Shown here: piece after piece, positions 1 to 33,844 of the stretch
Numbering within the stretch: position 1 is the first letter of the stretch
How the letters are laid out: every line of letters starts with the position of its first letter
From: Actinomycetota bacterium
Lineage (GTDB): Bacteria > Actinomycetota > Coriobacteriia > Anaerosomatales > Anaerosomataceae
DNA: 33,844 nucleotides
NCBI GenBank assembly: GCA_009773565.1
Contig: WSXY01000016.1
Span: 1 to 33,844, forward strand
Direction of reading: 5' to 3'
Made by a program: the position numbers and the translations under genes
Notes under the pieces: generated by a model
What the model was told of the DNA's origin: nothing
Database searches by the model: none
The model's input: the letters and a program-made list of their open reading frames with translations, nothing else

Positions 1-475
1 CTCGGCGCAGCGGGACCGCACTTCGCGCCACATTCGCCTGACCGGTCACCGTTTCACCCGCACAATCCTCGGCGGAAAGTACGATATCGGCGAGGGTCGA
101 TGGTAGAACACGACCGCGCGCACCGAGCAACGCGGCCGCATCGTCGATAGCCAGCGCAAATTCGCCGCGAATATCGACGAGCGCGGCAATGATGAGGTTG
201 CCGAGCGCGTGGCCCGTCAAGCCTTCGCCTGCGGGGAATCGGTACTGGAACAGCTCCGCAAGCGCATTACCCGGCTCAGCGAGAGCGACGAGGCAGTTGC
301 GAATATCGCCCGGCGGCAGTATGCCGAGTTCTCGGCGCAACCAACCGGACGACCCTCCGTCGTCGGCCACGGTCACGACCGCACAGGTTTCGTACCCGTG
401 AGCGACAAGACAGCCAAGAACGAGCGGAAGCCCCGTACCCCCGCCTATCGCAACCGCCCGCTTCGGGGTTGTCAC
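1..475 (-). CDS. yvcK: YvcK/CofD-family gluconeogenesis factor (N-terminal part)
   Basis: The first 158 codons are visible and the gene runs off the window edge. Translation from GTG at 475 gives a Rossmann-type start VAIGGGTGLPLVL, then VTVADDGGSSGWLRRELG, PPGDIRNCLVAL and TGHALGNLIIAA, the conserved blocks of the YvcK/YbhK family related to CofD. Members bind a UDP-sugar and are needed for growth on gluconeogenic carbon sources and for cell-wall homeostasis. The GTG start overlaps the rapZ stop codon (GTGA, 4 nt), so translational coupling with rapZ is likely. The pairing with rapZ is the well-known rapZ-yvcK order of Gram-positive bacteria; whiA often follows but would lie outside the window. 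Confidence 0.93.
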   Translation of the reverse strand, partial: MTTPKRAVAIGGGTGLPLVLGCLVAHGYETCAVVTVADDGGSSGWLRRELGILPPGDIRNCLVALAEPGNALAELFQYRFPAGEGLTGHALGNLIIAALVDIRGEFALAIDDAAALLGARGRVLPSTLADIVLSAEDCAGETVTGQANVARSAVPLRR

Positions 476-1401
476 GTGCGGTCCTTGTCTTTCCCGAGGT
501 CGCGGTGGTTCGTGTTGATGACGTACGCGTGTCGACGGAGGTGTTCTGCCGTCTGCTCGGCCAGTACGACGCTACGATGCATGCCGCCGGTGCAGCCAAG
601 CGCTATGTGCAACTGAGCTTTACCCTCGGCGACGTAGCCCGGCAGGAGCATGTCGAGCATGTCGTACCAACGGCGAAGGAACTCCTCGGTCTCGACACGA
701 CCGAGAACGAAGGCACGGACCGGCTTCTCGAGCCCGTTACGGTCTCGCAGTTTTGGCATGTAGAACGGATTTGGCAGGAAACGGACGTCGATGACGATGT
801 CAGCGTCGATCGGCAGTCCGTACTTGAAGCCGAAAGACGAGACCGTGACGTTCAGCGCGTCGAGCGCTCCTCCCGAGATGAACCGCTGCCGGATGACCGC
901 GCGCAGCTCTTGTGGTCGCAGCTGACTTGAATCTATAAGCAGGTCAGCGTTCTCCTCGAAGGGCTTGAGCAACTCACGCTCGGCACGAATACCCTGCGCA
1001 AGCGACTGGTCGTCGGCGAGCGGATGCCGCCGACGGGTCTCCTTGAAGCGCCTGACGAGCGTCCGGTCATCAGCCGTCAGAAAGAGCACCCGATACGGAT
1101 GACCCGAGGCTGCGAGCTCTGCAAGCGCCGCAGAAAGCTCGCTGAAGAACGACCCGCCCCGGACATCGCATACCACCGCAACGTGCCGGATTCGACTGCC
1201 GGGTAGTGCTGTCAGGGCGACGAGCTGCCCGATAAGGGCCGGCGGGATGTTGTCGATACAGAAGTAGCCGAGGTCTTCGAACGTGTGCATCGCTTCGCTT
1301 CGCCCGGCGCCAGACATGCCGGTGATAACGACGAGCTCACGCTCGGCGTCAGGAATGCACGCCTCCAGCTCCTCGGGCTCTGTGGGGCGCTTCTCGAACA
1401 C
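472..1401 (-). CDS. rapZ: RapZ/YvcJ-family nucleotide-binding protein
   Basis: P-loop protein of about 309 aa. The N-terminal Walker A is ITGMSGAGRSEA, followed by FEDLGYFCIDNIPPALI, as in YvcJ/RapZ; the C-terminal half has the conserved FGFKYG.P.DAD...DVRFLPNPF block and the IALGCTGGMHRSV signature. In enterobacteria RapZ controls GlmZ small RNA decay; in Gram-positives YvcJ is an NTPase of unclear role, so the function here is only family-level. The Walker lysine is Arg, which I recall as usual in actinobacterial members. I chose GTG at 1401, one base after the upstream stop, because the longer frame (ATG at 1482) adds a Ser/Arg-rich non-conserved leader lying inside the upstream gene. It overlaps yvcK by 4 nt. 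Confidence 0.92.
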   Translation of the reverse strand: MFEKRPTEPEELEACIPDAERELVVITGMSGAGRSEAMHTFEDLGYFCIDNIPPALIGQLVALTALPGSRIRHVAVVCDVRGGSFFSELSAALAELAASGHPYRVLFLTADDRTLVRRFKETRRRHPLADDQSLAQGIRAERELLKPFEENADLLIDSSQLRPQELRAVIRQRFISGGALDALNVTVSSFGFKYGLPIDADIVIDVRFLPNPFYMPKLRDRNGLEKPVRAFVLGRVETEEFLRRWYDMLDMLLPGYVAEGKAQLHIALGCTGGMHRSVVLAEQTAEHLRRHAYVINTNHRDLGKDKDRT

Positions 1402-1402
1402 C

Positions 1403-1771
1403 TCAGCCCCGATCCCTATCGCGCTCCGGGTCGACGACCCGGAAGCCGATCGAACAGACGATTGAGATGATGAGGCTCGCAACGACCGTCTGCCAGAAGC
1501 CTGTCGTGTGCACGCCGGGAACGATCCATTCGACGAGATAGAGCATGAACGCGCTGATCACGAGCGAGAAGAGCCCGAGCGTGATGACCGTGACCGGGAA
1601 TGCGAGCACCTGGATGATCGGCTTCACGATGGCATTCGCGACGGCGAGGACGACTGCAGCGAAGACGGCGGCGGGCCAAAACGAGTCCACCTGCAGCAGC
1701 GCACCGCCGGTGAGGTACGCGACGCCGAAGAGCGCGGCTGCAGACACGAGCATTCGAAGAACGAACTTCAT
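1403..1771 (-). CDS. Phage-holin-family (YvlD-like) small membrane protein
   Basis: 122-aa integral membrane protein. From ATG at 1771 (preceded by AGAGGGGAG) it reads MKFVLRMLVSAAALFGVAYL, with about four hydrophobic segments: roughly residues 5-25, 30-50, 57-80 and 88-110. The central NAIVKPIIQVLAFPVTVITLG is the hallmark of the phage holin family 4 / YvlD group (an N-x-IVKP-(I/L)-L-xxPxTxxTLG pattern). These are chromosomal genes, not phage remnants, and their function is poorly defined (envelope stress in some Firmicutes). It sits between uvrC and rapZ on the same strand, with one base between its stop and the rapZ start. The longer frame from 1843 adds a leader without a ribosome-binding site and is rejected. 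Confidence 0.85.
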   Translation of the reverse strand: MKFVLRMLVSAAALFGVAYLTGGALLQVDSFWPAAVFAAVVLAVANAIVKPIIQVLAFPVTVITLGLFSLVISAFMLYLVEWIVPGVHTTGFWQTVVASLIISIVCSIGFRVVDPERDRDRG

Positions 1772-1849
1772 CGCGAGACTCCCCTCTCTCGAACCCGGGA
1801 CACGTACGCCTGGTGGAAGCAGTATACCAGCCCCGACCAACACGATGGC

Positions 1850-3715
1850 CTAAGAACCGGCGCCTTCACCTGGCCTTTCGAGCGCGTGCACGATGTCAGC
1901 GGCAAGTTCGCCCGAAACGCCGGGAACAGCCCGGATCTCCTCGGCAGATGCGGCACGCAGACGCTTCACGGAGCCGAACGCCTTGAGGAGCTCCTTCTTG
2001 CGCTTCGGCCCGACGCCGGGGATGTCATCCAGCACGGAAGCGGTCATCGCCTTCGCGCGCAGCGTGCGGTGGTACTCGATCGCGAAACGGTGGGCCTCGT
2101 CCCGGACCCGCTTCACGAGATAGAGCGACGACGAGCCGGTCGGGAGCGTGACGGGATCCTCCCAGCCGGGCACGTACAGCTGCTCTTCGCGCTTGGCTAG
2201 CGAGACGATCCTGACGTCGACACCGAGCGCTTCCGCTGCGGCCAACGCCGCCGTCAGCTGTGGCTTTCCACCATCAACGACGATGAGGTCGGGATGGGCG
2301 CCAAATCGAGCATCGCCGGCCTTGTCGCGTGCGAATCGTCGGCCCAGAATCTCGCGCATCATCGCGAAGTCGTTCGCTTCCTCGGCGGGCATACGTATCC
2401 GGAACCGCCGATATGCGGCCCGGTCGGCGCGGCCTCCGCTGAAGACGACCATCGAGCCGACCGAGTACGTCCCCTGCAGCGTCGAGATGTCGAAGCACTC
2501 GATGCGCAGCGGTGGCGCCGGCAGTGCGAGCGCGCTCTCGAGTTCGAGCAGCGCACGGTTCAGGCGCTCCTCATCGTAGCGCGTGCGGTGCTTGTAGCGA
2601 GCGAGCGTGAATCGCGCGTTCGTGGCCGCGAGCTCCGCAAGCGCGCGCTTCTCGCCCCGCTGCGGGACGGACAGGCTCACCCGCGCTCCCCGGAGGCCGC
2701 TCAGCCACTCCTCGGTCACCACCGGATCCTCGGGCATCGCGGGCACGATGACCTCTCGCGGCATGTACGTCGCTTCGCCGTAGTAGCGCAGCAGGAAGCC
2801 CTCGATGAGCTCCGATTCCGGCACATCGAGACCCTTGTCGAGCACGAAATCGTTCCCGGCGAGTACGCGACCTTCGCGCACGAGAAAGACATGGACGCCC
2901 GCGATGGTCTCCTCGCGCTCGAAACCGATAACGTCCATATCGAGCGGTCGGTCCGAGACGACCTTCTGCTTCTCGAGAACGCTTCGGACGGCGTCCAGCG
3001 AGTTGCGGAAGCGGGCAGCGCGCTCGTAGTCCAGGTCGGCCGACGCCTCGCGCATGTGACGTTCGAGGTCGTCGGCGACGCCGCGGTGGCGGCCCTCAAG
3101 GAACGCGACGACATCGGCGACCCGCTCCGCGTACTCCTCGCGCGTGATCGCGCCCACGCACGCGCCCGGGCCCTTGCTCACGTGGTAGTCGAAACAGGGC
3201 TTCCCGGCCGGTTCGCCACCGTGTGCCGTCAGGCGCTTCCACTCGGCGCACGTCGAGCGGCAGATCGGATAGACGCGGCGCACGATCTCGACCGTCTCGC
3301 GCGCGCCACGGGCATCGGTGTACGGCCCGAAGTAGCGCGTGCCTGCGCGATGCTTCTCGCGGGTGAACTTGATTGCCGGGTACGGGTCGTCGAAGTTGAT
3401 CGCGATGAAAGGGAATGACTTGCCGTCGCGATAGTCGACGTTATACGGCGGGTCGAACTGCTTGATGAGGTTGGCCTCGAGAATGAGCGACTCGACCTCG
3501 GTGTCGGTGACCATGTAGTCGTAGCCGGCGGCCTGCTCCATCAAGAACGGGATCTTCTCGCGATCATCCTGGCCGAGGACGTACTGCTTCATACGCTTGC
3601 GGAGCGACTTCGCCTTGCCGACGTAGAGCACCTCGCCCTCGGCACCCTTCCACAGGTAGACTCCCGGCGTGTCGGGCACGTCGCCGAGGGTCATGCGGAT
3701 GTCGTCGAGCGGCAT
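1850..3715 (-). CDS. uvrC: UvrABC system protein C (excinuclease subunit)
   Basis: 621 aa, the normal UvrC length. The N-terminal GIY-YIG nuclease (3' incision) is seen as TPGVYLWK...VLYVGKAKSLRKRM at about residues 16-45, with E in VESLILEANLIKQ. A cysteine-containing linker (PICRSTC...GKPCFDYH...GPGACVG), a UVR-type helical pair near 210-245 and the RNase-H-like 5' nuclease (IECFDISTLQG, DLIVVDGGKPQL, YHRTLRAK) follow. Two helix-hairpin-helix motifs end the protein (IPGVGPKRKKELLKAFGS, VPGVSGELAADI). The usual DxSHxxG around the first catalytic Asp reads DISTLQG here. It follows uvrA by 8 bp on the same strand, so the two are probably co-transcribed. Role: dual incision of nucleotide-excision-repair substrates. 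Confidence 0.97.
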   Translation of the reverse strand: MPLDDIRMTLGDVPDTPGVYLWKGAEGEVLYVGKAKSLRKRMKQYVLGQDDREKIPFLMEQAAGYDYMVTDTEVESLILEANLIKQFDPPYNVDYRDGKSFPFIAINFDDPYPAIKFTREKHRAGTRYFGPYTDARGARETVEIVRRVYPICRSTCAEWKRLTAHGGEPAGKPCFDYHVSKGPGACVGAITREEYAERVADVVAFLEGRHRGVADDLERHMREASADLDYERAARFRNSLDAVRSVLEKQKVVSDRPLDMDVIGFEREETIAGVHVFLVREGRVLAGNDFVLDKGLDVPESELIEGFLLRYYGEATYMPREVIVPAMPEDPVVTEEWLSGLRGARVSLSVPQRGEKRALAELAATNARFTLARYKHRTRYDEERLNRALLELESALALPAPPLRIECFDISTLQGTYSVGSMVVFSGGRADRAAYRRFRIRMPAEEANDFAMMREILGRRFARDKAGDARFGAHPDLIVVDGGKPQLTAALAAAEALGVDVRIVSLAKREEQLYVPGWEDPVTLPTGSSSLYLVKRVRDEAHRFAIEYHRTLRAKAMTASVLDDIPGVGPKRKKELLKAFGSVKRLRAASAEEIRAVPGVSGELAADIVHALERPGEGAGS

Positions 3716-3723
3716 GGGCAGTC

Positions 3724-6597
<2,874 letters not shown>

Positions 6598-6659
6598 ATC
6601 TCGCGACTCGTTTGCGGCCAAATGAATATTGTACCCCCGCGTCAAGTCGTGAAGAAACA

Positions 6660-6674
6660 GCCCGGTTGCCGGGC
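6660..6674. repeat. Short inverted repeat in uvrA-amtB divergent region
   Basis: A perfect 6-bp inverted repeat GCCCGG-TTG-CCGGGC lies between the divergent uvrA and amtB genes. On the minus strand it is followed by TGTTTCTTC, giving it a weak terminator-like look, but no upstream minus-strand gene would need terminating here. It may instead shape the uvrA leader. The rest of this 197-bp spacer holds two direct GTAAC copies (6741-6745 and 6755-6759) and a TACAAT hexamer on the minus strand, without a convincing complete promoter. Confidence 0.3.
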
Positions 6675-6794
6675 AGGTGCCGGGCCACGTGCCAGCGCGT
6701 GTCATGTTTCGCGCAGCCGACACAGGCCTGAAATACGCCCGTAACAAGTGGCCGGTAACCTGTTGGCAATGTAGGACGACTCGGGGGAGGTTCC

Positions 6795-8015
6795 ATGCCG
6801 CCAATCGATACCGGCGACACCGCATTCATGCTGCTTTCAGCGGCACTTGTCCTGTTCATGACGCCTGGACTTGCACTCTTCTACGCGGGCATGGGCCGCT
6901 CCAAGAACGTGCTCTCTATCACGATGCAGAGCTTCTTCGCCATGGGCATCGTGAGCGTGCTGTGGGCGCTTCTCGGCTATACGCTCGCCTTCGGGAACGA
7001 CGTTGGCGGCGTGATCGGTAGCCTCGAGTTCATCGGACTCAAGGGTGTCGCTGGCAGCGTATACGCCGGTTACCCGACGATCCCGCACAGTGTGTGGGTC
7101 ATGTACCAGGGAATGTTCGCGATCATCACGCCCGCGCTCATCACCGGCGCGTTCGCGGAGCGCATGAAGTTCAAAGCGTACGCGGTCTTCATCGCCTTCT
7201 GGACGATTCTCGTATACAGCCCGCTCGCGCACTGGGTGTGGGGCGGCGGCTGGCTCATGAAGCTCGGTGCGCTCGACTTTGCCGGCGGCACCGTCGTACA
7301 TATCGCGTCGGCGGCTGCGGCGCTTGCGGCGGCGATCGCCGTCGGTCGACGCAAGGACCTCGGCAAGCCGGACTTGCAGCCCCACAACCTACCGATGACG
7401 CTTCTGGGTGCCGGCATTCTGTGGTTCGGGTGGTTCGGCTTCAACGCGGGCTCTGCCGTCGCGGCGAACCACGTTGCAGGGGCCGCATTCATGGCGACGC
7501 ACCTTGCCGCAGCATGCGGGATGCTCGGGTGGATAGGCATGGAGTGGTGGCAGCACGGCAAGCCGACCACGCTCGGCGCGGCATCGGGCGCGGTCGCCGG
7601 ACTGGTGGGAATCACGCCGGCCGCCGGGTTTGTCGACGCACTCCCCGCGATGGCTATCGGTCTCACTGTGGGCGTGCTCTGCTACTTCGGCGTGAAGCTC
7701 AAGAGCCGCTTCGGGTACGATGACGCGCTCGACGTCGTCGGCGTTCACGGTGTGGGAGGAACGACCGGCGCACTGCTCACCGGCGTTTTCGCAGGCGTCG
7801 TCACGAACCCCACCTACCGTGGTCTCATCGCAGGCAACGCGGCCCAGCTGTGGCCGCAGGTGGTTGGCGTCGTCGCGACGATCGTGTTCTCGTTCACCGT
7901 CAGCTTCGTATTGCTCAAGGTGATCGATAAGGTCATCGGTCTGCGTGTCGATGAGGAAGCCGAAGAGCGCGGTCTGGACCTCGCAGACCACGCCGAAACC
8001 GGGTATGTGCTGTAA
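6795..8015 (+). CDS. amtB: Ammonium transporter AmtB/Amt family
   Basis: 406 aa, preceded by a strong GGGGGAGG ribosome-binding site 5 nt before ATG. About 11 membrane segments are visible, as in mature Amt proteins. Conserved features include [14 protein letters not shown] in TM1, [13 protein letters not shown]161 in DFAGGTVVH, and the twin pore histidines H169 (GGTVVHIAS) and H318 (GVHGVGG). The C-terminal tail [20 protein letters not shown] is the standard PII-interaction region (E.GLD..HGE-like). It imports ammonium. The PII gene glnK follows after 27 bp and a PII-modifying enzyme follows that, so the operon is self-regulating: GlnK blocks AmtB when nitrogen is plentiful. There is no obvious cleavable signal peptide. 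Confidence 0.97.
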
Positions 8016-8381
<366 letters not shown>

Positions 8382-8383
8382 CC

Positions 8384-10633
8384 GTGCCAGGGCCCGTCGT
8401 CGAGTCCGACGAGCTCGGGGAGTTCCTTGTCGAGCGCCGGCGCATGCTCGCGTCATCGATACCGGGGACTGCCGCGACCAAGCTCCTGTCCGACATCACC
8501 GACCAGGCCGTCTCCGCTCTTGCGGAGGCGGCCTTCGCGTCACTCCCCGACCGGTGGGCAGTGCTCGCGCTTGGCGCGTATGGCTCGCAACGGCTGCTGC
8601 CGTTCTCGGATATCGACCTGCTTGTGATCACCGACGCACGCGCCTCGAAACTGCGTGAGCCGGTCGCAGCGCTACTCTATCCGCTCTGGGATGCGGGTTT
8701 CGACGTTGGCCACGCGGTTCGTTCGCGACGTGATCACGCCCGGGCGTGCGGACAGGAGCTGCACACGCTCACGGCCACCCTGACCGCGAGACATCTCGCG
8801 GGCGACGAAGCGCTCTCTGCGGCGATGACTGCCGGCGTCCTTCAAGCTGCGCGCAGAAGGCGTCCGGCCCTCACGCACCTGCTGGCCTCACGCGAAGGAA
8901 TCGGCTCGCCGTACGCGCTGGAGCCCGAGCTCAAAGACGGCGCCGGTGGTCAGCGAGATCTGGACGAACTCGTCTGGCGAGAACTGCTTGGCGATGATCC
9001 TCAGAACGCTGACACCGCGCGGGAGCTTGCCGCCGCACAGGACGTCATCTCCGCCGCACGGTGGGTGCTACACCTCGACGCGGGACGCAAGACAGCGCTC
9101 CTCGATGACGAGATCGCCGGGGAGAGCGGCCTCGATCGCGAAGCACTCGCAAACGCGCGAGCCACCGCACACGAGGTGCTGCTCGTCGCCCGGGGGAGCA
9201 TTCCCGGGCACGCGCTCTCCTCCGCCGCGTGGCGCCCGCCGGATCTCCTCGAGGCGCTCGCACGCGGTACTGCCGCATTGCCAACACTCGAGAGTGCGGC
9301 CCGCCGCGGCGCACTCGATGCGATCGTACCCGGACTGTCGGAACTCATGACGCTCGTCCGGCCTGCGCTCTCCCACCGGCTAACTGTCGGCGCACACTCA
9401 CTGTTGACTGCGGCGCTGCTCGCCGAGCTTGGAACACACGACAGGCTCACCTCGCGTGCACTAGCGGCCGTCACCGACCGTCGTCCCCTGCTGGCAGCGG
9501 CGCTCGCGCATGACGCAGGTAAGACCATCGCGGGACCCGGCCACGCGCTCAGGAGCGAGTCTACAGCGCGTGCGACCGCGCTCGCGCTCGGCAGTACGAG
9601 CATGGGAGCGGACAGTGCGGGCGCGCTCGCGCGCGAACACCTGCTTCTCGCAGAGACCGCGTCATCCGAGGACATCGACGATGAGGAGATCGTACTGCGG
9701 ACCGCCGCGCGTATCGGCAGTCGCGAGCTCGTCGGTCAACTCTATGTACTCACTGCCGCAGACAGCCTCGCTACGGGACCGGGAATGTGGGACGCGTGGC
9801 ATGCATCGCTGGTACGCACGCTTGTCTCGCGACTCGACGCCGCATTCGCCGACGAGATCGACGGCGCCGGAATGCTCAGCTCCGCCGGGGATGTACGTCG
9901 CGACGCGATCGCTCTCGTCGACGACGACCCGACAACGACGCAGGTCCTCACCGCCGCGCCCGTGCGGTATCTCGCGTCCCGCTCGCCATCTGAGGCTGCA
10001 TCAGATGCGCGGTTACTGGCGGCCCTCGGTGCGCCGGGCTCCCGCGGACAGTTCGCGCTGCGGGTCTCGCCGGGGAGCGTGCCGGGAACGCATCGGCTCG
10101 CCATCGCAACGATCGACAGTCCGGGGGTGTTCGCACTCATCGCAGGTGTCGTCGCGCTCTCGGGACTTGACGCGCTCGGTGCCTCGGCCGACGCGGGTCC
10201 GTCGGGGACGGCGCTCGACACGTTCACGGTTCGTCCCGCGACGCTCGCGACGCCGGACGACAACACCTGGGCGACCCTTGAGCGATATCTCGCAGCCGCG
10301 CTCGAGGGTCGCCTTGACCTGCGTACCCGCCTCATGGAGCGGCAGCGCCAGTACGGAATCCGCAGTGCGGGACGCCCCCGGGTGACGATCGCAGCTCCCA
10401 GAGCGTTTGCGACCGCCGTTCGCGTCAGCGCCGGCGACCGGCCCGGCCTGCTCTTCGATATAGCCGACGAGATCGCCGCAGCCGGCTATATCGTCACGCG
10501 CGCGAACGCGCTCACCCGCGGCGCACGCGCGCACGACACGTTTCACCTGGTAGACACCGACGGCTCGGCTCCACGCGACCCCGGCGCGCTCGGGCACCTC
10601 GCGATGCGACTCCGAACGCGACTGAGCAGCTAA
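8384..10633 (+). CDS. glnD: GlnD-like PII nucleotidyltransferase/deadenylylase
   Basis: 749 aa. The N-terminal nucleotidyltransferase domain has LALGAYGSQRLLPFSDIDLLVI at about 64-85 (G-S-x9-D-x-D type), followed by a GlnD-like block with LEPELKDGAGGQRDLDEL near 180. A central HD phosphohydrolase motif reads LAHDAGKTIAGPGH, and two ACT domains close the protein (about 560-630 and 675-745, the latter with DRPGLLFDIADEIAAAGY). It is shorter and more divergent than enterobacterial GlnD (about 890 aa) but matches the actinobacterial form encoded after glnK. Its job is probably addition and removal of a nucleotide at Tyr51 of GlnK in response to glutamine bound by ACT domains. The start is GTG with no clear ribosome-binding site, consistent with coupling to glnK; whether AMP or UMP is transferred cannot be told. 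Confidence 0.9.
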   Translation: MPGPVVESDELGEFLVERRRMLASSIPGTAATKLLSDITDQAVSALAEAAFASLPDRWAVLALGAYGSQRLLPFSDIDLLVITDARASKLREPVAALLYPLWDAGFDVGHAVRSRRDHARACGQELHTLTATLTARHLAGDEALSAAMTAGVLQAARRRRPALTHLLASREGIGSPYALEPELKDGAGGQRDLDELVWRELLGDDPQNADTARELAAAQDVISAARWVLHLDAGRKTALLDDEIAGESGLDREALANARATAHEVLLVARGSIPGHALSSAAWRPPDLLEALARGTAALPTLESAARRGALDAIVPGLSELMTLVRPALSHRLTVGAHSLLTAALLAELGTHDRLTSRALAAVTDRRPLLAAALAHDAGKTIAGPGHALRSESTARATALALGSTSMGADSAGALAREHLLLAETASSEDIDDEEIVLRTAARIGSRELVGQLYVLTAADSLATGPGMWDAWHASLVRTLVSRLDAAFADEIDGAGMLSSAGDVRRDAIALVDDDPTTTQVLTAAPVRYLASRSPSEAASDARLLAALGAPGSRGQFALRVSPGSVPGTHRLAIATIDSPGVFALIAGVVALSGLDALGASADAGPSGTALDTFTVRPATLATPDDNTWATLERYLAAALEGRLDLRTRLMERQRQYGIRSAGRPRVTIAAPRAFATAVRVSAGDRPGLLFDIADEIAAAGYIVTRANALTRGARAHDTFHLVDTDGSAPRDPGALGHLAMRLRTRLSS

Positions 10634-10646
10634 CGCGTCGCTGCTC
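10624..10646. terminator. Possible bidirectional stem-loop between glnD and acs
   Basis: A perfect 7-bp inverted repeat, GAGCAGC and GCTGCTC around a 9-nt loop, spans the glnD stop codon in the 33-bp gap between the convergent genes glnD and acs. No run of T follows on either strand, so it is a weak intrinsic terminator candidate at best. Confidence 0.35.
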
Positions 10647-10666
10647 CCGCTTTCCTGCTCACACTC

Positions 10667-12652
10667 TTACACTCCAGCGAGCAGGTCCTTCACGACCTTG
10701 GGATCGGCAAGCGTCGAGAGGTCGCCGAAGCCCTCTGTGTCGGTCTCGCCGGCGGCTATCTTGCGCAGGATCCTCCGCATGATCTTGCCGGACCGGGTCT
10801 TGGGGAGATCGCGGGCGAACTGGATCTTGTCAGGCTGTGCGATCGGCCCGATCATCTTGCGAACGTGTCCCTTGAGGATCGTCGCCAGGTCATCCGAGGC
10901 GAACTGACCGTCGCGAAGTATCACGAACGCGTGGATGCCTTCGCCCTTGACCGGATGCGGGAAGCCGACGACGCCCGCCTCGCTCACCGCATCGTGGCTC
11001 ACAAGCGCGCTCTCGATCTCTGCCGTGCCAAGCCGGTGCCCGCTCACGTTGATGACATCGTCGAGACGGCCGAGCAGCCAGTAGTCGCCGTCCGCGTCCA
11101 CCCGGGCGCCGTCACCGGTGAAGTACCGCCCCGGGAAGCGCTCGAAGTAGACCTCGCGCATCCGCTTGTGCTCGGGATCGCCCCACGTGCCTCGCAGCAT
11201 ACCCGGCCACGGACGCTTGACGGTGAGATACCCGCCCTGCCCCGGCTCGGCTCGGGAGCCATCCTCGGCAAGAACTTCGGGCTCGATGCCGAAGAACGGC
11301 CATGAGGCCGAGCCTGGCTTGAGCGGCGTCGCACCCGGGAACGGCGTGATGAGGAAGCCGCCCGTTTCGGTCTGCCAGTAGGTGTCGACGATGGGAATCT
11401 CGCCGCGTCCAATGGTGTCCTGATACCAGGTCCACACCTCGGGGTTGATCGGCTCGCCGACCGTACCGAGTAGACGGAGGCTCGACACGTCGTAGCGGGC
11501 AGGCCATCCGCCACCGTGGCGCATGAGCGCGCGGATGGCAGTCGGCGCCGTATAGAAGATGTTGACGCGGTACTTCTCGATAACGGACCAGAAACGGCCC
11601 GGATCCGGATAGGTCGGGACACCCTCGAACATGAGGGAGGTCGCACCAGCGGCGAGCGGCCCGTAGACGATGTAGCTGTGGCCGGTGACCCAGCCGATGT
11701 CCGCCGTGCACCAGTAGACGTCCTCGTCGCGATAGTCCATGACCGTCTGGAACGTCATCTTTGTGTAGAGCAGGTACCCGGCGGTCGTGTGGAGCACGCC
11801 CTTCGGCTTTCCCGTCGAACCGGACGTGTAGAGGATGAAGAGCGGGTCCTCGGCGTCCATCGGCGTGGGCTCGCAGGGCTTGCGGACCTCAGGCGCACTG
11901 ATCTCCTGGTGCCACCAGGTGTCGCGCCCGGGCTCCATGTCGACGTCGCCCGCTCCGCGCTTGACGACGATGCACGCCTCGACGCTCGGGCACTCGAAGA
12001 GCGCTTCGTCGGCCGCGGCCTTGAGCGGCACCTTGCGTCCGCCGCGGATACCCTCGTCGGAGGTGATGAGGAGCTTCGCGCCGCAGTCCTGAATGCGCTC
12101 GCGGAGCGCGCTTGCCGAGAAGCCGCCGAACACGACCGAGTGGATCGCGCCGATACGCGCGCATGCGAGCATCGCCATCGCCAGCTCCGGGAGCATCGGG
12201 AGGTAGATCGCGACCCGATCGCCCTTCTCGATCCCCTTCTTCTTGAGGACGTTGGCGAACTTCGAGACCTCGTAGTGCAGCTGCTGGTAGGTGTAGGTGC
12301 GCGACGTGCCGTCGTCGGCTTCCCAGATGAGCGCGGCCTTGTTCCTGCGCCAGGTGTTGAGATGACGGTCGAGACAGTTCGCGCTTACGTTGAGCTGACC
12401 GCCGGCGAACCAGGTGTAGTCGAGATTCTCGAACGAGCCGGTAGAAACAGTGTCGAACGGGCGGATCCAGTCGAGTTCCTCGCGCGCTGCATCGCCCCAG
12501 AAGCCGTCGGGGTCGTCGATAGACCGACGGTAGAGCGCCTCGTATGCTTCGGCGCCCGATACGACCGCTCGCTTCGAGAACTCCTTCGGCGGCTGCACCG
12601 TACGACCTTCAGCGCTCAGTGCCTCGATCGCTCGTTCCTGCTCCTCGGGCAT
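10667..12652 (-). CDS. acs: Acetyl-CoA synthetase (AMP-forming)
   Basis: 661 aa, standard length, with a strong GGAGGGG ribosome-binding site before ATG. Family features in order: N-terminal [19 protein letters not shown], phosphate loop [81 protein letters not shown] and the C-terminal [14 protein letters not shown] whose Lys is the classic reversible acetylation site. It activates acetate to acetyl-CoA through acetyl-AMP in the cytoplasm. It stands alone: convergent to glnD and divergent from larE (113-bp spacer). No acetyltransferase or deacetylase gene is visible nearby. Confidence 0.97.
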
Positions 12653-12765
12653 GCAAACCCCTCCGTTCGTCGGCTTGCTCAGTCTTTTCCCCTTCGGGCA
12701 CTACAAACCCTGCGCGGGACGTGGCACGATAGACGGGCTCTCGCTCGAACGGCCCAGGGGGACCA

Positions 12766-13590
12766 TTGCTTGCTGAAAAGTATGACAGTCTTCGGAACCG
12801 ACTGGCGAACCTTGGCAGTGCGCTCATCGCGTACTCGGGCGGTGTTGACTCCACGCTGGTCGCCTTCGCGGCACACGCAGTTCTCGGCGATAAGTGCCTC
12901 GCCGTGCTTGCGACATCCGATGTGCATACCGCCAATGAGGTCGCAGACGCGCGTCGAACCGCAACGCTTCTCGGCTTCAGGCTGCATGAGGTCGACACGA
13001 ACGAACTCTCCGATCCGCGATTCCTCACGAACCCGACGGATCGCTGCTACTACTGCAAGTCTGAGATGTTCGGCCTTTTCCGCACGATCGCCACGGCCCG
13101 CGGCATCAAGTGGGTGATCGACGGCAGCAACTCTGATGACGCATCTGACCATCGACCCGGTCGTAGGGCTGCTGTCGAATACGGAGTCATCAGCCCGCTT
13201 CTGGAAGTGGGTCTCCACAAGGACGAGATACGCGAACTCTCTCAGATGCTCGATCTGCCGACGTGGGACAAGCCGTCGATGGCGTGCCTCGCCAGCCGGT
13301 TCCCGTACGGAACGCCCATCACGCATGAGGGGCTCCAGCGTGTGCGTCTCGCCGAGGCGGCCCTACGTGAGCTCGGCCTGCGGCAGTTCCGCGTCCGCTC
13401 GCACGGCGACGTCGCCCGGGTCGAAGTCGAGCCCGAAGAGATGGAGCGCGCCTGGGAGCTGCGCGACCGGGTCTCCGCCGCCATGAAGGGCGCCGGGTTC
13501 CTCTTCGCCGCACAAGACCTCAACGGCTACCACACCGGCAGCATGAACGCGTCGCTCGATGCCGAGAGCGACCCGACGCCGTTTGCGTAA
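12766..13590 (+). CDS. larE: LarE-type ATP-dependent sulfur transferase / PP-loop protein
   Basis: 274 aa. TTG start, chosen because AGGGGGA lies 5 nt upstream and the conserved fold begins right after it. The PP-loop SGGVDS (24-29) activates substrate by adenylylation. C94 and C97 form DRCYYCKSE, and C174 lies in KPSMACLASRFPYG, which aligns with the sulfur-donating Cys of LarE. The protein thus has the three-Cys arrangement described for LarE members that carry an iron-sulfur cluster rather than sacrificing their own Cys. LarE makes the nickel-pincer cofactor of lactate racemase and related enzymes; the partners LarB and LarC are not in the window, so the cofactor role is inferred from family. 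Convergent with the AarF-like gene, 5 bp apart. Confidence 0.88.
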   Translation: MLAEKYDSLRNRLANLGSALIAYSGGVDSTLVAFAAHAVLGDKCLAVLATSDVHTANEVADARRTATLLGFRLHEVDTNELSDPRFLTNPTDRCYYCKSEMFGLFRTIATARGIKWVIDGSNSDDASDHRPGRRAAVEYGVISPLLEVGLHKDEIRELSQMLDLPTWDKPSMACLASRFPYGTPITHEGLQRVRLAEAALRELGLRQFRVRSHGDVARVEVEPEEMERAWELRDRVSAAMKGAGFLFAAQDLNGYHTGSMNASLDAESDPTPFA

Positions 13591-13595
13591 GGGCG

Positions 13596-14954
13596 CTACG
13601 CCACGATCTCCCGAAGCGCAGCTCTGATCGCCGCCGGCATCCGCTCGTTGAGGCGCGCCGGATCTCCCATCGCTTTCCCGAGGATTCGCGTCGTGAAGGG
13701 TTTCGCCGTCTCGACGATATCGATCTCGGGGTACAGTGCCCGCGCCACGCCCTCGACCGTTGCGAGTGACTTGATGAGCAGGCCGTAGCCGCTCGGGATC
13801 TGCACGCCATGCTGACCGAGCAACTTCAAGAACCCGAGACCGAAATGCGCGAAGTCACGTGTGCCGTCGGGTCGGAAGGTGCCGTCGAGCAGCTCGCCGA
13901 GACCCGCACGAACCGGCTCGACGCGGTCGGGCGGAACGTTCACGCCAAGCTTCGCCGAGTACGTCAGCGCACGGTCGGGGTCGCGGTAGACGAGCGCGGC
14001 CATGACCTGCGTGATGTTCATGCGCTCCTCGGGCGTCAGATAGCCGACGATACCGAAGTCGAGATACGCGATGGTGTTATCCGGCGTCACGAAGAGGTTG
14101 GCCGGGTGCAGGTCCGCGTGGTAGCGACCGTACTCGAACACCTGCCGCATGAAGGCCGTAGCGCCATGCACCGCGAGCGCATAGCAGTCCACGCCGTTCG
14201 CCTTCGCGACATCGATCTCCGAGAGACGCCAGCCGGTCATGAACTCCATCGTGAGCACACGCGCGGTCGTGCGCGGCCACACGATGCGCGGCGCGACCAC
14301 CTTGGGGTCGTCGCGGAAGTCGAACGTGAAGCGGTCGGCAAAGCGGCCTTCAACCCGCAAGTCGAGCTCGCGGTCGACCGTGGCGGCGAACTCATCGAGG
14401 AGCGCGACCGGATCGAACCTGCGCGCTACGCGCATGCGCGCGACACGTTCCGCGAGCGAGCGCGCGATCGCGACATCCGCGCGGATCGCCTCGGCAGCAC
14501 CGGGGCGGACGACTTTGATGGCAAGCGCGGTTCCGGCCGGCAGCTCCTCGCCCCACACGGGCTTGTACGCCTGCGCGAGCGTTGCGCGGTGCACCTGTGC
14601 GATCGATGCCGAGGCGAGCGGCACGTCGTCGAACGTCGCCCAGAGATCCTCGGGATCGCACGCGAACTCCGAGCGGATCACATTCCGTATGACCGAGGCG
14701 GGCACCGCGGGCACGGCATCCTGCATCGATCGCATCTCGGTCACGAGTTCGTCGGAGAACTCATCGGGTCGTACCGATATGAGTTGACCGAGCTTGATGA
14801 ACGCCGGACCGAGGTCCTCGAATGCCTGCCGCCATGCTCGCGCGAACGCCGTACGACGCACGTGACCCGAAGCGAGACCGAAGCCCGCGGCGGGTAGGGC
14901 CGCGATGAGGCGTCGGGCAATGACGCTGATGATGGTAAGCCGTCTGGATGCCAT
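13596..14954 (-). CDS. AarF/UbiB/ABC1-family atypical kinase
   Basis: 452 aa from ATG at 14954 (GTAGGGG upstream); the longer open frame to 15329 is a shadow of the next gene. Hallmarks: KxGQ motif in AFIKLGQLISVRPDEF, Ala-rich loop SASIAQVHRA, Lys in LAIKVVRPG, ERELD-like DRELDLRVEG, catalytic YHADLHPANLFV and DFG in YLDFGIVGYL. The family has unusual ATPase/kinase activity and is tied to quinone or other isoprenoid lipid metabolism. Typical bacterial members are about 550 aa with a C-terminal pair of membrane helices; this one ends soon after ALYPEIDIVETAKPF...LREIVA, without that anchor. The upstream gene is 8 bp away on the same strand and encodes a small coiled-coil protein. Confidence 0.9.
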   Translation of the reverse strand: MASRRLTIISVIARRLIAALPAAGFGLASGHVRRTAFARAWRQAFEDLGPAFIKLGQLISVRPDEFSDELVTEMRSMQDAVPAVPASVIRNVIRSEFACDPEDLWATFDDVPLASASIAQVHRATLAQAYKPVWGEELPAGTALAIKVVRPGAAEAIRADVAIARSLAERVARMRVARRFDPVALLDEFAATVDRELDLRVEGRFADRFTFDFRDDPKVVAPRIVWPRTTARVLTMEFMTGWRLSEIDVAKANGVDCYALAVHGATAFMRQVFEYGRYHADLHPANLFVTPDNTIAYLDFGIVGYLTPEERMNITQVMAALVYRDPDRALTYSAKLGVNVPPDRVEPVRAGLGELLDGTFRPDGTRDFAHFGLGFLKLLGQHGVQIPSGYGLLIKSLATVEGVARALYPEIDIVETAKPFTTRILGKAMGDPARLNERMPAAIRAALREIVA

Positions 14955-14962
14955 GGTGGCCC

Positions 14963-15304
14963 CTACGACCCGGACTTGCGAACGAGCGTTTCGAGCAGAC
15001 CCTCGATATTGTCGAGCCGCCCGCGGAGTTCGCCGACTTCGAAGCGAAGCTCCTCGAATGCCGGGTCGGTCTGCTGCTCGATGGCGACTTCCTCGCCACG
15101 TGCACGCGCCTCGAGATCGCGCTTGAGCTTCTCCTTCTCCTCCGCGACCATCGCGGCGAGGCCGTTGACGAACGCATCGGGACCGCCGCCCATACCCTCC
15201 GGACCGCCGTCCTCGCCGCGAAGCACCGCGGCCTTGAGACCTTCGTCGGCAACTTCGTGCGTGAGCATCCACGCTGCGAAGAAGCTCATCACGTTGTCGG
15301 TCAT
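14963..15304 (-). CDS. Small coiled-coil protein of unknown function
   Basis: 113 aa from ATG at 15304, with a strong GGAGGG 6 nt upstream. The N-terminal part contains NVMSFFAAWMLTHEVADEGL; the middle is Gly-rich (EDGGPEGMGGGP); the rest is charged and helical, with heptad-like stretches (VAEEKEKLKRDLEARARGE and FEVGELRGRLDNIEGLLETL) that predict coiled coil. No enzyme motif or cleavable signal. It resembles phasin-like or scaffold-type helical proteins only in general character. It lies immediately upstream of the AarF-like kinase (8 bp), so co-expression is near certain and a partner role is plausible. No function is assigned. Confidence 0.75.
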   Translation of the reverse strand: MTDNVMSFFAAWMLTHEVADEGLKAAVLRGEDGGPEGMGGGPDAFVNGLAAMVAEEKEKLKRDLEARARGEEVAIEQQTDPAFEELRFEVGELRGRLDNIEGLLETLVRKSGS

Positions 15305-15358
15305 GAGAAACCCTCCAGTCGATTCGCACTTCCCCCAGGCGGCCGTCGGGTTTCCCCG

Positions 15359-15387
15359 CTGACCCCTGCCACTGAATACGCTACACT
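15359..15387 (+). promoter_or_regulatory. Candidate sigma-70-type promoter giving a leaderless crcB mRNA
   Basis: CTGACC at 15359-15364, a 17-bp spacer, then TACACT at 15382-15387. Only 7 nt separate the -10 hexamer from the ATG at 15395, and there is no ribosome-binding site, so transcription would start at or next to the start codon. Prediction by eye. Confidence 0.45.
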
Positions 15388-15394
15388 GCCCACC

Positions 15395-15772
15395 ATGCGT
15401 ATGGGACACCTGATTCTAGTGATGTTTGGCGGCGCGCTCGGTGCGGGCGCGCGTTACGCCGTGGGCACGTTCGTTGGGAGCAAGTCAGGCGGCTTCCCGT
15501 GGGCGACGTTCGGTGTGAATGTCACCGGCGCATTCCTACTGGGGCTTCTCATGGGCGCCCTCGCAAGTAACGACGCGGCAGAGCCGTGGCGCCTGCTGTT
15601 AGGAGTCGGTGTGCTCGGGGGCTTCACGACGTTCTCCGCCCTGGCGTACGAGACACTCACACTGGCGAGCGACGGCGCGATGAGCCTCGGGATCCTGAAC
15701 ATGGCGGGAACCGGTGTCGCCGGTCTCCTCGCAGCCGCGCTCGGTCTCGTCGTCGGTCGCGCGCTCGCCTAG
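15395..15772 (+). CDS. crcB: Fluoride channel FluC/CrcB
   Basis: 125 aa with four membrane segments. Family signatures: MFGGALGAGARYAVGTF in TM1, WATFGVNVTGAFLLGLL in TM2 (with the pore Asn) and GVLGGFTTFSALAYET in TM3, which holds the central sodium site and fluoride-track Phe residues. It functions as a dual-topology dimer exporting fluoride; a single gene suggests a homodimer. ATG 15395 is used, although ATG 15401 is also possible. No fluoride riboswitch fold is seen, and there is no room for one if the promoter just upstream is real. The stop overlaps the stop of the convergent ATPase gene through a shared CTAG. Confidence 0.93.
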   Translation: MRMGHLILVMFGGALGAGARYAVGTFVGSKSGGFPWATFGVNVTGAFLLGLLMGALASNDAAEPWRLLLGVGVLGGFTTFSALAYETLTLASDGAMSLGILNMAGTGVAGLLAAALGLVVGRALA

Positions 15773-17925
15773 CGCTTCTTCAGCAGCCGCAACCCGTTCG
15801 CGATGACGATGAGGGCAACGCCGGTGTCGGCGAACACGGCCATCCACAGCGTCGCCTTGCCGAGAATCGCGAGCACGAGCACCGCGAACTTCACCACGAT
15901 CGAGAGCGTGACGTTCTGGGTGATGTTCGCGACCGTACGGCGGCCGAGTGCGAAGAAGCCCGGCAGCGCCGAGAGGTCGTCTCGCATGAGTGCGACATCG
16001 GCGGTCTCGACGGCAGTGTCGCTTCCGGCGGCGCCCATCACGATACCGAGGTCGGCCGCGGCGAGCGCAGGTGCGTCATTGATGCCGTCGCCTACCATCG
16101 CTACCACCCCGTACCGTTCTCGCAGCAGGCGGATCGCGTTCGTCTTGTCCTCGGGCAGGAGTCGGGCGTGGTACCCGCTCAGCCCGGCGCTCCCGGCAAC
16201 CGCAGCAGCGGTACGTTCGTTGTCGCCGGTGAGCATGACGAGATGCTCGATACCCGCAGCACGCAACGCGGCGGCGGTCGGTGCGGCCTCGGGACGCACG
16301 GTATCGGCAACTGCAAGGTAGCCGAGTGCCACACTGTCGGCGATCAGCACGAGGACGGTGCGTCCGGCCTCCTCGGCATGCTCGATGCGTGTCGCAAGCG
16401 ATTCAGCAACGTCGCCGATCTCTGAGGCGAACGATGGGCTTACAAGTCGGATGTGACGACCGTCGATGACACCGGCGACGCCACGGCCGGGAAGCTCCTC
16501 GAATGCTGCTACGGGCGCGAGCGTAGCGCCCTCGCGCTCCCCGTGCGCGACGACCGCGCGCGCGAGCGGGTGGTTCGAATTCGCTTCAAGCGAGACGGCG
16601 AGCGCCAGAAGGGCCTGCGGCTCTTCGGCGAAGACCTCGACGACTTCGGGTTTACCGAACGTCAGGGTGCCCGTCTTATCGAACGCGATCGCACGAACCT
16701 TCGCGGCTGTCTCTAGGAACGCGCCGCCCTTCACGAGGATCCCGTCGCGCGAGGCCCGCGTGATCGCCGAGACGATCGCAACCGGCGTGGAGATCACGAG
16801 CGCGCACGGGCACGAGATCACGAGCAGCACGAGCGCGCGGTAGAGCCACGATTCGAAGCCGCCCCACGGCTGTCCGAGCAGCGCCCCCGCTATCGGCGGC
16901 ACGATCGCGATGAAGACCGCGAGTCCCACCACTGCGGGCGTATACCACCGCGAGAAGCGCTCGACGAGTTGCTGCGACGGCGCCTTGGCGGCCTGCGCCT
17001 CCTCGACAAGGAAGATGATGCGCGCGAGCGTGGAGTCGGTCGAGATCGCCGTGACCTCGACCTCTACTAGACCGCTCGTGTTAAGCGAACCCGCGAAGAT
17101 GCGATCGCCCGTTGTCTTGTCGACCGGCACCGACTCGCCCGTCACAGGAGCTTCATCGAACGCCGAGGAGCCGGTCGCGATGACGCCATCGAGCGCCACG
17201 CGTTCGCCGGGCCGAACGATGAGCGTCTCGCCGATGAGAACCTCGGCAGGTGGGACGAGCACGTCGGCTCCGGACCGACGCACGCGGGCGAGCTCGGGCT
17301 CGAATGCCAGCAGGTCGCGAATCGAGCGGCGCGTGCGCGCAAGCGAGCGCGACTCGAGCCAGCCCCCAAGCGCGAACAAGAAGATGACGGTCGCGCCCTC
17401 CTGCCACTGACTGATGGCCGCCGCGCCGATGACAGCGATCGTCATGAGCACGTTCATGTCCAGCATGCGGGCCTTGAGTGAGACAAGCGCACGTCGCCAC
17501 GTGATAGTGCCGCCCGCGAGAATCGAGAGCGCATACGCGATTATCGCGACAGCGGCGGGCACCTCGAGCGCGTCGAGTCCCCACCCGAGCGAGATGAGCG
17601 CGCCGCTCGCTACGATCGCGACAGTCGTGCGGTTCGATTCCCACCACGACGACGGCGAGAGCTCGGCCGCGCCCTTACCGAGCGCCTCGATACCGTGTCC
17701 GCTCTTGCGCACGAGCGCCACGACCGTGTCCCGAGGATCGATCGCTGTGTCGTAATCGATCGTCAGCAGGCCGCTCGCGAAGTTGACGTCAGCGCACAGC
17801 ACCCCGGGAATACCGGTAACTGACGCGCCGACGGCGCGCGCACAATCCGGTCAATCGAGTCCCGTGAGCCGGTAGACGGCCGCGGCTGAGGTCGACGGCT
17901 CACTCACCTCATCGTCCACCCTCAC
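15769..17925 (-). CDS. Selenocysteine-containing P1B-type Zn/Cd/Pb-transporting ATPase (UGA at codon 25)
   Basis: 718 aa if the in-frame TGA at 17851-17853 is read as selenocysteine. The GTG at 17925 has AAGGAG 8 nt upstream and overlaps the end of the PH-domain gene by 17 nt. Codons 1-60 form a heavy-metal-binding domain: VYRLTGLD, then U25-P-D-C28 where CxxC is expected, then ARAVGASVTGIPG and VNFASGLLTIDYD. The transporter body is complete: TGES actuator loop, membrane CPC (372-374), phosphorylated Asp416 in DKTGT, HP (451-452), GDGINDAP (612-619), then K679 and D700 in the last two helices, the pattern of ZntA-like Zn/Cd/Pb exporters. Starting downstream of the TGA would discard half of the metal-binding domain. 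Alternatives are a nonsense mutation or sequencing error, but the SECIS-like hairpin argues against both. Confidence 0.85.
17812..17853 (-). promoter_or_regulatory. Candidate bacterial SECIS element
   Basis: Reading the minus strand, UGA is followed after 18 nt by a 3-nt apical loop GUC closed by a stem of six Watson-Crick pairs plus one G-U (GCGCGCC with GGCGCGU). A G in the first loop positions at 16-37 nt from UGA is what the bacterial SECIS model requires for SelB. A lower helix pairs ACCGG, beginning at the A of UGA, with CCGGU at 17812-17816. Not computed; folded by eye. Confidence 0.75.
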
Positions 17926-18451
17926 GGGCGCGGCTCCTTCGCGAATCGAGCTCGTGGATGAAGCGGTCCTGCTCGTCCGGCGAGATGCCATACCGCTCGC
18001 CACCGGCGGCGATGAGCACAACACCGCGATGCGACCGGGTCGAGCACATCTTCACGATGCCGATACCCCCGCCGTACTGCACCTTCCAGAGCGCAAGGCC
18101 CGGGAAGCGGAAGCTTGACCACGGCGAGAAGCGCAGATTCTCGATGCGAACGTCGGTGATGCTCGCGTACGGCAGGGCGTAGCGAAGGATCGGACCGTAG
18201 GTGATCACGAGCGCGTCCGATGTGAGGTCGTAGCGCATGCGCGGGAAGAACGCGATCGTGACCAGGAACCAAACGACGATCACGCCAATGAGCGCGTAGG
18301 TGCCGATTATGATGGCAAGGGCCTCGGCCGGTATCGGCTCCGCAAAGAGGGCTGCCGTCATAGGGACGACCATCGCGATCGCCAGTGCGAGCACCCAGAG
18401 CCACCCGAGGGACGGGAGCGGTCGGTAGTGTTCAACGGGCTCGGCGTTCAT
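17909..18451 (-). CDS. PH-domain-containing membrane protein
   Basis: 180 aa from ATG at 18451 (AGGGGAG upstream; a second ATG at 18472 lacks one). Two N-terminal membrane segments (GWLWVLALAIAMVVPMTAALF and a second ending VVWFLVTIAFFP) are followed by a cytoplasmic bacterial PH-like domain: RYDLTSDALVITYGPILRYALPYASITDV, then GGGIGIVKMCSTRSHRGVVLIAA and GISPDEQDRFIHELD. This layout matches small bacterial PH-domain membrane proteins of unknown role. Its last 17 nt contain the ribosome-binding region and start of the ATPase gene, so the two are probably translationally coupled. A link to metal export is only contextual. Confidence 0.8.
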   Translation of the reverse strand: MNAEPVEHYRPLPSLGWLWVLALAIAMVVPMTAALFAEPIPAEALAIIIGTYALIGVIVVWFLVTIAFFPRMRYDLTSDALVITYGPILRYALPYASITDVRIENLRFSPWSSFRFPGLALWKVQYGGGIGIVKMCSTRSHRGVVLIAAGGERYGISPDEQDRFIHELDSRRSRAREGGR

Positions 18452-18549
18452 CGGCTCCCCTATCGGCATGGTAACTTCGCACAATCCTACACCGCACCTC
18501 TGTTGCGGGGGTATCATCACCGCAGAGACCGCAAACACCAGGGGGAGTC

Positions 18550-19194
18550 ATGGCTATCGATCTTCGTAGCAAGCAGGGTATCGCTCTCGTGGCAGGGATC
18601 GCGCTTCTGACCCTGGCGGTCGGCTTCGGCGCCGCATTCCTCATGTCTCGCGGTGCGGTGAAGGATGCTGAAGAGCGCGCCCGCCTCGCCGAGGAGCAGG
18701 TGGCCTCCAGGCAACCATCCGAGACGCCGCCCGCGCTCGAGCCCACGGCCTCTGTTGAGCCTACTCCAGCGGCCACCGGCGATACGCCGACGACGACCGG
18801 CATCGAGGACGGGACGTTCTTCACCTTCATCGAGAAGGTCACCGTCACGGGCGGCACAGCGTACATCACCGCAGACTACGCCCAGATGCTCACCGGCGAT
18901 GCAGCTGCGGCGGCCGCGACCAAGGCGGGCGACGAATCACCGCCGCCAAACGACTACTACATCGTGAACGAGAATCAGAAGCTCAGGAACGTCCCGGTCA
19001 GTGCGAGCGTCAAGGTACTGCTCTCAACCTGGGAGGCGCACTTCGCCGTTGAAGGTTACCCCGTGGAGTTCTCCGAGTGGAGCGACATGATCAATGGCGT
19101 GACCGACGACTTCCCTCGAGCAACGATGGTCCCGTACTGGATCACCATCAAGAACGGCAAAGCCACAAAGATCGCCGAGCAATACCTGCCCTAG
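18550..19194 (+). CDS. Anchored extracytoplasmic protein, function unknown (paralogue 1)
   Basis: 214 aa, with AGGGGGAG directly before ATG. One N-terminal membrane anchor (IALVAGIALLTLAVGFGAAFL), a short charged helix, a Pro/Thr/Glu-rich linker (about 50-85), then a compact domain: FFTFIEKVTVTGGTAYITADY, MLTGDAA, PPPNDYYIVNENQKLRNVPV, and a C-terminal YWITIKNGKATKIAEQYLP. The domain shape (ADY.xLTGDAA, NDYYIVN, YW.T..NG....I.EQYLP) recurs in uncharacterised actinobacterial secreted proteins. The gene directly downstream encodes a diverged copy. No enzyme motif is seen; function unknown. Confidence 0.78.
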   Translation: MAIDLRSKQGIALVAGIALLTLAVGFGAAFLMSRGAVKDAEERARLAEEQVASRQPSETPPALEPTASVEPTPAATGDTPTTTGIEDGTFFTFIEKVTVTGGTAYITADYAQMLTGDAAAAAATKAGDESPPPNDYYIVNENQKLRNVPVSASVKVLLSTWEAHFAVEGYPVEFSEWSDMINGVTDDFPRATMVPYWITIKNGKATKIAEQYLP

Positions 19195-19216
19195 CGTGTG
19201 GTGAAGGAGGCTCACC

Positions 19217-19918
19217 ATGAAATGGTCCGAACTGAAGCCCGCGGCGCGATACGCGATCATCGGCGGCGGGGTGCTGCTCCTCGCAGGCATCATCGCGGCG
19301 GTGGTGCTGCTCGGCGGCGACGAGAAGCCAGCCGCTACGCTGGCGCCGCTCCCCGAAGCGACACTCACCGTCGAGCCGACCGTCACGATCGAGCCGACTC
19401 AGGCCGCTGTGGCGACGGCGACACCTCCCGTCAAGAAACCGACACCGGTCAAACCTGCGCCGCCGGTCGACAAGCGCATCTTCGGTCAGCTCAAGGGAAT
19501 CCGGGATGAGAGCGGCGGTGCTTGGTCGGATCTGTGGATCGATGTCGATCGCGCAGATTACCTGACCGGTCAGGCAGCACTCGACTACCTCACCAGCGTG
19601 GGCGAAGAGGGTGGCTACAGCCCCGACTACTGGTACGCGCGCCAGGAAGGTGCTGCGGTCACTTCGTACAAGTTGCCCGCAACCGGCGCCGCAACGAAGG
19701 TGAAGGTCGCGATGTACTCATGGCCGACAGTTCCTGCTCCCGGATTCTATGGCCCGGGGATGGCCGTGCAGAACATCGGCTTCGGTGAGTTCTACGACGA
19801 GATCTATATGAACGGTGATACCGACGACCTCATCAACCGCTACTACTGGTTCACGGTCACGAGCGGCGTATGTATGAAGATCCAAGAGCAGCCGAGAGAC
19901 CCGTTCTACGAGCCGTAA
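19217..19918 (+). CDS. Anchored extracytoplasmic protein, function unknown (paralogue 2)
   Basis: 233 aa, 22 bp after its paralogue, with AAGGAGG upstream of the ATG. Same plan: N-terminal membrane anchor (YAIIGGGVLLLAGIIAAVVLL), a Thr/Pro/Glu-rich linker ending in PVKKPTPVKPAPPVDK, then a domain with SDLWIDVDRADYLTGQAALDYL, SPDYWYARQEG, ATKVKVAMYSWP and a C-terminal YYWFTVTSGVCMKIQEQP. The ADYLTGQAA, DY(W)Y and YWFTV.SG...KI.EQ blocks align with the upstream protein, so this is a tandem duplication. Convergent with the PIN toxin, 12 bp between the stops. Function unknown. Confidence 0.78.
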   Translation: MKWSELKPAARYAIIGGGVLLLAGIIAAVVLLGGDEKPAATLAPLPEATLTVEPTVTIEPTQAAVATATPPVKKPTPVKPAPPVDKRIFGQLKGIRDESGGAWSDLWIDVDRADYLTGQAALDYLTSVGEEGGYSPDYWYARQEGAAVTSYKLPATGAATKVKVAMYSWPTVPAPGFYGPGMAVQNIGFGEFYDEIYMNGDTDDLINRYYWFTVTSGVCMKIQEQPRDPFYEP

Positions 19919-19930
19919 GACCCGAGCGAC

Positions 19931-20344
19931 TTATAGACGCATCTCGCCGAGCAGCTCTGCTACGCGCGCAACGCGCACGCTCTCGTACGCACCGAGGTCG
20001 AGCAGGTGCTTATCGCCTGACACGATCAAATCCGCTTCGCCCGCGACCGCACACTCAAGCACGCGGTTGTCGGCATCGTCGGCAAGGATATGAACTCTAT
20101 CCGTAGGCCGCACCACCTCTGCGACGCGGGCGATCTGTCGAATGACGTCGCGGACGTGCTCATCGTCGAAACCGAGCACCTCGTACAGCTTGTCGGCCAC
20201 TTCGGTCAGGATTGCGGGTGAGGTGATAAGCGTGTACTCACTGAGGATCGCCGCCCGCATCAACGCGGCCGGCTTTCCACCAAGACCGTACGCCGAGATG
20301 TACACGTTTGTATCGAGAACGACCCTACGCCTCGCGGGCTTCAT
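19931..20344 (-). CDS. PIN-domain ribonuclease toxin
   Basis: 137 aa. VVLDTNVYISAYG supplies the first PIN acidic residue; EVADKLYEVLG, then DDADNRVLECAVAGEADLIVSGDKHLLDLG supply the others (D.x(n)DN.VLE...ADLIVSGD), as in COG1569 PIN toxins of VapC-like systems. Such proteins cleave RNA with Mg2+. The ATG at 20344 lies within the last 20 nt of the upstream antitoxin gene (GAGAGG before it), the overlap typical of a coupled toxin-antitoxin pair. Confidence 0.87.
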   Translation of the reverse strand: MKPARRRVVLDTNVYISAYGLGGKPAALMRAAILSEYTLITSPAILTEVADKLYEVLGFDDEHVRDVIRQIARVAEVVRPTDRVHILADDADNRVLECAVAGEADLIVSGDKHLLDLGAYESVRVARVAELLGEMRL

Positions 20345-20576
20345 GGATCAGCCTCTCGACGTCCGACTCCGTACGCACTCCCCGCTCCTGAGCGCGCGAA
20401 CGTCCGTACGCCGAGAGATCCTCGAAGACCATGAGCTCGCGATTCCGCTTGTAGACGCGAAGCATCTCGCGAAAGAGTTCGCTCTTCGAACATCCCTGCG
20501 CAACCGCGATGCGCTCCACATCAGCAGCGATCTCTGGCGGTACCGAGAAGCCAATCGTTGTGGCTGTGCGGACCAT
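20325..20576 (-). CDS. Ribbon-helix-helix (CopG-like) antitoxin
   Basis: 83 aa. The N-terminal half MVRTATTIGFSVPPEIAADV and RIAVAQGCSKSELFREMLR is a ribbon-helix-helix DNA-binding fold; the C-terminal half (LSAYGRSRAQERGVRTESDVERLIHEAREA) would cover the toxin. A good AGGTGAG site lies 6 nt before ATG. It overlaps the PIN toxin gene by 20 nt. Likely an autorepressor together with the toxin. Confidence 0.87.
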   Translation of the reverse strand: MVRTATTIGFSVPPEIAADVERIAVAQGCSKSELFREMLRVYKRNRELMVFEDLSAYGRSRAQERGVRTESDVERLIHEAREA

Positions 20577-20593
20577 AGATACTCACCTGTTTC

Positions 20594-20602
20594 AAACCGT
20601 TT
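20594..20602. promoter_or_regulatory. Possible operator upstream of the RHH/PIN operon
   Basis: AAACCGTTT, a short palindrome (AAAC, one centre base, GTTT on the minus strand), sits 18 bp before the antitoxin start within TGTAAACGGTTTGAAACA. Ribbon-helix-helix antitoxins usually bind such short palindromes near their own promoter. Spotted by eye; no binding evidence. Confidence 0.25.
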
Positions 20603-20759
20603 ACAACACGCAGTTCACACTACTCTCCACCGATGACGATTTCAAGCAACTCTAAAGTGCCGAGAGGGGAACCCGCCTTAATGGTGTCTGCAGTCGCGAT
20701 CTGGCACGCCGGAGTCGAGCATTTCGTTCGGCAGAGGTATTTCCGGGACATGTGGTGAA

Positions 20760-20945
20760 TCATGAGATATCCGTGACCGGTGGTTGATGTCCACGGTGAT
20801 GGGCCTTTGACTGCAGGATGAGGACCGCCCCAACGTACATCGCAGATAGCCACACGGCGTTCATGGCGGCTGACTCAAGTGCGCTCAGTACAAGCAGAAC
20901 CACACCGCCAGCCCTTGCGAACATGCCTACCAAAGTGAGAACCAT
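20760..20945 (-). CDS. Possible small membrane protein downstream of Rhs cassette 1
   Basis: 61 aa with two hydrophobic stretches (LTLVGMFARAGGVVLLVLSAL and AMNAVWLSAMYVGAVLIL) and a His/Pro-rich tail. It begins 24 bp after the stop of the preceding membrane protein on the same strand. No good ribosome-binding site is seen, and an overlapping 77-codon frame at 20620-20853 cannot be excluded. It might be a second accessory or immunity gene of the cassette. The stretch 20603-20759 holds nothing else I recognise. Confidence 0.4.
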   Translation of the reverse strand: MVLTLVGMFARAGGVVLLVLSALESAAMNAVWLSAMYVGAVLILQSKAHHRGHQPPVTDIS

Positions 20946-20969
20946 AGGTGTAGCTTGCGGAGACGCGTG

Positions 20970-21377
20970 TCAGAACACCCATGTCGTGAAAGTGATCGCC
21001 AAGCACACGAGCCCGGCGATCGTCCAGCCACGTTCGCTCTTGGCGAAGGCAACCGAATCATGGTAGAGCACGGACGCTTGAATCGCACGCCTCCTTGCCG
21101 AGCGGGCAAGCCATGCCGAAACGCCGTAGAAGCCAGCGAAGCGCACCGTGTCGAGCAGAGGCTGGGCGGGGCTGTCGCCCCAGGCGAAGAATGCGTAGAA
21201 GCCCCCCACCACAACGCTGAAGCCAAAGAAGTACGCGGCTCGCCACCAGTCCCGGTGAACGAGATACCACAGCATCGGGAGAAGAAACGCTCCAACGCTG
21301 AATCGCGTATCGAAGTCTGAACTGACGGCGGAGGGACCACTCTGCCGCGAAGTATCTTGACTGGGAGTATCATTCAT
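20970..21377 (-). CDS. Multi-pass membrane protein, candidate immunity protein for Rhs tip 1
   Basis: 135 aa from ATG at 21377, with GGAGGA 6 nt upstream. After a polar N-terminus (MNDTPSQDTSRQSGPSA) come FSVGAFLLPMLWYLVHRDWW, AAYFFGFSVVVGGFYAFFAWG, a stretch with FAGFYGVSAWLARSARRRAIQ, and a last helix IAGLVCLAITFTTWVF, giving three to four membrane segments. The plan resembles DUF2628-type small membrane proteins. It lies 74 bp downstream of the Rhs tip on the same strand, the standard place for an immunity gene; that role is inference from position only. Base composition is visibly less GC-rich than the flanking core genes. Confidence 0.7.
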   Translation of the reverse strand: MNDTPSQDTSRQSGPSAVSSDFDTRFSVGAFLLPMLWYLVHRDWWRAAYFFGFSVVVGGFYAFFAWGDSPAQPLLDTVRFAGFYGVSAWLARSARRRAIQASVLYHDSVAFAKSERGWTIAGLVCLAITFTTWVF

Positions 21378-21451
21378 CGTGAGTCCTCCAACTAGAAATC
21401 GTTGTCCCGAAAGGAAGTGCCGAGAACGCGACGCGCGTGGACTTCGCGCCC

Positions 21452-22534
21452 TCATGGACGACTTAGTCCACGGGAATTCTGAACCACGACGATTGCCGGC
21501 TTGTTCCTATCCGCCCATTTCTGCCATACGTTGAACCGCAACTTTGACACCCATAAAGCCGTGTAGGGTCCAATCTTCCCTGTGATGCTCCCGGCCTTGC
21601 GATTCGTGGCCCCCCGCTTCGCGGTCTTCACTCGGTAGTTGTGCCAGCCCTGCATGCCGGGGAACCGCTGCGCACACCCTACGCCTATGTCAAAGACCGT
21701 GCCCATGTCCAGGAGCCTATGGATCTTGTGAGCGTTTCCCTTACGCCACCATGATAGTTGCCAGTCCACAGCGAGGCGACCGCTCCCTGAAGAGTAGAAC
21801 CAGTCCACGGTCAGTCTGCACTTGAGCGTCTCGCCCGCTGCGTAAAACAAAGATGCCGCCATTTCACGCCAGTTCGCAGACGGGCTAACAAACCGGTCGT
21901 ATGCCCATATCGTGAACCACTTGACTGACCTCAGCCCACTCGGATCGACACTCCCCACCGGATCCCCGCCGCAGTACTGGTACGCGCTCTCCTCGCCGTC
22001 GGCCTTTGCAGGGTCTTTGGTGATGAACTGAGCGGTCGCGGAGTCGTAGTAACGCTGGGAACAGTAGTAGAGGCCCGAGAAGCCATCGTAGCAGTATCCG
22101 GCATAGCGGAGCGGGTTGGCGTTCGCGATCGCCGCCGCCACGGCTGCGGGAATCGTTGCAGTCCCCGTAGTCGCCACACTACCGGGATTGCCGTACACGT
22201 CGTAGGTCATGTATGCGAATACCACCACGTTCGCGTCGATGAGTTCAGTGACGTCGCCGCGCTGAGTGGTCAGGATGCCGAACGAGACGGGCACAGTCGT
22301 CTCCGTTCCAGCGTACACACCGAGCCAAGGACGCCCCGCTCCGTCTGGCACGTATGTGACACCCCAAGTCGTGCCGTTGCTGCGCTCCGCAGACAGGGCG
22401 AGCATGGTGAGACCGTCATACGTGTATGTCGTCGTTGTGGTGATGCTCCCGCTCGTGACGGTTGACCGCGTGCGCTGTCCACGTGAATCGTACGCGAAGG
22501 TCGCTCCGATCCCCCTGGCCTGCGTCGACTTTTG
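21452..22534 (-). pseudogene. Rhs/YD-repeat C-terminal fragment with variable toxin tip 1
   Basis: The open frame enters from the insertion sequence and covers 361 codons of Rhs sequence; the N-terminal body is absent. The YD-repeat part includes FAYDSRGQRTRS, YTYDGLTMLALS, GDVTELIDANVVV and YMTYDVYGNP. It is followed by the Rhs core end: PLRYAGYCYDGFSGLYYCSQRYYD, then FITKDPAKADGEESAYQYCGGDP and VGSVDPSG. After this DPxG-like junction comes an unrelated tip of about 160 aa (SVKWFTIWAYDRFVSPSANW to NSRGLSRP) with a Trp-rich middle and basic C-terminus. I do not recognise the toxin fold. In polymorphic toxin systems such a tip is the effector domain and the next gene encodes immunity. Without start or secretion region it is an orphan tip. 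Confidence 0.82.
21940..22120 (-). repeat. Rhs core repeat copy 1 (181 bp)
   Basis: This stretch matches 24576-24756 without gaps at roughly 90% identity by eye. It encodes the conserved end of the Rhs core from ANPLRYAGYCYDG to VGSVDP. The sequences on both sides differ, so the repeat marks the segment shared between two toxin cassettes. Confidence 0.85.
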
Positions 22535-22568
22535 TGAGTGACTTCTGTCCTGTATCACTGCTCGGTTT

Positions 22569-23450
22569 TCAAGTTGCCAGGCGCTCGAGGTAGGACAGCC
22601 GGTACTCCACCGGAGTCCGATATCCAAGCGTCGAGTGCATACGCTGTCGATTGTAGAACAGCTCGATGTAGGAGAAGACGTCTTGCTTCACCTCCTCGAG
22701 ATCCTTGTAGTCCTTGTGGTGGATGCACTCGCGCTTAGCCGAGGAGAAGAAGCTCTCCGCCACCGCGTTGTCGAAGGGGCATCCGCTCTTCGACATCGAG
22801 CCCACGATCCCGTTGTCGGCCAGCATGCGCATGAAGCTCTTCGACGCGTACTGGATGCCGCGGTCGGAGTGGAAGACCGTCGGCGTATCGGTGACGCCGC
22901 GCCTGGCTATCGCCGAGGACAAGGCGCGCTTGACCAACTCGACATCGATCGACTTAGAGAGCGCGTGTCCGATCACTTCCCGGTTGAACAGGTCGATCAC
23001 GACCGCCAAATACGTCCACCCGAGCCTGGTCTTGATGTAGGTGATGTCACCAGCCCACACCTCGTTGGGACGAGGTGCGAAGAAATGCTGGTCCAAGGCG
23101 TTGTCGAAGAACCTGCCGTCGGCCTTGCCGGAGCGACCAGGGCGGAAACGTCTTGTCGTGATGGGGTAGAGGCCGGCTTCGCGCATGATTCTTCTCACCT
23201 TGTACTCGGACACGGCAAGACCGCTCTCGTTGAGCGCCCGCGACATCTTGCGGTAGCCGTAGACACGTCGGTTGTCCTCGAAGACCTTGCGCACGTGGCG
23301 CGTGAGGTCGCGGTACGCCTCGGCGCGCTCGGCACGCTGCTGCCGTCTCCTCTTCCACTGCCAGTAGGCAGAAGGCTTCAGCCCGAGCGCTTTGCACATC
23401 TTCTCCACGGTAAAGACGGGGCTGTGACGAAGGATCGCTTCGTACTTCAT
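22569..23450 (-). CDS. IS3-family transposase OrfB (DDE integrase core)
   Basis: 293 aa. An N-terminal HTH_21-like region (VRKVFEDNRRVYGYRKMSRALNE, KVRRIMREAGL) precedes the rve catalytic core: first Asp in WAGDITYIKTRLGW, second in VFHSDRGIQYAS, Glu in FDNAVAESFFSSAK, then YNRQRMHSTLGYRTPVEY. ATG overlaps the orfA stop (ATGA), and an A6 run about 40 nt upstream lets a -1 shift join OrfA and OrfB. All catalytic residues are intact, so it could be active. Confidence 0.92.
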   Translation of the reverse strand: MKYEAILRHSPVFTVEKMCKALGLKPSAYWQWKRRRQQRAERAEAYRDLTRHVRKVFEDNRRVYGYRKMSRALNESGLAVSEYKVRRIMREAGLYPITTRRFRPGRSGKADGRFFDNALDQHFFAPRPNEVWAGDITYIKTRLGWTYLAVVIDLFNREVIGHALSKSIDVELVKRALSSAIARRGVTDTPTVFHSDRGIQYASKSFMRMLADNGIVGSMSKSGCPFDNAVAESFFSSAKRECIHHKDYKDLEEVKQDVFSYIELFYNRQRMHSTLGYRTPVEYRLSYLERLAT

Positions 23451-23791
23451 CCTTGTGGTTGCATGAAGATGCGCAGGGATTTTTTCAGGATCTCGACTTT
23501 CTCGCGCTCCTCTTTGAGCAGCTTCTCGGTACGCTTGAGCTCATGCTCGAGATCCTTGGCCTTCTGTCTGAACTCGGCCGAGGAGACCGGGGTCGGCGTC
23601 TTGATCCCCTTCTCTTCCGCGTAGGTGGGCATGTCGTGGGTCCTTCGGTACTCGCGCACCCACTTGCACACGGTATTGGTGTCGATGCCCATCTCCTCGG
23701 CCACACCCGTGGCGGACTTGCCTGAGGAGAGGATGAACTCGGCGGTCTGTCTTCTGACTTCGGGGGAGTACCTGGTGTTGGGGCTCGGCAT
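23447..23791 (-). CDS. IS3-family transposase OrfA (HTH, leucine-zipper)
   Basis: 114 aa from ATG at 23791 with AAGGAGG upstream. Starts with a helix-turn-helix (RYSPEVRRQTAEFILSSG, VAEEMGIDTNTVCKWVREY) and ends with a Leu-zipper-like coil (AKDLEHELKRTEKLLKEERE). It binds the element ends. Near its 3' end lies AAAAAAT, a likely -1 frameshift site into orfB. Confidence 0.9.
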   Translation of the reverse strand: MPSPNTRYSPEVRRQTAEFILSSGKSATGVAEEMGIDTNTVCKWVREYRRTHDMPTYAEEKGIKTPTPVSSAEFRQKAKDLEHELKRTEKLLKEEREKVEILKKSLRIFMQPQG

Positions 23792-23857
23792 GTCGGGGTT
23801 TCGCCTCCTTGTGTTTGGCGTCACTGCATCTTGTATGCAGACGGCGACAAAACCCAC

Positions 23858-24211
23858 TCACGCTTTTTCAGCGCAGACCAAGACCACTTCTCGAATTGTC
23901 GGAATCGATGCTCCCAGAGCCAGACCTAACGCAAGCGCGGATTGAGTGTCCGCAAGGTAGGACATAGCGACCCACGCAAGAACGGCAACCGTGACTGACA
24001 GCCCCATCCAGCACATTCGCGAATCCAGCGAGTGCGAGAACCATCGCAGGTATCCAGAATCCAGCCTGATTGCCGATGTGTGGAAAACACACACTGTGAC
24101 GAGAACAGCGGACACCACCGCACCTTCGCCTCCGGTCCAAGTGGCCCACTGCGCCAAACCGAAGAGGAGGCCAACTACCACGGCCGTAGCTACGCCCTTA
24201 CCAGTTCTCAC
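23858..24211 (-). CDS. Multi-pass membrane protein, candidate immunity protein for Rhs tip 2
   Basis: 117 aa from GTG at 24211, which shares its first base with the last base of the Rhs tip stop codon (TAGTG), so translation is probably coupled. Four hydrophobic segments: GVATAVVVGLLFGLAQWATW, GAVVSAVLVTVCVF, MGLSVTVAVLAWVAMSYL and ALALGLALGASIPTI, with a short basic N-terminus. No family is recognised. Position directly after the toxin tip is the usual place of an immunity gene. Lower GC than the flanking housekeeping genes. The longer frame from 24268 lies inside the Rhs tip and is not preferred. Confidence 0.7.
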   Translation of the reverse strand: MRTGKGVATAVVVGLLFGLAQWATWTGGEGAVVSAVLVTVCVFHTSAIRLDSGYLRWFSHSLDSRMCWMGLSVTVAVLAWVAMSYLADTQSALALGLALGASIPTIREVVLVCAEKA

Positions 24212-24858
24212 TAGTATCCGGCCCTCCACTTCTTGATGTAGCCCGTCATGTAGAACTGCACGTACCAATAGTCACCCTTACTACCTACGTATCCTGTGGC
24301 GGTTAGGGACTTCTTTGTGTAATGCGCACCCGCGCTACTCGCAATTGCTCTTCCCATCTTCCTCACGCCTTGGCTTGAGCCCGACTTGCCGCCGTAATAG
24401 AGAGCAGCCGCATCGACCACTACTTCGTGGATGTACACGGTGTGGAGTGTGACTAAGACTCTGCAGTACCACTTCCCCGAGTAGCCATGACAGCTGTTCG
24501 CATTCAGCTTGTAGTTGCCGTACCACGACTTCACAACCGTCTCGGTGCGGTATATTAAGGATTTGCGCTCCCCCGTCGGATCGACCTTCCCCACCGGATC
24601 CCCGCCGCAGTACTGATACGCGCTCTCTTCCCCGTCGGCCTTGGCGGGGTCCTTCGTGATGAACTGCGCGGTGGCCGGGTCGTAGTAACGCTGGGAGAGG
24701 TAGTAGAGTCCCGAGAAGCCATCGTAGCAGTATCCGGCATAGCGGAGCGGGTTGGCCGCTGCGACCTCGGCGGCAGTGGTCGCGTCGAGGCTCGCGGTCG
24801 GGGTGGTCGTGGTCTCGGTCGGGCGTCCGAAGGCGTCGTAGCCGTAGAAGGCGTGTTG
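24211..24858 (-). pseudogene. Rhs/YD-repeat C-terminal fragment with variable toxin tip 2
   Basis: About 216 codons, truncated upstream by an insertion sequence. The core part starts HAFYGYDAFGRPTETTTTPT and continues ANPLRYAGYCYDG, FSGLYYLSQRYYDPATAQ, FITKDPAKADGEESAYQYCG and GDPVGKVDPTG, nearly the same as cassette 1. The tip after VDPTGER is about 120 aa, Tyr-, Lys- and Ser-rich, with NANSCHGYSGKWYCRVLVTL, HEVVVDAAALYYGGKSG and SKGDYWYVQFYMTGYIKKW. It is unrelated to tip 1, and I recognise no catalytic motif. The tip and the next gene have visibly lower GC than the surroundings. No start, signal or delivery region is present, so it is an orphan effector tip unless recombination joins it to a full Rhs gene elsewhere. 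Confidence 0.82.
24576..24756 (-). repeat. Rhs core repeat copy 2 (181 bp)
   Basis: Direct repeat of 21940-22120, same length and orientation, encoding the end of the Rhs core just before the variable tip. Differences are scattered single bases, four of which change residues (C/L, S/P, S/K, S/T). Confidence 0.85.
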
Positions 24859-24922
24859 CGTGTCAGAATCTATTGGACACATGCACGTCATACCCATGTC
24901 CCCGATTCTGGCAGGTGTTTCC

Positions 24923-25243
24923 ATGGGACGCAAACCGTATCACACGCCCGACGACAAGATGAACATCGTGCTCTCGGTCTTGCGGGGTGAGACCTCCCAG
25001 ACCGACATCGCTCGGCGTCTCGAGCTGAGCCAGACCACGATCGCCAAGTGGCAGAAGCAGTTCCTCGAGTCCGGACGGGAGGGTCTCGCCCGGGGCGAGA
25101 ACGCCAAGAGCGAGGCGACCAAGCGCGAGGAGGAGCTCACCGACAAAGTCGACGAACTCACGACCGCACTCGGGGAAGCCTACGCCGAACTCAGGGTCTG
25201 GCGGAAAAAAGGGGGTCTTTACTCCCCCCGTACGCGAAGCTAG
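24923..25243 (+). CDS. IS3-like transposase OrfA (HTH)
   Basis: 106 aa from ATG at 24923. Helix-turn-helix region YHTPDDKMNIVLSVLRGE and TDIARRLELSQTTIAKWQKQ, then a Glu/Lys-rich coil (KREEELTDKVDELTTALGEAYAELRVW). The frame contains CGG AAA AAA GGG; slipping by -1 on the A6G run joins it to the integrase frame. An upstream in-frame ATG at 24860 falls on the element tip and is not used. Confidence 0.87.
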   Translation: MGRKPYHTPDDKMNIVLSVLRGETSQTDIARRLELSQTTIAKWQKQFLESGREGLARGENAKSEATKREEELTDKVDELTTALGEAYAELRVWRKKGGLYSPRTRS

Positions 25244-26142
25244 AGGAGATCCGGACAAGGCACTCTGTCCCTGTCTCACGCTTCTGCGCCATCTGCTCGA
25301 TACCCCGCTCGACATGGTACGCGTGGCGTCACGCCCACCTGAACGGACGGACGCCCGTCCGTCGTCTTGCGCCGGTCGTCGACGAGATCGAGCCCCTCGC
25401 CGCGGCCCACGCCTACACGTACTCTGCCTGGGGTCACCGCAAGATATGGGCGATGATGCGTGCCGAGGGGGCGCGGGCGTCTGCGAGCAGCGTGGCACGC
25501 GCCCTCAAGCGAAGGGGCCTGTTGCAAGCGCCGAACTTCCGGCACGAACGCAAGATGTACGCCCAGGTCCGCAAGGAGACGTTCTTGAACCCTCCGAAGA
25601 CCCGCAACCGGGTGTGGCAAGCCGACTTCACGGAGTACGAGACCGACGCTGGCGGCACCTGGAGGATATGCATCGTGATCGACTATGCGACCAAGGTGGT
25701 GCTCGCTGCTCGCATCGCCGGGACCTCGACGGCGCTCGACGCCATCCAGACCGTGATGGATGCGATCTCGGAGGCCGAGCGTCTCTCGGATCATGAGCTC
25801 GCGCACGACTGCGTGGACGTCGAGACCGGAGAGATCGTGCCGCTTTCCCTCGTCACGGACAACGGGGCCGCGTTCAAGGCGACGCGCTTCAAGACGTTCA
25901 TCGACTCGCTTGCCGAGCTCCGCCACGTGCGCACGAGACATCATGCTCCGGAGACGAACGGGGTGGTGGAGCGGTTCAACTCAACGCTCAAGTACGAACA
26001 CCTCTACCGGCTCCCGATCCCGGATGCCGCCACGCTGATGGACGAGGTCGCCTGGTTCATCGAGTTCTACAACACGAAGCGGCCCCACCAGACGCTCGGT
26101 CAGCGACCGCCGATCGAGGCCTACCGCGAGACAGGGTTATGA
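25204..26142 (+). CDS. IS3-like transposase OrfB (rve integrase core, -1 frame)
   Basis: About 312 residues in the -1 frame from the slippery site at 25205-25211; probably made as an OrfAB fusion. HTH-type segment YSAWGHRKIWAMMRAEG, ASSVARALKRRGLL, then DDE core: Asp in VWQADFTEYETDAGG, Asp in LVTDNGAAFKATRF, Glu in ETNGVVERFNSTLKYEHL, and FYNTKRPHQTLGQRPPIEAY. Catalytic residues are intact. No separate strong start is seen. Confidence 0.88.
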   Translation, partial: EKRGSLLPPYAKLEEIRTRHSVPVSRFCAICSIPRSTWYAWRHAHLNGRTPVRRLAPVVDEIEPLAAAHAYTYSAWGHRKIWAMMRAEGARASASSVARALKRRGLLQAPNFRHERKMYAQVRKETFLNPPKTRNRVWQADFTEYETDAGGTWRICIVIDYATKVVLAARIAGTSTALDAIQTVMDAISEAERLSDHELAHDCVDVETGEIVPLSLVTDNGAAFKATRFKTFIDSLAELRHVRTRHHAPETNGVVERFNSTLKYEHLYRLPIPDAATLMDEVAWFIEFYNTKRPHQTLGQRPPIEAYRETGL

Positions 26143-26203
26143 CGTATTCCGGGACAAAAGTGTCCAATCGGGTTGACACAACACAGAGACTGGCAAGGCT
26201 TTC

Positions 26204-26218
26204 CTGACGAACGGTCAG
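26204..26218. repeat. Weak stem-loop after uvrB
   Basis: CTGAC-GAACG-GTCAG, a 5-bp stem between the insertion sequence end and the uvrB stop. No T-run follows. The 63-bp gap 26179-26241 holds nothing else, and no Rhs sequence remains there. Confidence 0.25.
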
Positions 26219-26241
26219 CCCCGCCCTCTGTCCTTGTTGAA

Positions 26242-28308
26242 CTACCGCTTGCGCTTCCTGACCCCGTGGGCTGATCCTTTGCGGGCGCCTTGCTTGAGGC
26301 GCGCGAGCACCTCGTCGGCGGTCGATGACTCCACTTCGGCCTTGATCTTGACGACCTGGTCGCGCAGTCGCGCCGCCGTCTCGAAGTCGAGCGCCTCGGC
26401 GGCGCCATGCATGTCCTCTTCCATCGTTGCGATGATGCGGGCAAGCTCCGCGCGCGGAAGCTTGCCAAGTTCCTCGGCAACCACAACGCTCGATTCGAGA
26501 CCCGCTTCCGTCTCGCGCACGTATTGTGCGATGTCGTGGATCAGCTTGCGGATGGTCTTGGGCTCAATGCCATGCTCGAGGTTATACGCGGTCTGGATCG
26601 CGCGGCGGCGGTCGGTCTCCTCGATGGCGGTACGCATGGCATCACTTACCTTGTCGGCGTAGAGAATGACCTCGCCAGAGACGTTTCGCGCGGCGCGGCC
26701 GATGGTCTGGATGAGGCTGCGGTGATTGCGGAGGAAGCCCGCCTTATCCGCATCGAGAATCGCCACCAGTGAGACTTCGGGCAGGTCCAGTCCCTCACGC
26801 AGCAAGTTGATGCCGACCACCGCGTCGACGACCCCGGCTCGCAAGTCACGCAGGATCTCGATGCGCTCAAGGGTGCCGATGTCGCTGTGGATGTAGCGGA
26901 CCTTGATGCCGTGCTCGAAGAGGTACTCCGTGAGGTCCTCGGCCATCTTCTTGGTGAGGGTCGTGATGAGCGTGCGCTCGTCGCGCTCCGCACGCTCGCG
27001 AATCTCGGCGATGATGTCATCGATTTGGCCGCGCGTCTCGCGAACCTCGATCTTTGGGTCCACGAGGCCTGTCGGACGGATGATCTGCTCCACGACCTGA
27101 TCGGCGGTCCGCATCTCGAAGTCACCAGGCGTGGCCGAGACGAACACCGTCTGCGGGATGCGCGCGCGGAACTCCTCGAAGCGCAATGGACGGTTGTCGA
27201 GCGCGCTCGGCAGCCGGAAGCCGTGCTCCACGAGCGTGAGCTTGCGGGAGCGGTCGCCCTCGTACATGCCGTGCAACTGCGGTATGGTCACGTGGGACTC
27301 ATCGATGATGCACAGGAAGTCCTTGCCGAAGTAGTCGATGAGCGTGTGTGGCGGCTCGCCGGGATTTCGACCGTCAAGGTGGCGCGAGTAGTTCTCGACG
27401 CCGTTGCAGTAGCCCATCGTCTCGAGCATCTCGAGGTCGTAGCTGGTGCGCATCTCGAGGCGCTGCGCTTCAAGCACCTTGCCGGCGGCTTTAAGCTCGC
27501 CGAGTCGTATGCGCAACTCCTCGCGGATTGTGTCGAGCGCCTCGGCGACCTTGTCGGGACGCGTCACATAGTGCGTTGCCGGCCACACCGGAAGCGAGTC
27601 GAACGGTGCGATGGCCTCGCCCGTGACCATGTCGACTTCGGTGACCGCCTCGACGGTATCGCCGAAAAGCTCCACGCGCACCGGGTTGTCGTTGTAGGGC
27701 GGGAAGATGTCGACGACATCGCCGCGGACCCGGAAGGTGCCGCGCGAAAGATCGTAGTCGTTGCGGTCGTAGTTGATCTCGATGAGATCGCGGATGAGCG
27801 CGTCGCGGTCGTACTCGTCGCCCACCTTGAGGAACACGGCCATGCCGGCATAATCCTCGGGCGAACCGATGCCGTAGATGCAGCTCACGCTTGCCACCAC
27901 AACGACGTCCTTGCGCGAGAGCAGCGCTGCCGTGGCGGCGTGCCGGAGCTTCTCGACCTCCTCGTTGATCGACGCGTCCTTCTCGATGAACGTGTCAGAG
28001 GACGGCACGTAGGCTTCCGGCTGGTAGTAGTCGTAGTACGACACGAAGTAGACGACGGCGTTGTCCGGCATGATGTCGCGCAGCTCCGAGGCGAGCTGAG
28101 CCGCAAGCGTCTTGTTGGGAGCGAGGATGAGCGTCGGCTTCTGGACGGCCTCCGCGAGCTTGGCGACGGTGAACGTCTTGCCGGAGCCGGTCACGCCGAG
28201 AAGCGTCTGGTCGCGCATGCCTGCGCGGATACCCGCGGTCAGCTCGGCGATCGCCTTCGGCTGGTCGCCCGCCGGTTCGTACTCCGCAACGACCTTGAGT
28301 GCGCCCAC
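26242..28308 (-). CDS. uvrB: UvrABC system protein B (damage verification helicase)
   Basis: 688 aa from GTG at 28308, which has GAAGGAGG just upstream; the frame extends to 28389, but those residues overlap the next gene and are not UvrB-like. Begins [19 protein letters not shown]; Walker [11 protein letters not shown] (38-47); the damage-probing beta-hairpin region [25 protein letters not shown]-type [11 protein letters not shown]; helicase motifs [14 protein letters not shown] and [10 protein letters not shown]-terminal UVR motif [28 protein letters not shown], split here only for description. It hands damage from UvrA to UvrC. In this window it lies about 20 kb from uvrA-uvrC, just upstream of the Rhs island. 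Confidence 0.97.
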
Positions 28309-28321
28309 GATGCCTCCTTCG

Positions 28322-28906
28322 TTACGAGCCGCCGAACGCCTCGGGGTAGAGTTCCCGGTAACGCGCCTGCTCCGCGAGAACGCGCTCAACGTACACGCGC
28401 GTCTCCGGGAATTGGGCCACCGTCAGCGTCGTCGTCTTGCCTTCGGTGATCCAACGATCGACATTGCCCGAGCCCGCATTGTACGCCGCGAGCGCCGTTT
28501 CCGTGTCGTCGTACTTGCCGAGCAGGTCGGCCAGGTGCCTCGTGCCGATCGCGATGTTCACGTCAGCGTCCTTCAGGCGTTCGGTATCGATGGCGCCTGC
28601 GATGCCTTCCGCAGTGGCGACTTCCTCGGCTGTCGACGGCATCAGCTGCATGAGGCCGACGGCGCCGGCATGCGAAACCTGCGACCGATCGAAGCCGGAC
28701 TCGGCGTTGATGACCGCCGCGATCAGGTAGGGGTCGAGCTTGTGGCGGTCTGCAGCCGACTCGATGGCGGTCGTGTAGCGCAGCGGATGGTACGCCCGCT
28801 GCCACCAGAGGGGTCCCCGGAGCGCGAGCAGAAGCACCGCTCCCAGCACGAAGATGACGATCACCGGGACGGCGCGATGGAGCGCGAGCGGGTGCTCACG
28901 CGACAC
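28322..28906 (-). CDS. Lytic transglycosylase (SLT domain, Slt/MltE-like)
   Basis: 194 aa from GTG at 28906 (GGGGAGG upstream), overlapping the end of coaE by 11 nt. N-terminal membrane anchor ([19 protein letters not shown]), then a goose-lysozyme-type SLT fold: [17 protein letters not shown] with catalytic Glu, [51 protein letters not shown] and [10 protein letters not shown]. It cleaves peptidoglycan on the outside of the membrane. 13 bp separate it from uvrB on the same strand. Confidence 0.93.
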
Positions 28907-29507
28907 GCGGCGCCACCTCCCCGTCCCAGAACGCCTGGAGCTCCTCGCGATAGTTCGCAAGGTCGCTGTCGTTCTCGATGACGTAGTCGGCGATCTCGCG
29001 GCGCTCGGCGTCGGAGGCCTGGCACGCGATGCGTCGTTCGGCATCGTGCTCGGTCATTCCGCGCGCAAGCAGCCGCTCGATGCGCGTGTCCTCGTTCGAG
29101 GAGATCGCGAGCACGGCATCCACCAGCTCGATGAAGAGCGGCGCCTCGACAAGCAGCGGGATATCGATGATGACGACCCGCGGCGGCTGCGCCTGGAGCG
29201 CGAGCGCGTCGAGTGCACCGACGGTCATCGCGTACACCGGCGGATGCATGAGAGCGTCAAGCTCGAGCGCACTTTCGCGCGTCGCGAAGGCAAGCGCTGC
29301 GAGACGGGCGTGGTCGATGAGGCCGTCCTCGCCGAGGATCTCCGGCCCGAACTCCTCAAGGACCGCCCGGTAGCCGGGCATGTCCGGATCGAGCAAGCGC
29401 TTTGCGATGTCGTCAAGATCGAGCACGATGGCGCCGCGCGCCTCGAAGAACGCGGTCGCGGTCGACTTGCCCGAACCGATACCACCGGTCACTGCGAGTA
29501 CGAACAC
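28896..29507 (-). CDS. coaE: Dephospho-CoA kinase
   Basis: 203 aa, normal length. GTG start at 29507. P-loop VTGGIGSGKSTA at about 7-18; DLDDIAKRLLDP, the DLDA-like substrate region; HPPVYAMTVGAL; VVIIDIPLLVEAPLF; ISSNEDTRIERLLARG with lid Arg residues; and CQASDAERREIADYVIENDSDL. Catalyses the last step of coenzyme A synthesis. Sits between rpsA and the lytic transglycosylase on the same strand; rpsA-coaE linkage is seen in other bacteria. Confidence 0.95.
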   Translation of the reverse strand: MFVLAVTGGIGSGKSTATAFFEARGAIVLDLDDIAKRLLDPDMPGYRAVLEEFGPEILGEDGLIDHARLAALAFATRESALELDALMHPPVYAMTVGALDALALQAQPPRVVIIDIPLLVEAPLFIELVDAVLAISSNEDTRIERLLARGMTEHDAERRIACQASDAERREIADYVIENDSDLANYREELQAFWDGEVAPRVA

Positions 29508-29520
29508 GTGCGATCACCCT

Positions 29521-29540
29521 CCCCGAGAGATGCCTCGGGG
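29521..29540 (-). terminator. Stem-loop upstream of coaE
   Basis: CCCCGAG-GCATCT-CTCGGGG on the minus strand: a 7-bp stem whose 3' arm runs into the coaE ribosome-binding region (GGGGAGGG). It could attenuate rpsA transcripts or limit coaE translation; without a T-run, termination is unsure. Confidence 0.35.
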
Positions 29541-29591
29541 CCGGACATCCGCGCGAGCGGCGGTCCGACCCCGTGCGTTACAGATACGTTC

Positions 29592-29605
29592 CCGGCAGAA
29601 GCCGG
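29592..29605 (-). terminator. Weak stem-loop just after rpsA
   Basis: CCGGC-TTCT-GCCGG, a 5-bp stem 2 nt after the rpsA stop. No T-run, so it may only protect the 3' end. Confidence 0.3.
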
Positions 29606-29607
29606 TC

Positions 29608-30987
29608 TTACTCGGCAGCCTCGGTGTCAGCCTCGGCGTCAGCCTCAGGATCGGCGTCGACGGCTTCGTCGGCTTCCGGTGCGGCTTCGGGCTCGGCAGC
29701 CTCGACTTCGGGCTCCTCGGCAGCTTCTACCTCGGCGGCTTCAACCTCGGGCTCCTCGGCGGTCTCGACAGCCTCAACCTCGGGCTCCTCGGCGGTCTCG
29801 GTCTCGACGGCGTCGGCCTCAACGGTCTCGGCGTCGTCATCCTCGGACACAAAGTCCTCGGCGGGAACCGGAACGGCGTCCTCAATACCGAGCTCCTCGT
29901 TCGCCGCGCGAAGCGACAACGAGATGCGGCGGCGCTCAAGGTCGACATCCATGATCTTGATCTGGACTTCCTTGCCGACAGCCACGACGTCCTCGGCCTT
30001 CTCCACGTGGCCCTGGGCCATCTCGGAGATGTGCACGAGACCCTCGACGGCGTCACCGATCTCGACGAACGCGCCGAACGGAACGATCTTGGTGACCTTA
30101 CCGGTCACGATCGCGCCGATCTCGAAGCCCTTGACGAGCTGCTTCCACGGATCGTCCTGAGTCTGCTTGAGGCCAAGCGAGATGCGCTCGCGGTCGAGAT
30201 CGACGTCGAGCACCTGCACTTCGACCTTGTCGCCGACGGTGACGACCTCGGACGGGTGATTGACGTGGCTCCAGGACAGCTCGGAGATGTGCACGAGTCC
30301 GTCGATGCCGCCGAGGTCCACGAAGGCACCGAAGTCGACGATCGAGGAGACGGCGCCCGGCAGGATCATGCCCTTGACGAGCTTGCCGAGAATGTCCGAA
30401 CGCTCCTGCTTGCGATCCTCTTCCAGCACCACGCGGCGCGAGAGGACGACGTTGTTGCGGTTGCGGTCCATCTCGATGACACGGCACTCAAGACGCGTGC
30501 CGAGGAACGAGTGGAGGTCCTTCACGCGGCGAAGGTCGACAAGCGATGCCGGCAGGAAGCCGCGCAGGCCGATGTCGAGGATGAGACCGCCCTTGACGAC
30601 CTCGATGACCTCGCCTTCGACGTTCTCGGCAGAGGTGAACTTCTCCTCGACCTGAACCCAGGCGCGCTCGTAGGCGGCGCGCTTCTTGGAAAGGATGAGA
30701 CGGCCGTCCTTGTCCTCCTTCTGGAGAACCAGAGCCTCGATCTCGTCGCCGAGCTTCACGATATCGCTCGGATCGGCATCCTTGCGGATGGAGAGCTCAC
30801 GGGCCGGGATGACGCCTTCGGACTTGTAGCCGATGTCGAGCAGGACTTCGTCCCGCTCAACCTGCACGACGATACCGGTTACCAGGTCACCGTCATCGAA
30901 ATCGGTGATGGTGCCGTCGATGAGAGCATGCATTTCCTCATCGGTATACTCGCGGTCGTCCTCGATAATGCTGTCGTACTCTACCAC
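29608..30987 (-). CDS. rpsA: 30S ribosomal protein S1
   Basis: 459 aa from GTG at 30987 (AAGGGG about 8 nt upstream); TTG at 31005 is a less likely start because it lies upstream of that site. Four S1 RNA-binding domains: DLVTGIVVQVERDEVLLDIGYKSEG; NVEGEVIEVVKGGLILDIG; GMILPGAVSSIVDFGAFVDLGG with DGLVHISELSW; and GAIVTGKVTKIVPFGAFVEIG with EGLVHISEMAQGHV. A long acidic Glu/Ala/Val tail of about 90 residues follows, built partly of a repeated EEPEVEA unit. Four-domain S1 is the usual actinobacterial/Firmicute form. Helps mRNA binding to the ribosome. First gene of a likely rpsA-coaE-transglycosylase-uvrB run. Confidence 0.96.
   Translation of the reverse strand: MVEYDSIIEDDREYTDEEMHALIDGTITDFDDGDLVTGIVVQVERDEVLLDIGYKSEGVIPARELSIRKDADPSDIVKLGDEIEALVLQKEDKDGRLILSKKRAAYERAWVQVEEKFTSAENVEGEVIEVVKGGLILDIGLRGFLPASLVDLRRVKDLHSFLGTRLECRVIEMDRNRNNVVLSRRVVLEEDRKQERSDILGKLVKGMILPGAVSSIVDFGAFVDLGGIDGLVHISELSWSHVNHPSEVVTVGDKVEVQVLDVDLDRERISLGLKQTQDDPWKQLVKGFEIGAIVTGKVTKIVPFGAFVEIGDAVEGLVHISEMAQGHVEKAEDVVAVGKEVQIKIMDVDLERRRISLSLRAANEELGIEDAVPVPAEDFVSEDDDAETVEADAVETETAEEPEVEAVETAEEPEVEAAEVEAAEEPEVEAAEPEAAPEADEAVDADPEADAEADTEAAE
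29741..29800 (-). repeat. 33-bp tandem repeats in the rpsA acidic tail
   Basis: Two identical 27-bp stretches begin at 29741 and 29774, a 33-bp period (11 codons, centred on TAEEPEVEAV). More degenerate copies lie toward 29700. In-frame repeat that could vary in copy number between strains. Confidence 0.7.
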
Positions 30988-30993
30988 TGTGGT

Positions 30994-31015
30994 GGCCCCT
31001 TCCAAGTTCGGGGCC
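30994..31015 (-). promoter_or_regulatory. Hairpin masking the rpsA ribosome-binding site
   Basis: On the minus strand GGCCCC pairs with GGGGCC across a 10-nt loop (GAACTTGGAA), and the 3' arm contains the rpsA Shine-Dalgarno. S1 is known in enterobacteria to repress its own translation through leader structure; this could serve the same purpose, but that is inference. Confidence 0.4.
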
Positions 31016-31114
31016 CCGGGTGCTAACGTCTCGGTCGCTTGCTGTCCGGTCGGTCATGCTCTCGGGGGGCTTACAGGACTGTTCACTCACACGCGGGCGC
31101 GCGCAAGCCCTGAG

Positions 31115-31123
31115 ATGATACCA
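31115..31123 (-). promoter_or_regulatory. Candidate extended -10 promoter for rpsA
   Basis: TGGTATCAT on the minus strand fits an extended -10 (TG-n-TATnnT); no clear -35 is seen. It would give a leader of roughly 120 nt before the rpsA GTG, enough for the hairpin described at 30994-31015. Confidence 0.35.
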
Positions 31124-31167
31124 CCGCAGGGAAGGAAGTGCGAGATGAAATCGAACTCATAACTTTC

Positions 31168-31196
31168 CTGCCATGCTATAACATATCTGCTATGCT
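31168..31196 (+). promoter_or_regulatory. Candidate promoter giving a leaderless mntA mRNA
   Basis: CTGCCA, a 17-bp spacer and TATGCT; the ATG at 31204 follows the -10 by 7 nt with no ribosome-binding site, the same geometry as at crcB. If correct, the ATG at 31192 lies within the -10 and cannot be the start. Confidence 0.4.
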
Positions 31197-31203
31197 TGCC
31201 AGT

Positions 31204-31803
31204 ATGAAGACTCTCTCTGACATCGGCTCCTCACTGATCTCGCGGCGCATTTCATTGGGAATGTCCCAGCGCGAGCTCGGTGAGCATCTGGGCGTGAAGC
31301 AACCTCAGATCGCGCGCTGGGAGGCGGTTGCCTACCGCACCGCAGCACTCGAGAGCGTGGCTGCCGTCGCACAAGTGCTCGGGATCCAGCCGGATGCGGA
31401 TGCGCCCGGTGATACCGCTCTTGCGGCTGAGGAGCGCTCAGCATACGTGACGAAACTTCGAGGCTCCGATCACGAGGCCCATGCCGCTCTTATGAGGACC
31501 GGCGCTTTCCCTGGTGCAATCGCAGCGTTCTGCAGGACTCACCACGTGGAGCGTCTCGAACTCTTCGGCTCGGTACTACGCAATGACTTCGGACCTGAAA
31601 GTGACGTTGACGTACTCGTCACGTTCGCGGCTGACTCGCCACCACAGTCTCTTTCAACGCTGGCCGACCTGGAGTTGGAGCTCTCGGGTCTCTTCCGGCG
31701 CAAGGCCGACCTTGGAACCCGCGTCTCGGTCATGCAGACCGAGAACTACCTGCGCAGGCGCCACATCCTTGAGACAGCGAGGCCGCTCTATGTGGCGGGA
31801 TGA
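31204..31803 (+). CDS. mntA: XRE-family HTH fused to MntA-type nucleotidyltransferase antitoxin
   Basis: 199 aa from ATG at 31204 (upstream in-frame ATGs at 31138 and 31192 are possible but less likely). Residues 1-62 are an XRE helix-turn-helix (ISRRISLGMSQRELGEHLGV, KQPQIARWEAVAYRTAAL). Residues 104-199 are a minimal nucleotidyltransferase: LFGSVLRNDFGPESDVDVLVTF holds the GSx10DxD motif (G122, S123, D134, D136), then ADLELELSGLFRRKADLGT. MntA antitoxins neutralise HepT by adding AMP to a Tyr in RX4HXY. The HTH fusion would let the antitoxin bind its own promoter. Overlaps the hepT start by 14 nt. Confidence 0.9.
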   Translation: MKTLSDIGSSLISRRISLGMSQRELGEHLGVKQPQIARWEAVAYRTAALESVAAVAQVLGIQPDADAPGDTALAAEERSAYVTKLRGSDHEAHAALMRTGAFPGAIAAFCRTHHVERLELFGSVLRNDFGPESDVDVLVTFAADSPPQSLSTLADLELELSGLFRRKADLGTRVSVMQTENYLRRRHILETARPLYVAG

Positions 31804-32125
31804 GGCGCTCGTCCTCGACATGCTGATTGCCGCGAGAAGAGCCCGAACGTACCTCGGCGAGACCAGTCTCGAAGACCTCAGCACCGACACCCTGCTCCAG
31901 GATGGCCTGGTGCGCCAGCTTGGCATTGTGGGCGAGGCGGCTTCAAGGATCTCAGGCGTGTACCAAACCGCCCACGAGGACGTGCCCTGGCGCGATGTCA
32001 TCGGCATGCGCAACCGGCTTGTTCACGCGTACTGGGACACCGACGTTGGCGAGGTGTGGCGGACGGTCACCAACGACCTCCCGGACCTCATCGACACGCT
32101 GGAGCGGCTCGTACCACCCGAATAG
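31790..32125 (+). CDS. hepT: HepT-like HEPN ribonuclease toxin (DUF86)
   Basis: 111 aa from ATG at 31790. All-helical HEPN protein: MWRDEALVLDMLIAARRART, VRQLGIVGEAASRISGVY, WRDVIGMRNRLVHAYWDTD. The catalytic RX4H is R74-H79 and the full RX4HXY with Tyr81 is intact, the target of AMP transfer in HepT/MntA (type VII) systems. Probably a tRNA- or mRNA-cleaving toxin. Converges on polA with 3 bp between the stop codons. Confidence 0.9.
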   Translation: MWRDEALVLDMLIAARRARTYLGETSLEDLSTDTLLQDGLVRQLGIVGEAASRISGVYQTAHEDVPWRDVIGMRNRLVHAYWDTDVGEVWRTVTNDLPDLIDTLERLVPPE

Positions 32126-32128
32126 CCG

Positions 32129-33844
32129 CTACTTCGCGCTCGCCCAGTTCGGCCCGGAGCCGACGGTCACTTCAAGCGGCACCGCGAGCTTCACGACATG
32201 GCCCATCGCCTCGCGCACCATCGCCGAGAGACGCTCAAGCTCGGCCGGTGGCGCCTCGAAGACGAGTTCGTCGTGCACCTGGAGCACCATCCGACTCGCG
32301 AACCCGTCAGCGCGAAGCCTGCGATCGACCTCGATCATCGCGAGTTTCATGATGTCGGCGGCGCTCCCCTGCATCGGGTGGTTCATCGCCGTTCGCTCAC
32401 CAAACGCTCGCATGTTGTGGTTGGAACTGGCGAGCTCGGGGATCGGCCGCCGGCGCCCGAACATCGTGACCGCATAGCCCTCGCGGTGTGCCTCGGCTAC
32501 CGTCCGGTCAAGGAACGAGCGTACCTGCGGGTACGCGGCGAAGTAGCGGTCGATCATCTCCTGCGCCTCGCCGTAGCCGATCTTGAGCGTGTCGCCCAGC
32601 CCGTGCGCGCTCTGCCCGTAGACGATGCCGAAGTTGACGGCCTTCGCACGGCGGCGCATCTCGGGCGTGACATCGGCGGGATCCACGCCAAAGACGCGCG
32701 ACCCGGTGACGGAGTGGAAGTCGTGGCCGGATGTGAACGCCTCGATGAGGCCAGCATCCTGCGAGAGATGCGCGAGCACCCGGAGTTCGATCTGCGAGTA
32801 GTCGGCCGAGACCATGAGGTCGCCCGCCACGGGTGGCACGAACGCGGCGCGGATACGCAGACCGAGTGCGGTGCGCACGGGGATGTTCTGGAGGTTCGGG
32901 TTGCTGCTCGAAAGCCGACCGGTCGCGGCAACCGTCTGGTTGAACGATGTGTGGAGCCGCCCGTCCTCGCCCACCAGGCGTGGCAGCGCCTCGATGTACG
33001 TGCTGCGCAGCTTCGTGAGTTCGCGGTACTCGAGGACTTTCCCCGCGATCGGGTATGCCCCGACGAGACCGCCGAGAACCGATGCGTCGGTGGAGTAGCC
33101 GGTCTTCGTCCGCTTACCCGATGGCAGGCCGAGCTTGTCGAAGAGCACCTCGCCGAGCTGTTTGGGCGAATCGATGTTGAAGTCACACATCGCAAGCGCG
33201 AGAATCTCGGCTCGCAACGCTTCGATGCCCGCGCCGGTCTCCTCGGCAAGGGCGCGCAGAACGGTGCGATCGACGCCGACACCGACTTCCTCCATGCGTA
33301 CGAGCACGGGCACGAGCGCCATCTCGCAGCGGCGGAAGACGTCGGCTGACGCCTCGCGCTCAAGGGCAGCATCCAGTATCGACGCGAGCTCGGCGACAGC
33401 CTGCGCGGAGTCAGCGGGCGTTGCGTTCTCGGGAAGCCGTCTGCCGAGAAACTCTCCGGCAAGCGTCTGCAGGTCGTATGTCGATCGGTTGGACGCGAGC
33501 ACGTATGCCGCAATGCCGCAGTCGAAGAGCCGAGCGTCGTCAAGCGCGTCGCTCGCGCTATGGTCGCGCGACGCAACGCTTCCCGGCGGGCAGTCAGCTT
33601 CCACGAGCGCCTTCATGTCGGCAGCGGCAAGCTTGCAGCTGCCGAGGAGCCCGTGCCACGCCGCATCAGCGTCGGCTCCGCGCAGCGACGCGACCGTTCC
33701 GCCTGATGCGACGGCAATCTCGCGCTCGTCAACGAACAGGCACTCGCCGCCGCCGTCCGCGGACGCGAGGCCGACCCAGCCGGCAGGTGGCGTCTCGGTA
33801 AGCTCGCGCACCCACTCGCGCGCGGGCGAACCCGTGAGCGTGCG
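32129..33844 (-). CDS. polA: DNA polymerase I (C-terminal part; N-terminus outside window)
   Basis: About 571 residues are visible; the 5'-3' exonuclease domain should lie beyond the window end. Polymerase motifs are complete: TGRLSSSNPNLQNIPVR, motif A SADYSQIELRVLAHLS, motif B RRRAKAVNFGIVYGQSAHGL and motif C LQVHDELVFE. The 3'-5' exonuclease-like domain at the visible start (GWVGLASADGGGECLFV, KLAAADMKALVE, LFDCGIAAYVLASNRSTYDL) lacks the DxE and other acidic residues, so proofreading is probably absent, as in mycobacterial Pol I. Role: Okazaki fragment processing and repair synthesis, including after UvrABC incision. Confidence 0.96.
   Translation of the reverse strand, partial: RTLTGSPAREWVRELTETPPAGWVGLASADGGGECLFVDEREIAVASGGTVASLRGADADAAWHGLLGSCKLAAADMKALVEADCPPGSVASRDHSASDALDDARLFDCGIAAYVLASNRSTYDLQTLAGEFLGRRLPENATPADSAQAVAELASILDAALEREASADVFRRCEMALVPVLVRMEEVGVGVDRTVLRALAEETGAGIEALRAEILALAMCDFNIDSPKQLGEVLFDKLGLPSGKRTKTGYSTDASVLGGLVGAYPIAGKVLEYRELTKLRSTYIEALPRLVGEDGRLHTSFNQTVAATGRLSSSNPNLQNIPVRTALGLRIRAAFVPPVAGDLMVSADYSQIELRVLAHLSQDAGLIEAFTSGHDFHSVTGSRVFGVDPADVTPEMRRRAKAVNFGIVYGQSAHGLGDTLKIGYGEAQEMIDRYFAAYPQVRSFLDRTVAEAHREGYAVTMFGRRRPIPELASSNHNMRAFGERTAMNHPMQGSAADIMKLAMIEVDRRLRADGFASRMVLQVHDELVFEAPPAELERLSAMVREAMGHVVKLAVPLEVTVGSGPNWASAK

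Follow-up and report, generated by a model that had tools for sequence, protein, structure and literature searches.

The window analysed here, a stretch of 33,844 nucleotides, belongs to the draft genome (2.27 Mb, 25 contigs, 98.5% complete) of an uncultured and probably anaerobic actinobacterium of the order Anaerosomatales (Coriobacteriia), and carries on its minus strand a gene for a heavy-metal ATPase whose frame contains a single in-frame TGA. The features of this locus are as follows:

15769..17925, minus strand: P1B-2 heavy-metal ATPase gene, predicted to contain selenocysteine (Sec), 718 residues with U25 (domain and family profile matches)
17934..17939, minus strand: Shine-Dalgarno sequence AAGGAG, 8 nt 5' of GTG 17925 (sequence)
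17671..17895, minus strand: HMA domain, beta-alpha-beta-beta-alpha-beta, with metal loop D24-U25-P26-D27-C28 (Pfam, AlphaFold2, Foldseek)
17851..17853, minus strand: predicted Sec codon TGA, residue 25, first ligand position of GLD-UPDC (codon comparison of orthologues)
17823..17839, minus strand: putative bacterial SECIS hairpin, 7 bp stem GCGCGCC/GGCGCGT with apical loop GUC (comparison and bSECIS rules)
16804..16812, minus strand: transmembrane metal motif C372-P-C374 (phmmer alignment to SsZntA)
15889..15891, minus strand: K679, aligned with the built-in counterion K693 of SsZntA (alignment)
15826..15828, minus strand: D700, aligned with the metal-binding D714 of SsZntA (alignment)

The ATPase frame extends from GTG 17925-17923 to the TAG at 15769, and the residues surrounding its TGA read VYRLTGLD-U-PDCARAVGASV. 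As the preliminary description had recognised, the ordinary open frame begins within the HMA domain (GTG 17802), and its upstream extension crosses exactly one TGA, located at the first Cys position of a CxxC motif; both frame reading and the Cys-containing orthologues described below bear out this placement. Standard annotation would start such pumps after the UGA and drop their metal-binding domain. The start codon proposed earlier, GTG 17925, does have a good Shine-Dalgarno sequence, although GTG 17907-17905 is the codon homologous to the start in one relative (L056); the Sec claim is the same with either start. Upstream of the ATPase lies a PH-domain (bPH_5) gene, and downstream, also on the minus strand, are a small protein frame (15454-15702) and a UbiB/ABC1-like kinase (13596-15329). 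A small protein from this group of genes recurs 3' of the pump in many relatives. An IS3-type transposase (rve, HTH_21) is found elsewhere in the window (22569-23450, minus strand).

Domain and structural analyses indicate that the extension restores a complete metal-binding domain. The Pfam HMA match covers residues 18-77 and crosses the TGA (E 2e-8), with the E1-E2 ATPase and HAD hydrolase domains C-terminal to it. AlphaFold2 predicts a complete ferredoxin-like HMA fold for residues 11-85 (mean pLDDT 94), in which residue 25 lies in the metal loop, the mechanical start falls inside the second strand, and strand 1, which the preliminary description had reported missing from the shorter frame, is encoded entirely 5' of the TGA. 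Solved structural neighbours of the model (Foldseek) include MerP, ATP7B domains, and the ZntA N-domain 1mwy. The full protein scores 585 bits against TIGR01525 (cut-off 346), its best matches are zinc/cadmium/mercury/lead ATPases, and its best solved relative is SsZntA (4umv). It shares with SsZntA and E. coli ZntA the E1-E2/HAD architecture, the CPC, K, and D transport-site residues that mark a P1B-2 pump, and an HMA domain of the D-C-x-x-C type, but where ZntA has Cys at the first motif position the window pump has Sec. The assignment as a predicted ZntA/CadA-like P1B-2 (Zn/Cd/Pb) exporter is supported by these alignments, and the pump class named in the preliminary description is favoured both by these residues and by the ArsR-family genes that stand beside many relatives.

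The host genome encodes the complete Sec machinery: a tRNA-Sec (SelC) with UCA anticodon (63 bits), SelB (380 bits), SelA (2e-152), and SelD, all inside about 12 kb of contig C16. SelD has an in-frame TGA of its own (motif GUAAK) and is itself a selenoprotein; its mechanical frame (L079:2597-3547 plus upstream sequence; G000:C16:24695-25612) begins 3' of that TGA. An in-frame TGA within a gene could also reflect genome-wide reassignment of the codon, for example to Cys or Trp, but TGA terminates at least five window genes, one of them the immediate upstream neighbour of the ATPase gene, and the presence of SelB and a tRNA-Sec with UCA anticodon, together with the association of the in-frame TGA with a hairpin, leaves this alternative a negligible probability.

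The homologue search covered 69 genomes from this order. Among 51 orthologous HMA domains (the middle domain being counted in three-HMA proteins such as L040), the codon aligned with residue 25 is TGA in 38, TGC or TGT in 13, and never any other. The number of HMA domains varies from one, as in the window, to two (a CxxC domain N-terminal to UPDC) or three (with UPDC or CPDC central). The 38 genomes with the TGA form were assembled separately; their pumps share 55-78% protein identity and have otherwise intact frames. Because relatives share either TGA or Cys at codon 25, a sequencing error is excluded; the draft state of the genome (25 contigs) would allow for misassembly or a decaying pseudogene, but the recurrence of the same TGA in intact frames across independent assemblies makes any such artefact scarcely credible.

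The TGA could alternatively be a true stop, with the pump translated from GTG 17802 without a working HMA domain and the upstream piece representing a short peptide or leader. A mechanical ORF of this extent (15769-17802) does exist, and some P1B ATPases have no HMA domain. Against this, the peptide upstream of the TGA is conserved as half of an HMA domain (GLD in 37/37, R in 36/37, with the third codon position the most variable), 13 orthologues encode Cys at the codon in question, several relatives have GTC in place of the internal GTG, and the hairpin following the TGA is retained in all 38 TGA genes. The conserved YRLTGLD strand and the missing GTG likewise speak against a frame that genuinely starts downstream, and we regard the true-stop explanation as very improbable.

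The hairpin in the window conforms to published bSECIS rules (PMC13188914, section 5), which specify a loop of 3-9 nt with G in one of the first two positions, a distance of 16-37 nt from the UGA, a stem of 4-16 bp, and an energy of -7.5 kcal/mol or lower. Its loop starts 18 nt after the UGA, its energy is -11.5 kcal/mol, and a lower stem lengthens it to about 17818-17847. Rfam returned no match within the window at the gathering threshold. The folding energy is ordinary for such GC-rich DNA (z -0.3 by dinucleotide shuffle; p 0.03 by synonymous shuffle), and in a scan scoring the upper stem alone only 16 of 42 Sec genes fell below -7.5 kcal/mol; since the energy is unremarkable for the base composition, the case for a SECIS rests on comparison. 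In a codon-by-codon alignment of these genes, which are related and should not be counted as independent observations, 38/38 TGA genes keep a 5-7 bp hairpin whose loop begins 17-18 nt after the UGA, while a 5 bp stem is kept in 0/13 Cys genes, though several of the latter encode peptides almost identical to the TGA forms. GU occupies loop positions 1-2 or 2-3 in 37 of the 38. Two pairing registers occur among the TGA genes (13 with position sum 46 and 25 with position sum 50), and codon usage follows them: the Arg codon is CGG throughout the 25-gene register and CGC throughout the 13-gene one, compared with CGC, CGA, or CGT in the Cys genes. Similarly, Thr is encoded by ACC in every TGA gene that has it and mostly by ACG, ACA, or ACT in the Cys genes, and pair 19-27 is either G-C or A-U among the TGA genes.

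Taken on this genomic evidence, the window pump is, with a probability of about 0.93, a selenoprotein: a P1B-2 (Zn/Cd/Pb) exporting ATPase with Sec25 in the D-U-P-D-C motif of its N-terminal metal-binding domain. The UGA at codon 25 would be read as Sec by SelA, SelB, tRNA-Sec, and SelD under the direction of the hairpin, a step well supported by genomics, and the ZntA-like body would, as homology supports, expel a soft divalent metal via its CPC/K/D membrane site.

Outside the order, homologues at 43-50% identity for which the motif was read have Cys, with the sole exception of a distant actinobacterium from another family of the phylum (L138), which has SelB, the motif GLDUPDCAQ, and a fitting hairpin (CTGCAAC-GCAAA-GTTGCAG). 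A further match, G391, also contains a TGA. A DNA motif scan of named genomes gave matches in Streptococcus, Polaromonas, and others, which were dismissed as chance, as their translations do not continue as HMA domains. SelB above the cut-off is absent from six of the 38 TGA-form genomes. Two of these six (G005 and G026, 96-98% complete) retain the hairpin, yet no SelA, SelB, or tRNA-Sec was detected in them, reflecting either the absence of the clustered locus from the metagenome-assembled genome or real loss. In one Cys-form genome, G029 (99% complete), SelA was not matched and no SelB match exceeded the cut-off.

On the orthologue tree the Sec/Cys state changes at least six times (seven on a quicker tree). 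L064 (CPDC) groups with L040 and L051 (UPDC) of the same family, and the Cys forms L043 and L057 group with the Sec form L052. As to the direction of exchange, the models disagree on the root state (Sec 1.00 within the orthologue clade versus 0.29 with outgroups). Replacement of Sec by Cys is described as rare in bacteria (PMC13188914). Orthologues have Cys in its place, which makes Sec an adaptation and not a necessity.

What Sec25 contributes to the pump can be approached through its position. By analogy with D-C-x-x-C in ZntA, D24, U25, and C28 would form the metal loop of the HMA domain. A selenolate has a lower pKa and is softer than a thiolate, and in this loop it would probably serve as a metal ligand or as a redox-sensitive gate, altering how tightly Cd, Pb, Hg, or Zn is bound in a reducing environment. 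An alternative is that Sec is inserted for redox gating, or for Se-regulated read-through in which the complete pump is made only in the presence of Se, and not for metal ligation. A regulatory function is commonly ascribed to the HMA domain of P1B-2 pumps, and this would suit such a role, as would the dependence of UGA decoding on Se supply. In addition, Sec mostly acts in redox chemistry (PMC13188914, section 8). Since the position is that of a canonical metal ligand, and the internal start that a truncated pump would need is not conserved, we judge this alternative unlikely, though by no means negligible. Tentatively, and at somewhat short of even odds, we propose that Sec25 is a true ligand that retunes the metal choice of the sensing domain (e.g. 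towards Cd, Hg, or Pb) and has no redox role, that the order has swapped Sec and Cys several times to leave natural pairs, and that a second pump of the host, with a T-U-x-x-C motif, serves another metal.

That second pump is a paralogue at C7:16222-18303 (L070:11220-13301, minus strand) with 44% identity to the window pump and the motif GIT-U-LDC. TGA is present in this gene and in all 11 relatives compared with it, and in their hairpin two synonymous changes compensate each other (GCC..GTG to GCG..GTC). The residue before Sec is Thr and not Asp; Thr before the first metal-ligand position is common in Cu(I)/Hg domains.

The gene neighbourhoods resemble CadC/CadA-type operons with ArsR/SmtB regulators in part. 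Many orthologues have an ArsR-family gene immediately upstream, often with an overlap at the ATPase start, and one is divergent from the C7 paralogue, whereas no ArsR-family gene adjoins the window ATPase, which is thus outside the CadCA-type operon layout, and the pump itself differs in carrying Sec. The upstream ArsR-family genes suggest that those orthologues may form metal-induced CadC/CadA-like units.

A heavy-metal P1B ATPase has been listed once before as a predicted selenoprotein (PMC13188914 table, its reference 60), and an open-access literature search for Sec-containing P-type ATPases found no paper beyond that review. The listed protein belongs to TIGR01525 and, like the window pump, has a UxxC motif that opens with Sec, a likeness drawn from the listing alone. 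Other predicted metal-handling selenoproteins include a putative mercuric transport protein, Sao components, and the Cu/Zn efflux transporter SO_0444 (PMC13188914); in these transport or resistance proteins, too, Sec stands at a probable soft-metal site, but their families and transport mechanisms differ from those of the window pump. Sec as a transporter metal ligand has accordingly been predicted in several families, with a role in detoxification held to be unresolved in the same 2026 review (PMC13188914). The window pump would belong to a kind already predicted, to which it is a strongly supported addition. The new elements are how widely the family extends, the comparison of SECIS hairpins, the exchanges between Cys and Sec, the existence of a second Sec pump, and the operon context: in place of a single listed accession there is an order-wide family of 38 TGA and 13 Cys orthologues with a conserved SECIS, a second Sec family, and ArsR neighbours. 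The order supplies many close Sec/Cys orthologues of one pump, including the sisters L040/L051 (UPDC) and L064 (CPDC), and with a pair of Sec pumps sharing a genome and a hairpin that pairs in either of two registers, both Sec-versus-Cys metal binding and SECIS evolution become directly testable.

Further P1B ATPases were observed on contig C7 and in relatives. At G000:C7:8126-10219 a small HMA protein (ELTCPSC) precedes a third P1B ATPase of the host, whose membrane motif is CPG and not CPC; pyrrolysine was considered for in-frame TAGs at this ATPase and rejected, the TAG being the stop of the separate small HMA protein. In several relatives (L069, L071, L072, and L073) another P1B ATPase lies in tandem with the second Sec ATPase; its match begins only at residue 92 and includes no HMA domain.

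Follow-up and report, generated by a model that had tools for sequence, protein, structure and literature searches.

A putative SECIS element and its codon context in the gene of a predicted selenocysteine-containing heavy-metal ATPase of Anaerosomatales

The ATPase gene, its hairpin and the closest described systems

The SECIS elements of fdhF and fdnG in Escherichia coli are stem-loops right after the in-frame UGA, with the loop starting 18 nt beyond it and G as the first letter of the loop. The hairpin described here, on the minus strand of the window (the whole 33,844-nt stretch of DNA analysed), resembles these elements in its in-frame position, 18-nt spacing and loop-initial G; however, it has a GUC triplet loop, a longer uninterrupted stem and no bulged U, and its host gene encodes an ATPase and not an oxidoreductase such as the formate dehydrogenases. 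The Sec genes for FdhA of the same order also have the E. coli-like spacing of 18 nt, with the loop GGUCU. From the comparison of sequences, the hairpin at 17823-17839 is very probably a bacterial SECIS in the gene of a selenocysteine (Sec)-containing heavy-metal ATPase. The grounds for this reading are the frame, homology before and after the UGA, the exchange of Sec and Cys, a hairpin register conserved only among Sec genes, and the Sec machinery of the genome.

The available text of the review PMC13188914 lists a cation-transporting ATPase selenoprotein with a UxxC motif and gives Zhang & Gladyshev 2007 as the original source. The ATPase of the window can be likened to it by description, through the superfamily model TIGR01525 and the UxxC, and the kind of protein (Sec UxxC ATPase) is already known; the order-wide set, the Sec/Cys exchange and the two hairpin types reported below are absent from the description in that part of the review. 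Sec ATPases of Natronincola, Alkaliphilus, Thermincola-like and other organisms (L114, L118, L134, L147, L151, L152, L158 and L176) carry, at the corresponding position of HMA, the motif G[VIL]DU..CA, but have ~41-46% identity to the ATPase of the window, other hairpins, and GAC instead of GAT before the UGA.

The ATPase has the domain order of ZntA and other Zn/Cd/Pb P1B ATPases of the Cys form, with HMA (PF00403) at residues 18-77 followed by the E1-E2 ATPase and HAD domains; however, it has a predicted Sec in place of the first HMA Cys and stays below the ZntA-specific curated cut-offs of the equivalogs NF008262 (594 against 1005 bits) and NF033775 (523 against 1240 bits). It passes the heavy-metal P1B ATPase model TIGR01525 (585 bits; curated cut-off 346) as well as the cadmium-family model TIGR01512 (511 bits; cut-off 313.5), the latter being, together with PRK11033, the best-matching model, and these family models point to a pump of the Zn/Cd/Pb type. 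One in-frame TGA breaks the ATPase frame, and the readthrough product has 718 residues (Table 1). The start codon is placed at GTG 17925 from a GGAG upstream. The gene of a bacterial PH-domain protein (17909-18538) overlaps the ATPase start with its end by 17 bases, which suggests translational coupling, and a transposase with HTH and rve integrase domains (22572-23450) is found near the ATPase region.

Table 1. Features of the putative Sec ATPase gene and its hairpin (coordinates of the window)
Feature	Coordinates	Strand	Details
Putative Sec-containing heavy-metal P1B-type ATPase	15769..17925	(-)	718 aa if read through, U25; predicted start GTG 17925
U directly 5' of the UGA (GAU codon)	17854..17854	(-)	GAT in 38/38 Sec and 3/13 Cys orthologues
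In-frame UGA, putative Sec codon	17851..17853	(-)	first Cys position of HMA CxxC, GLDUPDCA; TGA in 38/51 orthologues, Cys codon in 13
Candidate SECIS, 5' arm GCGCGCC	17833..17839	(-)	codons 5 and 6 after UGA: CGG/CGC and ACC/GCC in 38/38 Sec genes
Candidate SECIS, apical loop GUC	17830..17832	(-)	loop G 18 nt after UGA; G in 37/38 Sec genes
Candidate SECIS, 3' arm GGCGCGU, type 1 register	17823..17829	(-)	fold and compensatory G-C/A-U pair
Lower helix ACCGG (17851-17847) / CCGGU (17816-17812)	17812..17851	(-)	present in the MFE structure of the window, not conserved

A sequence-only reading of this DNA had proposed the hairpin, with its spacing and loop G, together with a lower helix that encloses the UGA. 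The coordinates and the RNAfold structure bear out the hairpin, and the proposed two-helix structure is both the minimum free-energy (MFE) and the centroid structure, at -21.6 kcal/mol for 43 nt and -24.6 kcal/mol for 58 nt. In the consensus model of the bacterial SECIS in the available text of PMC13188914, the loop has 3-9 nt with G at one or both of its first two positions and lies 16-37 nt from the UGA, the upper stem has 4-16 bp, and the MFE is -7.5 kcal/mol or lower. With a stem of 7 bp, a 3-nt loop (GUC) 18 nt from the UGA and an MFE of -19.4 kcal/mol over 39 nt, the hairpin lies within all of these limits. Nevertheless, a single sequence proves nothing here, because some shuffled sequences and many ordinary codons do as well. 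Among 200 dinucleotide shuffles, 5 (43 nt), 16 (58 nt) and 7 (81 nt) fold as well as the original, and the energy z against synonymous-codon shuffles is -1.08. The published rule is passed by 7097/12589 (56%) sampled ordinary codons of these genes when a stem of at least 5 bp is required, and by 1921/12589 (15%) with at least 7 bp. By itself, the hairpin is within chance for GC-rich DNA, and it is beyond chance once homologues are compared. Rfam, searched at gathering and permissive thresholds, gave no relevant match to the hairpin.

Sec and Cys orthologues and the two types of hairpin

In the 69 Anaerosomatales (Coriobacteriia) genomes searched, 51 orthologues have a readable HMA; this codon is TGA in 38 of them and TGC or TGT in 13. 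One HMA was counted per locus (the first GLDxPDC motif), and the set is taken without the second HMA domains of Cys forms, the partial locus L091 and the paralogue group B. In the register defined by a loop start 17 or 18 nt after the codon, a loop of 3-9 nt and a stem of at least 5 bp, which was set after the alignment had been viewed, a stem is present in 38/38 Sec and 1/13 Cys orthologues. A stem with the loop G is present in 37/38 Sec against 1/13 Cys orthologues (Fisher p 1e-9, kinship uncorrected), L043 with its loop UUG being the sole Sec gene that lacks the G. The synonymous codon usage of each gene would give 5.5 stems in 38, and elsewhere in these Sec genes the background is 2336/24750 codons. 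The contrast is weaker when the published spacing is left unrestricted and at least 6 bp are required (36/38 Sec against 4/13 Cys; background 31%). The median pairing probability of the 5' arm is 0.98 in Sec and 0.12 in Cys genes, and the energy z-scores separate the two groups less (medians -0.59 and 0.48, respectively; p 0.005). Neither Sec homologues without the hairpin nor Cys homologues keeping it equally well, the two outcomes that the sequence-only reading had set against itself, were found.

A maximum-likelihood tree was made from the part of the protein encoded downstream of the hairpin; it holds 49 of the 51 orthologues (all but the fragments L076 and L077) and 3 outgroup rows. The distribution of Sec and Cys needs 5 changes on this tree, 3 of them forced by well-supported branches. 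For the independent Sec/Cys pairs on well-supported branches (n = 3, sign test p 0.25), nearly all pairings are in the expected direction, the others are equal and none is opposite.

The hairpins of the Sec genes are of two types with a common 5' arm, located 12-17 nt after the UGA. In type 1, the type of the window (13 genes), this arm pairs with the codons right after a 3- or 5-nt loop, and in type 2 (25 genes) CGGAC pairs with GUCCG ~4-6 nt further on, giving a 9-nt loop (CGUGNNNNN). The type 1 state must have changed 3 times or more on the tree, and well-supported branches force each of these changes. There are two architectures, with a loop of 3(-5) nt and of 9 nt, which have been interchanged at least three times, dragging the amino acids along, and this shows that the putative SECIS of this gene has been rebuilt several times in evolution within the order.

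Base pairs were counted in 12 of the 13 type 1 rows (L030 is identical to L028) and in 22 of the 25 type 2 rows (without L036, L048 and L067). At columns 19/27 of type 1, 7 of the 12 rows have G-C and the other 5 have A-U; the change is compensatory, and on its 3' side the difference is synonymous, GGC/GGT (or AGC/AGT). The covariation of type 1, a check already suggested along with the hairpin, is above that of all slid versions and of all except 7/500 shuffles. The stem of type 2 is 100% paired with 5/6 pairs unchanged, and gives little evidence of covariation because it hardly varies. The encoded residues differ as well. At residue 8 after the UGA, type 1 genes have Gly (9/13) or Ser (4/13), with Gly in 0/25 type 2 and 0/13 Cys genes, and residue 9 is Ala in 12/13 type 1 and Lys in 20/25 type 2 genes. 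By these counts the protein changes with the RNA type, and the earlier claim of a structure kept on top of a coding constraint comes out stronger than it was stated, since the protein itself varies in this way.

The same comparison separates the upper hairpin from the lower helix. The lower helix had been described as enclosing the UGA as in fdhF; it does exist in the window, but it is not conserved, since within type 1 only 50% of cells pair and the A-U pair with the A of the UGA is found in 2/12 rows. The window element does not have the conserved lower helix reaching the UGA that characterises the fdhF-type two-helix form, and on the 50% pairing among the 12 type 1 rows this helix was discarded as a conserved part. 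A functional element made up of both helices and the UGA, with the upper hairpin alone being insufficient, is therefore improbable, even if both helices are in the MFE structure of the window and type 2 has another lower helix, CUGC/GCAG, with 79.5% of its cells paired. In addition, the ribosome with the UGA in its A site covers the part of the mRNA that holds the lower helix, and in E. coli the minimal upper stem-loop suffices.

The number of HMA domains is two or three in many Cys forms, and in L052 a Sec HMA (GLDUPDCA) is followed 225 bases on, in the same frame and in one ATPase locus, by a Cys HMA (GLDCADCA). The Cys-form orthologue of genome G049 (L060) has one in-frame TAA, corresponding either to a decayed gene or to an assembly error.

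Decoding of the UGA and the Sec machinery

The codons of the upper hairpin are constrained at wobble positions that are fixed in the Sec genes only. Where residue 6 after the UGA is Thr, its codon is ACC in 30/30 Sec against 1/10 Cys genes, while ACC accounts for 605/1457 of the Thr codons in the remainder of these Sec genes. Additionally, the codon for Arg5 in Sec genes is CGG or CGC only, and codon 9 has a final G in 38/38 Sec and 8/13 Cys genes. This fixation counts against the UGA being a true stop or a decayed or mis-sequenced codon, in which case the ATPase would start downstream (GTG 17802), the HMA would not be intact and the hairpin would be a by-product of the GC-rich composition. 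The downstream start of the open reading frame at 17802, and a hairpin that by itself is within chance for such a composition, agree with this reading; however, TGA occupies exactly the same codon in 38 genomes, with Cys there in 13, and the protein homology runs through this codon and upstream of it, which makes it very unlikely.

The genome of the window has the tRNA-Sec (anticodon UCA), selA (605 bits), selB (380 bits) and selD with an in-frame TGA, all on the same contig, and with these four components it falls among Sec-decoding genomes (selA, selB, selD and tRNA-Sec). Reassignment or suppression of the UGA without a SECIS (for example to Trp or Cys), the hairpin being conserved for some other reason, is hardly credible in view of this machinery, of TGA as the second commonest stop (134/325 called ORFs in 400 kb of this genome) and of the loss of the hairpin where the codon is Cys. 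Conservation of the register, wobble fixation in Sec genes only, the compensatory change and the complete Sec machinery all argue for a SECIS function of the upper hairpin, as first proposed. In such a SECIS, SelB would bind the hairpin 3' of the in-frame UGA and Sec would be inserted at the UGA of the HMA domain, where the selenolate could act as a soft metal ligand in the amino-terminal domain of the pump.

For an order with few cultured members (PMC9686372 describes cultivated strains), this adds a widespread selenoprotein metal pump, and with the 13 natural Cys counterparts, paired orthologues can be used to test what Sec costs and what it brings in metal binding. One orthologous gene shows a SECIS that is kept, rebuilt and lost. 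The open-licence literature gave no relevant paper on selenoproteins in Coriobacteriia and no recognisable description of synonymous constraint in the bacterial SECIS, both being weak evidence of absence.

A second, more distant HMA ATPase (group B, GITULDCAAKF), ~44% identical to the first, has TGA at the HMA CxxC in 13/13 contexts, and the genome of the window carries both. Its hairpin is its own and longer, with the stem GUUC/GAAC and the loop GAGAA 21 nt after the UGA (L082, G000 contig C7; L078-L089). The group B ATPase is adjoined in several genomes by another ATPase, which has no HMA. In-frame TAGs in two other ATPase matches (on G000 contig C7 and on G008 contig C1) were considered as a second recoding event and ruled out, being the normal ends of a small HMA gene just before an ATPase with its own ATG.

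The base before the Sec UGA

The letter directly before the UGA is also fixed in the Sec genes of the ATPase (Table 1), whereas GAT is used for 258/1213 of the Asp codons in the rest of these genes and for 2696/7111 in 400 kb of the genome of the window. Other Sec genes of the order have the same base. The codon before the Sec UGA is ACT in 12 and ACC in 1 of 13 group B ATPases, GGT in 30/30 SelD loci, with the SelD of the window's genome likewise GGT, and CTT in 11/11 Sec loci of FdhA, with CTG in both Cys FdhA loci. In total, U precedes the Sec UGA in 91/92 genes of four families of the order that are at most distantly related, in genomes that are related, so the counts are not independent (window 17854; L203, L205-L210, L212-L214, L216; L217-L246; L078-L089); before ordinary TGA stops, U is found in 13/134 cases (400 kb of the window's genome).

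In the rest of the phylum, a non-random set of 49 Sec selD loci, hand-picked among the listed TGA-bearing matches and not counting that of the window's own genome, has GGC in 25, GGT in 14, GGG in 9 and GGA in 1; the 3 of them from other Coriobacteriia all have GGT. Outside the order, the Sec ATPases have GAC before the UGA in 8/8 (seven outside the phylum; L176 from another family of the phylum). From these differences, U before the Sec UGA is a habit of the order, perhaps of the class, on which all four gene families and the Sec/Cys contrasts concur.

No consistent partner for this U was seen on the 3' side of the SECIS when the alignment was inspected by eye. Three further families gave no data for the U rule: the HesB-like seleno model was found in 0/69 genomes, glycine reductase B likewise in 0/69 with a control that was equally silent, and YedE is present in genomes of the order without internal stops. 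In the open-licence literature, no recognisable description of the 5' context of the bacterial Sec UGA was found (weak evidence of absence), which hints that a U as a fixed letter before it is unreported.

As a guess, the wobble U of the P-site codon may weaken termination or favour the delivery by SelB at the UGA. Here it is proposed, with slightly more confidence than doubt, that an obligatory U before the Sec UGA in the order, perhaps in all Coriobacteriia, acts together with a SECIS whose 3' arm, with the 5' arm staying in place, has slid several times between a 9-nt and a 3(-5)-nt loop and forces residue changes in the HMA helix (e.g., Gly), RNA recoding thus sculpting the protein. It is the sliding hairpin types and this U that merit further study. 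If functional, the U would add a 5' determinant of recoding to the bacterial SECIS model, which lacks one in the available text of PMC13188914, and it would sharpen the prediction of Sec genes in a field where, at 5 bp, the current model lets through more than half of ordinary codons.

Exchange between the two forms of the ATPase is also indicated outside the order, where the Sec forms L114, L118 and L134 stand against L138, a Cys form is found in Anaerovirgula, and a Sec form occurs also in another actinobacterial lineage; several separate Sec/Cys exchanges have probably taken place there.

Follow-up and report, generated by a model that had tools for sequence, protein, structure and literature searches.

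A probable remnant of a Sec-exported, WapA-like Rhs toxin locus, with membrane-protein partners, in an Anaerosomatales genome

Introduction

Orphan modules in which a displaced 3' piece of an rhs core is joined to a C-terminal tip and followed by a partner gene are described as rhs-CT/rhsI pairs in Enterobacteriaceae (Koskiniemi 2014, PMC3967940); as portrayed in that account, they have no start or export signal, carry the tip behind a DPxG boundary and retain near-identical core sequence for recombination with the main gene. Among Gram-positive bacteria, WapA combines Rhs repeats with polymorphic tips, and the 'truncated duplications' of S. suis WapA form downstream orphan CT/Imm pairs, the CTs of which were tested in the cytoplasm of E. 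coli (PMC12704120). The catalogue of polymorphic toxins (Zhang 2012, PMC3482391) describes toxin and immunity cassettes whose spares outnumber the active toxins (median 1:3), and in its wording 'all but few' immunity proteins are cytoplasmic, with one lipoprotein called exceptional. A pore-forming, membrane-acting Rhs tip is represented by Tse5 of Pseudomonas aeruginosa, a type VI secreted protein from a diderm (PMC10684867).

Here we describe a locus within a 33,844-nt stretch of an Anaerosomataceae genome (the window) that resembles each of these systems in part. The enterobacterial orphans are matched in the displaced core piece, tip, partner gene, missing start and export signal, DPxG boundary and near-identical core; what differs from that account is the loss of the main gene, the membrane nature of the partners and the Sec-like signals on full-length genes of relatives. 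With WapA, as characterized in the S. suis report, the locus has in common Rhs repeats, polymorphic tips and downstream orphan pairs, and the full-length genes of its relatives have a Sec-like signal stretch; the tips and the class of bacteria differ, and the pairs suggest envelope targets. Cassettes with surplus spares recall the 2012 catalogue, although most partners here are membrane or lipoprotein-like. The likeness to Tse5 would lie in a tip acting at the membrane. Because orphan Rhs cassettes are already known, the locus itself is ordinary.

Locus architecture

The interval comprises two cassettes on the minus strand and two insertion sequence (IS) elements, listed here from right to left.

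~24861-26178, plus strand: IS element with IS3/IS481-type transposase, 5' of cassette A (frames 24860-25243 and 25048-26142)
24571-24858, minus strand: Rhs core end A, 5'-truncated, ending in DPTG (TIGR03696, E 1e-20)
24211-24570, minus strand: tip A, 119 aa, predicted toxin tip (homologue in genome G037; no family match)
23858-24211, minus strand: TM-A, 117 aa, four hydrophobic segments, putative membrane immunity protein (coupled start, hydropathy)
~22535-23860, minus strand: IS3-family element between the cassettes (orfA 23447-23857, orfB 22569-23450)
21935-22534, minus strand: Rhs core end B, 5'-truncated by the IS, ending in DPSG (TIGR03696, E 2.5e-19)
21452-21934, minus strand: tip B, 160 aa, predicted all-beta toxin tip (homologue in genome G001; AF2 model)
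20970-21377, minus strand: TM-B, 135 aa, DUF2628-like, putative immunity protein for tip B (borderline PF10947 match; homologue in G001)
20760-20945, minus strand: 61-aa ORF with two hydrophobic segments, after TM-B (translation and hydropathy only)

Both core ends scored above the TIGR03696 (Rhs_assc_core) cut-off of 32.5 bits, and their DNA forms a direct repeat (82% identical over 239 nt, 21935-22173 versus 24571-24809) that ends with the DPTG/DPSG codons. Identity between A and B is 0.90 over the final 60 nt of the core and only 0.22 over the first 60 nt of the tip. These data confirm two co-oriented core ends with differing tips, as proposed in the first-pass annotation, which also correctly stated that the window holds no Rhs body. 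Both cassettes thus have the hallmark of orphan Rhs-CT/immunity modules, a conserved 3' core piece fused to a variable tip. The possibility that the tips are mere further Rhs core was ruled out, because core similarity ends at DPTG/DPSG and the two tips are mutually unlike. Core end B is 45% identical to the end of a full-length Rhs body of the K type. The orphan frames have neither a start codon nor a signal of their own and begin within IS DNA, and the GC content is ~0.58 to 0.60 here compared with ~0.65 in the flanks.

The IS element at 24861-26178 (NCBIfam transpos_IS3, E 5.4e-47) forms the right edge of the interval and sits where the Rhs body would be, 64 bp from uvrB; the uvrB neighbourhood, earlier considered noteworthy, reflects only the gene left on the far side of this element. 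An imperfect terminal inverted repeat, TGTCA...TTGGACAC, was read by eye, placing the ends to within ~8 nt, and no target-site duplication was seen for this element. The ends of the element at 22535-23860 (transpos_IS3, E 3.2e-97 and 1.5e-8) were taken from the short inverted repeat TGAGTGnnTTnTGTC. Both IS elements and the 61-aa mini-ORF had been overlooked in the earlier annotation.

Tips and partner proteins

Searches of Pfam and NCBIfam gave no match worth naming for tip A or tip B, in agreement with their first description as unrecognised, and the best hit of PDB sequence searches had an E-value of 0.32. Structure prediction, suggested earlier as a check, succeeded for one tip: the AF2 model of tip B was all-beta (pLDDT 65.5, pTM 0.66), and that of tip A was unusable (pLDDT 34). 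The tip B fold had no telling match, as Foldseek returned nothing at E 0.001 or better and the best VIA-align result, a spliceosomal Brr2 chain (Z 8.6; rmsd 3.3 over 105 residues), lies in the range of common arrangements. By hydropathy, neither tip has a hydrophobic segment over 1.6, unlike many tips behind cores of the S type (17 of 22 hydrophobic), a point of difference in the comparison with Tse5.

Homologues of both tips were found directly behind Rhs cores in other genomes, for tip A in G037 (C6:63140-63490; 36% identity, E 9.9e-7) and for tip B in G001 (C15:890-1255; 38%, E 1.5e-19). A class-wide search of 396 genomes for tip B was convincing only in its own genome and G001, with a weaker, decayed third case of tip B plus TM-B in G028.

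Each tip is followed by a small multi-pass membrane protein, as hydropathy supports for TM-A and TM-B alike. The GTG start of TM-A at 24211 overlaps the TAG stop of tip A by 1 nt, and its TGA stop is supplied by the end of the adjoining IS3-family element. TM-B starts with ATG at 21377 behind GGAGG and has two strong and one weaker hydrophobic segments; against the PF10947 (DUF2628) gathering score of 23 bits, the 161-aa ORF scored 23.4 and the 135-aa ORF 21.7. Chance or spurious ORFs were ruled out as the source of these proteins, since the window has 125 stop-to-stop frames of 90-180 aa, of which just 3 contain at least two hydrophobic segments.

Partner relatedness tracks the tip. Homologues of TM-B behind tip B homologues are 46-48% identical to it, the pair in G001 (48%, E 1.75e-29) showing that tip B and TM-B travel together; in another cassette pair, between G017 and G023, the partners match at E 2e-17. 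For TM-A, a search at the order level gave no significant sequence match, nor does TM-A significantly resemble the protein that follows the tip A homologue in G037; for this pair, conservation is therefore limited to position and topology. As to whether the partners are conserved without tips, the closest TM-B relatives all stand behind tips, and weak DUF2628-like matches also occur without visible Rhs.

Recurrence in Anaerosomatales

Rhs core ends were present in 28 of the 41 Anaerosomatales genomes searched (90 core ends in total), and their presence in this lineage is therefore not exceptional, contrary to initial expectation. Relatives keep a complete Rhs gene with up to about ten spare cassettes: in G002 (EMTCatB1, BDLO01000001.1, a single contig), a 2342-aa full-length Rhs frame is accompanied by ten orphan ends in 16 kb. 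The one full-length Rhs of a relative that was scanned matched RHS_repeat (E 7.7e-41), and 11 long Rhs frames, read by eye, have an N-terminal hydrophobic, Sec-like signal stretch. The window lacks such a WapA-like N-terminal signal, and the Rhs repeats with it, because the Rhs body has been lost.

Both tips recur in other genera behind Rhs cores with a small membrane protein next, which identifies the two units as genuine tip-partner cassettes; furthermore, tips that are orphans in one genome occupy the main, active position in another. The original interpretation as displaced cassettes is supported by this recurrence and sharing. A full-length rhs with the same core, the expected companion, was found in the relatives G002, G007 and G037 and was absent from the genome itself. 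No K-type Rhs body matched outside this locus in the 98.5%-complete assembly, which is fragmented, so that the body could lie in unassembled sequence. With no such body elsewhere in the assembly and an IS in place of the body beside cassette A, the cassettes appear stranded, and the reservoir proposed earlier is not supported for this genome.

Membrane bias of cassette partners

A partner with a hydrophobic segment (membrane or lipoprotein-like) was found in 65 of 71 scorable cassettes; among control ORFs the figure was 29 of 102 for lengths up to 300 aa and 46 of 137 for all lengths (Fisher P~1e-17, with kinship between genomes ignored). Membrane partners were called by hydropathy, and signals and lipoprotein-like features by eye; the other 19 of the 90 core ends were set aside because the tip was short or incomplete, the core matched only in part or no ORF followed within range. 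A simpler ORF rule gave 60 of 72 hydrophobic partners versus 34 of 178 controls. The six partners without a hydrophobic segment comprised a homologue of TM-B itself, one probably wrongly chosen ORF and four soluble-looking proteins; the first of these indicates that the scoring overlooks some membrane partners. Lipoprotein-like ORFs follow both a CHAP tip (E 1.1e-11) and a tip whose CHAP match is weaker and falls short of the cut-off (E 1.9e-4).

The same procedure applied to clostridial loci (35 chosen by record title from 78 loci, representing the best 80 of 239 matches) gave a hydrophobic partner in 45 of 60 cassettes, compared with 8 of 29 controls, and eight termite-gut Coriobacteriia loci gave 7 of 7. 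The pattern is thus not peculiar to Anaerosomatales.

Discussion

We interpret the locus, with a probability of about 0.7, as the surviving 3' part of a WapA-like, Sec-exported Rhs polymorphic-toxin locus, with two cassettes left whose tips would act on the envelope. An intact locus of this kind would export its Rhs protein via Sec and present one tip at a time, and recombination in the near-identical core end could bring a downstream cassette and its immunity gene into service. Here the body would have been lost beside one IS, and the second IS would have landed between the cassettes. The most likely target of the tips is the cell envelope of rivals, because membrane proteins or lipoproteins make up most of the partners, both at this locus and throughout the order, and because some tips are either CHAP-type peptidoglycan hydrolases or hydrophobic themselves; the tips may act on the membrane or wall of rival monoderm cells, not in the cytoplasm.

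The evidence is about evenly balanced on the wider proposal that the Sec-exported Rhs proteins of Anaerosomatales, and apparently those of clostridial relatives with similar cores, are envelope-directed toxins whose tips act outside the membrane, with tips A and B as two new envelope-active families and the DUF2628-like proteins as a membrane immunity family. Tips acting from outside would account for cognate immunity proteins that are nearly all membrane proteins or lipoproteins. It is quite improbable that the partners instead serve the tips in delivery, anchoring or as chaperones: the same kind of protein does follow almost every tip whatever its sequence, but partner sequences vary with the tip, and partners are related where their tips are, a pattern that cognate immunity would produce and a general helper would not.

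Whether the cassettes still function is a separate matter. Decaying debris, in which tips and partners are unexpressed or non-functional and hydrophobic and core sequences merely mimic cassettes, is a minority prospect of some weight, favoured by the lack of start and signal, the frames beginning in IS DNA, the IS-derived stop of TM-A and the lower GC; however, the reading frames of the two tips and the two partners are intact, and their starts are coupled or well spaced; decay is therefore not far advanced. A live reservoir appears unlikely. It would require a full-length K-type rhs in the cell, absent from the assembly, into which the orphans are still swapped as for the Salmonella orphan; relatives do keep a main gene with orphans, and the own contigs C9 and C17 start within S-type cores, which shows that the assembly does break at Rhs repeats. 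Against this, the K-type body has no match outside the locus, uvrB directly beyond the IS means that the body is gone at this site, and K and S cores share only ~70% DNA identity across ~100 bp.

Beyond the locus, large arrays of Rhs cassettes occur in a little-studied actinobacterial order, and nearly every partner in them is membrane-bound. If the location of immunity reports the site of the toxin, Sec-exported Rhs toxins of monoderms would need no import, which bears on how very large proteins kill; if the envelope-directed reading is true, membrane immunity would invert the rule of cytoplasmic immunity given in the 2012 catalogue. The cassettes provide testable pairs of tip and partner, including a possible immunity role of DUF2628-like proteins. 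At the edge of the array, the 61-aa ORF behind TM-B is possibly the remnant of a further immunity gene.

Two Rhs core ends with unlike tips and membrane partners

The source genome (2.27 Mb, 25 contigs, 98.5% complete) contains the window as its entire contig C22, on which the following features were located, listed in minus-strand reading order:

end at 26242: uvrB
about 24861-26178, transposase on plus strand: insertion sequence (IS) of the IS3/IS481 kind
tip A stop at 24211-24213, minus strand: Rhs core end A and tip A
GTG 24211 to 23858, minus strand: TM-A, directly after tip A
about 22535-23860: IS3-family element, between TM-A and core end B
tip B stop at 21452-21454, minus strand: Rhs core end B and tip B
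ATG 21377 to 20970, minus strand: TM-B
20945-20760, minus strand: mini-ORF of 61 aa with two hydrophobic segments

Both core ends scored above the TIGR03696 cut-off of 32.5 (74.0 and 69.5 bits) and share 82% identity over 239 nt. Identity between A and B is 0.90 on the core side of the DPTG/DPSG codons and 0.22 on the tip side, a drop that marks the classic Rhs tip boundary. The two core ends with unlike tips described in the first-pass annotation are thus real, and the membrane protein that it placed behind each tip was equally borne out: using a 19-residue Kyte-Doolittle mean over 1.6 to define a hydrophobic segment, TM-A has four and TM-B two, rising to three when the cut is lowered to 1.0. 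Among the window's 125 stop-to-stop frames that are 90 to 180 aa long, two or more such segments occur in only 3. The TM-A start shares one base with the tip A stop, the TM-B ATG is preceded by GGAGG, and the GC content of the cassette region is about 0.58 to 0.60 versus about 0.65 in the flanks. TM-B lies at the edge of the DUF2628 family (23.4 bits with the longer ORF and 21.7 with the shorter; cut-off 23). Elsewhere, locus L110 (G026:C188:1-4000) has a DUF2628-like ORF and, downstream, a second copy of its N-terminal motif, with no visible Rhs core; it may belong to a family that stands alone or occurs in repeats, independently of Rhs cassettes.

Just downstream of both cassettes lies a VapBC-like ribbon-helix-helix and PIN pair (19931-20576, minus strand). 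Contig C9 (L013) of the same genome has an Rhs piece at either end, and beside these lie a second such pair and a PIN gene (1541-2271 and 8944-9330, plus strand); that PIN modules adjoin three Rhs pieces in a single genome may not be coincidental.

Absence of the Rhs body

The expected Rhs body before cassette A is missing, as the earlier claim of an absent N-terminal body had it: the IS starts within a few bases of core fragment A, and the uvrB stop codon lies 64 bp past its other end. No target-site duplication was visible at either IS, which fits, and does not prove, a deletion adjoining an IS. The proposed check for a full-length rhs gene with the same core came out negative in the window's own genome, where a 2050-aa body of the K type (named after its TKDPAKADGEES core motif) from relative G014 matched only at this locus (query positions 1939-2049). 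The genome contains two more core ends, of the S type, each followed by its own tip and then a small membrane protein, so that all four Rhs cassettes seen in it have a membrane partner. These core ends sit at the extreme ends of contigs C17 and C9; Rhs repeats therefore break this assembly.

The two S-type tips (L003/L014, C17:275-734; L013, C9:168-720) have a common linker, ADLDGDGKVS.EEHKILNLRDK, after DPSG and diverge beyond it. The linker, whose EF-hand-like motif scores below the cut-off (EF-hand_5, E 0.0028), forms a common pre-tip module ahead of the variable part. In addition, a 39-bp segment spanning the uvrB stop (26215-26255), single-copy in the window, is 90% identical to G000:C1:151931-151969.

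Rhs arrays and recurrence of tips among relatives

The collection holds 69 Anaerosomatales genomes, 41 of which (the window's own and 40 relatives) were searched with TIGR03696, revealing matches in 28; a custom core profile over the fetched stretches counted 90 core ends in these. Several arrays are headed by full-length Rhs frames of about 2200 to 2640 aa. EMTCatB1 (G002), an actinobacterium of a thermophilic biocathode, has a 2342-aa frame and, behind it, a further ten core ends that share its type, all within 16 kb. This array (L046, 766000-785900), with eleven K-type core ends and CHAP-like, hydrophobic and other tips in a single-contig genome, is a convenient model. Within seven of the nine loci tested, identity over the last 60 nt of the core ranged from 0.90 to 0.99, and in the remaining two, both S type, it was 0.64 and 0.72. 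Over the first 60 nt of the tip it was 0.22 to 0.56 across the nine (under 0.40 in seven).

In the comparison with related genomes that the first-pass annotation suggested, tips A and B each had a homologue among the 69 genomes, and those in G037 (tip A; 36%, E 9.9e-7) and G001 (tip B; 38%, E 1.5e-19) lie directly behind Rhs cores with a small membrane protein immediately next. The G001 partner is clearly homologous to TM-B (48%, E 9.9e-24; pairwise 46%, E 1.75e-29), and a contig end of G028 carries a decayed third tip B/TM-B pair (tip E 0.008, partner E 8.1e-10). The G037 partner showed no recognisable relationship to TM-A in pairwise comparison (E 0.41), so that position and topology alone are conserved for the tip A pair. 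G057 and G028 also gave tip A matches (E about 0.001 to 0.002), which were taken as chance, as no Rhs core appeared in the translations read. Furthermore, orphan tips in G002 and G017 match a main tip of G030 (54 and 53%), a G017 orphan tip matches the main tip of G003 (52%), and an orphan tip of G029 matches another G030 main tip (45%); such sharing is as expected if tips are exchanged between main and orphan positions.

A proposed membrane-partner rule

Because orphan Rhs cassettes and their swapping into the main gene (PMC3967940), as well as orphan pairs behind Gram-positive WapA (PMC12704120), have been described, the locus belongs to a known kind; we put forward the membrane-partner rule as the most novel interpretation. 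In open-licence PubMed Central literature, no paper was found on Rhs in Anaerosomatales, and DUF2628 with toxin yielded nothing but a regulon study of a plant pathogen; neither Rhs nor toxin occurs as a term in the main text of the EMTCatB1 paper (PMC7943316).

Of the 90 core ends, 19 were dropped and 71 were scored, namely those whose tip is complete and no shorter than 90 aa and which have an ORF downstream. At least one hydrophobic segment was present in the downstream ORF of 65 cassettes (K-type 32/37, S-type 22/22, other 11/12), versus 29 of 102 ORFs of up to 300 aa picked likewise downstream of other genes in these loci (46/137 without the length limit; Fisher P about 1e-17, uncorrected for relatedness). 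A simpler longest-ORF rule gave 60/72 versus 34/178. The six exceptions comprise the DUF2628-like G001 partner missed by the threshold, one probably wrongly chosen ORF and four soluble-looking proteins. By the identical procedure, 35 clostridial loci, picked by record title from the 78 returned among the best 80 of 239 matches, gave 45/60 (control 8/29), and eight termite-gut Coriobacteriia loci gave 7/7; the tendency is therefore wider than Anaerosomatales. In contrast, the 2012 polymorphic toxin catalogue describes 'all but few' immunity proteins as cytoplasmic and a single lipoprotein as exceptional (PMC3482391).

Putative action at the envelope

Together with the membrane partners, sequence features suggest envelope action of the Anaerosomatales Rhs tips; tips A and B themselves may act there too. 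Tip A gave no usable structure model; tip B is predicted to be all-beta with moderate confidence (pLDDT 65.5, pTM 0.66) and had no telling match in the PDB by sequence or fold comparison. Reading by eye identified a signal-like hydrophobic segment close to the N-terminus in each of the 11 long Rhs frames inspected, including one truncated by its contig end. If an Rhs protein were exported by Sec and attacked the membrane or wall from outside, its antidote would be needed in or on the membrane. Some tips are plainly predicted to be wall-active: a CHAP domain was detected in a G017 orphan tip (E 1.1e-11) and more weakly in the G002 main tip (E 1.9e-4, below the cut-off), each with a lipoprotein-like ORF next. 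The S-type tips are themselves hydrophobic in 17 of 22 cases.

Follow-up and report, generated by a model that had tools for sequence, protein, structure and literature searches.

The 33,844-nt stretch analysed here (the window, contig C22 of a 2.27 Mb assembly in 25 contigs) carries on its minus strand what we consider to be an orphan Rhs/WapA-type toxin/immunity pair, in which a cationic, aromatic-rich C-terminal tip (tip 2) attacks the cell envelope and a neighbour with four predicted transmembrane (TM) segments (partner 2) is the predicted immunity protein; we put the probability of this reading at about 0.6. Tip 2 is a new tip family within a known kind of system, and we infer its envelope action from context rather than from a recognised domain. 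Most likely, the two genes form a spare toxin/immunity cassette, for use against other bacteria.

The window holds two Rhs remnants on the minus strand, arranged as core 2, tip 2 and partner 2, followed by an insertion sequence (IS_A) and then by core 1, tip 1 and partner 1. The Rhs-associated core 2 (24571-24860; TIGR03696, E 1e-20, match 24571-24840) is the remnant of an Rhs gene cut upstream by a second insertion sequence, IS_B, and leads directly into the 119-aa tip 2 (24214-24570, stop codon TAG at 24213-24211), a predicted toxin, and the 117-aa partner 2 (23861-24211, stop codon TGA at 23860-23858). As the first-pass annotation stated, the stop codon of tip 2 and the GTG start codon of partner 2 (24211-24209) share one base (TAGTG, 24209-24213, minus strand), and a possible ribosome-binding site of partner 2, GGAGGG (24222-24227, minus strand, read by eye from the sequence), is placed some 10 nt ahead of the GTG, within the last codons of tip 2, whose C-terminus reads ...KKWRAGY. 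The second orphan cassette, on the same strand, consists of core 1 (21935-22204; TIGR03696, E 2.5e-19), the 160-aa tip 1 (21455-21934) and the 161-aa partner 1 (20970-21455), a DUF2628-like membrane protein (E 8.5e-5) whose start codon overlaps the tip 1 stop codon (ATGA). IS_A (22535-23860, minus strand) belongs to the IS3 family (transposase NF033516, E 3e-97), its ends being inferred from imperfect inverted repeats (12/20). IS_B (24861-26178, plus strand; NF033516, E 5e-47) is IS3-like and cuts short the Rhs gene to which tip 2 belongs; its ends were inferred by eye from TGTCA...ATTGGACAC repeats that agree at 8/25 positions without gaps. Everything upstream of core 2 has been replaced by IS_B, 63 nt past the inferred end of which a frame ends at 26242 that we take to be uvrB. 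The open frame of tip 2 extends into it from IS_B, and inspection by eye showed no signal peptide. The assembly contains four Rhs cores, of which those on C9 and C17 lie at contig ends, and the RHS-repeat model PF05593 found no carrier body in the 25 contigs, its 5 weak matches all staying below the cut-off; the Rhs carrier may have been lost in assembly gaps. Given that insertion sequences flank the pair, that the upstream part is replaced by IS_B and that no carrier was found in the assembly, tip 2 and partner 2 are an orphan cassette.

Cores 1 and 2 share a 239-nt DNA repeat of 82% identity (21935-22173 versus 24571-24809), the end of which at 24571 coincides exactly with the start of tip 2, and at this border the similarity is lost sharply, tips 1 and 2 being unrelated beyond the core repeat (E 8). 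The tip has been replaced wholesale at the core boundary. Tip 2 thus has the makings of an Rhs/WapA C-terminal module, with a core directly before it and an abrupt stop of conservation at the border; a small gene follows directly 3′, as expected for immunity, a correspondence of position only. Core, tip and small membrane partner stand in that order, and the layout is repeated in one distant relative.

The earlier description of tip 2 as rich in Tyr, Lys and Ser, with two Cys, is borne out by its composition (15 Tyr, 11 Lys, 11 Ser and 2 Cys in 119 aa); the protein has a net charge of +12, is 16.8% aromatic and shows 0 TM or hydrophobic segments by hydropathy. Partner 2, previously called a four-helix protein, indeed has four hydrophobic segments in a Kyte-Doolittle scan (residues 6-24, 25-43, 69-87 and 95-113), and because basic residues, as read from the sequence, occupy the N-terminus and the loop between segments 2 and 3 whereas acidic residues lie in the other loops, an N-in/C-in topology suits the protein. 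AlphaFold2 models of both were too poor for fold searches (mean pLDDT 35.6 for tip 2 and 48.1 for partner 2), that of partner 2 being all-helical at low confidence. The GC content is as low as was claimed, at 0.535 in tip 2 and 0.578 in partner 2 compared with 0.678 in the adjoining core and 0.643 in the window. The profile identifies 23858-24574 (GC 0.556) as the GC-poorest stretch of its size: among 663 sampled 717-bp segments only two are as GC-poor, both overlapping it, and none of the 634 sampled segments that do not overlap it is (lowest value, 0.570).

Sequence searches agree with the annotation that tip 2 belongs to no recognised family: there was no match over the cut-off, or with a convincing E-value, in Pfam, NCBIfam, PHROGs, PADLOC or the PDB. 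Partner 2 did not prove to be part of an insertion sequence or a transporter fragment, the outcome that the annotation had named as its refutation: its frame lies outside the inferred IS ends, and no Pfam or NCBIfam family scored over the cut-off (best, BaxI_1, 15.1 versus 26.2 bits). The only other hit, weak and partial, links 49 of its residues (36-84) to phrog_8895, a phage family of unknown function (E 2.4e-4). Two ideas about tip 2 were set aside. Choline-binding (wall-binding) repeats, suggested by the motif TGxxxSxGxYY, score 15.3 bits with PF01473 against a cut-off of 20.5, and in the G440 relative described below only; a lactococcin-972-like action of the basic, aromatic tip found no Pfam match.

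Tip 2 has one relative among the Rhs tips of the 69 genomes of the order, in genome G440 (L114, 2305-2697; phmmer 2e-10, 30% identity, 35 invariant columns); two tips follow Rhs cores on the L114 stretch, and the relative is the second of them. Common to both are WYxxYxLxxNxCHxxSGxWY and TGxxxSxGxYxYxxF. The two-Cys motif that had been singled out as a feature does not survive this comparison, the second Cys being Ala in the sole relative; the CH at residues 27-28 of tip 2 is common to both. The relative is separated by a 14-nt gap from the ATG of its own partner, with GGGAG before it, and that partner is a small membrane protein with three segments over the threshold. Homology of the two partners is suggested and goes no further, because the alignment is unevenly gapped (31% identity), the phmmer E-value in the order set is 0.5, and a shuffle Z of 3.8 places the G440 protein third of 77 membrane partners.

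Beyond the order, tip 2 as a single query found no true relative in viral_contigs, plasmids, phages, 396 phylum genomes or genome_contigs, and neither did the G440 tip among plasmids; one hit in genome_contigs (L002) is a chance match to a frame that, as read from the frames, is antisense to transporter genes. A profile of the two tips recovered only its two members from the 69 order genomes and 396 class genomes and nothing from viral_contigs. In our reading, a further hit in G418 (L153) is an antisense overlap of an ABC-type ATPase frame and a MarR-like frame, and the other profile hits in the order and class genomes (E 0.006 to 0.7) were taken as chance. Compared as a profile with 158 tips from the order and the control, the two-row alignment gave nothing above 3.5% probability besides its own members. 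For partner 2, 36 of the 396 class genomes had a match at E 0.1 or below, its own included (best other, E 0.0026); several of these matches contain internal stops, none is full length, and they were taken as chance likeness among hydrophobic proteins.

The claim that these genes are a toxin and its immunity protein thus stands in part. The tests made here agree with an Rhs tip outside the searched families that is accompanied by a small membrane protein, the two probably being toxin and immunity. Because tip 2 is an orphan, TAGTG cannot serve as evidence for a working toxin co-expressed with its immunity protein, and the relative does without the overlap.

A survey of the order provides the wider context. 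TIGR03696 was found in 41 of the 69 genomes, and after three contig-end stretches (G415:C21, G459:C190, G415:C28) had been left out, 111 distinct tips were cut out, 102 of which, at least 75 aa long, were kept (103 with a rebuilt core model). Among tip pairs related at E<1e-8, 12/38 have related downstream frames (E<1e-3), compared with 7/4333 other pairs; thus, many cassettes of the order travel as pairs of tip and downstream frame. The remaining 26 of the 38 pairs showed no related downstream frame, and the pair formed by tip 2 and its relative is not among the 12 positive cases. Tip 1 is a clear case of pairing, with a relative in L122 (E 4e-22) adjoined by a relative of partner 1 (E 4e-26). 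L097 and L124 likewise contain relatives of partner 1, next to other tips (E 3e-7 and 6e-7).

Downstream frames were defined as at least 60 aa long, with a start between -25 and +120 nt from the tip stop, and counted as multi-TM when a threshold of 1.5 gave two or more hydrophobic segments; the fractions exclude tips that lack a downstream frame of this kind (9 in the order, 8 in the control). The control comprised 60 stretches from 59 of the 77 non-order genomes with a match among 296 phylum genomes, taken as the first match per genome among the matches listed (G204 twice). A multi-TM frame follows 60 of 94 order tips and 17 of 47 tips elsewhere in the phylum (Fisher P 0.002), or 56/94 and 15/47 when only the longest frame is considered (P 0.002). 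Other settings gave 50/87 versus 15/43 (P 0.025), 53/89 versus 12/41 (P 0.002) and 53/94 versus 16/47 (P 0.013), and the difference weakened when the start was confined to -10 to +30 nt (36/67 versus 10/28, P 0.12). Tips within a genome are not independent, and per genome the mean fraction is 0.60, compared with 0.36 for control tips (P 0.03). At least one multi-TM pair is present in 25 of 36 order genomes, and all 4 Rhs tips found in the present genome are followed by a frame with at least two TM segments. Among antisense open frames of the order loci, 19/1229 reach two TM segments, a figure that describes non-coding background rather than a baseline of ordinary genes. Frames with several TM segments thus often adjoin Rhs tips throughout the phylum sample, and do so more often in this order.

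The tips themselves were searched with Pfam at E 0.01 or below (102 order and 55 control tips; counts are per family, so that one tip may count twice). Most order tips match no family, and some of the matches are weak (E down to 0.008). Those found are Ntox44 (4), DUF6973 (3), CHAP (3), NlpC/P60, EF-hand and LydB (2 each) and, once each, phage lysozyme, SLT, YkuD, ELLD, two C39 models, C70, a Zn-dependent PLC, a single nuclease (Tox-REase-7) and five others. The control tips yielded HINT-type pretoxin models (at most 3), nucleases of the LHH, Tox-REase-7, EC869-like and GIY-YIG kinds, Ntox28, Ntox33, PT-TG and three weak others, and Pfam found no wall hydrolase among the 55. The few recognised enzymes among order tips are mainly wall or lipid enzymes, those of the control nucleases. 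Downstream of one Ntox44-like tip (L114, 428-916; a partial match) lies a frame with five hydrophobic segments, which hints at an envelope target for this tip as well. In the Rhs carriers of relatives, three of which were scanned (one frame being whole and the others truncated where the stretch ends), DNRLRE and DUF6531 occur in 2/3 and YD repeats in 3/3, and four carrier N-termini look signal-peptide-like by eye.

On this basis, tip 2 would most likely belong to a large set of interchangeable warheads carried by an Rhs protein that resembles WapA and is exported by Sec. Through recombination at the core repeat, it would be joined to such a protein in its full-length form; the joined tip would be presented to a neighbouring cell and act on its envelope, that is, on the membrane or a lipid-linked wall precursor; and the four-TM partner 2 would sit in the membrane of the producer and block tip 2 there. 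A membrane-embedded or lipid-linked target is our preferred guess, of low certainty. The cassette would be a store and possibly also provide immunity against neighbours that deploy tip 2. The likeness to WapA-type secreted toxins lies in the signal-like start and DNRLRE/YD-repeat carrier seen in relatives of tip 2, and the difference in the multi-TM partners that are frequent in this order.

The closest parallels in state are the orphan CdiA-CT/CdiI and Rhs-CT/RhsI modules which, as described by Poole et al. 2011 in the parts of PMC3150448 consulted, likewise comprise a carrier fragment, a polymorphic tip without start signals and an immunity gene directly 3′, in tandem cassettes and with IS elements. 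Unlike those modules, the present cassette has a four-TM partner, a Sec-exported-looking carrier in relatives and a tip outside the searched families. According to the same passages, the toxin and immunity proteins of orphan CDI modules are functional; strain EC93 of E. coli produces the immunity protein of its orphan module, whereas the toxin apparently is not made (PMC3150448). By analogy, tip 2 is probably silent at present, and it is likely that the partner is made and the tip is not.

In a reading compatible with a toxin/immunity origin, and which we regard as possible if somewhat doubtful, the pair is a decayed relic, both genes having been silenced by the insertion sequences and partner 2 clipped, so that no present function is left. 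Insertion sequences do stand on both sides, the assembly yielded no carrier gene, and a scan for the sigma-70 consensus, the only promoter type sought, found no promoter-like site in 23700-25000. Furthermore, the inferred left end of IS_A, TGAGTGGG..., begins with the stop codon of partner 2 as its first three bases, so that the C-terminus of partner 2 may have been clipped by IS_A. Against decay, neither frame is interrupted, partner 2 retains its four TM segments, and orphan modules elsewhere work, as the cited passages of PMC3150448 report. The IS ends rest on imperfect repeats: no target duplication was seen for either element, and a search of 27 genomes of the family for other copies of IS_A that would confirm its ends returned IS_A itself and no more. 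In place of a target duplication, both elements are preceded by GCG at their inferred left end and followed by CAA at the right, common flanks that are possibly due to chance or to IS-mediated deletions. Terminator-like sites number 3 in 23700-25000, compared with 0.7 expected; one such stem-loop with a T-rich tail (23859-23875) spans the partner 2 stop codon and the inferred end of IS_A.

We consider it unlikely that tip 2 instead acts in the cytosol after entry, with the membrane partner blocking entry rather than the toxic act. The passages of PMC3482391 on the two-TM immunity proteins do raise the thought that these might prevent uptake at the membrane, and the basic charge of tip 2 would also suit nucleic-acid binding. 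However, neither Pfam nor the other family searches gave a nuclease match for tip 2, and the few enzymes recognised among order tips are for the most part wall or lipid enzymes.

A pore former of the Tse5 kind, countered by a membrane immunity protein, is distinctly improbable. Tse5/Tsi5, as presented in the sections of PMC9637101 consulted, resembles the present pair in combining an Rhs tip with an integral-membrane immunity protein, Tsi5 having two predicted TM regions and partner 2, whose function is predicted, four. Yet Tse5-CT inserts into membranes, has predicted membrane helices and is delivered by a T6SS, unlike the strongly basic tip 2; because tip 2 has a membrane partner and no TM segment of its own, a simple Tse5-like pore is less favoured than the envelope-directed action proposed above. 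Least probable, and by a wide measure unlikely, is that partner 2 is an unrelated small membrane protein that follows tip 2 by chance, as its weak likeness to the G440 partner might suggest: the one-base overlap, the layout repeated in the relative and the rarity of multi-TM frames in the antisense, non-coding background argue otherwise.

The order-wide pattern is the more interesting part of these results. If true, the combination of multi-TM neighbours (60/94) with few enzyme tips, mainly wall or lipid enzymes, would suggest that Rhs delivery in this order stops at the target envelope, a question for which tip 2 and partner 2 offer a compact pair. The pattern contrasts with known polymorphic-toxin immunity proteins, nearly all of which are soluble: in the consulted parts of the survey by Zhang et al. 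2012 (PMC3482391), all but a few are cytoplasmic globular proteins; two that are named have a pair of TM helices, and an L,D-peptidase toxin acting at the surface is noted to have some partners that are secreted or span the membrane. More tentatively, tip 2 may found a new family of envelope toxins that are small, basic, rich in aromatic residues and not hydrophobic, predicted to be countered by four-TM immunity proteins, within an order arsenal shifted from cytosolic nucleases to the envelope. Our literature search, in which papers were mostly screened as listings, found no paper on Rhs in Coriobacteriia and no description of tip 2 or of membrane partners being over-represented across the order, and the names OPB41 and Anaerosomatales were absent among the matches listed for toxins.

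Orphan tips also occur in a larger array. In L097 (G131:C1:766400-784800), a long Rhs gene, with a frame of 2342 aa, ends and gives way to a row of orphan tips that carry partial cores; this 18.4-kb stretch holds 12 tips that are 75 aa or longer. Two more Rhs tips lie at contig ends of the genome studied here (L140, C9, 1-9947; L141, C17, 1-4000); they are mutually related (E 3e-27), contain hydrophobic segments, share an EF-hand-like DLDGDGKV after the core, and each has a small multi-TM protein 3′ of it. Finally, a VapBC-like toxin-antitoxin pair stands beside the Rhs remnants of the window (19931-20576), in which a PIN-domain protein (PIN_3, E 3e-19) overlaps a ribbon-helix-helix protein (RHH_1, E 1.6e-5).
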